In this document: positions 1 through 50,768 of the stretch, piece after piece | How positions within the stretch are numbered: position 1 is the first letter of the stretch | How the letters are laid out: each line of letters starts with the position of its first letter | Origin: a virus | IMG/VR virus record: IMGVR_UViG_3300012917_000004 | Span: 1-50,768 of that record | Direction: 5' to 3' (one strand) | Length of the DNA stretch: 50,768 nt | The notes under the pieces: model-generated | What the model saw: the letters and a program-made list of their open reading frames with translations, nothing else | What the model was told of the DNA's origin: nothing | Database searches by the model: none | Position numbers and translations under genes: made by a program

Positions 1-1103
1 AATTTACTTTCTTGCGGCGCATCTGCTGGTAATGAGGCGCTAGGATCTACAGTACCACCATCGGCCATTTTGGGAGGGTTTTTCTTAAGTTCTTCCATGA
101 CAAGTTTTTGTTTTTCTTCGTAGGATGGGCCAGTTGGTGCTTTGGGTTCATTAGCATTTGTCTTTTCCACTTTACCACCTTCTGAGAAATGCTTCGCTAG
201 AAACATTCCTTTTGTTGATTTATTATCGGAATCTAAATCAGGTTTCGTGACTGATAGTTCAAGATCAGGGACCGAAGCCGGTTTGCTTTTTTGTGCGGCG
301 AGAAGCGCGGCAACTAAGGCTGCTTTCTTGTCGGCACCATCTGTCTGCGAAGCGGTAATACCTCCATCTGCCATTCCTAAATGAATATCTTTATCGGCCT
401 TAGCCTGTGATTCATTTTCAAGAAATGTTACGTGATTTTCTACTTTACCACCTTTAGCATAATTAGTCGGCGAAGCTTGACCTGGAACAGCGATAGACTT
501 TGTAGCGCCTTCGGTCATTCCTTCTGGCACTTTGTAACCATAAGATTCGAGTGTACTTTTACTAAGAGTGCTCTGCGGAGGATGCGCCCATGCTTTGCCA
601 GGCGCGGGTACTTCGTCAAGTAAATTGAATGTAGCATCTGGTGCTGAACCTTTCATTACACTAGGAGAATGGTAGGCTAGGCGCACCGGAGCACTAGAAG
701 GATGGGTAGCGGTGACAACATCACCGATTTTAAACGGAGTGATATCTTTGGTTGTAGCTCCGGCTATATCTTCTGCCATCTTTGGTGCAGCGCGACCAAG
801 TGTAATTTCGCCTGCTTCACCAAGACCTTCTAAAGCAGCGGGAATTTCTTCGGCGGCACCTTTTGCCGCAGGGCCGAGCAAATACGGCAAAAGAAAATCG
901 GAGACAGTGGCATCTTTAGCCCCTAAATCGAGTTCGCTAGGATTTCCAGCCGTAACGCCACCTTCGGCCATATTCTTTCCGCCATTCGGATGGGCATTGT
1001 GAAGCGCAGCAGCAACAGCCTGGTCATGAGGGTGGCCGCTCGCTTCCATTTCATGAATATTTTCACTAATAACTTTTTTAGACTTACCAGAATGTAATGG
1101 CAT
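1..1103 (-). CDS. Ala/Gly-rich virion-type protein with repeated xGG motifs (runs across the window junction)
   Basis: The frame opens at ATG 1103 after GGGGACATTAAG and has no stop before base 1. If the window is circular, the last codon TTA is completed by base 50768 and followed by TGA at 50767-50765, giving 368 aa. The N-terminus MPLHSGKSKKVISENIHEM resembles small proteins common in environmental phages. A motif of the form (M/Y/F)(A/S)xGG recurs five times: NMAEGGV, YAKGGKV, GMADGGI, FSEGGKV and KMADGGT. The gene sits between ejection-type proteins, so a minor virion or internal role is inferred. Function is not recognised. Confidence 0.8.
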   Translation of the reverse strand, partial: MPLHSGKSKKVISENIHEMEASGHPHDQAVAAALHNAHPNGGKNMAEGGVTAGNPSELDLGAKDATVSDFLLPYLLGPAAKGAAEEIPAALEGLGEAGEITLGRAAPKMAEDIAGATTKDITPFKIGDVVTATHPSSAPVRLAYHSPSVMKGSAPDATFNLLDEVPAPGKAWAHPPQSTLSKSTLESYGYKVPEGMTEGATKSIAVPGQASPTNYAKGGKVENHVTFLENESQAKADKDIHLGMADGGITASQTDGADKKAALVAALLAAQKSKPASVPDLELSVTKPDLDSDNKSTKGMFLAKHFSEGGKVEKTNANEPKAPTGPSYEEKQKLVMEELKKNPPKMADGGTVDPSASLPADAPQESK

Positions 1104-1104
1104 C

Positions 1105-2415
1105 TTAATGTCCCCTTTTGTAGCCACTGGTGAAGCTTGTAAGATCGACTTTCTTGTTTGTCCCGCCTACAGGCGCGTGACGAGCGAATTCTTCCATAGC
1201 GGCACCCGTTTTAGGAACAGAACGCGGCACAACTAGTTCGCCAGGACTAAGCATCGCTGGAATTGTATCATTTTTTTCACTATCGCCCTCAACAGTAGCA
1301 TGTCCACCAATATGCCCACCAAATTTCATGCAAATAGCATGATCGTGCGCTACTCCGCCATCAGCATAACAGGTATAACCGCCCTGTGCGAATGATGTAG
1401 CTCCAACAGGAGCATTTCTCGCTGAATTCATTTGATAAGCAGGAGAGCTCGTATTGCCAGGTGCTATGGCTTTCGCAGCTGTACCCCCAATAGCGGCTCC
1501 TACAGGGCCACCTAGCATAGCTCCGCCAATCGTTCCCGCAGCCCCTAGAAGTGTGCCTTGCATCCCCGCTTGATTGCCAGCAGCCTGTTGAGCAGCAGTA
1601 GCTTGCTGTGAACTAACACCTGCCATTCCACCTGCTTTAGCCATTTCATTATTGAATTGCTGCTGTGGCAAATTAGCGTTATAATACGCCTTGTTTTGAT
1701 TTGCAGTAGTATTTGCCGCATTCACACCCTGAGCGACGCCTAGATTTGTGGTTTGCCCAGCCATATTATTAGCTACATTGCCTACATTGGCAGCGTTCTG
1801 ATATCCTTGATTTGTAGCATTGATATTATTCTGTGCCGCCGCTTTCTGTGCCGCTTGGCCGTAGTCGGAAGCATTGATGCTGCCACCTATATTAGCCATG
1901 CTATTTAAAGCCGCTTGCCTATTGGCTTCTGCCATAGCTGCCGCCTGCATCCCTTGATTGGCACCTGTATTAGCAGCTCCCTGAGCTGCAATAGCGCGTT
2001 GTGTAAGGGCAAAATCGCCGCCGCCTTGCCCCATAGCTTGCGCTTGCTGCTGAATAGCACCTTGGGCACCTTGGGATTGGCGATTTGTGGCATCCATGAC
2101 CTGCTGAAGGGCTAGTTTCGATTCAGCGTCAAGTCCGCCAGCATTCGCAATGCCTTGATAGCTTTGTAAGGCGTTTAACTGCGCCTGACGAGAAGCCGGA
2201 TCAAGATTAATGTTATTGTAGGCCGAACCTTCTTGATTGATGGCCTGAATTTGTTCAGGAGTGATCTGGCCCTGAACTGTTTCTTGCGGCAATGCACCGA
2301 TAGTTTCAGATGCAATAGACGGAGCCTGAATATTTTGATATTGGGCAAGAGCTTGTTTAAGATAGTCTTGCGCCGAGGAATCGGATGAACCTAACAACGA
2401 ATCGAGAAGTCCCAT
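1105..2415 (-). CDS. Ala/Gln/Asn-rich phage structural protein, probable internal/ejection protein
   Basis: 436 aa, start after AGGAG. Residues 1-310 are rich in A, Q, N and G with heptad-like helical character and no membrane segment except a Gly/Ala-rich stretch near 285-310 (GAAGTIGGAMLGGPVGAAIGG in part), which resembles a membrane-active helix. The C-terminal region has FAQGGYTCYADGG, three Cys and several His, then the phrase MLSPGELVVPRSV, which recurs in virion proteins of environmental phages. It lies in the tail/ejection block. I infer a DNA-ejection or internal virion protein; the family has no assigned function that I can name. Confidence 0.8.
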   Translation of the reverse strand: MGLLDSLLGSSDSSAQDYLKQALAQYQNIQAPSIASETIGALPQETVQGQITPEQIQAINQEGSAYNNINLDPASRQAQLNALQSYQGIANAGGLDAESKLALQQVMDATNRQSQGAQGAIQQQAQAMGQGGGDFALTQRAIAAQGAANTGANQGMQAAAMAEANRQAALNSMANIGGSINASDYGQAAQKAAAQNNINATNQGYQNAANVGNVANNMAGQTTNLGVAQGVNAANTTANQNKAYYNANLPQQQFNNEMAKAGGMAGVSSQQATAAQQAAGNQAGMQGTLLGAAGTIGGAMLGGPVGAAIGGTAAKAIAPGNTSSPAYQMNSARNAPVGATSFAQGGYTCYADGGVAHDHAICMKFGGHIGGHATVEGDSEKNDTIPAMLSPGELVVPRSVPKTGAAMEEFARHAPVGGTNKKVDLTSFTSGYKRGH

Positions 2416-2416
2416 A

Positions 2417-2656
2417 TTAATTAGCTCCTAAAGAGTTTACTAGCCCTTCAAACGGCTTACCTTGGGGCGCAGGTGCAGCCTGGTTCACATTTGGCTTCTG
2501 CTGTGCAAGAGCCATAGTTAAAGCTTGCAAAGCTTCTTGGTTGCTTAGATCGGGATGCATTTTGGCAAACTCCTGTATACCTGCCATAAGCTCCTGGTCT
2601 GAATACCCAGGAACAAGTTTTTTAACTTCCGGCAATAACGATTTAGGGTCTAGCAT
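2417..2656 (-). CDS. Hypothetical 79-aa protein of the virion block
   Basis: 79 aa. It begins MLDPKSLLPEVKKLVPGYSD, is helical and acidic, and has a Pro/Gln-rich C-terminal tail (PNVNQAAPAPQGKP). Its first bases overlap the end of the acetyltransferase gene and it is followed by one base before the 436-aa gene. Translational coupling is likely. Function unknown. Confidence 0.7.
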   Translation of the reverse strand: MLDPKSLLPEVKKLVPGYSDQELMAGIQEFAKMHPDLSNQEALQALTMALAQQKPNVNQAAPAPQGKPFEGLVNSLGAN

Positions 2657-2981
2657 TGTTTATCCTCTTAGATGTAACGGTTTTAAATTCTGTATCTTCA
2701 ACCACTTCCATGCCGAAATGTCTATGCAAGCGAAGAATATAGTCATACAACGGATCCGACTTATAGATTTCTGCACAAAACTGTGTGCAGCCTTTATCTT
2801 CTGCTCGCTTAATGGTTTGGAGCGTAAGTTGAAGAGCCGCCCCCGTCCCCCGGTACTCCGGCTTTACGTAAAAATTGTCCACGTAACACACTTGTCCGTT
2901 AGTAATGGACGCCATAAAACCGCGTTCTGTTTCGACGATTAAATGGCCTTTTTCCCGCCAATACTCAGCGAAAAGACTCAT
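2643..2981 (-). CDS. GNAT-family N-acetyltransferase
   Basis: 112 aa. The GNAT core is visible: a beta strand YVDNFYVKPEYRG followed by the acetyl-CoA pyrophosphate loop RGTGAALQL (about residues 44-52), a long helix, then FCAEIYKSD and YDYILRLHRHFGM near the C-terminus, the usual motif B region. At 112 aa it is shorter than typical GNATs (about 150), lacking the N-terminal helices. The start ATG follows GGAGATGAATAAAT and overlaps the Hint-domain gene by 17 bases. The substrate is unknown. Its place inside the tail block suggests it modifies a virion or host protein late in infection. Confidence 0.8.
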   Translation of the reverse strand: MSLFAEYWREKGHLIVETERGFMASITNGQVCYVDNFYVKPEYRGTGAALQLTLQTIKRAEDKGCTQFCAEIYKSDPLYDYILRLHRHFGMEVVEDTEFKTVTSKRINNARP

Positions 2982-4941
2982 ATTTATTCATCTCCGCAAG
3001 CGATTCGTCGAGATTTAGGTTTTCGTAATCATCGGTTTCATGCTCATCAGCAAACTCATTACCGTTAGACCATATACGATGATTTTCTGTTACAAGATTG
3101 CAAACAACTTCTGTTAGATATTTAAAATGCCGCGCACCATTTGAGTTTTCTACACGAACCCATTTACCATTTTCCTTAACCGCATGTTTACCAGTAACGA
3201 GAACACCGTTATACCAGTAAAAATCTGTACCAACGCCACGTGTAGTCGCAAGCACTTTCCCGCCACGTGTTATGTCACCGATTTTAATCTGCCATATCGG
3301 CTTTAAAGAACCGTCTAGCATGTCAATGAGCGTCCAAGGGTGAAAGCAAAATATATTTGTGACAGTACTTACAGCATTTTGAACGCCTTTTGCAACCGAT
3401 TGAACCGGCGTAGAAAGACCGCCTGTTAGGACATTGAGACCGATATTTTTAGCAGCATTTGTCGGCGTAGAGAATTGCTGCCCAACATTTTGTCCCGCCG
3501 TTACTGCGCCATGGGCCACCGCATTTGTAGCTCCCACGGGCGTCTGCGCTAATCCAGCGATATTCTGCATAGTCTGACTTTTTTGAGCATTCGCGGCAGC
3601 AAGTTGAGCATGTTGTTCGTCCGCGCCAGATTGCAAGGCATTTACATAAGCCTGAGCAGCGGCATTAGAGGCCGCTTCCGTGGTTTGAGCATTTTGTAAT
3701 GCACCTTGATAGTCAAAAGCATTGAGATTTGTCGGAGCTGTACCAGCCTGAGAAGCAGTAGCTGGGTTTATAGTCATTTGCGGCGTTTGAAGATTAAGAC
3801 CATTGACTAATGACTGAAATGCTTGGGCCTGTTGATACTGCTCCGGCGTCGCCGTGTTATTAGCATTAAGCACCGCATTTGGGTCTTGCTGCGTTAACCA
3901 AGCGGAAGGATCAATAGTAGCAGTACCAGTATTAGCTCCAAACTGTCCGTTAGCCGAATTTACCACATCAGATGTAGCTGCAGCTTTTTGGGCAGCACTA
4001 AATGTGTTCCATTGATCGCGTGTTATGCCTAATGCCTGTAAATTTTGGTCAGAAAGATTGCCACTAGTAAGATTCTGCTTAAGGGCTGCATTTTGAGCGG
4101 CAGCAGCGGCTTGTTGTTGAGTTAATTGATTCTGGACAGCAGTATTTAAGCCTGTCATTTGTCCGGCGATTTGACCCTGAGCAGCCTTACTAGATGCAGC
4201 AGCATCGGCTTGCTCTTGGGCGATCGTTTTGTTAACATCCTGAGCGCCAGTGCTTAGGCCACCAACTAAATTTTGAAACGGTTTATAAGCATCTTGTACA
4301 GATTGTAAAGCTTCGGGACTTTTAGAAAGAATAGCCGAGTTTAACGCTGTGACTCCGGTTGTAGGTGCAGCAGAGTTTTGGGCTACAAGTTGTTGACGAC
4401 CTGCTGCCGTTGTAGTTTGAGCTTGTCCCTGAGAAATTGCATTATTAAGCTTGGCTTGCTGAGCTTGATATTCATTAGTACCTTCGGCAGATTGAGGACC
4501 GCCATAATTATTTGTAAGTTGCTTCTGAAAAGCCGATACATTGCCTGTATCACCAGCAAATGACACAGGATTAGCCGCTTCTTGAGTGAGAATATCTGCG
4601 TTGCCTTTTGTATAGCCCGGAGCATTCGACACCTGTCCGGCAATATTTTGAATCGTTCCTTGATTACCTTGGTTAAGGCTATTATACTCTTGGCCGATTG
4701 ATCCTGTAATTTTACCGGCTAGGGGCTCGGCCTGTCCCTGATTAGCAGTAAGATACTTATCTAATGAAGCAAATTGACCACCAGCTTCTTTCGGTGCAGC
4801 AGTAGTTCCACCACCCGCACCTGTAGAACCCACACCCGCACTAGGGGCAAGATGTACAGCTCCATTACCCGCCGGAGCGACGGCTCCTTGGGCTTGTTTT
4901 TGTTCATCATCTGGAATGTCATTCGCCACATATGCCATCAT
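2965..4941 (-). CDS. Gln/Ala-rich virion protein with C-terminal Hint (hedgehog/intein) domain
   Basis: 658 aa. Residues 1-530 are low-complexity A/Q/N/T-rich helical sequence like the neighbouring ejection-type proteins. At residue 532 a Cys opens a Hint-fold domain: CFHPWTLIDMLDGSLKPI with IKIGD (block A), then VTGKHAVKENGKWV (block B, catalytic-type His), then EVVCNLVTENHRIWSNG (block F-like). The domain ends FADEHETDDYENL rather than in the His-Asn dipeptide plus C-extein needed for splicing, and little follows it. I infer autoproteolytic cleavage or N-terminal release rather than canonical splicing; the same FADEHET ending is, to my recollection, shared by related phage proteins. Start ATG follows AGAGGGTAACT. 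Confidence 0.8.
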   Translation of the reverse strand: MMAYVANDIPDDEQKQAQGAVAPAGNGAVHLAPSAGVGSTGAGGGTTAAPKEAGGQFASLDKYLTANQGQAEPLAGKITGSIGQEYNSLNQGNQGTIQNIAGQVSNAPGYTKGNADILTQEAANPVSFAGDTGNVSAFQKQLTNNYGGPQSAEGTNEYQAQQAKLNNAISQGQAQTTTAAGRQQLVAQNSAAPTTGVTALNSAILSKSPEALQSVQDAYKPFQNLVGGLSTGAQDVNKTIAQEQADAAASSKAAQGQIAGQMTGLNTAVQNQLTQQQAAAAAQNAALKQNLTSGNLSDQNLQALGITRDQWNTFSAAQKAAATSDVVNSANGQFGANTGTATIDPSAWLTQQDPNAVLNANNTATPEQYQQAQAFQSLVNGLNLQTPQMTINPATASQAGTAPTNLNAFDYQGALQNAQTTEAASNAAAQAYVNALQSGADEQHAQLAAANAQKSQTMQNIAGLAQTPVGATNAVAHGAVTAGQNVGQQFSTPTNAAKNIGLNVLTGGLSTPVQSVAKGVQNAVSTVTNIFCFHPWTLIDMLDGSLKPIWQIKIGDITRGGKVLATTRGVGTDFYWYNGVLVTGKHAVKENGKWVRVENSNGARHFKYLTEVVCNLVTENHRIWSNGNEFADEHETDDYENLNLDESLAEMNKYESFR

Positions 4942-4950
4942 AGTTACCCT

Positions 4951-5376
4951 CTAATTTGTTATTTGCGGCCACCAAACACGTAAAGTAATTTGGTAGCGAG
5001 TGCCAGTTGTAAGGCCAGAAACACCTAAAACATTAAACATACCGTTTCCAAAGCTCCAACTAACGTATGGAGCGGTTGTAAACACTACCGCACTACCACT
5101 AGCTAGTCGAACATCCAGTACATCTCGTCCTATTGGCTGATAAGAGTATGAAGTAGTGAAACTATATGTATTGTCGGCGGCTGTTGCCCCCGCTATAAGC
5201 TGAAATGTTTTTGTTTGAGCAATACAATTCTGTTCTGGCGTTAAATTGTTGGACAAGCCTGAATAGATTTGCTGGAAAAATAGATTCATGGCGTATAACA
5301 AACGCTCTTTCCAACTTCCTTTCGGTGCATCTGCTAAATCTTCTTGGGTTAGTCGTCTATAAAGCGGAAGTTGCAC
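4951..5376 (-). CDS. Phage virion protein, 141 aa, function unassigned
   Basis: 141 aa. The N-terminus PLYRRLTQEDLADAPKGSW is helical; residues 60-141 are beta-rich, ending in RYQITLRVWWPQ. It is the usual companion of the large adaptor/stabilisation gene upstream, with which it shares one base (stop and ATG overlap at 5376). A tail-associated beta-sandwich role is inferred from position; no family function is recognised. Confidence 0.75.
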   Translation of the reverse strand: MQLPLYRRLTQEDLADAPKGSWKERLLYAMNLFFQQIYSGLSNNLTPEQNCIAQTKTFQLIAGATAADNTYSFTTSYSYQPIGRDVLDVRLASGSAVVFTTAPYVSWSFGNGMFNVLGVSGLTTGTRYQITLRVWWPQITN

Positions 5377-8003
5377 TATTTACTCCGAATAGTCGTCGGT
5401 TGATAAACTAAAACGCAACCGCCATAAGTAAAATTAGTCATAGCTTGATTCAAACTTAATTCTACATTTAACCAATGTGCTCTTCGTGCTGATAAGGGAA
5501 TATACGTACGGATAGATTGCACGATGAAGTCTGCATTTCCCCCCCATGGTACTTGACCCCAAGGAAACTGACCCCAACCAATGCTCGCTAAGGTAGGCAC
5601 GAGGTCTAATGGTGCCCCGCCGGGCACAAAATCGCTACTTATACGAATTGTAACGAAATCAAAGTCGACATTCTGAAAGAAAAACTGTATTTCTTTGAAG
5701 AATTTAATGACGCCTGGATTGCCAGGGGAAGCAGAATTCATTTCGCCGCCAACAATCGGGCAATAACGAACATCCACTGGGATTGGTTGTTCTATAGCGG
5801 TGTAGGATACCATTGTAAGGTCCCAATTAATGATATCGCTAACTTCTATTGTGGTGGCGTCTACGACTCGTGTAATCTTCGAAAGATTCAAAATTTGTGA
5901 AGGCACACCGCCCACTAGAATCAGTTGAGCGAGACTCCACCCCACTGTTACGTTTGCGGTACTTATAAGATTAACCGTTAGACCGTTAAATGCAGTAATT
6001 GTTACAGGTAATTCAATATCGGCAAAATCAAGACGCGTAAAGCTTTTGCGTTCTTGAAATACATATGGATAGGCTGGCGTAGCGGAGGATACATACAGTC
6101 GATGTTCTGTAGGACTTTCATGTATGTCATGAACAGCTATTGGATAAGTATATGTAGTCCAAGATTCAGTTATTGTGTCATATGCGTATTGAATCGTAGC
6201 CTTAACGAAGTTGTCGCCTTCGGCAATTGTACTCATAATATACTTACGATCTGTCTCATAAGCTGTGCCAAATGTACGCTCTGGAAATGTAATAAAAAGA
6301 TAAGAGCTAATTCGCTGAAGAATATTTTCAATTGGCCGCGATAAAATACCAGGTCCGGTTTCAGTGATTCCAACAACCCCTTGATTTGTATACGCAAACA
6401 CTTGATTATTCATAACTGCCGGACTTTCCGGCGCAGTTAAAATTGTGCCAGTATCAAGTGTTGTCACAGTAAAGGGAAATACACTACCTGTCAATTGAAA
6501 CAACCCATCAGCTTTGAGCACGATAACACTATTGCGGAGCGGCAATACTCGTAACCATTCAAAATTGGGATTGCCTACATTGATTGTATTAGCCAGCGGC
6601 ACGGCTTCTGGTTGCTGAAATTTAGAGCAAAAACCCATACCTTTCCCACCACCAGCAAGGGATGGGACGCCAACTGTAGGATCTAAAACAGGAGTCCAGC
6701 AGGTTGTTCTAGAGGATTTCACTTCGAAAGGGCCGCCGCCGATTCCTTGTTCTTGTAGAAAAAAATCACCGGGAAGAGAAGTAGCACTATTTACGTCTGT
6801 GGCATCAAAGGCGTAAACAATATCTTGTGCGACTAGATTTAGAACATGAATCAAAGAACGTTTAGTAAATAAAATATCGCTGCCGGGATCACCGCCTGTA
6901 AATACTTTAAACTTGTTCATAGATACATCTTCGGCTGCTGCACCCGTTAGGGTGAATGTATCTGTACCACGCGTAACGGTGAAAGTATCACCTACTTGAA
7001 TACCTAGTGGAGGTTCGCTAGACAACAAAGAAAGCAGGAACTTCTGTTGTGTAGTACAAGAGCCATAGATCAAGTAGCCAACAAAGAAACATACATCGTT
7101 TGATAATGGCGGAATAGTATTAGCTTGGGATATACCTTCCTGTCCCGAATTCGTATAAAGAAAAGCTCCTAACTCACTTTCTAGAGTTGTATCTGTTACT
7201 GTAAAATAGCCGTTTGTAATATTAGTGCTGCTTGGATTACCAACAATAACAAGTTGTAGCTCGTCGGATGGTTCAGTGATCGCCGAAGCAGATATTGGCG
7301 ATCTATAAATTTTATATTGATAGGCAGTTGTGGCAATATTTGGAATGGTAAAAGTCAATTGCACATTCCGTGTTCCGCCAGAACTATTTGCAATGACTAC
7401 ACGAGTACTGGGTACGCCTTCTACCGCATTATTATTAGCATCAGTAATAACCCACGTCATACGATAAGCGACTTCCGTATCGGTTTCCATAAAGCCCGCG
7501 ACATCAACGAGAGAAGCACTACCATCAAGTCCTGGCGGCGAACCAGCCGCGTAAAGAGCATTTGCGGGATCGTCAGTTTTCCATATACCAGCATTTGTAG
7601 TGAAATAGATATTATTGTTACTTTGCGCCGAACGATAAGTGTTTGTTAGCGCATAAGCTGGAGAGGGAACATTTGTACTGGTTTGGCTCCATGTCCCTGC
7701 GCCATCAGTATCATAGGCAAAATTATTACGAGCGGGATTGGCATCTGCGAGCGAGGCATTTCCATACCAAACAAGCTTTGAATCTTTATAGAAAAAGGTT
7801 TTAAACACTTCAAAATTAGTACCAGAAAGTGCGCTACCAAACTGTTTTATGCCACGCCGAACCGAAAGAAGGCCGTTATAGTCTACAACAACATTTTCCG
7901 CGACCAAAAGGCTACCCTTCGGCACCTTAGACAGTGCATTGGGCATCGTAAAGAGCCCTTTACAGTCTAGTTGAATTTCTTGTGGGTCTGAAGCTAAAGT
8001 CAT
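5376..8003 (-). CDS. Large tail tubular / stabilisation-like virion protein
   Basis: 875 aa, almost all beta structure. The N-terminus (IQLDCKGLFTMPNALSKVP, LLVAENVVVDYNGLLSVRRG) matches the pattern of large podovirus tail hub proteins in which a short opening motif (NPNxLxxxPxGsL) precedes a beta-propeller-like body; this is known from T7 gp12-like or stabilisation proteins. WxxxP and LRNSVIVLKADGLFQLTG repeats are consistent with blades. The gene follows the 313-aa adaptor by 3 bases. I infer the tail hub/nozzle protein of a short-tailed phage; exact subfamily is uncertain. Confidence 0.75.
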   Translation of the reverse strand: MTLASDPQEIQLDCKGLFTMPNALSKVPKGSLLVAENVVVDYNGLLSVRRGIKQFGSALSGTNFEVFKTFFYKDSKLVWYGNASLADANPARNNFAYDTDGAGTWSQTSTNVPSPAYALTNTYRSAQSNNNIYFTTNAGIWKTDDPANALYAAGSPPGLDGSASLVDVAGFMETDTEVAYRMTWVITDANNNAVEGVPSTRVVIANSSGGTRNVQLTFTIPNIATTAYQYKIYRSPISASAITEPSDELQLVIVGNPSSTNITNGYFTVTDTTLESELGAFLYTNSGQEGISQANTIPPLSNDVCFFVGYLIYGSCTTQQKFLLSLLSSEPPLGIQVGDTFTVTRGTDTFTLTGAAAEDVSMNKFKVFTGGDPGSDILFTKRSLIHVLNLVAQDIVYAFDATDVNSATSLPGDFFLQEQGIGGGPFEVKSSRTTCWTPVLDPTVGVPSLAGGGKGMGFCSKFQQPEAVPLANTINVGNPNFEWLRVLPLRNSVIVLKADGLFQLTGSVFPFTVTTLDTGTILTAPESPAVMNNQVFAYTNQGVVGITETGPGILSRPIENILQRISSYLFITFPERTFGTAYETDRKYIMSTIAEGDNFVKATIQYAYDTITESWTTYTYPIAVHDIHESPTEHRLYVSSATPAYPYVFQERKSFTRLDFADIELPVTITAFNGLTVNLISTANVTVGWSLAQLILVGGVPSQILNLSKITRVVDATTIEVSDIINWDLTMVSYTAIEQPIPVDVRYCPIVGGEMNSASPGNPGVIKFFKEIQFFFQNVDFDFVTIRISSDFVPGGAPLDLVPTLASIGWGQFPWGQVPWGGNADFIVQSIRTYIPLSARRAHWLNVELSLNQAMTNFTYGGCVLVYQPTTIRSK

Positions 8004-8006
8004 GTC

Positions 8007-8948
8007 TTAGTCCCAGCCGTACAAACTTCCCGGCGTAGTAAGGCGAATAACATTAGCATCAACACGCGGGGTAAGTACAGAAATGAAGTAAGTTTTCATA
8101 TCAGCGGCTTGTGACATTGCAACATTAAAGCCCTGGACATCTCCATGAATTTCAAGACATTTCGCCGCAGATAATTGTAAAAGAAGCTGGAAGCCAGGAT
8201 TATACGGAATTTGCGGAATTGGACTCTGACCCGCTAGGCACACCCAATCACCTATTTGTAGTCCTGACGGGACAGTTCCATTAGTAAAAGTAATCGTGTT
8301 CAACCCTGTATTAATAGCTGTTATTGTTGCATCGTCTAACAAACTATCAAACATAACAGGTGAATTAGAAATCAAATCATAAGTTTCGCTAATGGTAAAT
8401 GTACTAGGTATTGCGTCTACAGTTACAACATTTCCGGTGATATTGGTTACTTCACCGCAGGCGGTTGAAAGTACAAGAGTATTAGGCTGTCGAATATAAC
8501 GTAGGCGTAAAAATACAAAACCGCTAGTACCGCCAGTAGTGCTGCCGAGATAAAGAACAATCTTATCGTTGCGGATGTAGAATCCCCACAGTGCGGGATT
8601 TATTGTAAGACCCGTAGCATTTGCATTCGACATCGTATCTTCTAAACGTAAGCGAGGGATTCGTACTTCATTGTTATTTGCGTCAACAAACGTAACAGAT
8701 CGTAATTTACCAGCAACAGCGCGGCTTGGAATTTGAAAGGTCGTTGCTCCGCTTATATAAGGAATATCGTCAATATGTACAAAATACTCCTCGGCTTGAT
8801 TATCTATAAGCGGTGTAATCTTGCTTGACATTTCAAATGTCATAATTGTAAGAAGGTTTGCATCTGTGAAAAGATTTTGTACAGACGGCATAAGTGGCAA
8901 TAGCCGAAGTGTTGGTATAAGAGTGTCAGTGATGTAAGGGTTTGCCAT
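8007..8948 (-). CDS. Head-tail adaptor-like virion protein
   Basis: 313 aa, start after GAGGAAACA. The N-terminal 70 residues are helical (LLPLMPSVQNLFTDANLLTI), then a beta-rich middle with an EYFVHIDDIPY motif, and a helical C-terminus (LLLQLSAAKCLEIHGDV) typical of head completion or tail adaptor proteins that dock beneath the portal. Position directly upstream of the large tail protein supports this. Name by function only; no catalytic features. Confidence 0.7.
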   Translation of the reverse strand: MANPYITDTLIPTLRLLPLMPSVQNLFTDANLLTIMTFEMSSKITPLIDNQAEEYFVHIDDIPYISGATTFQIPSRAVAGKLRSVTFVDANNNEVRIPRLRLEDTMSNANATGLTINPALWGFYIRNDKIVLYLGSTTGGTSGFVFLRLRYIRQPNTLVLSTACGEVTNITGNVVTVDAIPSTFTISETYDLISNSPVMFDSLLDDATITAINTGLNTITFTNGTVPSGLQIGDWVCLAGQSPIPQIPYNPGFQLLLQLSAAKCLEIHGDVQGFNVAMSQAADMKTYFISVLTPRVDANVIRLTTPGSLYGWD

Positions 8949-8960
8949 TGTTTCCTCGGA

Positions 8961-10196
8961 TTAAATTTTTATGATCTTCAAAACGATAGCGGCGGGTTGA
9001 ATAATGCTATGAGCATTTCCTCCGCTTGCATTAGTAATTGTTGTATTTACAGTGATACCAGTAGGAGATGGATTAATAAAAGGAATACCTAGCGGAGGAC
9101 TATTGATTTCATAGGCTCCGGTTCCGGCGCTAAATCCCGAGACAGATCGAGAGTTTGTATCGTTTAATGCAACGGCTACAGCCCCGCCCGTTGTATTTAC
9201 GCCTAGTACTTGATGAGAATGCTGGGGATCAGTAACGCTACTTGAAGCAGTACCTAAAGCTGTTGAAAGTTCGGCTTGTGTTAAAGTATGAGTTTCAGCT
9301 CCGCCAGTATTACCAACAGTATTGCCTATCGTAGCCGTTCCACTTCCACCTGAACCCATTCCGATGCGCCGAGTCATGCTGGGGACGTTAAAATTTGCAC
9401 CCGAACCGCCCCATCCGTAGCCAATGGCAGCGAAAAGAGCGGGGTAAATAGCTGTCGCATAACTCGAACCATCGCACAAGAGCCAACCAGAAGGAGCAGC
9501 GGTGCCTGCAAAATCAAGCATTGCGCCGGAAGGAACAGTAGTAGCAGCAATAGCGTTTAATTGTGTCTGAATCGAAGATGTTACGCCGCTTACATAACCT
9601 AATTCTGTTGTTGTAACAGCCGAAACAAGTAAGAAACCGCTGGAATCCGACAGTATTGCACGATTTGCGGTTAAACTGGCGAGTTTATTTACGGCTATAG
9701 CCGCACCGGAAGCCACTTTTACGTTATTTATAGCCCCATTTGCGATTGTAAGCGCACCAGAAGCCACTATAGTAGCATCACCTGACATTGCTACATCTGT
9801 AGGGACATTTGATCCATTGCCCACGTATATATGATTATTTGATAGCGACGTCAGACCAAGTGCCGACCCATTAAAGGTAAGCATATCGCTACCATTTACA
9901 GCCAAAAGAAGATTGCCGCCGCCAGCATTATTACGCCAGCCGATTGTGTCAGTTTTAGCAAGTTGAATGTAACCGCTAGTTGATGGGCTTGCGGTTTCTG
10001 TTAGGATAGACTTAACTTTAATGCCAAAAGACGTACCAAAATCTACTTGATTAGTTAGGGGAAAATTACCGCCAGAAAGATATAATGCACCGGCTGTAAC
10101 AGCTTGCGCCCAGCCAGTCGCATTTACGCCCCATTCTTCGTCAAAATTTTGGGGGTACTCAAACACCGCGCCGTTAATTGTCAGTGGGATAGCGAT
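8961..10196 (-). CDS. Tail fibre with phage tail-collar domain; probable AUC start
   Basis: The canonical frame begins at GTG 10166 (401 aa), but homology to the other fibre continues 10 codons upstream to ATC at 10196, which lies 9 bases after GGAGG; TAG closes the frame just before. Starting at ATC gives 411 aa with NGA, F, P, DE and WG at the same residue numbers as in the upstream fibre. Residues about 1-210 are the shared fibre-shaft region. The tail-collar domain starts near 'GAMLDFAGTAAPSGWLLCDG' and continues through GANFNVPSM, with a beta-rich tip ending in AIVLKIIKI. Host recognition is inferred. The 5' end overlaps the endonuclease VII gene by 16 bases. Confidence 0.85.
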   Translation of the reverse strand: MAIPLTINGAVFEYPQNFDEEWGVNATGWAQAVTAGALYLSGGNFPLTNQVDFGTSFGIKVKSILTETASPSTSGYIQLAKTDTIGWRNNAGGGNLLLAVNGSDMLTFNGSALGLTSLSNNHIYVGNGSNVPTDVAMSGDATIVASGALTIANGAINNVKVASGAAIAVNKLASLTANRAILSDSSGFLLVSAVTTTELGYVSGVTSSIQTQLNAIAATTVPSGAMLDFAGTAAPSGWLLCDGSSYATAIYPALFAAIGYGWGGSGANFNVPSMTRRIGMGSGGSGTATIGNTVGNTGGAETHTLTQAELSTALGTASSSVTDPQHSHQVLGVNTTGGAVAVALNDTNSRSVSGFSAGTGAYEINSPPLGIPFINPSPTGITVNTTITNASGGNAHSIIQPAAIVLKIIKI

Positions 10197-10630
10197 GGAA
10201 TTCTACCTCCGATTAAATAATCACACGCAAGATTTAGCGTAAAAATGGAGTCTTTAAATTTGCCCAGACCCGTATTACAGTCATGGCAAAGTAAACCGCG
10301 TATTTTTTTAGTTTTATGGTCATGATCCACACTTAAAGCTATTTTAAATTCGCTCCTATTTCTCCCGCAGATTGCACAACAGCCTTTTTGCTCTTTATAC
10401 ATTTTTTCATAGGCTTCGAGTGTTAAACCAAACGTCCATTTAAGTTTAGTTTTTCGCATCGCCAATGCGATTTCTTTTTTATGAGCCAGTCGCCAAGGAC
10501 GCTCATCTCTATTTCTGCAATCACGACATTCAGGTCGAAAACCACCGCGAGTCACGCTATTTTTATTAAAATCCGACAACGGTAGATAAAGAAGACACCG
10601 ACTACAGCACTTTTTAGAAGAAATAGCCAC
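10181..10630 (-). CDS. Recombination endonuclease VII-like nuclease, probably a homing-type insert
   Basis: 149 aa with a GTG start at 10630. An N-terminal zinc knuckle pair (CCSRCLLYLP, CRDCRNRD) is followed by the His-Me endonuclease core: CAICGRN, the DHDHKT motif (catalytic His/Asp) and LLCHDCNTGLG. This matches Endonuclease VII family proteins known as resolvases or free-standing homing nucleases in phages. It sits alone between two paralogous tail-fibre genes, and the overlaps at both ends suggest precise insertion. The sequence is richer in Lys and Arg than its neighbours. I favour a mobile nuclease over a packaging resolvase. Confidence 0.85.
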   Translation of the reverse strand: MAISSKKCCSRCLLYLPLSDFNKNSVTRGGFRPECRDCRNRDERPWRLAHKKEIALAMRKTKLKWTFGLTLEAYEKMYKEQKGCCAICGRNRSEFKIALSVDHDHKTKKIRGLLCHDCNTGLGKFKDSIFTLNLACDYLIGGRIPSLSH

Positions 10631-12873
10631 TAGAAAGCGACCTCCTGGGCGGTTATATAGCCGGTCACGCCTGAACCCGCACCGGCAGGGAAGGAAACCG
10701 TCGTAGTATTATCAGAATTACGGATATAAACAGCATAAGTTTGAGCAGAAGTAGAGGCCGGATTGTCAAATACCTGAAGTGTAAGCGGAGTGATGTCCAA
10801 ACTAAGGCCAGATACAGAAACGCGCACCATTGCGCCACCAGCACCGCCGAGTAAGCTGCTACCGCCGCGAGAAATAGTTGCAAAACCATTGACGCCTGAA
10901 GCATTCATTGCGAAAGCACCGGAAGCTGTTACGAAAATTTTATGCGTAGTCGCTTTGGGTGTAATACTCAAAGTAACACCAGTAACGGTAAAAGTACTGG
11001 ACGTTACTGAAGTATCAGTAGTTGTTGAAGCTGTAACAACCTGAACAATAGAACCGATAACATATCCAGCAGCATTGACAGTAGCATTCGCTTGTCCGCT
11101 GACGGCATTCGTTGATGTGGCATAGTAGGCTAATTGATTGGCAGTTCCGCTGTTAACTGTTCCTGAGCCGCTCGGTGCAGCCCACGTCGCGTCGCCCCGC
11201 CAAAACGTACTTGAACTTGCAGATGTACCGCTATTGAGATTCGCTACCGGAAGATTTCCCGTTACGCCATTCGATAGGTCCACTTGCGCCCAAGCTGGAT
11301 TATTAGAAGTTCCTGTATTTGCCAGATAGCGCGTTGCAGAAGCGGATTTAGCCAAAGCAGAAAAAGTGTTGGAAGCGGAAGCATAGACAATATCCCCTTG
11401 AGCAAGAGATGATAAGCCAGTACCGCCGTTTGGCACAGTAAGGGGACTGGATAGCGTCAATCCTGCAAATGTGGGGCTGGAGCCCGTCCCAATGCTTTGG
11501 GGGGTAGAAAGGGTAATGGTGGCCGTTCCATTTGTGACAACGACTTGATTAGCCGTCCCTGTAAGTGTTGCCTTAGACAATAGCCCCGTATCTGTTCGCC
11601 CAATAAGCAACTGTCCATCCGTATAACTCGTTTGCCCCGTTCCACCATTCCCAACTGGCAAGGTACCCGTAACCCCCGTGGTAAGCGGCAAACCCGTACA
11701 ACTGCTTAAAATTCCGGCTGTTGGTGTTCCGAGTGCCGGAGTAACTAGTGTGGCATTCGTCCACGTTCCAGTTAAAGTGTAGTTGCCTTTATCCATAAGA
11801 ATATTGGCATTTGCGCCAGCATCAGGGAAAGTATAAGTACGCGACGCCGCTGGCGCGGTTGCTGAAATACCTATCTGATTTCCTGTTCCAAGAACTAATT
11901 GCGTAACAGAAGCAGTTAAATACATTCCAGCAAATGTCGGAGTCGATCCTGTTCCAATATTCTGAGGCGTGGATAATGTAACATCCCCGGTAGCGGAACT
12001 GGCGATAATTTGATTGGCCGTGCCGGTAATAGAATTGACATCGCCGGTACCCGTAGCAATAACATCTCCTCGCCACGTAAGATTACCAGACCCATCGGTT
12101 GTTAAGGGATAATTACTCGTACCAAAGGCTATGGCGTCCGTCGCCGCTAAACGAAGTACGCCAGTAGTCGCCGGTGACGCGGAAGCGGATTTAACATCCG
12201 TAACAGTTATTTCCCCGGAAGTGGCGAGCTTTGATAACGCAATTGCGGCAGAGGCATTAATATCTGCATTTAAAATTGAATTTGATAGGGATAGTTTGGA
12301 ATAGACGATAGAGGCACTAGAGCCGATATCATTATTTACAATCTGTCCCGCAAGATTTAGTTTGGAATAGGCAATCGCGGCGGAAGCATTAATATATGCA
12401 TTAACTATTACGCCTGATTGAATGGCTGTAACACCAGCATTCGTGATTCCGATATCTCCGGTCATTGCCGTATCGGTGGCTATATTTGAAGCATTCCCAA
12501 CAAAAATATGGCCACTAGTAAGAATGTTAAATTCCAGCGGCGAGCCATTATAGATAAGTTGATCTGACGAATTAACGCCAAGCGTATTGTTGCTAGCATT
12601 AGCAAAATTCCGCCATTCGACTAAATCAGTATTAGCCAAACGTACTACGCCAGCAGATGCGCTATTAGAAGATCGCGACTTAAAGTAGGCCGACACCAAG
12701 CCATAGGTGGCACCAAAATTCGCATCCGCTGTAAGTGTGAATGCACCTCCGGTCTTTTGGAGACATCCAGCCGGAATAGCAACAAGGAAGTCCGTTACAT
12801 TTTGTCCCCAATTCTCGTCATCTACGACAGGAATTATGAACGTTGCCCCATTGAATACAACAAGATCAGCCAA
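10630..12873 (-). CDS. Long tail fibre / tail-tip protein; probable UUG start
   Basis: 747 aa from TTG at 12873, five bases after AAAGGAG; a GTG frame extension to 12903 lacks a Shine-Dalgarno. The N-terminal 170 residues are paralogous to the collar-domain fibre ([40 protein letters not shown]). The middle holds repeated shaft units: [27 protein letters not shown] and GTANQ-x-PQ-x-IGTGS-PTFAG, three times. The last 130 residues (after about 610) form a separate beta-rich head ([16 protein letters not shown] to [11 protein letters not shown]). Trimeric fibre is inferred. Followed immediately by the nuclease gene. Confidence 0.85.
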
Positions 12874-12894
12874 ATTAACTCCTTTAAAGCTATG

Positions 12895-12922
12895 CCTAGC
12901 CACTCATCGGCTAGGGCTTTTT
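12895..12922 (+). terminator. Hairpin plus T-run oriented against the late operon
   Basis: CCTAGCC (12895-12901) and GGCTAGG (12909-12915) form a 7-bp stem with loop ACTCATC, followed on the plus strand by GC and TTTTT. On the plus strand this reads as a short intrinsic terminator; on the minus strand, the direction of the surrounding genes, there is no U-run. It may stop antisense transcription or act as an RNA-processing hairpin between the 130-aa gene and the first fibre. Confidence 0.45.
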
Positions 12923-12938
12923 AGTCACATGCTATGAA

Positions 12939-13331
12939 TTATTTTTTCTTCTTTCGTGGCAAAAACGCTTGAAAAGCAGACTGATTATTGTCTTCGTCTT
13001 CATCCATAATATTTTCATTATGAAGAGCCTGCATCTCATCTTTCTCTTTTCCTTCGTCCTCTATTGAGCCTGGAAGATTGGCGACTGCTTCTGCATCCGC
13101 CGAGCCATCAGCAGATTGCTCGGGCATACTGTGCAATTCACCTGGTTCATCCGACGCCGCTGGCATTCCACCGTCAGCCATCTTATGAGGAATAACACTT
13201 ACTTTCTCGACTGATAAGCCTTTGGCATCCGCTGGCGGCTTCATTCCGTCAGATACTTCTTTTGATGCAGAGCTTTTTAGCATACCAAGAAGCATCTGGA
13301 TCATTTTATGCTTTTCGTCCATATTATCCAT
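12939..13331 (-). CDS. Acidic hypothetical virion-block protein with MADGG motif
   Basis: 130 aa, start after AGGAGATAAACAAA. The N-terminus is helical and Lys/Met-rich, the middle acidic and Pro/Ser-rich with HKMADGGMPAASDEPG, and the C-terminus basic (LPRKKKK). The xADGG motif recurs in other structural proteins of this genome. It lies between fibre and capsid genes. Function unknown; a minor head or fibre-accessory role is only positional inference. Confidence 0.7.
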   Translation of the reverse strand: MDNMDEKHKMIQMLLGMLKSSASKEVSDGMKPPADAKGLSVEKVSVIPHKMADGGMPAASDEPGELHSMPEQSADGSADAEAVANLPGSIEDEGKEKDEMQALHNENIMDEDEDNNQSAFQAFLPRKKKK

Positions 13332-13349
13332 TTTGTTTATCTCCTAAAA

Positions 13350-13529
13350 TTATGAGATAGAAGTCGTGACAGATGTTTGACCAAATGCACCTGACGCTAC
13401 TCCGTCTACATATCGTGATATACGATCAATAGCGGCAGAATCGTTTGATATTGTTCCAACACCTTGCAACTGGTCTGTCACCATATTAACCGTATCGGGG
13501 GTGACAATCGTGATAATGAGCGTGGACAT
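13350..13529 (-). CDS. Small protein of 59 aa between capsid and 130-aa genes
   Basis: Start ATG 13529 follows CAGGAGAACATAC. The product begins MSTLIITIVTPDTVNMVTD and ends GAFGQTSVTTSIS with no Cys. The strong Shine-Dalgarno and the exact fit between neighbours support it as real. It could be a small decoration or capsid-associated protein because it is the first gene after the capsid; no family recognised. Confidence 0.7.
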   Translation of the reverse strand: MSTLIITIVTPDTVNMVTDQLQGVGTISNDSAAIDRISRYVDGVASGAFGQTSVTTSIS

Positions 13530-13561
13530 GATGTATGTTCTCCTGGTTTTTAGATTATGTG

Positions 13562-13610
13562 TCCTAACATTCTTGCCCCCCGTGGGGATACGAGAGGCAA
13601 GAGATTAGGA
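13562..13610 (-). other. Strong hairpin just downstream of the capsid gene
   Basis: TCCTAA (13562-13567) pairs with TTAGGA (13605-13610), TCTTGCC (13571-13577) with GGCAAGA (13596-13602), and CCC with GGG around a CGTG loop inside. There is no U-run on the minus strand, so it is unlikely to be a simple terminator. It may stabilise or process the abundant capsid mRNA. Confidence 0.55.
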
Positions 13611-13620
13611 TTTCTACTGC

Positions 13621-14907
13621 TTAAGCGCGAGGAACAATGCCCGTGATGTAGCACATATGCGAAGGAGTCTCGCAGAACACGGTATTATCCGCCCATAGTC
13701 TCACCTGATAGCCAGCAAAGTCTCCCAAAGGAACCTGGAGATAGCTGTCCGTCGAAGTGCCAGGAAGCTGGAATGTAAGCTCGCTGGAACCAATACGAGT
13801 GATGGCATCCGTCGGATAGATCAAAGCCTGGCCTCTCTTAATAAGAGGATGAGGAACAATGGTCATCGTGCCGGAAGGAGAGTAGAATTCGAGGGCATCA
13901 GCGCCATTGTCGAATTTCTTTCCTTTCACATCACCATACCGTCTCGCCGCCGCTTGTTCGGTCAATAGATCGCTGAATGTGGTAAGGGGCACTAGAACCG
14001 TGCAATCCTCGCCCATTAAGCCTTTATCGCCCGGAAGCGTGATAGCTTTCTGAAGTTTGCCGAAAGACAACGGAGCCGATCCAGAGTCATACGTATTACC
14101 CGCCCAAAGAGGGAAAGTAGCCGCATCAACGCTGAATAGAGAACCAGTGTTCGAAGCAATTTTCATGAGTCCAACGCCTTCAATCCAAGTGGTGCTTGAG
14201 TTTGTAGCCGCACCATTGAAATAAACATTCAACGCCGTAGCATCTTCAGCCTGAAGGGCCGTAGTACCAGTCGTAGTACCAGTCACATCAATCGTGAAGT
14301 TCGTGAAATCAACTCCAACAACCTGGAACACTGAATCAGCAGCGCTAGAAACCAGCGCACCGCTCGATACCACGAAGAACTGAACCTGCGCTCCTAATGA
14401 AGAAGCCCAAATACCAGTAGCCCAAGTAGCGGCGGTAATGGTAACAGTGCTACGAGTCACAGACACAACATCAACGTCAGATGTCACACCAAGACCCTGC
14501 TGACCATGAAGATACGTACATTCGAGGCGGAATCCCGCGCCCTCAGTCATATCGTTCAAGGTAATATCAACAGCTTTGCCGAAACTATTCTTTCCAGCCG
14601 ACCGTGAGATAGCCGTATAAGAAATGTTATCCCTGCGGATCAAGCTGAACGCCGGAACAAGCGCGTTTTCCATCTGAAGCGCGATGGCAGAATTCAAAGC
14701 GAACGCCGAACCATCCGTATTATACGTATAGCCTTGGCCGGATTGAACTTTGACCGGAGCATTGAACTTGTCTCCGAGCTGTTTCATTCCTTTTTCTACT
14801 GTGGTGTTTTTCAAAACATAAGCATAATTCGGGACGAGATCTTTAATCTTATCCTGATAGGCTTGTTTGAAGTCACCGTTAAGGGCTGACAAATCTACAT
14901 CAGACAT
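13621..14907 (-). CDS. Major capsid protein
   Basis: 428 aa, start after AAAGGAAATAACC. Directly follows the scaffold gene in transcription order, the usual place of a coat gene. Length, mixed alpha/beta composition, the long N-terminal arm (SALNGDFKQAYQDKIKDLV), a glycine-rich E-loop-like region with ISRSAGKNSFGKAVDI, and an inserted beta domain around residues 150-235 (VTRSTVTITAATWATG; TNFTIDVTGTTTG) fit an HK97-fold coat protein. The subfamily cannot be fixed by eye. A 466-base untranslated stretch precedes it and a strong hairpin follows it, which may both serve its high expression. Confidence 0.85.
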   Translation of the reverse strand: MSDVDLSALNGDFKQAYQDKIKDLVPNYAYVLKNTTVEKGMKQLGDKFNAPVKVQSGQGYTYNTDGSAFALNSAIALQMENALVPAFSLIRRDNISYTAISRSAGKNSFGKAVDITLNDMTEGAGFRLECTYLHGQQGLGVTSDVDVVSVTRSTVTITAATWATGIWASSLGAQVQFFVVSSGALVSSAADSVFQVVGVDFTNFTIDVTGTTTGTTALQAEDATALNVYFNGAATNSSTTWIEGVGLMKIASNTGSLFSVDAATFPLWAGNTYDSGSAPLSFGKLQKAITLPGDKGLMGEDCTVLVPLTTFSDLLTEQAAARRYGDVKGKKFDNGADALEFYSPSGTMTIVPHPLIKRGQALIYPTDAITRIGSSELTFQLPGTSTDSYLQVPLGDFAGYQVRLWADNTVFCETPSHMCYITGIVPRA

Positions 14908-15373
14908 GGTTATTTCCTTTGCTACATGATTGTCAACTAAGCGAGAGACGTACTAGGTTGGAGTAAGGATAGGTATTAACGTCCGCATCCAACTATTCGG
15001 GATAGCCGTATAGTTGCCATTCTTGTCATGCTATACTTAATCTGGTTCCTCGCATGACTGAGGAATGCAGATAAATCGGTGCGCCCGTTTTTATATAGAA
15101 CCGACGCGTAAAACTATGAGACAGGTAGATAAATACCTAAGAGCTCGGTCCCAGGTTCGACTTGCACGAACAACCTCGTCTAAAAAGACGCCTCTCTCGT
15201 TGTTGAGTTACTGGTATGCAGCTTGCGCTGTTCAGTTGACCAATCTGAAATGGTAGTTTATTTATAGACGCTCCATCTATCCCGTCTTACATGGTTGCGA
15301 AGCTGTGGAATCGCACCACATTTAATCAGCTTATGAGGCTAACTGGATACTAACCCGCCGCCCGCGAAACGGT
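14908..15373 (-). ncRNA. Candidate structured leader/non-coding RNA upstream of the capsid gene
   Basis: This 466-base gap is exceptional in a genome where genes otherwise overlap. No convincing frame crosses it on the minus strand. Read on the minus strand it holds many hairpins: a 5-bp stem with loop CTCATAA (15326-15342), a 5-bp stem with T-loop-like TGCGATT (15304-15320), a 4-bp stem with a GCAA tetraloop (15219-15230), a 5-bp stem with four U (15177-15190), a 5-bp stem with T-loop-like TGCAAGT (15155-15171) and TTCCTC/GAGGAA (15046-15065). Transcribed as the capsid leader or processed, it could be a structured RNA. The class is unknown. Confidence 0.5.
15295..15365 (-). tRNA. tRNA-like element, possibly degenerate tRNA with CAU anticodon
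   Basis: Anticodon arm TTAGC-CTCATAA-GCTGA (anticodon CAT, T before and A after), 5-base variable loop TTAAA and T-arm TGTGG-TGCGATT-CCACA are canonical in spacing. The D-arm is poor (3 bp GGG/TCC with loop TTAGTA lacking GG), and the acceptor GCGGGCG/GCTTCGC pairs only in its outer five positions with two wobbles. CCA is not encoded in register. It may be a decayed tRNA-Met or a tRNA-mimic domain of the surrounding RNA rather than a functional tRNA. Confidence 0.3.
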
Positions 15374-16336
15374 TTATTCTCGGCCTGGGAACATACCAAC
15401 ACCAGCTTCTGATTTCATTTTCCGCATAGCCGCCCAATACGCCTTACCTTTAAGCTTAGAAAGGTCGACTTTATCACTGGGGGTAGAGTTCGTAGCTGGT
15501 TTTTTAGCCGGTTCTGTAACTGCTTGAGATTTCTTATAGCGTTCTACACGAGCTTTTGCAATCTTATTTGAAATAGCCTCGCCCACATAGTCTAAAAGCT
15601 CATCGCCCTCTAATTTCCCCATCGTAGAGACATGAATTTCTTTTAGATCTCGCGCCACGTACGGAAGAACGTCACTTACCGAATATTCTTTATCGTCTTT
15701 AAGGCCAGCATCAACATATTGAGCAATAAGAGCCAAACTAAGACGAGTTTTCGGTAGTTTATTAGCCGCTAGAGCCTCTTGACAATCTTTTTCGAACTTC
15801 TGGGCCCAATCTTGCGTCTTTTTAGTAGTCTCAGCCACTTTCGCGGCTTCTTCAGTGGCTTTAGCTTTAGCAGCAGCCTCGGCTTCTCGTTCTTTGTATT
15901 CTTCTAGTTCACGCTGTTCTGGTGATAGACTATTAAGACGAATCTGTTCATACAAAATATCGGTAGCAAGCTTCTGCGGGTCAATGCCAGAAGTTTTGCA
16001 TTGTTTGACGAATCCTTTATAGTCTGTAGTCAGAAGAGTAACAAGTTTATCGGCATTTTCTACCTTTTCAGCGGTCGTACGAGCTTTTTCTTCAATACCA
16101 AAGACTTTTTGAATATCATTCTTTAGCTTACTTTCATCAGAAGCATCGTACTCCACTTCTTTGCCATTAACGTTAAGTTTCCAGATTTTCTTCGGCTGTT
16201 CGGCAGCTACTCCATTATCATCTACCTTGGTAACTGGGGCCGTAGCCCCTTCAGTTTTAGACGAGACGGCGGGAGCGGCGTCAGATTTTACAGTATTTGC
16301 TGTAGTAGCAGGTGCGGCGGCTGTAGGTTCATTCAT
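15374..16336 (-). CDS. Capsid scaffold protein
   Basis: 320 aa, highly charged and mostly helical, with an Ala/Thr-rich N-terminal tail, a Lys/Glu coiled-coil stretch near residues 130-175 (ELEEYKEREAEAAAKAKATE), and a basic C-terminus typical of capsid-binding scaffolds (KGKAYWAAMRKMKSEAG). It precedes the capsid gene in the transcription order. No protease motif is seen. Start follows AAGGGGAAATAAT. Scaffold assignment rests on composition and position. Confidence 0.8.
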   Translation of the reverse strand: MNEPTAAAPATTANTVKSDAAPAVSSKTEGATAPVTKVDDNGVAAEQPKKIWKLNVNGKEVEYDASDESKLKNDIQKVFGIEEKARTTAEKVENADKLVTLLTTDYKGFVKQCKTSGIDPQKLATDILYEQIRLNSLSPEQRELEEYKEREAEAAAKAKATEEAAKVAETTKKTQDWAQKFEKDCQEALAANKLPKTRLSLALIAQYVDAGLKDDKEYSVSDVLPYVARDLKEIHVSTMGKLEGDELLDYVGEAISNKIAKARVERYKKSQAVTEPAKKPATNSTPSDKVDLSKLKGKAYWAAMRKMKSEAGVGMFPGRE

Positions 16337-16347
16337 ATTATTTCCCC

Positions 16348-16614
16348 TTAGAAGTTTTCGCCAAGAATCGTTCTGGCGCGTTCAGAAACATTATTAATAT
16401 CTTTCGTTAGCATTTCCATTTTTGCTTTATGCGAGGCTAACGTAGCTTGAATGTCGGCTATATCTATATCTCTATTTTTCCGTGTAAGCACATCTTCAGC
16501 AGCACGTACTCCCCAAAGCATAACAATTGAAATAGCAATCATCGGAGAATGAAGCCAAACCGCTGCCGCTAGAAGAGCTACCGTAAGGAAATATAACGGA
16601 ATGTTTTGCTTCAT
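16348..16614 (-). CDS. Small membrane protein with C-terminal coiled coil
   Basis: 88 aa. Two hydrophobic segments at about residues 5-20 and 24-36 (YFLTVALLAAAVWL; MIAISIVMLWGV) are followed by a helical tail (IQATLASHKAKMEMLTKDI). The ATG overlaps the stop of the upstream gene in ATGA. This topology resembles holin or holin-accessory proteins, but it sits among head genes, far from the lysis pair, so the role is open. Confidence 0.65.
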   Translation of the reverse strand: MKQNIPLYFLTVALLAAAVWLHSPMIAISIVMLWGVRAAEDVLTRKNRDIDIADIQATLASHKAKMEMLTKDINNVSERARTILGENF

Positions 16615-16859
16615 ATGATGATCGCCTTAAAATAAGCGTCAGGCGTGATTTCAATTTCGGAGAACGCCCAACCATCCATCGCCTCATCTGCCGCAGCAAT
16701 AGCATGACCAAGAGTCGTGTAAACTCCTGTCCGCTTTTCCACCACCACATCTCCTACCATCAAAAGCATCTGAGCGGCATATAATCCATCTTGACCAGGC
16801 ACCACTCTAAATGCCAAAGAAACAACTTCAGTCGCCTTTTCTTTTTCTTCTAGTTTCAT
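16611..16859 (-). CDS. Hypothetical 82-aa protein
   Basis: The start is taken at ATG 16859, preceded by AAAGGAGATGGGGAT; a longer frame to 16967 would overlap the Kelch gene by 80 bases without a ribosome site. The product begins MKLEEKEKATEVVSLAFRVV and is alpha/beta mixed with a central MLLMVGDVVVEKRTGVY strand pair. The stop overlaps the next ATG. Function unknown. Confidence 0.7.
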   Translation of the reverse strand: MKLEEKEKATEVVSLAFRVVPGQDGLYAAQMLLMVGDVVVEKRTGVYTTLGHAIAAADEAMDGWAFSEIEITPDAYFKAIII

Positions 16860-16887
16860 ATCCCCATCTCCTTTGGAATTTTCATTT

Positions 16888-18684
16888 TTAAAAAACAAGA
16901 TTAGTCGAAGCTTTCTTTTTAGCGGAAGCTCCGGTAGCGGCAGGAAAGAATACTGCACCTGTAGCAACAGAAGCCCCGGAAGTTGTCGGCGTAAATGGGC
17001 ACTGTTGTGCGCTTAAAGGGGCATTAACATAATACCCCGCCGCAAAGCCGTCTACCGATGATTCATGATCTGAGGCGGTCCATGGCGAATTAACGCCTGT
17101 TAAAAAGAAGTCATCCGTGAGGGCAGCACTCGTAAGCAATTCACCGGTGGCGCTAGGTGTAAGAGAGGGTCCTACTGTAGAGCCTGCCGCCGTATCTAGA
17201 GCGTTCGCTGTATCTAACGCTCCTGAAGTTTTAACGCCAGAGTACTCTTCAACCGACACTATTGAATTACAAGACCCGCTAAAGTTCACCGTTACCGTTG
17301 TTGCACCTGCGGAACAATTTTGACAATACCAAGTATCAATAACGTGATTTGTAGTAATTTGATGTGAGCCCGTCGCAAAAACATACATATTCGAGACATT
17401 GTCAGTAACGCTCGAAACAGTACGTGTACCCACATTTGATATTTGCGCTACAATTAAGTTTCCTGCGGAAGTTGCGGAAATAGTAATCGTAGGGCTGGCG
17501 CTACTTAGTGTGCCTTTATCTACTGCTTGAACTTGTGTTATTGCCATAGAAGGCGGTGCTCCTGTTTGATACAATTCTGTTGATGTATAAATTGTTCCGA
17601 CATTATCTGCCCCACCCGCCCACAATGGAGTGCCATTCGCTAATTGAATGCCACCATTTAAAGGGCCGGTGCCTCGTGCCGCATTTAAACTATTAACAAC
17701 TGTCCACAGTTCAGTATTGGGATTATATAGTTCAGTCGTGGTGATGGAGTTTTCGGGGCTGACACCGATTTGACCACCTGCATATAATACTGTACCGTCA
17801 TTTAAATTGTATATACATGCTTCACCAGTGCCGGTGCTTAAACTACCAGTTGAAGCAAAACTATCGGTATTTGGATCATACAGTTGACAAAGTTCTCTGG
17901 CGGCATGAACGTTGTTAACACCGCCTGCCGAAAGCACTTTACCAGACGGAAGAGTAATGCAAGTATTCCCGCCATCAAACTCAACACCAAACACCGGAAC
18001 TCCGGCAGTAGCACTCCACGTTCCGCCGCCTACACTGTATTTCTCAGCGGTATTAGTTTCCCCACCACCATTCTTACGACCAGATATAATTAATGGTGTA
18101 CCATCCTGAAGCAAAACAAATCCGGCGTTTTGTCTCGCTACGTTTAAAGCTCCGGTTGCTGTCCATAAGCCCGTGTTTGGATCAAAAAGAGCACAGGTGT
18201 TCGCTACCGTATTAAACGAGGTTCCGCTAACGGTTCCCCCCGCCTGAAGTACTTTTCCGTTTGCAAGAAGATACAGCGCATTAACGGCTGTGGCAGCAGG
18301 CAGACTACCCGTCGTACTCCATGTTTCAGCTACAGGATCATAAATTTCACACGTTGCTGTGCAGGTTCCAGAAGAGAATGTAGTAACACCCCCCACCATA
18401 AGTACTGTACCATCGTGTAACTTAACACAAGTATGAAACGACCGAGCTACACTTGCACTTCCTGTAAAACTCCACGTCCCCGTATTTGGATCATACAATT
18501 CGCACGTATTAGTCGGCGTACCAGGATCATCAATTTCGCCGCAAGCAATGAGTATCTTGCCACTATTTAATAAACATCCTGCGTAGGCGGCTCTTGGTGT
18601 GTGAAGTGAGCCGGTAAAATTCCAAGTACTCGCCACATTAGAAACCTTGAATGACGGATACCACATCCCAACGGGACGCGCCAT
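16888..18684 (-). CDS. Kelch-repeat beta-propeller protein with C-terminal Cys-containing domain (receptor-binding candidate)
   Basis: 598 aa. Residues about 15-370 contain seven Kelch-type units of the pattern CELYDPNTGTW-x-xTGSL-x-AR-x-L-x-DG-x-VLxxGG. The C-terminal strand TSTELYQ could close the ring against the N-terminal TWNFTGSL unit, giving a seven-bladed propeller. A second domain, residues about 375-598, is beta-rich with TWYCQNCSAGATTVTVNF, ending in a Lys-rich tail. Kelch propellers bind proteins or glycans; on a phage particle a receptor-binding or decoration role is inferred. It overlaps the upstream fibre-like gene by 47 bases. It could also be a horizontally gained host domain. 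Confidence 0.85.
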   Translation of the reverse strand: MARPVGMWYPSFKVSNVASTWNFTGSLHTPRAAYAGCLLNSGKILIACGEIDDPGTPTNTCELYDPNTGTWSFTGSASVARSFHTCVKLHDGTVLMVGGVTTFSSGTCTATCEIYDPVAETWSTTGSLPAATAVNALYLLANGKVLQAGGTVSGTSFNTVANTCALFDPNTGLWTATGALNVARQNAGFVLLQDGTPLIISGRKNGGGETNTAEKYSVGGGTWSATAGVPVFGVEFDGGNTCITLPSGKVLSAGGVNNVHAARELCQLYDPNTDSFASTGSLSTGTGEACIYNLNDGTVLYAGGQIGVSPENSITTTELYNPNTELWTVVNSLNAARGTGPLNGGIQLANGTPLWAGGADNVGTIYTSTELYQTGAPPSMAITQVQAVDKGTLSSASPTITISATSAGNLIVAQISNVGTRTVSSVTDNVSNMYVFATGSHQITTNHVIDTWYCQNCSAGATTVTVNFSGSCNSIVSVEEYSGVKTSGALDTANALDTAAGSTVGPSLTPSATGELLTSAALTDDFFLTGVNSPWTASDHESSVDGFAAGYYVNAPLSAQQCPFTPTTSGASVATGAVFFPAATGASAKKKASTNLVF

Positions 18685-19456
18685 TATTCCAGATAGCTCC
18701 TATATAATCTGTCAAAGAAACGGAATTGGTATATGAAGTAATGTCCGTACCAAACCTAAAGTTTCCAGAGCCAGAAGCTAGAGTCACAGAATGCGAAGCA
18801 TCATTTAAAATACGGAATGTAACTTTTTGACCGTCCACGCCGCCAGTAGGACCATTAAGTGTAAGAGCCCCCGTAACCGTTGTAAAAAATGTCGGACCTA
18901 GCGTAGCATCCGCCGTAATAGTTCCTGTACCCGTAATTGATGTAGCCGCCAAAGAAGGTGCCTTTTGAAATACAACTGTTCCCGTTGTCGTTCCCCCTGC
19001 CAAAAGCAGGCGAAGGGCATCATTTCCATTAAGCTTATTAATTCCCTGTAAGATAGTATCCGTAGATGCTACCGTTCCAGAACCAGACACATAACCAGTA
19101 AGAAGCTTGCTCGTTACCGCCGCATCTGTAAAAGAGGCGGAAGGTAAAGCCGCATTAGCCACAGTAGAGATGGCGGCGGCATTGCCATTTAATTTATTGA
19201 TACCTTGAAGAATAGTATCGGTGGCGGCTACAGTTCCAGCGCCCGATACATATCCCGTCAAAAGCTTACCTGTAACGGTAGCGGCAGAAATAGTCGCAGT
19301 AGCCGTGCCTGGACCTGTTGCCGAAACATCACCCGTCAAAGCATCTATAGCATTCGCAATAGCCGGAATAGTAATATATCCAGTTGCAAATTCATAACGC
19401 AAGCCATTGTCTGTATCATAAACTACATTGAAGGGTGCTGGTGTCGCTGAACTCAT
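18638..19456 (-). CDS. Fibre-shaft-like virion protein with duplicated repeat
   Basis: 272 aa, start after AGGAGAACACCTAA. Two near-identical copies of a unit KLLTGYVSGxGTVA-TDTILQGINKLNGN occur at about residues 62-95 and 112-145, visible also as DNA repeats near 19060 and 19230. The C-terminal beta domain (FRILNDASHSVTLASGSGNF) resembles fibre tips. It is probably the stalk that connects the Kelch protein next downstream to the particle; that partnership is inferred. Confidence 0.75.
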   Translation of the reverse strand: MSSATPAPFNVVYDTDNGLRYEFATGYITIPAIANAIDALTGDVSATGPGTATATISAATVTGKLLTGYVSGAGTVAATDTILQGINKLNGNAAAISTVANAALPSASFTDAAVTSKLLTGYVSGSGTVASTDTILQGINKLNGNDALRLLLAGGTTTGTVVFQKAPSLAATSITGTGTITADATLGPTFFTTVTGALTLNGPTGGVDGQKVTFRILNDASHSVTLASGSGNFRFGTDITSYTNSVSLTDYIGAIWNNGASRWDVVSVIQGF

Positions 19457-19468
19457 TTAGGTGTTCTC

Positions 19469-19828
19469 CTATTGATAAAATATCGTTACAATTACTTCGT
19501 TTGCAGCGGGGGCTCCGGTATTATTATCTGCAACGCCTGTTGTTGCACCGATACCTATCCCGTTTAAAAATGTAATACCGTTTGATGTTTCCATTTGAAT
19601 TGGGGCATTGCCACCATTCAACAAAATAGTCATTTTAGGAACATCGGTACCAACAACAGGTGCGGTAGCTTTATCATAAAACTTGATATAGCGAGCTGCA
19701 TTAGCCACACTCTGCAATAACATGCCATATATAGCACCCGGTGTGTTCTTTACTGCTGACCCGGCGTTAAGAACACTAATATTTTTATATACTAGTAGTC
19801 CTGACGGTCCTTCACTTTCTATACTCAT
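19469..19828 (-). CDS. Small beta-rich virion protein
   Basis: 119 aa. A compact beta pattern (LVYKNISVLNAG, ARYIKFYDKAT, ILLNGGNAPIQME, ITFLNGIGIGATTGVADN) resembles small tail-tip or decoration proteins found beside fibre genes. Its ATG follows the upstream stop TAA directly. Function unassigned. Confidence 0.7.
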   Translation of the reverse strand: MSIESEGPSGLLVYKNISVLNAGSAVKNTPGAIYGMLLQSVANAARYIKFYDKATAPVVGTDVPKMTILLNGGNAPIQMETSNGITFLNGIGIGATTGVADNNTGAPAANEVIVTIFYQ

Positions 19829-20335
19829 TTACACCATTTCTGTGACATCTGCTAGTTTTCCAGACGTGGTACATAAAGCGTCGATTTGACCTATCCACGT
19901 AGGAATTTCTATCGTGGTATTAGCAGCAGTTACCATATAAGTTTTACTAGAAGCTGAAGCAGTTGTTCCGAATTTAACATGCCAGATACCGCTTTCAAAA
20001 AATATAATGGCTCTTTTTCGACTTGCATTTGTCGCTAACAAAGTTTGATTGCTGCCAGTTGAAGTAACCTGAGTAACAGTTGAGGTGCTCGATACACTCG
20101 GTGTAGTAGTTACTGTACCACTAATAGGTTGAGTATGCGCTGAACCATCTACTAGCATCGTACCCGTTCCAGCATTAGCGGTTACTGTACCGCTTATTGG
20201 TTGCGTAGCCTGAAAGAAAGTACCTGATACTGGCTGCGTAGCTTGAAAAAATGTACCTGAAACAGGTTGCGTATGCGCTGAACCGTCTACTAATACTTCA
20301 TTATCTACAACTATATCACTTGTGAATAAAGACAT
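19829..20335 (-). CDS. Virion protein with tandem QPVSGTFFQAT repeats
   Basis: 168 aa, start after AGGAGAAATAATA. Residues 17-75 contain repeats: LVDGSAHTQPVSGT appears at both ends of the block, and QATQPVSGTFF appears twice in between, mirrored in the DNA at 20160-20295. Such xPVSGT repeats are common in phage structural proteins. The C-terminal half (RKRAIIFFESGIWHVKFG) is a beta-domain. Repeat number may vary by slippage. Confidence 0.75.
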   Translation of the reverse strand: MSLFTSDIVVDNEVLVDGSAHTQPVSGTFFQATQPVSGTFFQATQPISGTVTANAGTGTMLVDGSAHTQPISGTVTTTPSVSSTSTVTQVTSTGSNQTLLATNASRKRAIIFFESGIWHVKFGTTASASSKTYMVTAANTTIEIPTWIGQIDALCTTSGKLADVTEMV

Positions 20336-20347
20336 TATTATTTCTCC

Positions 20348-20869
20348 TTAATTCCAGTCTAAAGCTCTATTGTCCCAACTTATCAAATTTTGAAATTGTA
20401 CCCTTGTTTTTCTATTATTGATCCAGCTTTCACGCACAATAGCCCACACAGAACTTGATGTGGAACTCCCGGCTAAAGCAACTCCTACATAGGAAAACGT
20501 TCTGTCAAAAGTTTGGGGCAAGTCTATTCGTGCTTCTTCGTTATCATTAAGCTGTTCAGACAATATACGACTAAAAGTTTGTGTTGCAGAAGCATTAGAA
20601 ACGACTACAGGCCATGGCTCCGTCCCAGCTTTTCCTTGATCGACAGTACCAATCTCTATTGTTGGATTTGTAGCTAGATTAACTGTCCATGTGCCAGATT
20701 GAACAGCCGTTACAGATATAGGTGTGGCTCTAAGCTGTAAATCGGTTAAACCTGCATTCCATACACTGACTTTAAAATTTCCATCTGGATCAGTTAAAAG
20801 AGCATGACTAGCGCCGTAGATATCGACGCCGTATACAATCTGATTAGATGGTTGACTATTATCGCCCAT
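20348..20869 (-). CDS. Virion protein, 173 aa, function unassigned
   Basis: The N-terminal half shows strands of the type seen in phage tail accessory proteins (YGVDIYGASHALLTDPDGNF; ISVTAVQSGTWTVNL), and the C-terminus has RESWINNRKTRVQFQNLISW. The start overlaps the upstream 55-aa gene by 11 bases. Likely part of the same fibre/decoration cluster. Confidence 0.7.
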   Translation of the reverse strand: MGDNSQPSNQIVYGVDIYGASHALLTDPDGNFKVSVWNAGLTDLQLRATPISVTAVQSGTWTVNLATNPTIEIGTVDQGKAGTEPWPVVVSNASATQTFSRILSEQLNDNEEARIDLPQTFDRTFSYVGVALAGSSTSSSVWAIVRESWINNRKTRVQFQNLISWDNRALDWN

Positions 20870-21026
20870 GACGATCTTGGGCGGACATAAGAATAATAGC
20901 CTTAGCGACCTTTTTACTTATGCGTTCGGCGTGTTCTTCTTTAACGCCTTCTACAATTAATTCAGCTTCAATAAATTGAGCGATGAATTTTGTATAATCT
21001 TCAGTTGTGGCAACTGATATCCCCAT
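20859..21026 (-). CDS. Small helical protein, 55 aa
   Basis: Start ATG 21026; ends DRHGR then TAA at 20861-20859. The product MGISVATTEDYTKFIAQFIE and following residues is a single charged helix pair without Cys. It fills the gap between two structural genes and overlaps the next start by 11 bases, as real genes here do. Function unknown. Confidence 0.6.
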   Translation of the reverse strand: MGISVATTEDYTKFIAQFIEAELIVEGVKEEHAERISKKVAKAIILMSAQDRHGR

Positions 21027-21033
21027 TTTATAT

Positions 21034-21651
21034 TTACTGATTGACTATAGCTTTAGATGCTACAATTACATCAAGATTAATGGTTCCAGTGGTCGGTGTA
21101 ACAACGATTTGATGGAATACAGTAGGCGGCGAAGTTATCAACCATAAAGTATTACCCGCTGCCGTAATCGTGACAGTTAGACCCGATACATCAAAATACG
21201 TAACACCATCATTCGATTGCTGAAGCTTTACAACTTGTCCAGTCGTTGCAAGAAGAGCAGGAGTAAGAGTGGCATCCGCTGTAGTTCCCTGTGAGGTAAT
21301 ATCCACTACGACTGGCGGAGTAGCACTAGCATTAGCCAAAGAAGTAGCAAACTGAAGTCGATTAACTGTAAGTGCCACCATCCAATAAGTCGTTGCAGAA
21401 AGACCGGCTGGAAGATTTGTACCGCTAAGAGCTACTTTTGTACCAGTGCTATACCCATGCGCTGTAATAGTAACATAATCACCAGCCGTATTCACATTTG
21501 CCGCCACAAACGTTTTAACGCCTGGTGTAGCATCTGAATAGTTTAACTGATAGCTAATCGTATCTGCGCCGCCCACAGGATACACTTTTGATACGGCAAT
21601 AGCTGAATTTGCGAGAGGTAGGATATCTCGATTGTCAAGTAGATAGGACAT
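21034..21651 (-). CDS. Beta-rich virion protein (decoration or fibre-type)
   Basis: 205 aa after CAGGAGTTATAAAA. A repeated-strand domain (DYVTITAHGYSTGTKVALSG, NLPAGLSATTYWMVAL) is followed by a second beta-sandwich (VKLQQSNDGVTYFDVSGLTV; FHQIVVTPTTGTINLDVIV). Such modules occur in phage neck or decoration proteins. It lies directly after the portal in the operon. Exact role unknown. Confidence 0.7.
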   Translation of the reverse strand: MSYLLDNRDILPLANSAIAVSKVYPVGGADTISYQLNYSDATPGVKTFVAANVNTAGDYVTITAHGYSTGTKVALSGTNLPAGLSATTYWMVALTVNRLQFATSLANASATPPVVVDITSQGTTADATLTPALLATTGQVVKLQQSNDGVTYFDVSGLTVTITAAGNTLWLITSPPTVFHQIVVTPTTGTINLDVIVASKAIVNQ

Positions 21652-21667
21652 TTTTATAACTCCTGGG

Positions 21668-23749
21668 TTATTTTGGCATCGTGGGGGTCATTACGCCATT
21701 TAAACTAGCGGCGGCATTCCCTACCATCGGCGACGTCTGGTGCGGCAAAATTGGGGCGTGAGGTTCCCATGGTGCGCCATGAGCGGCATTTAATGGCGGC
21801 GTAGAATTAGCTACAGCAGCAGAACCACCATCAGGCATAGGATTTGCCACCGGACCAGGCGTCGGCTGTTGCTGCGGGGGTGCCACATTATTACCTAGAA
21901 TAGCAAGCAATCGTGGATCATCTAAACCTGTTACATCAGGAATAATAACTCTAGCATGATTCAAAATATGAGTAAATGTTCCGGCCATAATAGGATTATT
22001 TTGAGTTTGCCGTAAAGTAGGGTCCATCAAAATAGTGGCGTGTTGTTTTATATGCAATATAGCATTATCGAATGGGCTTGCTATTACGGGTTCGCCTCTG
22101 CGAAGCTTCTCATTCTCTTCAACAATCAACATATTCTCGGCTTCGGGGCCTTCGATCATTGAATCAAGTTGCCCTGTTTCTAGTACTTGAAAATACTCCT
22201 GATTTGTCACCACTCCTTTCGCCATTAAATCTTGTGCAATCTGAAGCTTGCCAGCTTCGGAACGTGTAGCAGGATTGCCAGCAGAACATATAACGCGGGC
22301 GATATTAGAAAGGTCTTGGCCAGAGAACTCACCCATATAAGGCTTCTTACTTTGCCCAGCAATTGCAATCATACGTTTCGTATTTGCAAAGCTCTTTAGA
22401 ATATTGAAGAGGCCTGTTGCACTTCGTTCTAAGAAAGAAATATATGCTTGCTGAATAGGACTATTAAATACAAGTGCTTGAGCCTGTAGGAAAGCCATCG
22501 CAGTACCAGACTCTACCCCTGTAGGCGGTTGGCCGCGCAAAATGGAGGGAAGACCAGAAAGCTTTTCCATCTGTTGCTCAAGCACTGTAAGATAGTTAAA
22601 TACTTCGGCAGGAGTTTTGCATAGCTCCAAACCGATTGGTATTCCCTGCTTCATGTTCGTACGGATAAAATTAAGCCCCTCGATTACTTGTTCGGGTTTG
22701 GTCTGCGTAGACTCATCAACCACAATGTTTTGAAGGGCAAAAGCTTGCTGATTTGTAACGATTAAGCTCAATGTTTTATCGTAAGCATATTGCAGCTTAC
22801 AGAGCGAAGTCATTACTGTACAACCAAAATTATTAAATGGCATAACGTCAGGCATACAGGGATAGAGCGGAATTTCATCATACGGTAAATCTGTATCAAG
22901 AATCCAAGTATCACTATCAATGTATTGGGTCAAACGCCCTTTGGGACATGCCTGCGTCTTTCGATGAATCAGCGAATAGACCGGAATAATATCAACATTA
23001 GATGTTTGTGCATCTACAATATGCCCAAAACGAAAGCGCTGAATAGTAGTGGGCATGGTGTAGCCCTTTAGTTCATCTTCCAGATCTGGCCGTTGAGCTA
23101 TTAAATCCCATTTATTCAGATATTCTCGGACAATATACCAATCGTTATCCACATCCATACGAGTGTAATCACGAATAACATCCATTGGGCCAACAACCGA
23201 AAATTGTACGTCCCCTTCTTTTGTCGGTGTCTGCATTCCTTCTGGATTGGTAGTGACGTCCGTTATTTCGCCAATATCAGAATTCCACTTCTCGTAAAGC
23301 CAGCCTTCGCCAGTAATAAGCCCATAGGTTAGGCCAGTCTTATAGGCATCTTCCATTCGTTTTACTTTGAGATAGTAATTGCTTACGGCATCAAAAACGA
23401 GGTCTTGTGATAGGCTCTTGTAGTCAGAGTTTATCGCCTCTGGTTGAAATGACGGGCGCTGATTGGCAATAACACTTACAAGGCCAGTAACGATAGAACG
23501 ATAGATATTAGACTCGATGAGTTTATACTGTCCTCTATCGCCGCCAAAACGAATCCCAATCTTCATCTCGGAACGCATCCACATTTCCCAGTTTGTGCGC
23601 CATGTGGTGAGTTTACCAGTTCTTAGAACATAATCCTGGTAATCCTCAACGCGTCGCTCGCATTCCGCAAGTAAATCTTCGATGGGAAGAGTAGCAAAAT
23701 ATTGCTCTGGCTGTCCGCCAAATGTTCGTTGCATGCTACCAGAGGCCAT
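21668..23749 (-). CDS. Portal protein
   Basis: 693 aa, start after GGAGATAAATA. It follows the large terminase gene by 12 bases. The N-terminal half has the helical wing pattern and the WLYEKWNSDIGEITD strand region known from P22-type portals; a long helical stem with Gln/Met-rich LEQQMEKLSGLPSIL follows, then ILRGQPPTGVESGTAMAFLQ, a typical portal phrase. The C-terminal 60 residues are Pro/Ala-rich with PMPDGGSAA, a copy of the xGG motif seen in other virion proteins. It forms the dodecameric DNA channel at the capsid vertex. Confidence 0.9.
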   Translation of the reverse strand: MASGSMQRTFGGQPEQYFATLPIEDLLAECERRVEDYQDYVLRTGKLTTWRTNWEMWMRSEMKIGIRFGGDRGQYKLIESNIYRSIVTGLVSVIANQRPSFQPEAINSDYKSLSQDLVFDAVSNYYLKVKRMEDAYKTGLTYGLITGEGWLYEKWNSDIGEITDVTTNPEGMQTPTKEGDVQFSVVGPMDVIRDYTRMDVDNDWYIVREYLNKWDLIAQRPDLEDELKGYTMPTTIQRFRFGHIVDAQTSNVDIIPVYSLIHRKTQACPKGRLTQYIDSDTWILDTDLPYDEIPLYPCMPDVMPFNNFGCTVMTSLCKLQYAYDKTLSLIVTNQQAFALQNIVVDESTQTKPEQVIEGLNFIRTNMKQGIPIGLELCKTPAEVFNYLTVLEQQMEKLSGLPSILRGQPPTGVESGTAMAFLQAQALVFNSPIQQAYISFLERSATGLFNILKSFANTKRMIAIAGQSKKPYMGEFSGQDLSNIARVICSAGNPATRSEAGKLQIAQDLMAKGVVTNQEYFQVLETGQLDSMIEGPEAENMLIVEENEKLRRGEPVIASPFDNAILHIKQHATILMDPTLRQTQNNPIMAGTFTHILNHARVIIPDVTGLDDPRLLAILGNNVAPPQQQPTPGPVANPMPDGGSAAVANSTPPLNAAHGAPWEPHAPILPHQTSPMVGNAAASLNGVMTPTMPK

Positions 23750-23761
23750 TATTTATCTCCG

Positions 23762-25261
23762 CTAATCATAAGATTCATTGTGATCCTTAAAACTAAATTC
23801 TTGGTTCATTGCTGCGTCTAGGCCAGCCGATACAATCTCTCCGGTCTGCGCTGCATCGCCTTCTAGCAGCTTCTTCGGTATAAACGTGTTTTCCTCATCA
23901 GCCCTAAAAGAAGGCGGCAAAGGATTCGTACGCATATCAACTGACCGAATGAGGTACATTAACATGGCAAAGCCATCGTAATGTCCGAATGTCTTGGAGC
24001 GCGAGAACTCTTTACCTCGTGCGCCGCCCTTCGTTTTAGTCCAGACACCATTCTTTAGGCATCCAAGCGTCTGCACACATCGGGGACTAACAATTACTCG
24101 GCCTTCTTTCACAAGCTCACGCACATCAGACACCATCACGTCTAGATAGGTCTTGCTCTCAACAGGCGAAAAATATAGATGATGACGCAAATTAAAGTCT
24201 TGCAGAAGAGAAGGAGTATTATTATCTGCAATTCGCTTCTTTATCTCCGCGTCTGCAAACACTTCTTTTTCTTTGGCAATGATACGTTCAGCCAATAAAT
24301 CGGTGGTTTGTTCGGGGCTTTTCATACATACTTCGTCTCGAAGCACAAGTACAGACTTTCCCTTAACCCATTCTACGCTAGCAAACCCACAAACAGAGTT
24401 ATCAGTCCAGCCTTGATCCAGCGCGGCATACTTGAACCAAAACTTGAAGTTGTCCGTTTTGGGCAACTCCTTCTCATAGGCAACATTCCATTCTGGGCAG
24501 AGCTGGAAGTCTGTATCAATGACAAACTCACAGAAGAACTCTCTGCGTACCTTGTGGGAAAGGATACCACCGAGGTCTTTAATGAACTTCTCTTGCCGCT
24601 CCAACGAGTAATGGCTATCTCGTATGGTGAGCTTCATATAGGCCCCGTCTACTGCAGCTTGATCGCAATAGCTCTTAAATGCGTGATCCGGCGTGACGGG
24701 GGGAGTGGACAACAAAAGTATATTGCCATTACGCGGTATAAGCGTTGCAACTAACGCTCCATCTACAATCTCGTCTAGATTGGCACTAAATCCTGCTTCG
24801 TCTAGAACGATAAGGTCAAACGCAAATGAACGTAGATTGTTATACGACGTACCTACGCCCTTCCCCACTCCTCGAAATAGTATCTTCGAGCCGTTGGGAA
24901 ATACTATCTGTGTTTTCCGTAATTTAGGACGCAGATGCTCAGGACAACTAGCAAACACCACGTCATAGAGCTGCCTCACATACTCCTGAACATCGTCTAC
25001 TGTGGGGGCAATAAACGCTACTAGAGCGTTCTTATTAGCTATACACGTCTCTGCGCTAAGGAACAGGCCGAGGACACTCTTCCCGATCTTGCGGCTGCAA
25101 TTGACAACGAACTTCGAATTGCTTGCCGTACTTATCTTGAATGCTTCGTATATCTTGCGTTGTGACGGATTGAGATGCACATATAGCCGTCCTACTTGCC
25201 AAGAGGCTTCAATGGCCTTCTCAGCATCGGTCATGTTCAACCGACATTCTATCAACGCCAC
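23762..25261 (-). CDS. terL: Large terminase subunit
   Basis: 499 aa with a GTG start at 25261 (an alternative ATG lies nine codons in). Packaging ATPase: Walker A at C55-S62 (SRKIGKS), Walker B at LIVLDEAG (D154, E155), and coupling motif LLLSTPP at 182-188. The RNase H-like nuclease domain begins near AALDQGWTDNS (D282), with later acidic residues around DNNTPSL and YDGFAMLMYL. Length is usual for the family. Being circularly closed, the genome would suit headful packaging, but the packaging type cannot be shown from this sequence. Confidence 0.95.
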   Translation of the reverse strand: MALIECRLNMTDAEKAIEASWQVGRLYVHLNPSQRKIYEAFKISTASNSKFVVNCSRKIGKSVLGLFLSAETCIANKNALVAFIAPTVDDVQEYVRQLYDVVFASCPEHLRPKLRKTQIVFPNGSKILFRGVGKGVGTSYNNLRSFAFDLIVLDEAGFSANLDEIVDGALVATLIPRNGNILLLSTPPVTPDHAFKSYCDQAAVDGAYMKLTIRDSHYSLERQEKFIKDLGGILSHKVRREFFCEFVIDTDFQLCPEWNVAYEKELPKTDNFKFWFKYAALDQGWTDNSVCGFASVEWVKGKSVLVLRDEVCMKSPEQTTDLLAERIIAKEKEVFADAEIKKRIADNNTPSLLQDFNLRHHLYFSPVESKTYLDVMVSDVRELVKEGRVIVSPRCVQTLGCLKNGVWTKTKGGARGKEFSRSKTFGHYDGFAMLMYLIRSVDMRTNPLPPSFRADEENTFIPKKLLEGDAAQTGEIVSAGLDAAMNQEFSFKDHNESYD

Positions 25262-25334
25262 ATTTCCAGCAGAACCAAGGACCGCCTATGATGTGCTGCC
25301 ATCCATGATAACAAATAATGCTATCGGTCACGAT

Positions 25335-25511
25335 CTAACACCAAACACAATTATGCGGATAGTTCCTACCACACCAATAGAGCGGTAATGGTTGTACTGG
25401 TGGCCCTGAATAGTATGGCACCGAGGGCAAAGGCGTCTGTAGCAATTCCTTTGCTCGTACCTGTGTGCATTCATGGCATTCACATCTCGGATGATTACCA
25501 GTGAGGTCCAT
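25335..25511 (-). CDS. Small Cys-rich protein, 58 aa
   Basis: ATG 25511 shares a base with the stop TAA of the upstream gene. The product has CECHEC near the start and CGRNYPHNCVWC at the end, a possible zinc-binding four-plus Cys arrangement, with a Pro-rich linker. It lies upstream of the terminase. Function unknown. Confidence 0.6.
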   Translation of the reverse strand: MDLTGNHPRCECHECTQVRAKELLQTPLPSVPYYSGPPVQPLPLYWCGRNYPHNCVWC

Positions 25512-25792
25512 TAGGCTTTAGGTGTGTGCTCAACGAAACCAGCTAATGCCGCATCCGTAGCTGTTTTAGCTGCTTCTACATCTACCGTGCTCAGCTCAGC
25601 CTTAGCTATCACTTCGGCGCGTCCCTTGAAATCATTATACTGATACGCGAGGAATTGCATCACCTCAGCTACTTTCGGGCTCACGTGTCCTGGAAACTCA
25701 GCCTGCGCGATAAGATCATGCGCTAGTCCGAATAAATCACGCACCTTCTCTACGTCTGCTTTCGATGCACCGACTTGTTGTCCTTCGCTCAT
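25511..25792 (-). CDS. Hypothetical helical protein upstream of terminase
   Basis: 93 aa from ATG 25792, which is 8 bases after GGAG; a frame extension to 25813 adds seven residues without a ribosome site. Helices VEKVRDLFGLAHDLIAQAEF and VAEVMQFLAYQYNDFKGRAE dominate. Its position two genes before the large terminase makes a small terminase subunit conceivable, but no DNA-binding motif is visible. It lies just downstream of a pair of operator-like repeats. Confidence 0.65.
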   Translation of the reverse strand: MSEGQQVGASKADVEKVRDLFGLAHDLIAQAEFPGHVSPKVAEVMQFLAYQYNDFKGRAEVIAKAELSTVDVEAAKTATDAALAGFVEHTPKA

Positions 25793-25813
25793 TGTCATAT
25801 CTCCCCACATCAT

Positions 25814-25881
25814 ATTCCCGATCAGGTATACCGACAGGGTTTAAGGCTAAATATTATGCGCATTATTCCCGATAAGGTATA
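25814..25881 (-). promoter_or_regulatory. Two 17-bp operator-like direct repeats
   Basis: ATTCCCGATCAGGTATA at 25814-25830 and ATTCCCGATAAGGTATA at 25865-25881 differ at one base and are 51 bp apart. They occupy the only gap in this gene cluster, between the 80-aa gene and the helical gene, immediately before the latter. They look like protein-binding sites controlling expression of the terminase/portal block. No other copy was noticed in the window. Confidence 0.5.
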
Positions 25882-25893
25882 ATAGCGTTTACA

Positions 25894-26136
25894 CTACTGT
25901 TCTAAGCCTAAACTGTATCCACCACCTTCACGTTGGCACCAATACTCACCGCGCATCTCTTGATCCGGCGACGGCCGCAGCCAATGCTCCATTATCTCAT
26001 TGCCACACGTTACGCATTTGCGGCCAGCGAAGCGAAGCACACCTCGAGGATTGAAGTCACGTAGCAGCATTGGTCCGCCTTCAAGCAATAGCTGCGGATC
26101 TGTATTTAAGCTAGATCGTACTCGTTCGTCGCTCAT
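25894..26136 (-). CDS. Hypothetical zinc-ribbon-like protein, 80 aa
   Basis: 80 aa. A CVTCGNEIMEHWL pair and a later EYWCQREGGG Cys suggest a zinc site. The ATG overlaps the stop of the 58-aa gene upstream (ATGA). Function unknown. Confidence 0.65.
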   Translation of the reverse strand: MSDERVRSSLNTDPQLLLEGGPMLLRDFNPRGVLRFAGRKCVTCGNEIMEHWLRPSPDQEMRGEYWCQREGGGYSLGLEQ

Positions 26137-26309
26137 ACTCGTTTCAATGGCTCATTGCTATCGAACGCTCTAGGCTGCTCGCCATTCATCCAACATGCAA
26201 GAACATACGGCGATAGTATGTCTCCGCGCTCACAAAGCCACCAATCATACTGGCGACTAAGCGTAGAGCCGTCATATGGACACACTAACACGTCGCGTAG
26301 CTCCGTCAT
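26133..26309 (-). CDS. Small protein, 58 aa, of the pre-terminase cluster
   Basis: Start ATG 26309 and stop TGA 26135-26133 each form ATGA overlaps with neighbours. The product begins MTELRDVLVCPYDGSTLSRQ, Trp- and Cys-containing (WWLCERGD, LACWMNGE), compact. Both overlaps make the frame convincing. Function unknown. Confidence 0.65.
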   Translation of the reverse strand: MTELRDVLVCPYDGSTLSRQYDWWLCERGDILSPYVLACWMNGEQPRAFDSNEPLKRV

Positions 26310-26704
26310 ATGCGTGTCTTTAGCACATGCTCAACGAAGCGATTCTGTATAGCCACACGAATGTTCCTACGTGGCATCTTCCCCATCATTCGGCTCATCT
26401 GCTCATTGTCTTTCGGCTCAACAGCGCCCACACGCAGTGTGTTCTTCCCCATCGGTGCTAAGAAGTCATGCTTTAAATCTAATACGTTAGACGATTCGTA
26501 CATCGCTACAGCCTTTAGATCAAGCGGGAAGCTGTCTAGCGACATGCCTATCATGTGATATGACCCCACACCAGCAAACATGTCGTACTTGTACAGTTCG
26601 CCTACGTAATGCCCATTAGCGTCAACGTAGCGACGTGCTATTGTGAAGTAGATCGGTGTAGTGTCGAATAGGCTCGTAACCCATGCGGCGAAGCGACGTA
26701 TCAT
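26306..26704 (-). CDS. Hypothetical 132-aa protein
   Basis: The start is placed at ATG 26704, in ATGA overlap with the upstream stop; nine more codons to 26731 would run into that gene. The product begins MIRRFAAWVTSLFDTTPIY and is mixed alpha/beta with a basic C-terminus (MPRRNIRVAIQNRFVEHVLK). No family recognised. Confidence 0.7.
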   Translation of the reverse strand: MIRRFAAWVTSLFDTTPIYFTIARRYVDANGHYVGELYKYDMFAGVGSYHMIGMSLDSFPLDLKAVAMYESSNVLDLKHDFLAPMGKNTLRVGAVEPKDNEQMSRMMGKMPRRNIRVAIQNRFVEHVLKTRI

Positions 26705-26892
26705 GTAGCCCCGACTCCAAGACCTAGCCAAGTGACAATCTTCGGTGTAATCGGACTACCCAAGCTTGACACATAGACTGCTTCTCTTTGCCGCCCTGAT
26801 ACGTCTTGACAGCCGATATCGGATACATGATGGAAGTATCGGCAATAGCTACATGCACGCCATGCGGAACAATGATTGTCTTGTGGCTGCAC
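26701..26892 (-). CDS. Small Cys/His-rich protein, 63 aa, GTG start
   Basis: GTG 26892 follows GGAGGGGGAATAG. An early cluster HCSAWRACSYCRYFHH then CQD may bind zinc. The C-terminal half is a short beta strand pair (EAVYVSSLGSP; IVTWLGLGV). The stop overlaps the next ATG. Function unknown. Confidence 0.65.
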   Translation of the reverse strand: MQPQDNHCSAWRACSYCRYFHHVSDIGCQDVSGRQREAVYVSSLGSPITPKIVTWLGLGVGAT

Positions 26893-27225
26893 CTATTCCC
26901 CCTCCAATTCGGCTAATGCTTCAAGTGCCGCCTTACTTGCTTTACCTTTTGACTTCTTTATCCGCTTGTGGTTCTGCGTTACAATGAGATACGGGAGCAA
27001 GCGCAGCCACATGTTAATTCTTGTTTCATTGTTCGCTTTGATGGCCAACGCTAGATCAACTACCCAATCGACGCCAGCGGCTTTAAGACGTGTCGCAATG
27101 CTGCTGGGTTGCTTGCTATACAAATTAACGCTATTTATCGGCCTACCAGAGCTCTTAGCGAACTGTTTGCCGGGAGTATGAGGAACGTAGGCGATGGGTT
27201 GAGTAGGTTGTATTTCCGCGTCCAT
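26893..27225 (-). CDS. First gene of the late operon, hypothetical 110-aa protein
   Basis: The N-terminal 25 residues are Pro/Gln-rich and the rest is helical and basic (RLKAAGVDWVVDLALAIKAN; NHKRIKKSKGKASKAALEAL), so nucleic-acid binding is possible. It is the promoter-proximal gene of the minus-strand unit. A regulator role is only a guess from position. Confidence 0.65.
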   Translation of the reverse strand: MDAEIQPTQPIAYVPHTPGKQFAKSSGRPINSVNLYSKQPSSIATRLKAAGVDWVVDLALAIKANNETRINMWLRLLPYLIVTQNHKRIKKSKGKASKAALEALAELEGE

Positions 27226-27230
27226 ATGCC

Positions 27231-27268
27231 GCCTATTCGATTAAAAGTGTGTTATATTCGTTTATTCA
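27231..27268 (-). promoter_or_regulatory. Weak candidate late promoter
   Basis: On the minus strand TTGAAT, 18 bases, then TTTAAT lie before ATG 27225; an overlapping TATAAC is also present. The match is moderate and the spacing one base over the ideal. An activator, such as the sigma region-4-like early protein, might be needed for late transcription; that link is inference. Confidence 0.3.
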
Positions 27269-27312
27269 ACCAACGTAGTAGTTTAATGTCAGTCTGTAAG
27301 CGATTCTATTGC

Positions 27313-27328
27313 CCTACCGCCCGGTAGG
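27313..27328. repeat. Perfect 7-bp inverted repeat CCTACCG-CC-CGGTAGG
   Basis: Two arms separated by two bases, near the late-side promoter. A two-base loop is too small for an RNA hairpin, so a protein-binding operator is more likely than a terminator. Confidence 0.45.
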
Positions 27329-27454
27329 CTAATGATTACAGAGAAATCTTATATCTTGATGGATAACAATCAATGCGTAAACAGTAGCCGATCTGTTACA
27401 CTTGTCCCACGGTATCAACGTTGGGATGAAGAAGAGTATCGGTGCACCCTTGGT

Positions 27455-27479
27455 TTCTCGGCCAGCAGGGGCACGAGAA
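27455..27479. repeat. Hairpin TTCTCG-GCC / GGC-A-CGAGAA
   Basis: Nine paired bases interrupted by one bulged A, loop AGCAGG. It lies in the middle of the divergent region with no gene around it. Function unknown; no T-run, so not an obvious terminator. Confidence 0.4.
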
Positions 27480-27550
27480 GAAGCATATTTCGAATGTATG
27501 CTCCTACCATCAACCCCGCCAGCCGCGTTCGTTCTTTTGTCCAAGCGTAC

Positions 27551-27630
27551 GAGAGGCGCTTAACTCGCTTAGCTACTTGCTCGCTTGCAGCATAAAAATA
27601 AGAAGCTGCGCTGTTAAGCGTCAGCCTCTC
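27551..27630. repeat. Long imperfect inverted repeat (14 paired bases in the outer stem)
   Basis: GAGAGG-CGCTTAAC (27551-27564) pairs with GTTAAGCG-(TCAG)-CCTCTC (27613-27630), leaving a 4-base bulge. Inside, GCAGC (27587-27591) pairs with GCTGC (27605-27609). The 80-base element is 140 bp before the early promoter. It could be a structured early RNA, an extruded-DNA site for replication, or an operator pair. Confidence 0.5.
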
Positions 27631-27738
27631 TATCCTTTGTCCCGTACATCGTCAAACGCATGACAGCGGCAATCGCTTAAATAAGATAAATCGTAGCATG
27701 ATTTCGTCTATTTCACGCTATGAATAATTTATAAGGGG

Positions 27739-27767
27739 TTGCAATTTAAATAGATTCATGATAGACT
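27739..27767 (+). promoter_or_regulatory. Early promoter P1 (TTGCAA-N17-TAGACT), leaderless type
   Basis: The -35 TTGCAA (27739-27744) and -10 TAGACT (27762-27767) are 17 bp apart. The -10 box is followed by five bases and ATGAATAAA, so transcription would start at or next to the A of the ATG. The same layout is found at 28497-28525. Confidence 0.55.
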
Positions 27768-27772
27768 ATAGT

Positions 27773-28015
27773 ATGAATAAAACACTCGAGAGCAAGACGC
27801 GGCACAAAATGGATTGCGAACGGGTTTTTAAGCATTATGATCTATCGTGCTTACGTTGCGTTGAATTATCTGGCGGTGCGGCTCCTAGAGCCGGGTGGAG
27901 CGACTGGAAAAGAGAACAAGAACGGCGCACTAATCTAGCAATTGATGCACATTTTAGCAGCGAAAAGCATAAGAGTGGCGGATGTGGCGTAGTGTGCACG
28001 TTTGGAGATTGGTAG
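27773..28015 (+). CDS. First early protein, small Cys-containing phage protein (80 aa)
   Basis: ATG 27773 is chosen because it sits five bases after the -10 box; an upstream in-frame ATG at 27758 would precede transcription. The core has CLRCVELSGGAAPRAGW, a His at HFSSEKHK, and GGCGVVCTFGDW at the C-terminus. This C-R-C-E-L/...CGxVCTxG pattern recurs in small proteins of many unrelated phages, as I recall, without known function. Zinc binding is likely. No Shine-Dalgarno is visible, consistent with a leaderless message. Confidence 0.75.
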   Translation: MNKTLESKTRHKMDCERVFKHYDLSCLRCVELSGGAAPRAGWSDWKREQERRTNLAIDAHFSSEKHKSGGCGVVCTFGDW

Positions 28016-28017
28016 AC

Positions 28018-28161
28018 GTGGAACAAGATGAATGGGGTAGAACATGCTTTTTATGTGGTATATTGAAACGCACCGATGAATTTCACCATGATGTTTGTCT
28101 AGATTGTCATGACTATGATCAAAGTCAATGTGAAGAATGTTACCCTTTGTCAGTAAAATAA
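28018..28161 (+). CDS. Zinc-finger microprotein, 47 aa, GTG start
   Basis: Start GTG 28018 follows GGAGATTGGTAGAC. Three CxxC pairs in 47 residues (CFLC, CLDC, CEEC) plus His at FHHD suggest one or two zinc sites. Highly acidic. Function unknown; a host-interaction role is possible. Confidence 0.65.
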   Translation: MEQDEWGRTCFLCGILKRTDEFHHDVCLDCHDYDQSQCEECYPLSVK

Positions 28162-28174
28162 ACAGGAGACTAAA

Positions 28175-28297
28175 ATGAACAAAATAACTGTAGTACGAAA
28201 GCCAATGGATGCGCCAAGCGTCATATTGCTTCTGTTGTTAGGACCGTTAGGATGGGTGATGTTGTTAGTTGCCTGGGCGGATGGCTGGCGACCTTAG
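28175..28297 (+). CDS. Single-span membrane peptide, 40 aa
   Basis: ATG follows ACAGGAGACTAAA. A short basic N-terminus is followed by the hydrophobic stretch VILLLLLGPLGWVMLLVAWA. Inner-membrane location inferred. Function unknown. Confidence 0.6.
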   Translation: MNKITVVRKPMDAPSVILLLLLGPLGWVMLLVAWADGWRP

Positions 28298-28311
28298 AAG
28301 GAGACAATAAT

Positions 28312-28479
28312 ATGTGGCGATGGTTAAAATGCTTAGTAACAGGTGGACATATGTGGTATTTACCAAATGATATTCGCAAGAGATTTAATAAAATAAATAT
28401 CTACAAGCAATCGCTTATGCGCCATTCTTGTAAGAAATGCGGCGTCGAAGAAGATAATAGCTGGGCATACGATGTATAA
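28312..28479 (+). CDS. Small basic protein with Cys pair, 55 aa
   Basis: ATG 28312 follows AGAAGGAGACAATAAT; the longer frame overlapping the previous gene has no ribosome site. The product begins MWRWLKCLVTGGHMW and ends with HSCKKCGVEEDN, suggesting zinc coordination by the CKKC pair plus C7/H13. Function unknown. Confidence 0.65.
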   Translation: MWRWLKCLVTGGHMWYLPNDIRKRFNKINIYKQSLMRHSCKKCGVEEDNSWAYDV

Positions 28480-28496
28480 ATGGGCCGTTTGACCCA

Positions 28497-28525
28497 TTGA
28501 CTTTATAGCATTTTGGGGGTATACT
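28497..28525 (+). promoter_or_regulatory. Early promoter P2 (TTGACT-N17-TATACT), leaderless type
   Basis: Near-consensus sigma70 elements: -35 at 28497-28502, -10 at 28520-28525, spacer exactly 17. Only five bases (AAATT) separate the -10 box from ATGAATAAA at 28531, so the mRNA would begin at about the start codon. Confidence 0.75.
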
Positions 28526-28530
28526 AAATT

Positions 28531-28842
28531 ATGAATAAACTAACTAAGAATAGCCAGCACACGCCGATGCCGTGGACTGCTCTATCAAATGTTGCCATAA
28601 CAATAGGAATTCCTGGAGTAGGAGCTATTGGTCAATTATTTGAAAAAGAAACGTTAGGCGGTTTGGATTTATCAAGAGAAATTGCTTCAGCCAATGCCGC
28701 CTACATCGTTAAGGCTGTGAATGCTCATGAGGCTTTATTAAAACTTGCCGTAGAGTTAAAAAAGCGTGTAAGTCTTAATCATGATGGGGAAGAGTTTTGT
28801 GAGTATATAGAAAGAGTTATCACTAGAGCGGAGGGTAAATAA
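28531..28842 (+). CDS. Conserved phage protein with HTP-PW / NAAYIV motifs, 103 aa
   Basis: The N-terminal HTPMPW and central ASANAAYIVKAVNAHEALLK form a widespread phage/prophage family pattern without known function. The C-terminus is helical. No Shine-Dalgarno precedes it, but the strong promoter P2 ends five bases before it. Confidence 0.8.
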   Translation: MNKLTKNSQHTPMPWTALSNVAITIGIPGVGAIGQLFEKETLGGLDLSREIASANAAYIVKAVNAHEALLKLAVELKKRVSLNHDGEEFCEYIERVITRAEGK

Positions 28843-28843
28843 T

Positions 28844-29005
28844 ATGAACATATGCTATCATTGCAAAAAAGAAATAATTGACTTCCGCTTTGCGGATTAC
28901 CTCAATGACTTGGAGATGTGCCTTAAAGAAATTGTGGAGGATATTCCTAGAATCGACAAAAAGAGATTCTATCGACAAATCCTCGACAAAGCGGAGGGGA
29001 AATAA
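28844..29005 (+). CDS. Small protein with CxxC, 53 aa
   Basis: Begins MNICYHCKKEIIDFRFADYL; the rest is helical (MCLKEIVEDIPRIDKK). Preceding gene ends GGAGGGTAAATAAT, giving a ribosome site. Function unknown. Its C-terminal bases GCGGAGGGGAAATAA resemble those of the upstream gene, hinting at duplication. Confidence 0.65.
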   Translation: MNICYHCKKEIIDFRFADYLNDLEMCLKEIVEDIPRIDKKRFYRQILDKAEGK

Positions 29006-29007
29006 CA

Positions 29008-29184
29008 ATGATTGTTTGTTCCAAATGCAAGAGATTCGTTAAGGCTATCGAGTACATGATTAACGGATTAGAAGAAATCAAAAACGTTACTGGCGTCTGT
29101 AAAATACACGGAACAATCTTAGTCGATTGGAATGATTATGATGAGATTGTAGGCGAAGCCACCACTAAAACGGAGAATAAATAA
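29008..29184 (+). CDS. Small zinc-ribbon-type protein, 58 aa
   Basis: CSKC near the start and VCKIHG later give a C-x2-C...C-x2-H ribbon. Acidic C-terminus. Preceded by GGAGGGGAAATAAC. Function unknown. Confidence 0.7.
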   Translation: MIVCSKCKRFVKAIEYMINGLEEIKNVTGVCKIHGTILVDWNDYDEIVGEATTKTENK

Positions 29185-29185
29185 T

Positions 29186-29287
29186 ATGAAATACATAGCG
29201 ATTCTAATGTTTCTTTCAGTGGCATTCACATTCGGCGCATCGGTCAAAGCAGGTCACCATAACAAAGTCACCTATGGGAGGAAATAA
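29186..29287 (+). CDS. Secreted/membrane peptide, 33 aa
   Basis: The product MKYIAILMFLSVAFTFGASV resembles a signal peptide, with a short tail KAGHHNKVTYGRK after a possible ASVKA cleavage site. Ribosome site GGAGAATAAATAAT. Function unknown; exported peptide inferred. Confidence 0.6.
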   Translation: MKYIAILMFLSVAFTFGASVKAGHHNKVTYGRK

Positions 29288-29288
29288 C

Positions 29289-29501
29289 ATGTTCTATAGC
29301 CAAACGTTGACAAAGCAGCAGATTGACAATCTTTGTGTGCGATGTGATGTACGATTCGAGCGATGGTCGGAGTATCACGTTCACACTTTAGCAAAGACGT
29401 GTCAGGCGAAGATTAAGCCAATGAACACAAGTGGACGTAGCAAAACCCAAATCGTACACGATTGGGAATCTAATCAGAAAGAAGGAGCGATAATTCAATG
29501 A
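29289..29501 (+). CDS. Small zinc-finger-like protein, 70 aa
   Basis: ATG 29289 follows GGGAGGAAATAAC. CVRCDVRFERW, HVH and KTCQAK suggest a C2-H-C site. Basic C-terminus. Function unknown. Confidence 0.7.
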   Translation: MFYSQTLTKQQIDNLCVRCDVRFERWSEYHVHTLAKTCQAKIKPMNTSGRSKTQIVHDWESNQKEGAIIQ

Positions 29502-29707
29502 GCCATTTTTACTATAAAGGCGGCTTAAAAGATAAATATTGTGAACTTTGTGGCAATAAAGTGAAAAAGGTATCGTGTTATTCAGGGATTTATAATACAC
29601 AAACTGGCAAAAAACTGATTGACACTCTTGTTATTTGCGTAAATGCAGGTTGTTACGGTGTAGCCCCCGATGATTTAATGATTGTAAAAAAGGAGATAAT
29701 TCAATGA
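29498..29707 (+). CDS. Small zinc-ribbon-like protein, 69 aa
   Basis: CELCGNKVKKVSC at the start and CVNAGC later supply up to five Cys, as in zinc ribbons. ATGA overlap with the previous gene. Function unknown. Confidence 0.7.
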   Translation: MSHFYYKGGLKDKYCELCGNKVKKVSCYSGIYNTQTGKKLIDTLVICVNAGCYGVAPDDLMIVKKEIIQ

Positions 29708-30210
29708 GAGATAAAATACTTAAAGTCGTCGGATTTGCGTTGCTGGCTGTAAGTTTGTCCTACGGCTTGGCACATGCAAATTGTGGTAATGACAACGGAA
29801 ATGGCAATGGGTGCAGCGGTGACACAGGCGTACAAGGCCCTACAGGGCCCCAAGGATTGCCTGGAACGAACGGAATCAACGGAACTAATGGTACGGATGG
29901 TAAAACGGGGTTAAACGGTGTACAAGGCGTTGCAGGGCCTTCGCGTATTGATCCTAGAATGAATGAGGCGAAGTTTGGTATTGATACGGCTGTACGATTG
30001 TATGATGGTAAGAGAGTACAAGTGCAGGCGTATAATGTTTATTCGCCTAGCACACATGATAGAGAAGATGTAATCGGCGATGGGCGTAATCTACAATACG
30101 GTGTACGCATTGTGTTTAAACTAGGTCGGTCATGGGAAGAAGAGCTTATAGATAAGCAAGCGAAGCAGCTTGTAGCCTTAGAAGCTGTGGTGTCACGGCT
30201 TAGCCAATAG
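29704..30210 (+). CDS. Exported collagen-like protein with beta-rich C-terminal domain
   Basis: 168 aa. Residues 1-25 form a signal peptide (VVGFALLAVSLSYGLAHA, likely cleavage after AHA). Gly-X-Y triplets follow at about residues 40-83 (DTGVQGPTGPQGLPGTNG and on). Residues 86-150 form beta hairpins (KFGIDTAVRLYDGKRVQVQA; LQYGVRIVFKLGRS), resembling a small outer-membrane barrel or anchor, then a C-terminal helix (KQAKQLVALEAVVSRL). An exported trimer at the host surface is inferred, perhaps excluding competing phages. It overlaps the previous gene in ATGA. Confidence 0.8.
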   Translation: MRDKILKVVGFALLAVSLSYGLAHANCGNDNGNGNGCSGDTGVQGPTGPQGLPGTNGINGTNGTDGKTGLNGVQGVAGPSRIDPRMNEAKFGIDTAVRLYDGKRVQVQAYNVYSPSTHDREDVIGDGRNLQYGVRIVFKLGRSWEEELIDKQAKQLVALEAVVSRLSQ

Positions 30211-30216
30211 TCTTTC

Positions 30217-30243
30217 GCCTGCCTCTGCGTAGCGGGGGCGGGC
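30217..30243 (+). other. Strong 12-bp hairpin after the collagen-like gene
   Basis: GCCTGCCTCTGC and GCGGGGGCGGGC pair over 12 bases (three G-U) around a GTA loop, 6 bases after the stop codon. No U-run follows on either strand. Likely a transcript-end or processing structure that reduces read-through or protects the upstream message. Confidence 0.5.
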
Positions 30244-30265
30244 ATAAGGACTAAGGGGGGACATA

Positions 30266-30409
30266 ATGGACATTATACGTAACTTCGAGCAGGAACTTTT
30301 CGATGCAGAACTTGGTCGACAAGAGCGAATGATAATTCGCGCCGTTGCAAGTGGGCTTATAACGCAAGAAGGCGCAGACACTCTACTTAAGGAGATATGG
30401 AATGGATAG
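30266..30409 (+). CDS. Small helical protein, 47 aa
   Basis: ATG after AGGGGGGACATA. Charged helix product beginning MDIIRNFEQELFDAELGRQE with an ASGLITQEGADTLLKEIW end. Overlaps the next gene by 8 bases. Function unknown. Confidence 0.6.
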   Translation: MDIIRNFEQELFDAELGRQERMIIRAVASGLITQEGADTLLKEIWNG

Positions 30410-30527
30410 CTGCATAGCGAATAGCCATCGTGTAGAATATATAGAAGATTATCAAGGCATAACGTGGTATCGTTGTATGACGTGTGGCGAGGCCTATCCA
30501 GTCTATCGTGACACGAATGGAGGATAA
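30402..30527 (+). CDS. Zinc-ribbon microprotein, 41 aa
   Basis: Product begins MDSCIANSHRVEYIEDYQG and has CMTCGEAYP, giving C...H...CxxC. Preceded by AAGGAGATATGGA within the previous gene. Function unknown. Confidence 0.65.
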   Translation: MDSCIANSHRVEYIEDYQGITWYRCMTCGEAYPVYRDTNGG

Positions 30528-30528
30528 A

Positions 30529-31146
30529 ATGAAAATAACGAAAGAATGGCTACAACAACAAAACGCATGTCAAGCCGGTCAATTATGGTTTGCTTCACAA
30601 AAAACAATGCGTGTTGATTTAGTAGTGAAAAAATTAATAAAAAAAACGAGATTTGATTGGGCAAACTGGACAATAACGCATTTAATGACACATAAACAAA
30701 ATGTGCAATACGCTTGTTTTGCCTCATTACAATCTATAGAATATTTCGAAAAAGTATTTCCGACCGATAGCCGACCACGTTTAGCCATTAAAGCTGCATT
30801 AGAATGGGTGAATAGTCCTACAGAAGAAAATAAATTAATGGCGTTTTCGGCGGCATTGTTGGCGGCATGGTCGGCGGAGCCGACGGCATTGTCGGCGGCG
30901 GAGTCAGCAAGGTCAGCGGCGGGGTCAGCGGCGTTGTCGGCAAGCTCGGCGGCATTGTCGGCGGCGGAATCGGCATTGTCGGCGGCGGAGTCGGCGAAGT
31001 CGGCGGCGTGGGCGGCGTGGTTGGCGGCGACACTGTCGGCGAAGTCATCGGCGGAATCAGTAATGTGGAAAAAAATCCTGATGTTCGGTTTGGACATTTT
31101 ATCAGGAAAAGTTTTAGATAAGGTATTTTTAAAATGGATAAATTAA
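30529..31146 (+). CDS. Phage protein with WANW/MTHKQ N-terminal domain and Ala/Ser repeat region (205 aa)
   Basis: ATG 30529 follows GGAGGATAAA; a longer frame from 30484 overlaps the previous gene. Residues 1-105 match a family seen in phages: a CQAGQLWF start, FDWANWTITHLMTHKQNVQYA and DSRPRLAIKAALEWVNSPTEENK. Residues 106-175 are pure A/S/E repeats (SAAESA, SAAWAAW) forming a helical or solenoid arm. The end is hydrophobic helix FGLDILSGKVLDKVF. Relatives include proteins labelled as putative immunity proteins, but the role is not established. Confidence 0.75.
   Translation: MKITKEWLQQQNACQAGQLWFASQKTMRVDLVVKKLIKKTRFDWANWTITHLMTHKQNVQYACFASLQSIEYFEKVFPTDSRPRLAIKAALEWVNSPTEENKLMAFSAALLAAWSAEPTALSAAESARSAAGSAALSASSAALSAAESALSAAESAKSAAWAAWLAATLSAKSSAESVMWKKILMFGLDILSGKVLDKVFLKWIN
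30848..31065 (+). repeat. GC-rich low-complexity repeat coding Ala/Ser
   Basis: Units such as GCGGCATTGTCGGCGGCGGAG recur imperfectly through about 215 bases. The region is far richer in GC than its flanks. All repeat units keep the reading frame. Slippage during replication could change length in threes or shift frame. Confidence 0.7.
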
Positions 31147-31466
31147 AAAGTGGGTGGGCCATGAATCGAGAAATGTTTTCTAGTAAAGCACGAAATGTGT
31201 TCGACGTAGCGATAAGCCATAGGCGGATAATGCTAAAATTAGCGGATGATGTTTTGCGTGGGCATCGTTTCAATGATGATAGTGCTATACTTGCTCGATT
31301 AGAATCTATGTTCACTGAAGAGGAATTTATGGCATGTCCAGGCTTACGAATAGACAGCGCATTGATTGATGCAGCGCAAACGGATCATTGGTATGCGCGA
31401 GAAAAAGATTGGGGTAATGAGTATTCGCTAGATGAAACAGAAGTCATTGGAGACGAAGATGACTAG
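31134..31466 (+). CDS. Hypothetical acidic 110-aa protein
   Basis: Overlaps the previous gene by 13 bases. Helical, with VFDVAISHRRIMLKLADDVL and a very acidic C-terminus (EVIGDEDD). No family recognised. Confidence 0.7.
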   Translation: MDKLKSGWAMNREMFSSKARNVFDVAISHRRIMLKLADDVLRGHRFNDDSAILARLESMFTEEEFMACPGLRIDSALIDAAQTDHWYAREKDWGNEYSLDETEVIGDEDD

Positions 31467-31695
31467 AGAAGGTGAGATCGCGTTTGGGCAACACTCACGT
31501 ATTCCGGCATGTTGTATAGAATTTTACATTACAGAATGGGACAACGAAAGAAGCGCAGATAGTGCATACATGGAAGCTGTGCATTTAAGCGACTATGAAT
31601 ATGTACCTTGTCCACCTTGTTTTGCTACAGGTACAAAAGTGCGGATTAAAATATGTGCAGAAGAATGTGGACGCGAATGCTGGCGTGATTATTGA
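31459..31695 (+). CDS. Hypothetical Cys-rich protein with IPACCIEF motif (78 aa)
   Basis: ATG 31459 overlaps the previous stop by 8 bases. Contains SRIPACCIEFYITEW, VPCPPCFATGTKV and CAEECGREC: eight Cys, likely metal binding. A PxCCIxFF-like motif is known in small phage proteins without assigned function. Confidence 0.7.
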   Translation: MTREGEIAFGQHSRIPACCIEFYITEWDNERSADSAYMEAVHLSDYEYVPCPPCFATGTKVRIKICAEECGRECWRDY

Positions 31696-31710
31696 TGCAA
31701 AGGGGGACAT

Positions 31711-32073
31711 ATGTTTATCGAAGCCGTATTACTTGGCACAATGACCATAACCGCCTATCAAGCGGCTCCTCAATACACTCGGCCCGAATGCAAGAACAAT
31801 CATGAATGTGTCACAAGTATTGGCGAAAACGTTAGCGAGCTTGGCGTTGCTGTATCGCAAGACTTATTGGCTAGTGGAAGAGTGCATTATCGTGATGTTC
31901 TATGGATTCCTGGGATTGGCTATCGGATTATTTTTGACACTATGCACCCTCGTATACATAATGCTGTGGATGTATTCGTATATTCGAGGATGGAGGAAAA
32001 GCGAATAGGTATTCGGCATCGAAAAGTGTGGCTCATTAATCGGCCATTTAAAATAAATCCAAAGGGGAAATAA
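31711..32073 (+). CDS. 3D-domain (Asp-Asp-Asp) protein, lytic transglycosylase-like
   Basis: 120 aa. The double-psi beta-barrel of MltA-type 3D domains is recognisable: TMTITAYQAA, LGVAVSQD (D51), VLWIPGIGYRIIFDTM (D76) and NAVDVFVYS (D87) supply the three conserved Asp. The family cleaves peptidoglycan glycan strands when fused to catalytic units; stand-alone phage copies are thought to degrade or remodel cell wall. No signal peptide beyond a short hydrophobic start. It lies in the early unit, far from the holin-like gene, so a role in entry repair, wall remodelling or lysis is open. Confidence 0.8.
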   Translation: MFIEAVLLGTMTITAYQAAPQYTRPECKNNHECVTSIGENVSELGVAVSQDLLASGRVHYRDVLWIPGIGYRIIFDTMHPRIHNAVDVFVYSRMEEKRIGIRHRKVWLINRPFKINPKGK

Positions 32074-32074
32074 A

Positions 32075-32263
32075 ATGACTACAGAAAAAGCTATTGAAAA
32101 ACTCGACAGAGAGTATATAAAAAAGCGAAAGTTATTGTTTAAAAAGCTGACGCGTAATTGGAAGTATTGTCAGCATCAAGGATGTGACGATTGTTTCCAG
32201 AATAATGGATTAGTTCCTCCCGGCCATCCTTATGCCGAAACAAATGTGTGGCCTAGGGTATAA
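32075..32263 (+). CDS. Hypothetical basic 62-aa protein
   Basis: Lys/Arg-rich helix (REYIKKRKLLFKKLTRNW) then CQHQGCDDC and PPGHPYAETNVW. A Cys cluster suggests a metal site. Ribosome site AAAGGGGAAATAAA. Function unknown. Confidence 0.65.
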   Translation: MTTEKAIEKLDREYIKKRKLLFKKLTRNWKYCQHQGCDDCFQNNGLVPPGHPYAETNVWPRV

Positions 32264-32265
32264 AT

Positions 32266-32424
32266 ATGCAATCTTATCCAACACGTAAAACAATGGCCCG
32301 ACGCATGTCTAGAAAAACCGCACGGCTCAGCGTATTTCTCGCAAACAAGAAGGCGGCTAAGATACGCCGCAAGGCTGAAAGACTAGAACGAAAAGCGGCT
32401 GTCGCAGAACATAGCGAAAATTAG
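32266..32424 (+). CDS. Very basic 52-aa protein
   Basis: Product beginning MQSYPTRKTMARRMSRKTAR carries about 17 Lys/Arg in 52 residues and one long helix. Nucleic-acid binding is likely. It immediately precedes the operator-rich promoter of the sigma-like gene and could be an autoregulator; that is inference. Confidence 0.55.
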   Translation: MQSYPTRKTMARRMSRKTARLSVFLANKKAAKIRRKAERLERKAAVAEHSEN

Positions 32425-32437
32425 CATACAATTCTAT

Positions 32438-32451
32438 AGGTCTATAGACCT
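32438..32451. promoter_or_regulatory. Perfect 14-bp palindrome AGGTCTATAGACCT (operator candidate)
   Basis: A perfect palindrome 10 bp before the -35 box of the promoter at 32461. Typical of a dimeric DNA-binding protein site. No spacer, so it is unlikely to be an RNA hairpin. Confidence 0.6.
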
Positions 32452-32467
32452 GTCATACGTTTGACAG
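32450..32467. promoter_or_regulatory. Inverted repeat CTGTCA-N6-TGACAG overlapping the -35 box
   Basis: Perfect 6-bp arms with TACGTT spacer. The right arm includes bases of TTGACA, so binding would block RNA polymerase. It overlaps the neighbouring palindrome by two bases, suggesting two sites for one or two regulators. Confidence 0.6.
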
Positions 32468-32489
32468 TATAGCGGATAAGAGGTATAGG
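32461..32489 (+). promoter_or_regulatory. Regulated promoter P3 (TTGACA-N17-TATAGG)
   Basis: Consensus -35 at 32461-32466, 17-bp spacer, -10 TATAGG at 32484-32489. The ATG of the sigma-like gene begins three bases later. Operators overlap the -35 region. If the predicted start point is right the message is leaderless or slightly truncated; an AGAGG also sits before the ATG for transcripts coming from upstream. Confidence 0.65.
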
Positions 32490-32492
32490 CAT

Positions 32493-32894
32493 ATGAAAAA
32501 GCACACGAAGGGCCAGAAAATAAAAGAAAGAAATGGGAAACCGTTCCACGGCGAACGCTCTCCTTACTGGGAGTGGATGCAAGAGCGACAATCATTTACA
32601 GATAGTCGGAATAGCGATGGAACAACAGAAATATCGCAGGCAAATCCAGATGTGCTACCCGAAATGAAGATCAGCAGCCCGTCTACACCGCAACTTATTT
32701 ACGGTGAGGCGGTAGACCATCTGCAAGGACGGCAGCGTGAAGTATATTTACTTGTTATGCGCGAAGGACGATCTCTTGCGGAAGCTGCTGATATGCTAAA
32801 TATAGAAAAAGGTAGCGCACAGAAATATAAAGAGCGAGCTATTAGATTCATCGAGCAATATTGCCAGGCTGCTATAGCGAAAGGACGAGTATAA
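32493..32894 (+). CDS. Sigma-70 region 4-like DNA-binding protein (putative transcription regulator)
   Basis: 133 aa. The N-terminal half is disordered and charged. Residues 72-120 hold a region 4-type helix-turn-helix: HLQGRQREVYLLVMREGRSL, AEAADMLNIEKGSAQKYKER, then AIRFIEQYC. No region 2 is present, so it is not a full sigma factor. It may guide host RNA polymerase to late genes. It has its own promoter with overlapping operators, fitting a switch gene. Stop overlaps the next ATG (TAATG). Confidence 0.75.
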   Translation: MKKHTKGQKIKERNGKPFHGERSPYWEWMQERQSFTDSRNSDGTTEISQANPDVLPEMKISSPSTPQLIYGEAVDHLQGRQREVYLLVMREGRSLAEAADMLNIEKGSAQKYKERAIRFIEQYCQAAIAKGRV

Positions 32895-33109
32895 TGGGCG
32901 ATAAAATAAAACAAGCGTGGGCTTATATTCAAGATTTGGCTGATGTCAAAGGTGACACGATCATGGCTTTAATGTCAATTGTGTTTATAGGGCGAGTAGC
33001 TGCATCGGCGTGGGCGAAGTACCCGCCGCTAACGGTTAGTGAAGCTGCATTCTATTCTTCAGCGATTGCAAGCTTTGCTTATAGCAATACAGGAAGACCA
33101 AAATCATGA
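32894..33109 (+). CDS. Small membrane protein, 71 aa
   Basis: ATG 32894 overlaps the previous stop. Helix AWAYIQDLADVKGD is followed by membrane segments MALMSIVFIGRVAASAW and AAFYSSAIASFAYS. Similar small proteins are found next to lysis or early genes in other phages; holin function is possible but unproved. Confidence 0.65.
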   Translation: MGDKIKQAWAYIQDLADVKGDTIMALMSIVFIGRVAASAWAKYPPLTVSEAAFYSSAIASFAYSNTGRPKS

Positions 33110-33339
33110 AATTCACAGATAACGATTTGAAGCGACTGAAAAATCGAAGACAAGAAATTATGGAATACCCTGATGACACAGATTTAAAATCCGTATATGT
33201 TACTTCTCTACTTATGGATATTCCTGCCATCCTCGTCCGTCTGGAAGAAAGCGAGAAGCTAAACGACGCCTTTATTAACGGCTTTCCAGATGCCATAGAG
33301 TTTCGTTTGAAGACCTGGCGCAAGGCGGTAGGAAAATGA
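33106..33339 (+). CDS. Hypothetical 77-aa protein, paralogue A
   Basis: Starts MKFTDNDLKRLKNRRQEI and ends LKTWRKAVGK. Same start pattern (xFTxxDLK) and end pattern (LWRKAxGK) as the 74-aa protein downstream, with a LxxRLEExE centre. A local duplication is likely. ATGA overlap with the previous gene. Confidence 0.7.
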   Translation: MKFTDNDLKRLKNRRQEIMEYPDDTDLKSVYVTSLLMDIPAILVRLEESEKLNDAFINGFPDAIEFRLKTWRKAVGK

Positions 33340-33364
33340 CAGACATTAAAGTGAGGGTAGAAAA

Positions 33365-33475
33365 ATGATCGACACTTTTGAGTATGCCGTACGCTTCGAT
33401 ATCAATGATATGCCTTTTATAGTTAAAATAGTTTCAGGTGTTGAAATACTCCTGACGGCGGGAGACACGAAATGA
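33365..33475 (+). CDS. Peptide of 36 aa between two paralogues
   Basis: Product begins MIDTFEYAVRFDINDMPFIV and is beta-type. Weak ribosome site (GAGGGTAGAAAA) and ATGA overlap with the next gene support it. Function unknown. Confidence 0.5.
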   Translation: MIDTFEYAVRFDINDMPFIVKIVSGVEILLTAGDTK

Positions 33476-33696
33476 TCTTCACCAATGACGATTTGAAGCA
33501 TTTCCACGAAGAAGCGAATGCTATTGACGATGATCTAGCACGACCCTGGATCGCAGCTTCCAAACTGAAATCTCTCCTCGCTCGGCTGGAAGCGGCGGAG
33601 AATATAATAGAATATCTGAAAACGGATGCTGTTTTGCGTAGTTCTTGTAATTTTAATCACTATTTAGCTTTGTGGCGCAAGGCGGCGGGGAAATGA
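33472..33696 (+). CDS. Hypothetical 74-aa protein, paralogue B
   Basis: Starts MIFTNDDLKHFHEEANAI and ends LALWRKAAGK, matching the 77-aa gene at both ends. Helical, with LKSLLARLEAAENII. Function unknown. Confidence 0.7.
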   Translation: MIFTNDDLKHFHEEANAIDDDLARPWIAASKLKSLLARLEAAENIIEYLKTDAVLRSSCNFNHYLALWRKAAGK

Positions 33697-33821
33697 TTAC
33701 ATTTTATGCGATGATCGCCGGTGCCCTAACTTCAGCCGCATGGATTGCGCCGCAGCCCGTTTGTTATTTGTATGGGGCAATCGCAAGTATATTTTTCATC
33801 GTCGTACGGAGATCACAATGA
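33693..33821 (+). CDS. Two-span membrane peptide, 42 aa
   Basis: ATGA overlaps at both ends. Hydrophobic segments FYAMIAGALTSAAWI and VCYLYGAIASIFFIVV. Function unknown; membrane insertion inferred. Confidence 0.6.
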   Translation: MITFYAMIAGALTSAAWIAPQPVCYLYGAIASIFFIVVRRSQ

Positions 33822-33883
33822 TTCTATGGGCCATATGGGGAGTAGTTGCGGCGTTGATTTTGGTGGTCGGTGGTAATCAATGA
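33818..33883 (+). CDS. Membrane micropeptide, 21 aa
   Basis: Product MILWAIWGVVAALILVVGG plus NQ is one transmembrane helix. It is enclosed by ATGA overlaps with both neighbours, which is the main support. Confidence 0.45.
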   Translation: MILWAIWGVVAALILVVGGNQ

Positions 33884-34413
33884 GTTTAAACACTTTTCCT
33901 TTTTCGTCGCATTTCACGCATTCGCTGGCTGCACTTTGCACCGCTATCATTTTGTTTATTGCCGGATGGCTAGGGCTGCGTCATATTTTAGAAGGTCAGC
34001 CACAAACAGTGACATTGCGGCCACAGGATAAAGAACGCGTATCTTATAATTCCGTATCGCATATTTTAACTGTAACAACGGCAAAAGAGACGACAAAATC
34101 ATACGCACGTGGCTTTGAGATAGTTATAGAGAAGAGTGGGGAAGTGATTGTCAAAAAGCATATAATCGGCTTTGAACGCTCACCGTTTATGGCTATCGGC
34201 ACATCATTTGACGGCATATCACTGAAGAAGAACGGCTATGTTGGTTTTAATTTCGTCGAACTATGGCGCTTTGACTTAGGTCCGGCGCTAGCACTAGGAG
34301 AAGTAGGAGTGCGACCGCTGGTACAAGTCCAATACAATGTTATCTCAAATACAAGCATCATGACTGGCTGGTGGTTCGGAACGTATCATATCGCAGTAGC
34401 CGTAAAATTCTGA
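33880..34413 (+). CDS. Membrane-anchored protein with beta-rich exported domain (177 aa)
   Basis: A hydrophobic helix at residues 16-36 (LAALCTAIILFIAGWLGL) is followed by a periplasmic-type domain of beta hairpins (HILTVTTAKETTKSYA; FEIVIEKSGEVIVKKHIIG) and an ending strand GTYHIAVAVKF. Together with two preceding membrane peptides it makes a three-gene envelope module. Function unknown; entry, exclusion or spanin-like roles cannot be told apart. Confidence 0.7.
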   Translation: MSLNTFPFSSHFTHSLAALCTAIILFIAGWLGLRHILEGQPQTVTLRPQDKERVSYNSVSHILTVTTAKETTKSYARGFEIVIEKSGEVIVKKHIIGFERSPFMAIGTSFDGISLKKNGYVGFNFVELWRFDLGPALALGEVGVRPLVQVQYNVISNTSIMTGWWFGTYHIAVAVKF

Positions 34414-34429
34414 AAAGGAGAATATAAAA

Positions 34430-34786
34430 ATGGGACGAATGATTAATGATACAAGTGTGGGGGGAGATTTTCCGCCTACTGCCGAGTTACGAGAAAAAGA
34501 CGCGATGCTGAAAGGCATTATTATGGGAAAAGAAGAGCGAGATTTGGGATTTGGCTTAACGCCAGTCTATAAATTTCAAGTGCTCGAGGCATCGTGTAGG
34601 TTTCTACTACAAAAACAAGAAGTACAGCCAGAAGAAGGAGCCATTGTTGAAGTGATTGCTCCTACTCGCCTTGCGCGACAACTAGGACAGTTGAATGTAG
34701 GAGATACCGTAACTATAAAGAACGCAGGAACCAAGCAAATTGGGCGCGGTAAACCCGCCCATATTTTTTCTGTGGAGGTGGCGTAA
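34430..34786 (+). CDS. OB-fold-like protein, candidate single-stranded DNA-binding protein
   Basis: 118 aa after AAAGGAGAATATAAAA. Strand pattern GIIMGKEERDLG, VYKFQVLEASCRFLLQ, GAIVEVIAPTRLARQL, LNVGDTVTIKNAGTKQIG and PAHIFSVEV fits a five-strand OB barrel. It lies at the head of the replication block, just before a partner protein and the PD-(D/E)XK nuclease, where many phages keep an SSB. No acidic tail. Assignment is from fold pattern and context. Confidence 0.55.
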   Translation: MGRMINDTSVGGDFPPTAELREKDAMLKGIIMGKEERDLGFGLTPVYKFQVLEASCRFLLQKQEVQPEEGAIVEVIAPTRLARQLGQLNVGDTVTIKNAGTKQIGRGKPAHIFSVEVA

Positions 34787-34787
34787 T

Positions 34788-35123
34788 ATGCCGCTTTTAA
34801 AGCGTAGTTTGCCCCCAGTTGTCGAAGAAACACAGCCGCAACAAGGTAGCGTTTTAGATGCACAAACAGTTGAAGTTGTTGTTAAAAAAAGCCCTACGAA
34901 GAAACACATAGCGTCTAAAGACGAGTATTGGACAAATCGTGAAGAGCGTGATATTCATCGTGACAAAGATATGGCCTGGTCAGGTTTAGCTCAAGCCGCG
35001 TTAAGTAGCGTGTCTGTGGCTCAACTTAATGTCGACAACACAAAAGAAGGACTCGTGAAACTCGTAGCAGAGCTTACTGCGCTTTTATTGAAAGAAAGGG
35101 ACGCCTTCAATTCCGCACACTGA
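34788..35123 (+). CDS. Replication-block accessory protein, 111 aa
   Basis: ATG 34788 follows GGAGGTGGCGTAAT. Pro/Val-rich start, then KDEYWTNREERDIHRDKDMA and a helix LVKLVAELTALLLKERD. This EYWxxxEERDxxRDK pattern is found beside SSB-like genes in other phages and probably marks a DNA-protein or SSB partner. Its end overlaps the AUU-started nuclease. Confidence 0.65.
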   Translation: MPLLKRSLPPVVEETQPQQGSVLDAQTVEVVVKKSPTKKHIASKDEYWTNREERDIHRDKDMAWSGLAQAALSSVSVAQLNVDNTKEGLVKLVAELTALLLKERDAFNSAH

Positions 35124-35766
35124 AACATTTATTGATGGTGTTTGGTATCCAAGTGTTACGACTATTCTCGATGCACAGCCAAAGCCATGGCTTGAAGCTT
35201 GGCGGGAAAAGTGGGGATATTTGGCTGAGCGGAAAGTGAAAGCCGCTGGCAGCATCGGTGCGGAGTTTCATAACTGCGTCGAACAGTATCTTGATACAGG
35301 TACGTTTACTGTTGGTTTAGCCGGTAATGTGCGTACACGAATAACGGGTATGATGGCATCATTTGTTGACTGGGCTACCGGCATAGATGGTGTGGTGCAT
35401 TCTACCGAACTAAAAGTGATAAGTAAACTTCACACATATTCTGGCACACTTGATTCAGTAGGAACGCTTGATGGGAAGCCTATAATTTGGGATTGGAAAA
35501 CAAGTAGTCGTATATATCCTGAAATGGCGCTTCAGCTAACGGCTTATGCACAGGCGTATAAGGAGCAGGTCGGTGTAGATATTAAACAAGGATTGATTGT
35601 GCATGTGAGTAAAGATAAACCTCATTTTAAACTAACAGTAAAGGAGTTTAAATTAGGAAAGCGAATGCTCAACAAGTTTTTAAAGCTGCGTGCAATGCTT
35701 GATGATATGAAAACACCAGATTTAAATGGAGATATTGGCGATGCCGAAAGTAAGTCTGACATTTAA
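35110..35766 (+). CDS. PD-(D/E)XK nuclease (Cas4/RecB-like); probable AUU start
   Basis: A conventional start at TTG 35221 would discard the conserved N-terminus. In frame upstream to ATT 35110 the protein reads PHTETFIDGVWYPSVTTILD then PKPWLEAWREKWG, and TGA closes the frame before it. The ATT follows GAAAGGG. From there it is 218 aa: TELKVISKLHTYSGTLDSVG (Glu and Asp ligands), GKPIIWDWKTSS (D-x-K), and LQLTAYAQAYKEQ. The family makes or trims recombinogenic ends. It lies between the SSB-like gene and the prim-pol helicase. Confidence 0.8.
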   Translation: MPHTETFIDGVWYPSVTTILDAQPKPWLEAWREKWGYLAERKVKAAGSIGAEFHNCVEQYLDTGTFTVGLAGNVRTRITGMMASFVDWATGIDGVVHSTELKVISKLHTYSGTLDSVGTLDGKPIIWDWKTSSRIYPEMALQLTAYAQAYKEQVGVDIKQGLIVHVSKDKPHFKLTVKEFKLGKRMLNKFLKLRAMLDDMKTPDLNGDIGDAESKSDI

Positions 35767-35971
35767 TTTACCGGATGAACGTATTGAATACTTGTGCGCT
35801 ATGCACGGGGAAGATTGGAAATTAATTGTGTACGATCTTGCCATGTTTCTGCGGAATGCACTTAAATACGGACATACATTTAAAACAGCAGACGAAGCAT
35901 TTGAAGCAGCGAAAGCCGCACTTTGGGAACGATGTAAAACGTCTAATCTTGACCCGTGGGGGGATGAATGA
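35741..35971 (+). CDS. Small phage protein with LPDERIE N-terminus (76 aa)
   Basis: ATG 35741 overlaps the nuclease end by 26 bases. Begins MPKVSLTFNLPDERIEYLCA and continues with WKLIVYDLAMFLRNALKYGH, DEAFEAAKAALWERCK. This is a widespread small phage family of unknown function often close to recombination genes. Confidence 0.7.
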   Translation: MPKVSLTFNLPDERIEYLCAMHGEDWKLIVYDLAMFLRNALKYGHTFKTADEAFEAAKAALWERCKTSNLDPWGDE

Positions 35972-36141
35972 AAAAACCTATGTCAACGAAGCATCAAGCA
36001 CTTAAACAACTTAAAACTTGTATAAGGCTTGGACGAAAGTTAGCCCGGCAGATCAATAGAAAGCTAGAATCATTGGCCCAAATTAACAAGATGCAAGCTT
36101 CAGCGAAAGAAGCGTTGGTAAAGTTATGTGGCTTAAAGTAA
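35968..36141 (+). CDS. Basic helical protein, 57 aa
   Basis: ATGA overlap with the previous gene after GGGGGGATGA. Contains KQLKTCIRLGRKLARQINRK, a basic amphipathic helix, suggesting nucleic-acid binding. Function unknown. Confidence 0.6.
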   Translation: MKKPMSTKHQALKQLKTCIRLGRKLARQINRKLESLAQINKMQASAKEALVKLCGLK

Positions 36142-36194
36142 TAGATTTATTCGACGCTGCTGTGGAAAGGATTATCATATGGGCGCTAAGATAA
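36126..36194 (+). CDS. Possible micropeptide, 22 aa
   Basis: Product MWLKVIDLFDAAVERIIIWA plus LR is an amphipathic helix. It overlaps both neighbours. No clear ribosome site, so support is weak. Confidence 0.25.
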   Translation: MWLKVIDLFDAAVERIIIWALR

Positions 36195-36262
36195 AAAAAG
36201 TCAAGAAATGTCGCTGTAAATATTGCCGCGACCGCGAAGCATGGATAGACCTGGGAAAATAA
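36179..36262 (+). CDS. Basic zinc-binding-type micropeptide, 27 aa
   Basis: Product begins MGAKIKKVKKCRCKYCRDRE, with CRCKYC and a run of Lys. Preceded by GGAAAGGATTATCAT and overlapping the primase start as TAATG. Function unknown. Confidence 0.5.
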   Translation: MGAKIKKVKKCRCKYCRDREAWIDLGK

Positions 36263-37779
36263 TGCTTATGAATTACGCTCTTAACTACGCTGCCGATGGC
36301 TTCGCCGTGTTCCCTTGCCGTCCAGGCAACAAAGAACCTATGGGTTCACTCGTCCCTAACGGCTGCCTTGATGCGACAACAGATGCCGAAACGATTAAAG
36401 GATGGTGGACTAAATGCCCAAATGCAAATATAGGACTAGCGACGGGAAAGAAAAGCAAAGTAGCTGTTGTAGACCTCGATGGTGCTTCTGGCATACTTTC
36501 AGGTACGCGGCTAAAGTTTTTTTCCGCAGTTACTTCTTTGACTGGGACCGGCAAACAACTTTGGTATGCAGACCCAAACGGAAGCTTAAAAAACTCTGTG
36601 AAAAAGTTAGCGACAGGAATAGACATACGCGGAGAAGGCGGTTATTGCGTGGTACCACCAAGTCTGCACCCAAACGGAAAAAGATATGCATGGGCTTCGC
36701 TGCCGTTGATTCGCGCCCATTTATCTCCCCTGCCGGATTTATTCAAATCCGAAACGCCCAAACTACTGCAAAACACACTACGAAAACCAGAAGGATGGAT
36801 AGCTGCTGCACTTGAAGAGATGAAGAAAGGACACGTGCATAACACGCTTATCAGTGTTCTCGGAAAGTTTCGTATTCATGGGTTCACCGAAGAAGATACA
36901 TATAAACTACTAGAACCATATGCATTTGAGAACGGGCGACCTTTTGATGGATTGCGTAATAAAATTACAGAAATATGGCAGCGTTATCAGCCAGGATTGG
37001 CAATGCAAAGTTCGTCTAAGTCGGAGACTATTGACACATTTTTAGAGGATATCAAGGAGCCGGAATGGATATGCAAACCGTTTTTCGCAAAAAGGTCAAT
37101 AGGCTTCGTAGTTGGATTGCCAGCAACACTAAAAACCTGGTTATGCGCCGATCTAGCTGTAGAGTGTGCGGGGCCGAGTGGTTTGTGGTTAGGACTGTTT
37201 CCCGTGACAAACTGCAAAGTCTTATTTATAGATCAAGAGCGATGGAAAGGCGAAACTCAGAGACGCTTCATGGCTATAATTGCTGCGAAAGGTTCAGCCC
37301 CTATTCATATGAAAGAACAACTACGTATGAAATCTGGGACAACTATTCGCTTGAATATAGATATGTCTTATCAAGCTTTCCGAACTGAATTACTAGAAAT
37401 GCGCCCAGATTTAGTTATAGTTGATAGCTTTGCCACATTTCATACAGTGCCCGAAACAGATCGTACAGAGATACAAAAAGTATTAGAGCGCATAAAAGAG
37501 CTGCGTAATGAAATCGGCTGCACTTTTCTTTTTATTAATCACGAATCGAAAGCGGCGTATCCTAACGGGGAACCGCAAGGCGTGCCCACACTTGCTACGA
37601 TGCTTGGTAGCACGGGTATAGGGGCAGCGGCAGAGTTTTGTTTAACTGTTCGCAAAGTAGACGAGAATACATCACTTGTCTACCATACAAAGTCTACGCT
37701 TGCATCTACCGTGAAAGCGTTTTATGCATCGGTAACAGATGTGCCAGAAGGAATCATTGTTCGCGGGCTGAATGATTGA
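36262..37779 (+). CDS. Bifunctional DNA primase-polymerase / RepA-type helicase
   Basis: 505 aa from ATG 36262 (TAATG overlap; in-frame upstream codons would run through the previous gene). N-terminal prim-pol domain, residues 1-160: GFAVFPCRPGNKEP, NIGLATG, catalytic VVDLDG (D71, D73) and GGYCVVPPS. A hinge precedes the hexameric RepA/DnaB-like ATPase: Walker A GLPATLKTW (K291), LFIDQE, Walker B PDLVIVDSF (D388) and FLFINHESK. It should prime and unwind the replication fork for DNA polymerase A encoded later in the operon. Confidence 0.9.
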   Translation: MLMNYALNYAADGFAVFPCRPGNKEPMGSLVPNGCLDATTDAETIKGWWTKCPNANIGLATGKKSKVAVVDLDGASGILSGTRLKFFSAVTSLTGTGKQLWYADPNGSLKNSVKKLATGIDIRGEGGYCVVPPSLHPNGKRYAWASLPLIRAHLSPLPDLFKSETPKLLQNTLRKPEGWIAAALEEMKKGHVHNTLISVLGKFRIHGFTEEDTYKLLEPYAFENGRPFDGLRNKITEIWQRYQPGLAMQSSSKSETIDTFLEDIKEPEWICKPFFAKRSIGFVVGLPATLKTWLCADLAVECAGPSGLWLGLFPVTNCKVLFIDQERWKGETQRRFMAIIAAKGSAPIHMKEQLRMKSGTTIRLNIDMSYQAFRTELLEMRPDLVIVDSFATFHTVPETDRTEIQKVLERIKELRNEIGCTFLFINHESKAAYPNGEPQGVPTLATMLGSTGIGAAAEFCLTVRKVDENTSLVYHTKSTLASTVKAFYASVTDVPEGIIVRGLND

Positions 37780-37880
37780 TGACACGACTAATACTATGTT
37801 TCTGGTGCGGGAAGCGTAATAGGCAAGGTTGTTGTTCTATATGCTGGCTCGATTTTAAACGATGGCTGTGTAAGGAATAG
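37779..37880 (+). CDS. Cys-rich peptide, 33 aa
   Basis: ATGA overlap with the helicase gene. MTRLILCFWCGKRNRQGCCS then CWLDFKRWLCKE; six Cys, likely metal binding. Function unknown. Confidence 0.5.
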   Translation: MTRLILCFWCGKRNRQGCCSICWLDFKRWLCKE

Positions 37881-37883
37881 ATT

Positions 37884-38309
37884 ATGAACGATAAACTAGA
37901 TAAAAAATTATGCAAACTTGCGCCATATCTATTCGCGGCTAGATATGCGCCAATGACAACAACTGCGATGTGTTGGGGGTTTGAATGCGGAGATGGCTGG
38001 TATAAGATCATCGAAGAAGCTGCCAAAAAGTTAGAGTTGTTAATCGTAGCTGCTATAGTCAAAGATTCGCAAGGATGGGGATATAGTTTCTATCGCGCTA
38101 GTCAAGTTAAGGAGAAGTACGGCACCTTGCGCTTCTACCTCTCGGGCGGCACTGACGATATGTATGCTATTACAGACGAGGCGGAAAAGCAAAGCGCTAA
38201 AACGTGTGAAATATGTGGAAAGCTGGGTAAATTACGCGGACGAATGTGGGTTTCTACTCGATGCTCTCCGTGTTGGAAACGAGAACAAAAAGAGCGAGGA
38301 ATGATATGA
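37884..38309 (+). CDS. Conserved phage protein with C-terminal zinc site (141 aa)
   Basis: ECGDGWYKIIEEAAKKLELL, then VKEKYGTLRFYLSGGTDD and TCEICGKLG with WVSTRCSPC. This is a recurrent phage/prophage family with a CGDGW start motif, a VKEKxGxLRFY strand and four C-terminal Cys; its function is not known. Confidence 0.75.
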   Translation: MNDKLDKKLCKLAPYLFAARYAPMTTTAMCWGFECGDGWYKIIEEAAKKLELLIVAAIVKDSQGWGYSFYRASQVKEKYGTLRFYLSGGTDDMYAITDEAEKQSAKTCEICGKLGKLRGRMWVSTRCSPCWKREQKERGMI

Positions 38310-38623
38310 CTGATCCCGACAAGATCGCGAGGGGGATTCACATTCCAAGCTATGCGCTAGATGACGCAGACAAAGAGGATATTTGGAACGACATCGCCGC
38401 CACCCTGCGGGAGTATGGGGAAGAGTGCGTTGAGGAACAATACTGTAAACAGCCCGATTTTGCTCGATGGTTTCAGCAAGGAGAGACCGAAGGATATCGA
38501 AGAGGTGTGGAAGAGGCAGTCAAAAGATTGGTCTATCAGTTTGGAGATAATCCGAATGCTTTAGATCGCGGAGCTATCGCTGTTGTCGAAGCACTACAGC
38601 TCAACCAGGAGGGTGGGAAGTGA
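38306..38623 (+). CDS. Acidic protein with MTDxDxIAR start, 105 aa (paralogue)
   Basis: ATG 38306 overlaps the previous stop. MTDPDKIARGIHIPSY and IAATLREYGEECVE resemble the 39464 gene (MTDIDRIARR; IITALREYGEAE), so the two are likely duplicates. Also GYRRGVEEAVKRLVYQFGDN. Function unknown. Confidence 0.7.
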   Translation: MTDPDKIARGIHIPSYALDDADKEDIWNDIAATLREYGEECVEEQYCKQPDFARWFQQGETEGYRRGVEEAVKRLVYQFGDNPNALDRGAIAVVEALQLNQEGGK

Positions 38624-38648
38624 AAACTAAAATAAAAGGAGAAATAAA

Positions 38649-38849
38649 ATGGCATATGACGAATTAGCTAAATACTCAGAATTATCACAGATTTGTACTT
38701 CAACTCGTCAAACTCTAAGAGAGCGATTGGTTGAACGTAAACGTATCGTAGAAGAGCATTTGTCAAATGCGACGCAAGCGTTAGAATTCTTGGACAAGAA
38801 TCCGGCTTTTGAGTCATTTCATAATTTGATTGGTAAAACTGGATTCTGA
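38649..38849 (+). CDS. Coiled-coil protein, 66 aa
   Basis: Helix LRERLVERKRIVEEHLSNAT dominates. Ribosome site AAAGGAGAAATAAA. Similar short coiled-coil proteins are frequent in early phage operons; function unknown. Confidence 0.65.
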   Translation: MAYDELAKYSELSQICTSTRQTLRERLVERKRIVEEHLSNATQALEFLDKNPAFESFHNLIGKTGF

Positions 38850-38873
38850 GCCTACCCAGGCGGGGGAGTGAGG

Positions 38874-39014
38874 ATGACGCGACGAGAAATGATGTGGAAG
38901 CAATTCGATGAACATGTCAAAGATAGATCCTTTAGCTATGCCTATGAAATTCTTGTACTCATTCAGCAATACGATGAGGTGGCCGATGAAAACGATCAGA
39001 TTGCACAAATCTAA
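38874..39014 (+). CDS. Hypothetical 46-aa protein
   Basis: Product begins MTRREMMWKQFDEHVKDRSF and is helical and acidic at the end. Ribosome site GGGGGAGTGAGG. Function unknown. Confidence 0.55.
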   Translation: MTRREMMWKQFDEHVKDRSFSYAYEILVLIQQYDEVADENDQIAQI

Positions 39015-39026
39015 GCGGAGAGCGCG

Positions 39027-39440
39027 ATGAGGAAAGGATATGAGTTTTGGACGAGAGTAAGTAAATCCGATACTTGTTGGTTGTGGACTGGTGGTAAGAC
39101 AGGAAAGAAAAACAAGTATGGTATTTATTTTCATGCCCCAGCTAGGCCTGTAGAAGCACATCGTTATGCTTATGAACAACTCAGAGGCCTGATTCCTCTA
39201 GGAATGGAACTCGACCATTTATGCCGTGTAACTCTTTGTGTGAATCCCAGCCATCTTGAAATTGTTTCGTCGAAAGTTAACACGCAGAGAGGATTGGCTC
39301 CTAGTGCCATGAATAAACGTAAAACAGTCTGTGGCAAATGTGGGAATCTATTCGATCACATAAGACCAAATGGCCATAGAGCGTGTAAGCCTTGTGACCG
39401 CAATAGAGCGCATGATAGATACTGGAGGAATCGTGGATAA
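39027..39440 (+). CDS. HNH endonuclease (free-standing homing type)
   Basis: 137 aa. The N-terminal CWLWTGGKTGKKNKYGI and EAHRYAYEQLRG lead to the core MELDHLCRVTLCVNPSHLEI (His, Asn, His with zinc-binding Cys). A C-terminal CGKCG...CKPC ribbon follows. This pattern is typical of mobile phage HNH enzymes. One of four such nucleases in the genome. Confidence 0.85.
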   Translation: MRKGYEFWTRVSKSDTCWLWTGGKTGKKNKYGIYFHAPARPVEAHRYAYEQLRGLIPLGMELDHLCRVTLCVNPSHLEIVSSKVNTQRGLAPSAMNKRKTVCGKCGNLFDHIRPNGHRACKPCDRNRAHDRYWRNRG

Positions 39441-39463
39441 TGCAAAACGGGCGGGAAAATGAT

Positions 39464-39733
39464 ATGACCGATATCGACCGAATTGCACGCAGAGTTTACG
39501 ATTATATTGAGCTTCAATTCGATGAAGATCCTACGTATGAAACGATTGAAGCTGGAGTAGAGAAAATCATCACCGCTCTGCGCGAGTATGGAGAAGCAGA
39601 GCGATTGGCGGGCTTCGCCGTTGCGCGAGAGAAGGCGGTTCAGATTGCGGGAGAGCTAGAATGGAAAGATTTTGGCGATGATAATTGTTTAGAAATCACC
39701 GAGCGTATTCGGGCGATGGAGATGAATAAATGA
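39464..39733 (+). CDS. Acidic protein with MTDxDxIAR start, 89 aa (paralogue)
   Basis: ATG 39464 chosen because the paralogue at 38306 begins at the same motif; an in-frame ATG at 39440 overlaps the HNH stop (TAATG) and is possible. Helical with LREYGEAERLAGFAVAREKA. The HNH gene lies between the two paralogues. Function unknown. Confidence 0.65.
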   Translation: MTDIDRIARRVYDYIELQFDEDPTYETIEAGVEKIITALREYGEAERLAGFAVAREKAVQIAGELEWKDFGDDNCLEITERIRAMEMNK

Positions 39734-40230
39734 TTTTAAAAAAGTATCGGCTATCGTCTGGAAATATTTATTGGCATAAATTATATTTCGCTATCATGCC
39801 GAAATGGATGAAAAAGTATTCGCCACCATTCGGTGATTACAATTATGCTGCTTATCTCTATCAACCCCATATATACTTGATCGAACTTTACGATAATGTT
39901 AAATGGTTCATACAGCGGGGTTGTAGAGGCTACAGTGAGCGTGATGTGTGGGGATGGTGCACTCATCATGCGAATATGATGATTGGTGTGCTGCGGCACC
40001 TCCGAAAGTACAAGCATGGCCACCCTATAGGCCTAACCCCCGGAAAGTGGGCGAAGAAGTTAAATGTCATGGAGCAGGGTTTCCAGGCATTCATGGACGA
40101 CGAGAACGATGTAACATCGTACAAGCAGCTATCGCACAAGGAATACAGAAAGCTGATCTTCCGCCGCCAGCGTAAGCTTATGCTTGGGCTAAAGTATTTT
40201 CGAGCATATTACGCTAATCTATGGGACTAA
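39730..40230 (+). CDS. Conserved phage protein, 166 aa, WFIQRGxRGYSxRDVW motif
   Basis: ATGA overlap. Aromatic-rich: YWHKLYFAIMPKWMKKYS, then VKWFIQRGCRGYSERDVWGW and MIGVLRHLRKYKHGHPIG. Similar proteins appear in T4-like and other large phages without assigned function. C-terminus basic. Confidence 0.7.
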   Translation: MILKKYRLSSGNIYWHKLYFAIMPKWMKKYSPPFGDYNYAAYLYQPHIYLIELYDNVKWFIQRGCRGYSERDVWGWCTHHANMMIGVLRHLRKYKHGHPIGLTPGKWAKKLNVMEQGFQAFMDDENDVTSYKQLSHKEYRKLIFRRQRKLMLGLKYFRAYYANLWD

Positions 40231-40240
40231 AGGAGCGCAT

Positions 40241-40456
40241 GTGAAAAAACTGCTGCCTTTTTTACTTGTTATCGTTTATATGAACTCTGGAAAAGTATAC
40301 CGTTATCCTGCTGGTGTTCATACCTACTTGGTCGGTGGCTCACAGTCGCTTATAGGAGCAGACACACCTAATAATGTTATGCAAATACAGGACAATGAAT
40401 ACCGCACAATAGCGGAATTTCCTATTAGTGGTGTGGAACGTTGGGAGTGTATATGA
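40241..40456 (+). CDS. Small exported or membrane protein, 71 aa, GTG start
   Basis: GTG 40241 follows AAAGGAGCGCAT. N-terminal hydrophobic MKKLLPFLLVIVYMNSG looks like a signal or anchor; the rest is beta-type. Function unknown. Confidence 0.6.
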   Translation: MKKLLPFLLVIVYMNSGKVYRYPAGVHTYLVGGSQSLIGADTPNNVMQIQDNEYRTIAEFPISGVERWECI

Positions 40457-40650
40457 TTAAAAATTGTCCGGTTTGTGACTATCCTTTTCGAGACGGCGAT
40501 GATGTTGTGGCTATGATGGTAGCCAAATTTAAAGTGATTGATAGCGATGTGAACTATGCGATCGAACATCCTACTAAATGTGTCGAAATAGTGCATATGG
40601 AATGTTCAGACTGGAAAGATTGCGATAGTGAGGAACACAATGGCGACTAA
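40453..40650 (+). CDS. Zinc-ribbon protein, 65 aa
   Basis: ATG 40453 in ATGA overlap. CPVCDYPFRDGDDVV, then TKCVEIVHMECSDWKDC gives C2-C-H-C ligands of a ribbon. Function unknown. Confidence 0.7.
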   Translation: MIKNCPVCDYPFRDGDDVVAMMVAKFKVIDSDVNYAIEHPTKCVEIVHMECSDWKDCDSEEHNGD

Positions 40651-41086
40651 GGCGCTTTATGATTGCTATTTGGCAGGGGCGATGCACAAGCGTCTTGGCC
40701 GAGATGTGCTAGCCGAACGCGATAACGCTAAAATAATCTGTAAACAACTTGGCCTCACATACTATGATCCGGCAGAAGATGAACTAATAAAGTCTAATAG
40801 CATTATTGATGGTAAACCTGATATTCGACTTATGAGACTATTCGTTAAAAAAGACTTTAAAAACCTCGATAAATGCAAATCAATTGTTGTTCTTACTGGT
40901 GATCGTTCAAGCGCGGGGACGGCCTGGGAAATGGGCCGAATGTACTTTAAGCATCGCCGTCCCATCGTTTTAGTAGCACCAAGTATGTATGATAGGCAGC
41001 TCACAAACTTTTCCACCGTTCTTGCTACGAAAGTTTGCGCGACGCAACTAGCCGCTTTTCGTTATCTTAAAAGGAGACTAAAATAA
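40640..41086 (+). CDS. Nucleoside 2-deoxyribosyltransferase-like protein
   Basis: 148 aa from ATG 40640. CYLAGAMHKRLG at the N-terminus, GLTYYDPAEDEL, DFKNLDKCKSIVVLTGDRSS, GTAWEMGRMYFKHRRPIVLV and a C-terminal helix match the Rossmann-like nucleoside deoxyribosyltransferase family, where the GTxxEM Glu is the usual nucleophile. The family transfers deoxyribose between bases or hydrolyses nucleotides, so a dNTP-pool role beside the diphosphohydrolase is plausible. Confidence 0.75.
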   Translation: MATKALYDCYLAGAMHKRLGRDVLAERDNAKIICKQLGLTYYDPAEDELIKSNSIIDGKPDIRLMRLFVKKDFKNLDKCKSIVVLTGDRSSAGTAWEMGRMYFKHRRPIVLVAPSMYDRQLTNFSTVLATKVCATQLAAFRYLKRRLK

Positions 41087-41244
41087 TGCACGTTTATCAG
41101 GTGATTGACGACTGTATACAAAGCGACGATGTTTATGCAACGAAAGAAGCGGCGGCAATGAGACTATTCGAGATTGTGATGAAAGCTAAGCTCGGAAGCA
41201 CTTTAAATGACTTATTGCGTGTGTATGAGCTCGATGTCAGATAA
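41086..41244 (+). CDS. Hypothetical 52-aa protein
   Basis: Starts at ATG 41086 on the last base of the previous stop; product begins MHVYQVIDDCIQSDDVYATK with helix AAAMRLFEIVMKA. Function unknown. Confidence 0.6.
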   Translation: MHVYQVIDDCIQSDDVYATKEAAAMRLFEIVMKAKLGSTLNDLLRVYELDVR

Positions 41245-41271
41245 ATATACCATAACAAAAGGAGCAAAATA

Positions 41272-41589
41272 ATGCCATTTACGACTAGCGAAGCAAGACG
41301 AATGACGGATACGGTTGGCCCGAAAGAGGTTGGTGACCAATGCTTTTTATATTATAGAAAAATGCTCAGGGCGTGGCGTGCATCTCCGCGCTGGACAACC
41401 GCCCATGATCTTTATCGTGACTTAATAGTAATTCCTAGGCTGCATGACGCAGATGTCACCGATGGTTTTTCCCAAAGACCTCTCGATGAAGTAACGGCGT
41501 CGGAACTGGCCTGGCAGGTGTTTTTTCAGCTGCACGTAATGCCCTATGAGCTTCAGAAGCGAACAATTAATGGCGAAGTGGACTATTGA
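41272..41589 (+). CDS. Hypothetical 105-aa protein
   Basis: Preceded by AAAGGAGCAAAATA. Mixed helix with RMTDTVGPKEVGDQCFLYYR and WTTAHDLYRDLIVIPRLHDA. No family recognised. Confidence 0.65.
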   Translation: MPFTTSEARRMTDTVGPKEVGDQCFLYYRKMLRAWRASPRWTTAHDLYRDLIVIPRLHDADVTDGFSQRPLDEVTASELAWQVFFQLHVMPYELQKRTINGEVDY

Positions 41590-41768
41590 TGAATCTGTCA
41601 ACAATCTATAAGATATCGTTTACATTGGCGGCGATAGATTTAATGATCGCTACAGTTTGTGCAGCGAGCGGTGATACACACTTCATACCTTTCATGATCT
41701 TGGCAGGTATTATGTGGGCGCATGGCTTATATATCAAATCGAAAACACAGGAAAAGGAAGGAGAATAG
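41589..41768 (+). CDS. Two-span membrane protein, 59 aa
   Basis: ATG 41589 in overlap with the previous stop. Segments ISFTLAAIDLMIATVCAA and FIPFMILAGIMWAHGLYI. Function unknown. Confidence 0.65.
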   Translation: MNLSTIYKISFTLAAIDLMIATVCAASGDTHFIPFMILAGIMWAHGLYIKSKTQEKEGE

Positions 41769-41769
41769 A

Positions 41770-42132
41770 ATGGATGGTCAGTCGAGAATGGACGGAAAAA
41801 AGTTTGATGAAGGAAAACCTAAAATGAGCTTTGTTGCCAGATCATTATTGATCGCCATAGCTTATATCATGGAACCTGGCGCGATTAAGTATGGTCGCGA
41901 CAACTGGAAGGGCGGTATGCTGTGGAGTAGGCCATATGATGCTCTTCTTAGGCATTTAACAGCATGGTGGGATGGAGAAAGCGTGGACAGGGAAAGCGGA
42001 AAGTCGCACCTTTGGCATGCAGCTTGCGAGCTTATGTTTCTTATAGAGTATGAAGAAAAGAAAATCGGTAGTGACGATAGGCTACAGAAGTCTATCGCGG
42101 TAGATATTTTATACAAAAAGGAAACAGTTTGA
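41770..42132 (+). CDS. dATP/dGTP diphosphohydrolase-like (DUF5664/MazG-like) protein
   Basis: 120 aa from ATG 41770. KKFDEGKPKMSFVARSLLIA, PGAIKYGRDNWKGG, RHLTAWWDGESVDRESGKSH and HLWHAACELMFLIEY match the all-helical phage dATP/dGTP diphosphohydrolase N-terminal family, with acidic metal ligands in ESGKSHLWHA. It would trim unwanted dNTPs. No PurZ-type gene is present, so modified-base synthesis is not suggested. Overlaps the DNA polymerase start by 4 bases. Confidence 0.8.
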   Translation: MDGQSRMDGKKFDEGKPKMSFVARSLLIAIAYIMEPGAIKYGRDNWKGGMLWSRPYDALLRHLTAWWDGESVDRESGKSHLWHAACELMFLIEYEEKKIGSDDRLQKSIAVDILYKKETV

Positions 42133-43958
42133 ACTACGTCGATAAACGTATCGTAGTGGTGGATTTCGAGACTTATTATGATCGTAAGAAAGGATATGAT
42201 TTACGTTCTATGAGTTGTACTGAATACGTGCGAGATTGCAGATTTTGGCCCCACGGGCTTGCCTATCATTTTCTTGACGATGAGCAAACGCATTGGTTAG
42301 CCGGTAATCATGCAATCGAGGCGTGGATTGATTCGGTAGATTGGCCGAATACAGTCATTGTGGCGCATAATATTCGGTTTGACGGGGCTATTCTTGCTTG
42401 GCGATACCAAGTTAAGCCGTTTGCTTGGATGGATACATTAGGCCTGGCGAAAGCTGTCTTAGGCGAGAATGTATCCGGCTATTCACTTAAACGTTTGGCT
42501 GAATACCTCGGTTTGCCTGCTAAAGGGGAGATATCGTGCGAAGGTGTGTTACATCCATCACCAGAACAATTATCCGTTTTAGGCGAGTATTGTAAGAACG
42601 ATGTAGAACTGTGCAAAGGAATATATGAAAAACTTATCGGTCAATTCCCAATGTCGCAATTGTGGTCTATGGATTGGACAATCCGGGCTTTTATCGGAGC
42701 CAAACTCTGTTTATCGGAAAGTGTGCTTACGAAAGGGGTGCAAAATGAAAAAGCGCGGCGCGAAGAAATCATCAAAAAAAGCGGAATTGATAAAACCATC
42801 CTATCCTCCAATAAACAATTTGCAGAATATCTACGGAACCAAGGAATGGATGTCCCTACCAAGTTGTCAGGGCGCACGGGCAAGCAAATCCCAGCTTTCG
42901 CGCGGACAGATGAAGGCTTGTCTGTCATCATGGCCGTGGCCCCAGACCTCTATGCCGCCCGCATCGCCAGTAAAAGTAATCTCTTGGAAACAAGAGGCGA
43001 AAGCCTACTTATGGTTGCAAAAACAGGTTCTTTTCCGTTTGATGTGGGTTTTTCGGGAGCAGTTCAAACGCATCGGTATTCGGGGGGAAGTGGTGCTGGG
43101 GGTAATCCTCAAAATTTCACTCGTAATAGTTTTCTTCGTGATGCTATATGTGCTCCTAAAAACCATAAACTTATCGTTGGGGATTTTGCCGCCATTGAAC
43201 TACGGCTATTAGCATGGTTAGCGAAAGAGCCGAAGCTCATGGGTAAGATTATCAACGACGAAGACGTGTACTCTGACTTTGCATCTCTCAAGTATGGGCG
43301 GAAGATCACAAAGTCTGACAAAATAGAGCGCCAATTCGGGAAATGTTCCATCTTAGGCTTGGGTTATAATATGGGTGCAAAAAAGTTTAAATTCACCGTT
43401 AAAACACAGACGGGAATGGACATAAGTGAGGAGGAAGCATGGAAAACAGTAGATTTGTACCGAACTACATATTTCAATGTCCCGAAGCTGTGGGAGCAAG
43501 TCCATGCACTTTTACCGCTTTTTGCGGCGGGGAAAATAGGGTGTATTTGGTTTGCTCCATTCATAAAAGTAAAAAAAAACTCGCTTGTATTGCCTTCCGG
43601 CTTGACGGTTCAATACCCAAATCTTAGACAGGTAGGCGATGAATGGGTGTACGATACATACAAGAAAGTGTATGAAGCCGAGCAAACAAAGCTTTATGGC
43701 GGAAAATGCGTGGAAAATCTTTGTCAAGCTCTGGCGGGAGAATTAACTAAGCTGGCCATCGAAAGAGCAGAAGCGGCAGGATTACAGTGTGTTTTTCAGG
43801 TACACGATGAGATAGGTGTTATTGCCCCTAATAATCAGGCCCAAGAAGCTGCCGCTATTCTGAAGCGATGTATGGAGCAACCGCCTTTGTGGCTTCCTAC
43901 AATTCGTTTGAAAGCAGAAATCGGCATAGGGGACAACTGGGGAAATGCTAAATGTTGA
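42129..43958 (+). CDS. DNA polymerase, family A with 3'-5' exonuclease
   Basis: 609 aa. TTG start at 42129 in overlap with the previous stop. Proofreading exonuclease: VVDFET (D12, E14), VAHNIRFDG (D85) and YCKNDVE (D158). Polymerase: motif A VGDFAAIELRLLAW (D352), motif B RQFGKCSILGLGYNMG (R401, K405, Y413; Leu replaces the usual Phe), motif C QVHDEIGV (D560). It lacks a 5' nuclease domain and is compact compared with Pol I (about 930). Works with the prim-pol helicase and SSB-like protein. Confidence 0.95.
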   Translation: MNYVDKRIVVVDFETYYDRKKGYDLRSMSCTEYVRDCRFWPHGLAYHFLDDEQTHWLAGNHAIEAWIDSVDWPNTVIVAHNIRFDGAILAWRYQVKPFAWMDTLGLAKAVLGENVSGYSLKRLAEYLGLPAKGEISCEGVLHPSPEQLSVLGEYCKNDVELCKGIYEKLIGQFPMSQLWSMDWTIRAFIGAKLCLSESVLTKGVQNEKARREEIIKKSGIDKTILSSNKQFAEYLRNQGMDVPTKLSGRTGKQIPAFARTDEGLSVIMAVAPDLYAARIASKSNLLETRGESLLMVAKTGSFPFDVGFSGAVQTHRYSGGSGAGGNPQNFTRNSFLRDAICAPKNHKLIVGDFAAIELRLLAWLAKEPKLMGKIINDEDVYSDFASLKYGRKITKSDKIERQFGKCSILGLGYNMGAKKFKFTVKTQTGMDISEEEAWKTVDLYRTTYFNVPKLWEQVHALLPLFAAGKIGCIWFAPFIKVKKNSLVLPSGLTVQYPNLRQVGDEWVYDTYKKVYEAEQTKLYGGKCVENLCQALAGELTKLAIERAEAAGLQCVFQVHDEIGVIAPNNQAQEAAAILKRCMEQPPLWLPTIRLKAEIGIGDNWGNAKC

Positions 43959-43979
43959 TTGACCCCGCACGGAGGAACT

Positions 43980-44180
43980 ATGAAAATAAAGTCTAGACGA
44001 CAACAATGTATTGATGCCGAACTCGGCCTAATTATTGACGAAATGGGACTAGCTATGTGGAACGCAGATAAACAATATATTGCACGGTCAGAAGCACCAC
44101 TTACGCTCAATATGAATGCTGCTTTATGTAAGTTTCAGAACTATTGCGTGAAATACTACGGAAAAAATGAAAAAGCCTAA
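43980..44180 (+). CDS. Hypothetical 66-aa protein
   Basis: ATG 43980 follows CGGAGGAACT. Helical, beginning MKIKSRRQQCIDAELGLIID, with FQNYCVKYYGKNEKA at the end. Overlaps the next HNH gene by 14 bases. Function unknown. Confidence 0.65.
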   Translation: MKIKSRRQQCIDAELGLIIDEMGLAMWNADKQYIARSEAPLTLNMNAALCKFQNYCVKYYGKNEKA

Positions 44181-44487
44181 AACACTTGAGACGAAGCTTC
44201 GGTCGGCCATTCGGCTTATATGGTCCAGAAGCGCAGAGCGGCGAAACATATTGACAGAAGCAAAACAAAAAGATCCGTCGGTAGGCGGCTATGGTTTTGA
44301 TTGTCCCATTTGCGAACACTATTGGCCTATTCAGATGGCTGAAGTAGATCACGAACCGCCACTAGGCACATTTGATGACTGGCATAAAGTCGAGGACTAT
44401 ATTGCTCGTATGTTTTTCGGTCCTCAAAGAGCGATTTGTAAATTGTGCCATAAAAAAAAGACAGCAGAACAACGGAGGAAAAAGTGA
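44167..44487 (+). CDS. Small HNH endonuclease
   Basis: 106 aa. FDCPICEHYWPIQMAEVDHE and AICKLCHKKKTAEQ form the HNH core with two CxxC zinc pairs and catalytic His in VDHEPP. Basic helical N-terminus. Could be a resolvase or a homing nuclease; next to another HNH gene. Confidence 0.8.
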   Translation: MKKPKTLETKLRSAIRLIWSRSAERRNILTEAKQKDPSVGGYGFDCPICEHYWPIQMAEVDHEPPLGTFDDWHKVEDYIARMFFGPQRAICKLCHKKKTAEQRRKK

Positions 44488-44912
44488 TTTATGGAATAAA
44501 TGGCGGAGAAGTTCTTATCGATCAAGAAGATTTAGCTCGTATTTCTTTGTTTACTTGGCGCGTTACACCGCAAGGTTATGCGCGGCATGACAAAAGAATT
44601 GGGGGAAAGCTTTATGCGATTCATATGCATAACTTTTTAATTGGTCGAGCATTAAAGCCAAATGATATAGATCATATTAATCGTAATAAATTAGACAATA
44701 GAAAAATAAATCTTCGTGTTGCTTCAAAAAGTCTGACAAAATTCAATCAGAATATGTATAAAAATAATAAATCTGGTGTCAAGGGTGTTTTCTTCAACCA
44801 TAATCGTAACCAATGGCAAGCAAGTTATGCTGGACTTCATTTAGGCTGGTTTCGAACTAAAAATGAGGCAATTCAATTAAGGGAGGAAGTCTTATATGGC
44901 AATAATCTTTGA
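44484..44912 (+). CDS. HNH homing endonuclease with AP2-type C-terminal domain
   Basis: 142 aa with GTG start after GGAGGAAAAA. LARISLFTWRVTPQGYARH and the HNH core AIHMHNFLIG, DIDHINRNKLDNRKINLR match HNH_3 homing enzymes; KSGVKGVFFNHNRNQWQAS with YAGLHLGWFRTKNEAI is the AP2/ERF-like DNA-binding module that often follows. Strong mobile-element character. Confidence 0.9.
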   Translation: MIYGINGGEVLIDQEDLARISLFTWRVTPQGYARHDKRIGGKLYAIHMHNFLIGRALKPNDIDHINRNKLDNRKINLRVASKSLTKFNQNMYKNNKSGVKGVFFNHNRNQWQASYAGLHLGWFRTKNEAIQLREEVLYGNNL

Positions 44913-45045
44913 GTTGGATACAGACCAAGGCAAGACACGAAAGATTGCATGGGTCGGATGTACTTCAGTGATTGGCGCAGATAAAGATGAAACGGACAAT
45001 ATTTATGAACAACTTGTTGCCCATGAGTGTTTTTTAGATGAATGA
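44896..45045 (+). CDS. Hypothetical 49-aa protein
   Basis: Preceded by GGGAGGAAGTCTTAT inside the HNH gene end. Acidic beta-type product beginning MAIIFELDTDQGKTRKIAWV. Function unknown. Confidence 0.55.
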   Translation: MAIIFELDTDQGKTRKIAWVGCTSVIGADKDETDNIYEQLVAHECFLDE

Positions 45046-45208
45046 GCCATCAGAATTAGACATAGCGCAGTTGAGAGTCGAGATGCGTACTTTGTATAGT
45101 CATATTGGCTTTATTGGTTCATTGCAGGTACTATACGAAATAATGTACAGCGCCAGAGTACTCGCAGAAGTGATTCTCGAAGAAAAAAGTAAGAAAGGGG
45201 CCGATTAA
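45038..45208 (+). CDS. Helical 56-aa protein
   Basis: Overlaps both neighbours (8 bases and 1 base). MNEPSELDIAQLRVEMRTLY and EIMYSARVLAEVILEEKS form two helices. Function unknown. Confidence 0.6.
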   Translation: MNEPSELDIAQLRVEMRTLYSHIGFIGSLQVLYEIMYSARVLAEVILEEKSKKGAD

Positions 45209-45963
45209 TGACGAAACTAAAAGTGTTAGTTTTTGATATTGAAACTGCGCCTATGACGGCCTATGTTTGGGGCAGACACGATGTCAATATTGCTCTCGGA
45301 AACATACAGAAAGATTGGTCGATCATCGCTTGGTCTGCAAAGTGGCTCGGAAGCCCAGCATCAAGCATCATATACTACGATCAGCGAAACGCAAAAAACA
45401 TCGAAGATGATAAAGCTATTCTCAAGCCATTGTGGGAACTTTTAGACGAAGCCGACATTGTTGTAACGCAAAACGGTAAGAATTTCGATAGTAAGATGCT
45501 TAATGCGCGGTTTATTTCACATTGTTGGGCTCCCCCTAGCCCATATAGGCATCTTGATACCTATCAAATTGTTCGCCGCGTCGCTAAATTCACGTCAAAC
45601 AAGCTTGAATATCTTACTGAAAAGCTTTGTGTGCGCTATAAAAAGCTTTCCCACACGAAATTCCCTGGTATGTTGTTGTGGAGCGAGTGCCTCGCCGGTA
45701 ATAAAGCGGCATGGCGCGAGATGCAACGATATAATATCCATGATACCCTAGCGACGGAAGAGCTCTACGAGAAGGTGAAAGCTTGGGCTCCGGCTTCTAC
45801 CCCAGTCTTTTATGTAAAAGATACCTCAACGGAATGCCATAGATGCGGAAGCAACGACAAAATGCGGCGTAAGGGCCGAGAGATGACAAAAAGAGGTTTG
45901 ATGCAAAAGTATCAATGCCAGGGGTGCGGCGCATGGACACAAGGAAAGGCGAGAATACGATGA
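45208..45963 (+). CDS. DnaQ/RNase H-like 3'-5' exonuclease with C-terminal zinc ribbon
   Basis: 251 aa. DEDD nuclease motifs: VFDIETAP (D10, E12), QNGKNFDSKML (D94), and RYNIHDT (Y175/D179). Residues 205-243 form a ribbon with C210, C213, C237 and C240. The ribbon is unlike standard proofreading exonucleases and may target a special nucleic-acid end. Follows a phage-like pattern of predicted YprB-type nucleases. Likely role in replication or recombination processing or degradation of host DNA. Confidence 0.85.
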   Translation: MTKLKVLVFDIETAPMTAYVWGRHDVNIALGNIQKDWSIIAWSAKWLGSPASSIIYYDQRNAKNIEDDKAILKPLWELLDEADIVVTQNGKNFDSKMLNARFISHCWAPPSPYRHLDTYQIVRRVAKFTSNKLEYLTEKLCVRYKKLSHTKFPGMLLWSECLAGNKAAWREMQRYNIHDTLATEELYEKVKAWAPASTPVFYVKDTSTECHRCGSNDKMRRKGREMTKRGLMQKYQCQGCGAWTQGKARIR

Positions 45964-46172
45964 GCGACGAAGGCTTTCTTGTCGATATACGAATAGCTGA
46001 GCTTTTCTTTAGGGTTTGTCGCCGCTATCGTCTTGAAGGCTTAAAGGAGCGAACGGCTCTTATGCGCGGGCTAGTAAAACGCAAAAAAGCACGGTATTTA
46101 AGAGATATTCAGCCTTTTTTAGCTGGAAAGAAAGTGTTAAAATTTGAGTCTAGGTCAAAGGAGCAACAATGA
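45960..46172 (+). CDS. Basic helical 70-aa protein
   Basis: ATG 45960 in overlap with the exonuclease stop. IRIAELFFRVCRRYRLEGLK and ALMRGLVKRKKARYLRDIQP are basic helices. Overlaps the protease gene start (ATGA). Nucleic-acid binding possible. Confidence 0.65.
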   Translation: MSDEGFLVDIRIAELFFRVCRRYRLEGLKERTALMRGLVKRKKARYLRDIQPFLAGKKVLKFESRSKEQQ

Positions 46173-46897
46173 GACGAATAATCGGAATAGTTGCCATTTT
46201 TTTCTTGCTGGGGGTTGGACTTGGGACATGGACTAAAAATAGAGAGCCAAACCCGGACATTAAAGGACCAACGACACATTATCATGGTTATGAACTCAAT
46301 CGTTTGGCTATTAAACGGGCTAAAGAGTTTACAGTTCTTATTTCTAACGAAGGTTTTTACAATGGGGAACGTGGAACTGGTGTTCTTATTGATGCTACAC
46401 ACGTTCTTACATGTGCTCATGTAGTTAAAAATATTGACGATGATATATGGATTTTTCCCTATCCTGGTAGGATTTTAGTTAAGGGAAAGCCTGTAGTTTT
46501 TGATCGTAGCGTTGATTTGGCCGTTCTTGAACTTAATAGATCGGTTCCATTGGCACATTATGCGACATTTCAAGAGATGCATTATGATGGGGAACCTATA
46601 ACAATTATAGGGAATATGATGGGATCAATGAAATGGTTTGTGAGTTTTGGTGTTATAAGTAGTGATTTTAAAGGGTTTCTTTTGACAGATGGCCTGATTA
46701 ACGGCGGCAATAGTGGCGGTCCATGGATTAATGAACAAGGTGAAGTTGTGGCACTGACAGATTGGACATTAGTTCATGATAATATAGACAGAGGTATACA
46801 TGGTGGTGTAATGGCGAAAACGATTCATGAATTCTTAAAGAGTTGGCGGTCGCCGCCCTTAGGTGCACTATTACAAATGTTACTTGGTAGTAAATAG
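46169..46897 (+). CDS. Membrane-anchored trypsin-like (S1-type) serine protease
   Basis: 242 aa. N-terminal signal/anchor RRIIGIVAIFFLLGVGLGTW, then the chymotrypsin fold with catalytic triad: TCAHVV (H84), RSVDLAVLEL (D116) and GGNSGGPW (S182). GTGVLIDATHVLT and INEQGEVVALTDW are typical of HtrA/Deg-like or mycobacterial MarP-like trypsin domains. No PDZ domain. It should face the periplasm or cell exterior. It overlaps the receiver-domain gene (TAGTG). Early expression suggests host-envelope or defence-protein cleavage, not capsid maturation. Confidence 0.85.
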   Translation: MRRIIGIVAIFFLLGVGLGTWTKNREPNPDIKGPTTHYHGYELNRLAIKRAKEFTVLISNEGFYNGERGTGVLIDATHVLTCAHVVKNIDDDIWIFPYPGRILVKGKPVVFDRSVDLAVLELNRSVPLAHYATFQEMHYDGEPITIIGNMMGSMKWFVSFGVISSDFKGFLLTDGLINGGNSGGPWINEQGEVVALTDWTLVHDNIDRGIHGGVMAKTIHEFLKSWRSPPLGALLQMLLGSK

Positions 46898-47235
46898 TGA
46901 AGTTATTCGTCGATGATGTACGAAACCGCCCCGAAGGGTGGTATATTGCTCGGACTGTTACAGATGCTATTCGTATATTGGCCAGTATGCCAGTAAAAGA
47001 AGTTAGTCTCGACCATGATATTGCGTTTCAGGGGCGGCATGGCGCAGAACTAGAAACTTTTGAGGGTGTCGCTTGGTATATTGCTGGAATGGCGATTGAT
47101 AAACGCCCAGTTATAGTATATATTCATACAGCTAATATGTTAGCGGCAGCACGTATGGCTCAAATTCTTAGCGACGCAGGTATAAACGCAGTAATACGAT
47201 CAGTTGATGAGAGTTTGCCGGAGAGGGAAATATGA
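46897..47235 (+). CDS. Cyclic-phosphate processing receiver (cREC) domain protein
   Basis: 112 aa with GTG start. LFVDDVRNRPEGW, a helix ARTVTDAIRILASM, VSLDHDIAFQGRHG and PVIVYIHTANMLAAARMAQI match the stand-alone receiver-like family predicted by comparative genomics to act on cyclic phosphates (DD at 6-7, DHD at 39-41, HxAN). It differs from two-component receivers in its His-bearing strands. As a guess it may neutralise a cyclic nucleotide of host defence or process RNA 2',3'-cyclic ends. Coupled to the protease gene. Confidence 0.75.
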   Translation: MKLFVDDVRNRPEGWYIARTVTDAIRILASMPVKEVSLDHDIAFQGRHGAELETFEGVAWYIAGMAIDKRPVIVYIHTANMLAAARMAQILSDAGINAVIRSVDESLPEREI

Positions 47236-47312
47236 GAGGACTACTCTTTATTGCGGCGGGATACTTCGTGGTGATAGGATTTTGCTTCTGGATGATGCTT
47301 AAATTCCAATGA
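47232..47312 (+). CDS. Membrane micropeptide, 26 aa, last early gene
   Basis: ATGA overlap. MRGLLFIAAGYFVVIGFCFW and MMLKFQ form one transmembrane helix. Its last 14 bases overlap the end of the convergent lysis gene. Function unknown. Confidence 0.5.
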   Translation: MRGLLFIAAGYFVVIGFCFWMMLKFQ

Positions 47313-47820
47313 TTTCTATGGTGAAATGAGATGGGAGTAGTGCCATTAATTTACAAAACGCCTCTTTACTGTTGCCCAGGGAAACATTATCTCTGGTGGT
47401 TCCTACAGCAACACAGCCCAAAAGCTGCATTGGATAATTTGCCGGATGGATTTCGATGTATGTTCTCGACGGAACAACAATGTGTGGAGTTTGCATGTCG
47501 AAATGCGGCGAATATTCAAGATGGACGTCGTAAGAACCAGATAGAATGGCTCTCGCTTTATTCTCCATCGAATAACATATCACCGTCGGATCAGGCTTAA
47601 TCGTAATCCTTCCAAAAAGACCCTCCGCTGTTTCTTGATCCCGTGTTACGACCAGGATTGTCACATTTTTCGATGTCGATGTTGAAGGCGCATCGCTCGC
47701 GGGGACATTTGGTAATGCGCCACCATTGGGCACTATGCTTTGAGCGTTCGAAGACGCGAACAGGTTCGACACGAAGGTTGCAGCCTGGACAAACCATTGC
47801 ATCCATACATTAGGCTCCAT
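47299..47820 (-). CDS. DUF5675-like protein, candidate cell-wall hydrolase/endolysin
   Basis: 173 aa. N-terminal hydrophobic stretch (MQWFVQAATFVSNLFASS) and a Ser/Pro linker are followed by the DUF5675 pattern: TVICYSMENKA, YDVHLEYSPHFDMQTPHIVV, RTYIEIHPANY, LLGCVAVG and a final KEAFCKLMALL. The His and Cys in IEIHPANY/LLGCVAVG resemble L,D-transpeptidase-like active sites, and DUF5675 genes often lie in phage lysis regions. It follows the holin-like gene by two bases and ends the late unit. The assigned activity is inferred. Confidence 0.65.
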   Translation of the reverse strand: MEPNVWMQWFVQAATFVSNLFASSNAQSIVPNGGALPNVPASDAPSTSTSKNVTILVVTRDQETAEGLFGRITIKPDPTVICYSMENKARAILSGSYDVHLEYSPHFDMQTPHIVVPSRTYIEIHPANYPMQLLGCVAVGTTRDNVSLGNSKEAFCKLMALLPSHFTIEIIGI

Positions 47821-47822
47821 GA

Positions 47823-47996
47823 TTACTTTCCCGTCATGTGAATATGCTTAACTGCTTCGATTATTAAAGGCGAACTAAGTACAAACCATAAAAACTTTTT
47901 TAGCCATTTCAAATCGGCACGTATTTCCCCGGATTCCACAAGATGTTTTTCAACGGTTTCTTCAAGCTTCGTCATACGCTTATCGAGACTCGGCAT
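47823..47996 (-). CDS. Holin-like small membrane protein (57 aa)
   Basis: Start ATG 47996 follows CAGAAAGGAAAAACC. Charged coiled-coil N-terminus (MPSLDKRMTKLEETVEKHLV) then one hydrophobic helix WLKKFLWFVLSSPLIIEAV and a short tail. This helix-then-TM layout resembles XhlA/class III-type holin or anchor proteins. It overlaps the end of the 613-aa gene by 17 bases and precedes the DUF5675 gene. Confidence 0.6.
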   Translation of the reverse strand: MPSLDKRMTKLEETVEKHLVESGEIRADLKWLKKFLWFVLSSPLIIEAVKHIHMTGK

Positions 47997-49821
47997 TGGT
48001 TTTTCCTTTCTGACTTAAAATAAAAGCTTTCATCTTATCCTCCATAGACGTGTTGAACGGTTCAGCCGCCTTTTGGGTAGTACGCACCTGTTGGGCAGCA
48101 GGACTATCGGCCATTTTTTGCTTCGCCGCTGCATATGCAGGATCACGCTGGCTTAATGTGAAATCTGTGATAGCCTGAGATTTGGCTATCTCACCAGAAT
48201 CTTTGGCATTCGCGGCATTTCTTTGGAAAACGGGCTTCCAAGGGGCTAAAGCCGGATGATCGATATTTATAGTCGTAGGAGAGGGAGAAGGCGTTCCTAT
48301 AGGCGTTGTAGTTGCATGGACTGGCTTAGTTTCACCCATATTTTGCTGCATTGGTGCATTTGCATCCATAAGCTGCGCTCCAAGCACAGGTAATTTTCCT
48401 GTTAGTTTTGGGATAGTGTTTGCTGCACTTTGGGCAGCCGAAGCCATAACTTTAGGATTATTGAGTGTAGCAGTAAAAGCTCCGATTCCCCATAAAGGGT
48501 GCCCTGCACCAATAAGACCAAGAGACGTTAATGCATTGATCGAAGGGTCAGTTTGCCCAGGCATAGAAGCAGCGAGTTTCCCCATCATACCAAAAGCTCT
48601 AGGCTGCACTGTACCAGTCCTTTCCCTCCCTAGAACGTCTTGAAGGCCATCTACTACAGGATATAGCTTAGAGTAGCCAGTCATGGCGTCTTTTAGTTGG
48701 TCAGGGAGATCAGGATTAGTCGCTGCTTTGTTAACAATCTCTTTCTGCCCCGCACCAAGTTGACTATAAACATCTGCCGCCGCTGGATTTTTTACAGCAC
48801 CATTTTCGAACGCAGATGTGCCATAAGATTTCTTTAATTGTTGAAGCTGATCGAAAGTGATAAAGCTCGGAGCCATATTTGATTCAGCGATATCTGGTCC
48901 TACACGTTCTGCTCCATTGCGATTAGCCATCGTCATGATATCGGCCATTCCGCGCTTATAAAATAAAGCTGCTTTTCTTTCATCTGGATTAGCGAGCGCA
49001 GATGCGGCGTTATATTTCTCACCGAGCATATCAAGCAATGGTTTTGTATCAGCGGTAAGACCAAGGTCAGTGGCTTGATTGCCAATTTGCCCAATCGTAT
49101 TACCATATTGTTCATGTAAAGCTTTGGCTGTATCAAACATTTGTTGCGTAGAAGCCCCCGGCTTGATAATACCTTTATCCATAAGCATCTTTCCTGTGTC
49201 GATGACTTCTTGCTGGCTCATATTACCTAGTTTATCAGCACCAAGACCGACACTTTGGGAAGCCTTTTTCGCCGCAAATCCTTCAATAGCGGGAACCGTT
49301 TCGTTAGCGAGCCCACCGAGTTTCTGCCCAATTGCGCCCCCCGCCGCACCTAGGCCAGCCCCTAGAGCAACATCGCCTACGGCTTTTGCGCCACTTCCCC
49401 CCGCCGCCAACGTATCTATAGCATTACCAGCTCCAAATCCAGCCCCAATCATCGCCCCTTCGCCTGCTGCTCCTGCCATACTGGCTGGAACTGAAGAACC
49501 ACCAGTAAGAATGGCTGGTGCAGCTACCCCAGCAGCTTGTCCAGCAATACGCGCCACTTCATGATTTGCTTTATCTGCTTCGATTTCTTTTTCTAGTTCT
49601 TGACGTTCTTGCAGATAAGGCTTTTTCTCGGCTACACCCGCAGCCGCAGAATAGGCCTGCTCCCCAAGAGGAAGCATACCCGCTGCACCACGACCTGCAG
49701 CCCCTAGAGCTGTAGTTTCGTCGGTAGGTTCATCTTGACCGATAGCTGGCACACCGCCAATAGCAGAAAAATCTATTTTGCCGCTATGCGCGGGTACTGC
49801 ACCAAGAGATGAGAAGTCCAT
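47980..49821 (-). CDS. Ala/Gly-rich internal or ejection-type virion protein (613 aa)
   Basis: The N-terminus has MDFSSLGAVPAHSGKIDFSA with IDFSAIGGVPA. Residues 90-170 form a Gly/Ala-rich hydrophobic stretch (AGQAAGVAAPAILTGGSS and GAGLGAAGGAIGQKLGG) suited to membrane insertion. The remainder is helical (EQYGNTIGQIGNQATDLG; LQQLKKSYGTSAFENGAVKN). Such features fit large ejection proteins that form a conduit in the host envelope; no lytic motif is seen. TAATG overlap at 49821. Confidence 0.75.
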   Translation of the reverse strand: MDFSSLGAVPAHSGKIDFSAIGGVPAIGQDEPTDETTALGAAGRGAAGMLPLGEQAYSAAAGVAEKKPYLQERQELEKEIEADKANHEVARIAGQAAGVAAPAILTGGSSVPASMAGAAGEGAMIGAGFGAGNAIDTLAAGGSGAKAVGDVALGAGLGAAGGAIGQKLGGLANETVPAIEGFAAKKASQSVGLGADKLGNMSQQEVIDTGKMLMDKGIIKPGASTQQMFDTAKALHEQYGNTIGQIGNQATDLGLTADTKPLLDMLGEKYNAASALANPDERKAALFYKRGMADIMTMANRNGAERVGPDIAESNMAPSFITFDQLQQLKKSYGTSAFENGAVKNPAAADVYSQLGAGQKEIVNKAATNPDLPDQLKDAMTGYSKLYPVVDGLQDVLGRERTGTVQPRAFGMMGKLAASMPGQTDPSINALTSLGLIGAGHPLWGIGAFTATLNNPKVMASAAQSAANTIPKLTGKLPVLGAQLMDANAPMQQNMGETKPVHATTTPIGTPSPSPTTINIDHPALAPWKPVFQRNAANAKDSGEIAKSQAITDFTLSQRDPAYAAAKQKMADSPAAQQVRTTQKAAEPFNTSMEDKMKAFILSQKGKTNAESR

Positions 49822-50768
49822 TAGGGTTGCACCGTGAGATTTGGATCCATTTGCTTTGCTTTAGCAATATTAGCGGCGGGAATCCACTGAGACGGTCCTC
49901 CGTCTGACGGCTTTACAAGGATATTGCCTTGCGCTCGATGAAAGTATTGATCTGCTAATTTAGCACCACTAGCCTGTAATTGCGCGGCACTTGGTTTCAT
50001 GCTTAGAATAGAAGCATTTTTCGTCGCATTATCTACATCAGTACCCGCTTGAGCATGTGCTTTCATGTAAAGATCGGCGTCTTTTTCTTGTTTGGCTACT
50101 TGAGCCGATAGAAGCGAAAGATATGATGGTAAATCTTTTTTCATCGTGCCTTTAGGAGCTCCAATCATGCCATTCAAATGTTCGTCAACGCCATAAGCAT
50201 CCGCAGCAGCGGCTTGCTTTAAGGCATTGTCGCCCATTTGGGTCTGTAGCTGTAGTTTTTGAATCCTATCTTGCCGAGCTTTGTCAAAATTAGCTAACGC
50301 TTCATCGCGCTGCTGCTTTTGCATACTAAATATGCCTTGTAGCGAGTGCTGTTCCCGGCCACCTTTTGCCGCAATAGCATCGCCAAGACCAGAAATCGCT
50401 TCGGCAATTACTGAGCCGATACCATGCTGCTGCTCTTGCATTTTACCAGTGAGGGCTTGTCGATCTTCTGGATTCACGCCAGCCGTTAATTTAGACGTAT
50501 CTTGATTAAACATGTTTCCAATATTGGGCATATTCGATGGAGCGGTTGATCCAGGTGCAGGCGGTGCGACAATGGGCATAGGAGTTGGTAAAGGCTGCAT
50601 TGGCGGCGCGGGCGTAGGTGATGGCGGAGCAGCTTGGATAGGCGCAGGCGAAGCTGGTATTCCCGCCATAGCTCCGGCAATAGGAAGTGCTGCCTTCGCT
50701 TCTTGACCTACGATATTCTGAATTGGGGCAGATTGGGCAAAGTCGGCTATTGCTCCCATTGGATTCAT
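49821..50768 (-). CDS. Pro/Ala-rich virion protein (315 aa), starts at the window end
   Basis: ATG occupies 50768-50766. Residues 30-90 are Pro/Ala/Met-rich linker; residues 110-315 are helical and charged (GMGDNALKQAAAADAYG region; DALFMQ-like repeats absent). Read across the junction, the ATG is part of an ATGA overlap with the gene ending at base 1. No family function recognised; internal/ejection role by position. Confidence 0.75.
   Translation of the reverse strand: MNPMGAIADFAQSAPIQNIVGQEAKAALPIAGAMAGIPASPAPIQAAPPSPTPAPPMQPLPTPMPIVAPPAPGSTAPSNMPNIGNMFNQDTSKLTAGVNPEDRQALTGKMQEQQHGIGSVIAEAISGLGDAIAAKGGREQHSLQGIFSMQKQQRDEALANFDKARQDRIQKLQLQTQMGDNALKQAAAADAYGVDEHLNGMIGAPKGTMKKDLPSYLSLLSAQVAKQEKDADLYMKAHAQAGTDVDNATKNASILSMKPSAAQLQASGAKLADQYFHRAQGNILVKPSDGGPSQWIPAANIAKAKQMDPNLTVQP
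50765..50768 (-). other. Circular junction: stop/start overlap completed across the window ends
   Basis: Bases 2, 1 and 50768 on the minus strand give TTA, and 50767-50765 give TGA, in the frame of the gene that reaches base 1. The same bases 50768-50766 are the ATG of the next gene. This shows the sequence is continuous across its ends. Confidence 0.75.

Follow-up and report, generated by a model that had tools for sequence, protein, structure and literature searches.

A covarying pseudoknot RNA before the capsid gene in a clade of uncultured phages: a candidate translational operator

Introduction

What is encoded in the 466 untranslated bases that separate the capsid gene of an uncultured phage from the gene transcribed before it? 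Capsid protein is required in bulk and in a strict ratio to portal and scaffold, and the post-transcriptional setting of this ratio in tailed phages is largely an open question. The gap is found at 14908-15373 of a viral DNA of 50,768 nucleotides (IMG/VR record IMGVR_UViG_3300012917_000004; this whole stretch is called the window below). It is transcribed from the minus strand and fits exactly between the capsid open reading frame and the one upstream. A first-pass annotation of the letters had read it as one hairpin-rich structured RNA.

Results

Gene context of the gap

The gene downstream of the gap (13621-14907, minus strand) was assigned to the major capsid (head) protein from matches within its family and from gene position. 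PHROG 14242, 'major head protein', is matched weakly by five of the 14 members of the capsid family (best E 3.9e-5), and the location of the gene after terminase, portal and a scaffold-like gene agrees with this identity. The window's own capsid protein gave no PHROG or Pfam match, the family profile found no convincing solved structure, and an AlphaFold model was of such low quality (mean pLDDT 38) that neither it nor a fold search with it was informative. The upstream gene (15374-16336, minus strand) is called scaffold-like by position and composition only; its product has no PHROG or Pfam match. At 16888-18684 the window encodes a head/tail-module protein of 598 aa with Kelch repeats (Pfam E 2e-22), unusual in a virion gene. 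In a simple gene picture of the window, the only other internal gap above 300 bases is 27226-28530, in line with the earlier count of two such gaps; this long gap marks the boundary between the leftward late module and the rightward early module. The gap before the capsid gene is real as well, and no conserved gene was found in it.

Folding energies were ordinary, with z scores of -1.19 for the gap and -0.69 for its last part, named element X here, and neither ARAGORN nor Rfam called a tRNA in the gap. With the z of -1.19 and both searches blank, the window alone cannot separate structure from chance; the stability of the gap is no better than chance, and structure becomes evident from the comparison of relatives and not from energy. 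By a capsid search in IMG/VR we gathered 15 capsid loci, 82-86% identical, and extracted and aligned their upstream regions (individual loci are denoted by L numbers). The phage collection held no close DNA relatives of the window, and the bacterial and archaeal genome collection yielded neither a capsid relative nor the pattern of element X.

Instead of the single element first proposed, the gap proved to be a composite, in which a variable slot beside the scaffold-like gene is followed by about 150 conserved bases that run to the capsid ribosome-binding site. On the minus strand, three separate parts follow one another: a tRNA(CAU) at 15366-15292, a tRNA-like cloverleaf at 15243-15145 and element X at 15076-14921.

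The variable slot carries optional tRNA-type cargo

The first part aligns with the tRNAs of eight relatives and reads as an initiator-type tRNA(CAU). A tRNA-Met was called by ARAGORN in the slot of L003, L004, L008, L011, L012 and L015, and Rfam tRNA matches at gathering score were obtained for L003, L007, L008, L011 and L012. The CTCATAA anticodon loop is invariant in the nine aligned tRNAs (window and eight relatives), GCAA is present in all nine, and C1 opposite A72 and an encoded CCA are each present in eight. C1 opposite A72 together with an encoded CCA corresponds to the initiator pattern. In place of the three G-C anticodon-stem pairs of initiators, the stems are mostly AGC/GCU or similar, and only the tRNA of L012 has GGG on the 5' side (GGG/UCC). 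A tRNA search of nine of these records gave at most one tRNA per record. In the window the T-loop is UGCGAUU (TGCGATT in the DNA, versus TTCRAYT in most relatives) and the D-loop has AG, versus GG in most. These changes form paired oddities, G18 to A in the D-loop and G at position 55 of the T-loop, with G19-C56 kept. As judged from the alignment, the tRNA(CAU) is intact in relatives and decayed in the window.

In the tRNA-like element, the acceptor-like stem is interrupted by an extra hairpin with a GCAA (GNRA) loop; a D-like arm, a short hairpin in the middle and a T-arm with UGCAAGU complete the cloverleaf. The fold recurs in L008 and L013 with altered, still pairing stems. In the window and in these two relatives, variable loops of ~3-6 nt stand where a functional tRNA would have a 7-nt anticodon loop. 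A second tRNA-like version of ~80 bases, with an 8-bp acceptor, a D-like arm, a 4-bp middle hairpin and an 11-nt T-loop (UAKUGGUUAAU), lies upstream of element X in L003, L004 and L015, and a pattern search found it in these three only.

The loops listed in the first pass are all present. The two 7-nt loops on 5-bp stems are TGTGG-TGCGATT-CCACA (15320-15304) and GTTCG-TGCAAGT-CGAAC (15171-15155), the latter being the T-arm of the tRNA-like element; the GCAA tetraloop lies at 15226-15223, and the anticodon arm is TTAGC-CTCATAA-GCTGA (15342-15326). They had been taken as hallmarks of a compact ornate RNA, a reading that does not hold, as all of them belong to the tRNA(CAU) and the tRNA-like cloverleaf. 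Elsewhere the slot holds a hairpin (L002), a small gene (L006 and L009) or nothing (L001 and L005), and small gene and tRNA occur together in several relatives, for example L007 and L012. Because the slot contents are interchangeable among relatives, the tRNA-type parts are not pieces of one ornate RNA. By this comparison, the tRNA(CAU) and the tRNA-like element are separate optional cargo of the slot, apart from element X, and the slot represents a site in phage head operons for gain and loss of RNA cargo. The small genes (L006:2597-2833, L007:2403-2657, and those of L009 and L012), which alternate with or accompany the tRNAs, encode ~78-84 aa ending in ...TDAAWHA[IV]TSA and show weak similarity, in PHROG, to the end of a tail fibre.

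Architecture of element X

By inspection, the 5' half of element X is an H-type pseudoknot with stacked helices P1 and P2, the loop of P2 being paired to a downstream strand (PK); all coordinates are on the minus strand. P1 is formed by AUCUG (15068-15072) and CAGAU (15040-15044), with the variants GUCUG/CAGAC in L002, AUCUA/UAGAU in L004 and CAUA/UAUG in L001. P2 is formed by UCCUC (15060-15064) and GAGGA (15047-15051), and PK by UCAUGC inside the P2 loop (15052-15057) and GCAUGA (15026-15031). The 3' half is a long hairpin, P3-P4, that closes a few nucleotides ahead of the Shine-Dalgarno sequence. In P3, AUG-GC-AACUA (15011-15020) pairs with UAGUU...CAU (14926-14939), which ends 5 nt before the capsid Shine-Dalgarno AAAGGA (14915-14920), six bases that are identical in all relatives. 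In P4, UAGUUGGA (14988-14995) pairs with UCCAACCUA (14954-14962). The apical loop GGACGUUAAUACCUAUCC (14967-14984) is near-invariant over the 14 aligned copies, with the 18-nt consensus GGACGYUAAYNCCUAUCC.

A subclass of the apical loop is seen in L001 and L010, which have GGACUCCGUAGGAUAUCC or GGACUCUAAGGAUAUCC in place of the usual loop. The same two loci have the most divergent scaffold-like proteins (~50% identical to that of the window), and the subclass possibly tracks a different ligand.

The helices of element X covary

Mean column identity is 62% for the 14 copies of element X versus 92% for the capsid proteins. Pairing was assessed by an alignment-free swap test, in which the strands are set by anchors only, each strand is paired with its own partner or with the partners of other phages, and 20,000 permutations are made. 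The pairing energies, own versus swapped, were -12.0 versus -8.1 kcal/mol for PK, -11.3 versus -7.9 kcal/mol for P3 and -9.1 versus -5.2 kcal/mol for P4, and none of the 20,000 permutations reached the own pairing in any of the three helices; for P1 the number was 39 of 20,000. The test was repeated with L010 added. As the antisense strands pass it almost as well, and sense and antisense energies do not settle the strand, the strand of element X was assigned from context. Double changes occur in most columns of P1, P2, PK and P3, and all seven PK columns vary yet pair; these counts are illustrative, because the helices were fitted per sequence on a hand structure, and the swap tests are less biased. 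With the MAFFT alignment as input, RNAalifold was limited by the divergence of the stem letters and recovered no more than P1, a portion of P2 and the foot of the apical loop. When the 5' domain was aligned separately with MAFFT, the pseudoknot fell into two registers, and this alignment was excluded from the counts. L006 has lost P1 and PK and kept P2, P3 and P4, which indicates that the 5' domain of element X is dispensable.

A covariance model, R1, was built from 14 copies of element X and searched over 35 loci. L010, which had been excluded from the model on account of an early interruption in its capsid gene, was found as a held-out relative with 43.6 bits (E 4e-8). Its helices are kept with new letters: AGAA/UUCU in P1, UCCCUC/GAGGGA in P2, AUACGC/GCGUAU in PK and UAUCGC/GCGAUA in P4. 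The interruption itself (L010:2424-3021) breaks the capsid gene after ~16 codons and contains an HNH/endonuclease VII-like open reading frame (2572-2961); it resembles a homing-endonuclease intron, and Rfam found no known intron family in it.

The compensatory changes that the first-pass annotation had asked for across homologous gaps are therefore seen, within element X. Its proposal of a structured RNA outside Rfam stands for only the last ~156 bases of the gap, which carry none of the loops it had listed. From the comparison of relatives, element X is strongly supported as a conserved, covarying RNA fold, whose helices are retained while the letters change. That the entire gap should be functionless, decaying tRNA debris, with the conserved 3' part only a DNA-level signal such as a promoter or protein-binding site, would fit the decayed tRNA of the window, with its changed D- and T-loops and no ARAGORN or Rfam call, as well as the ordinary folding energy. 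We regard it as barely credible, as the strands co-evolve in three helices including the pseudoknot, the held-out relative retains them and no promoter-like site was called in the gap.

Element X accompanies the capsid gene whatever the slot holds

In R1 searches of whole records, a single element X was found in every one of the 15 records with a capsid start and upstream DNA (99.4 bits in the window), and in all 15 it lies directly before the capsid ribosome-binding site, whether the slot upstream is empty or occupied by tRNAs, a hairpin or a small gene. It is absent, by R1, from 14 of 14 related records without a capsid gene, and a distant capsid relative (28% identical), in Silvanigrella phage CP017838, has no element X. 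All copies belong to one clade of uncultured phages with capsids more than 82% identical. A second R1 match in the window (36577-36452, 24.8 bits) was rejected as chance, having no apical loop and lying opposite a primase-like gene. Matches to the apical-loop pattern in L017 and L023 were likewise attributed to chance, as the remainder of element X is missing there, and pattern matches in L045-L061 did not match R1.

This distribution bears on two other explanations. Element X could be a processing or stability element, a folded 5' end left after excision of the tRNA and the tRNA-like element by RNase P and 3'-end enzymes, which would protect the capsid mRNA and keep it more abundant than the mRNA of the upstream genes with no ligand required. 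A tRNA(CAU) does lie between the upstream genes and element X in the window and eight relatives, several of them with a tRNA-like cloverleaf too, and in L015 the CCA end of the tRNA abuts the start of element X. We nevertheless hold this explanation to be unlikely, since element X is kept in five slots without tRNA (L001 and L005, empty; L006 and L009, small gene; L002, hairpin) and a pure stabiliser would have no need of a near-invariant 18-nt apical loop. Lower still do we rate the chance that a non-coding RNA acting in trans, for instance a packaging or assembly RNA, has its precursor in element X, which would then lie in the capsid leader by accident. A compact pseudoknot fold with one constant loop, present as a single copy per genome and within the head-gene module, is what such an RNA might look like, but element X invariably adjoins the capsid ribosome-binding site and is never found elsewhere in the genome, and a scan for consensus sites gave it neither a promoter-like site nor a convincing terminator-like one.

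Element X was not matched by any Rfam family at gathering score in the window and the 15 relatives, and nothing was found over 14850-15420 of the window up to E 5. It is new in the sense that it lies outside Rfam and is previously undescribed within the open-access literature. A riboswitch or a host-factor sensor of late expression would share its size, its pseudoknot and its position beside the ribosome-binding site, which are those of translational riboswitches in general; given the lack of an Rfam match and the occurrence before one structural gene only, outside any metabolic gene context, we consider this very improbable.

Discussion

A fold that is kept while its letters change suggests that element X probably sets the amount of capsid protein. 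A leader peptide within it is disfavoured by stops in nearly all frames and by the irregularity of the indels. The fixed gene, the common AAAGGA end, the constant loop and the lack of any sign of a leader peptide together make up the anatomy of a cis-acting operator or leader, and variable stems below a nearly constant apical loop are as expected for a recognition site. Taken with the parallel of T4 gene 32, this anatomy favours autogenous control, with mRNA processing or stability in second place. We therefore lean, by a modest degree, towards element X being a leader that acts in cis on the capsid mRNA, most probably as an operator through which translation is autogenously controlled; its cis action, ligand and direction of control we infer from sequence comparison.

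In such an operator, free capsid or scaffold protein, the most plausible ligand, would recognise the constant apical loop, the pseudoknot or both, and the bound protein would stabilise the fold of element X beside the ribosome-binding site, so that an excess of subunits would lower capsid translation. Where tRNA(CAU) and tRNA-like cargo are present, their excision would bring the 5' end of the capsid mRNA close to element X. In pseudoknot-free folding the Shine-Dalgarno sequence is neither clearly hidden nor clearly exposed. A bolder version of this reading, which we put forward tentatively and as somewhat doubtful, would make element X the first known leader RNA with which a tailed DNA phage senses its free capsid (or scaffold) protein and adjusts the translation of capsid mRNA, via a constant apical loop beside a pseudoknot. 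In any case, element X is a defined, testable RNA of ~150 nt with known helices and a constant loop.

Comparison with known systems concerns both the cargo and element X. Initiator tRNAs are known from phages, as phage T5 carries a tRNA-fMet. The tRNA(CAU) of the slot resembles a phage-encoded initiator tRNA in its CUCAUAA anticodon loop, C1 opposite A72 and encoded CCA; unlike it, it is the sole tRNA in the searched records and stands beside the capsid gene, and the copy in the window is decayed.

GOLLD and ROOL, like element X, are structured RNAs of phage or prophage DNA without known function, and kinship with them had been suggested for the gap. They measure several hundred nucleotides or more. 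Element X, at ~150 nt, is far smaller, and the covariance models of GOLLD and ROOL found no match in the window and the 15 relatives, which speaks against that kinship. Both RNAs are oligomeric (PMC12286853). Mu-gpT-DE is a candidate structured RNA upstream of Mu-like major head protein genes. This motif is Rfam family RF03012 (PMC7657543), whose covariance model did not match element X in Rfam scans of the window and its relatives.

In bacteria, the translational operator of Escherichia coli rpsO, which encodes ribosomal protein S15, contains a pseudoknot and mediates autogenous control (PMC3014915). It is a bacterial ribosomal protein operator, and element X has no match to any Rfam family. 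The closest parallel is with T4 gene 32, whose product gp32 represses its own mRNA via a leader pseudoknot (PMC3014915). The gene 32 operators of T4, T2 and RB69 have in common with element X an H-type pseudoknot in a phage mRNA leader upstream of the start codon (PMC3014915). They control a single-strand DNA-binding protein and not a capsid protein, and the ligand is proven there and putative for element X. Between pseudoknot and ribosome-binding site, gene 32 has an unstructured A+U-rich tract, whereas element X has the P3/P4 hairpin; neither such a hairpin nor a constant apical loop is part of the gene 32 operator. In a review of 2010, translational autoregulation through a viral pseudoknot was perhaps limited to T4 gene 32 (PMC3014915).
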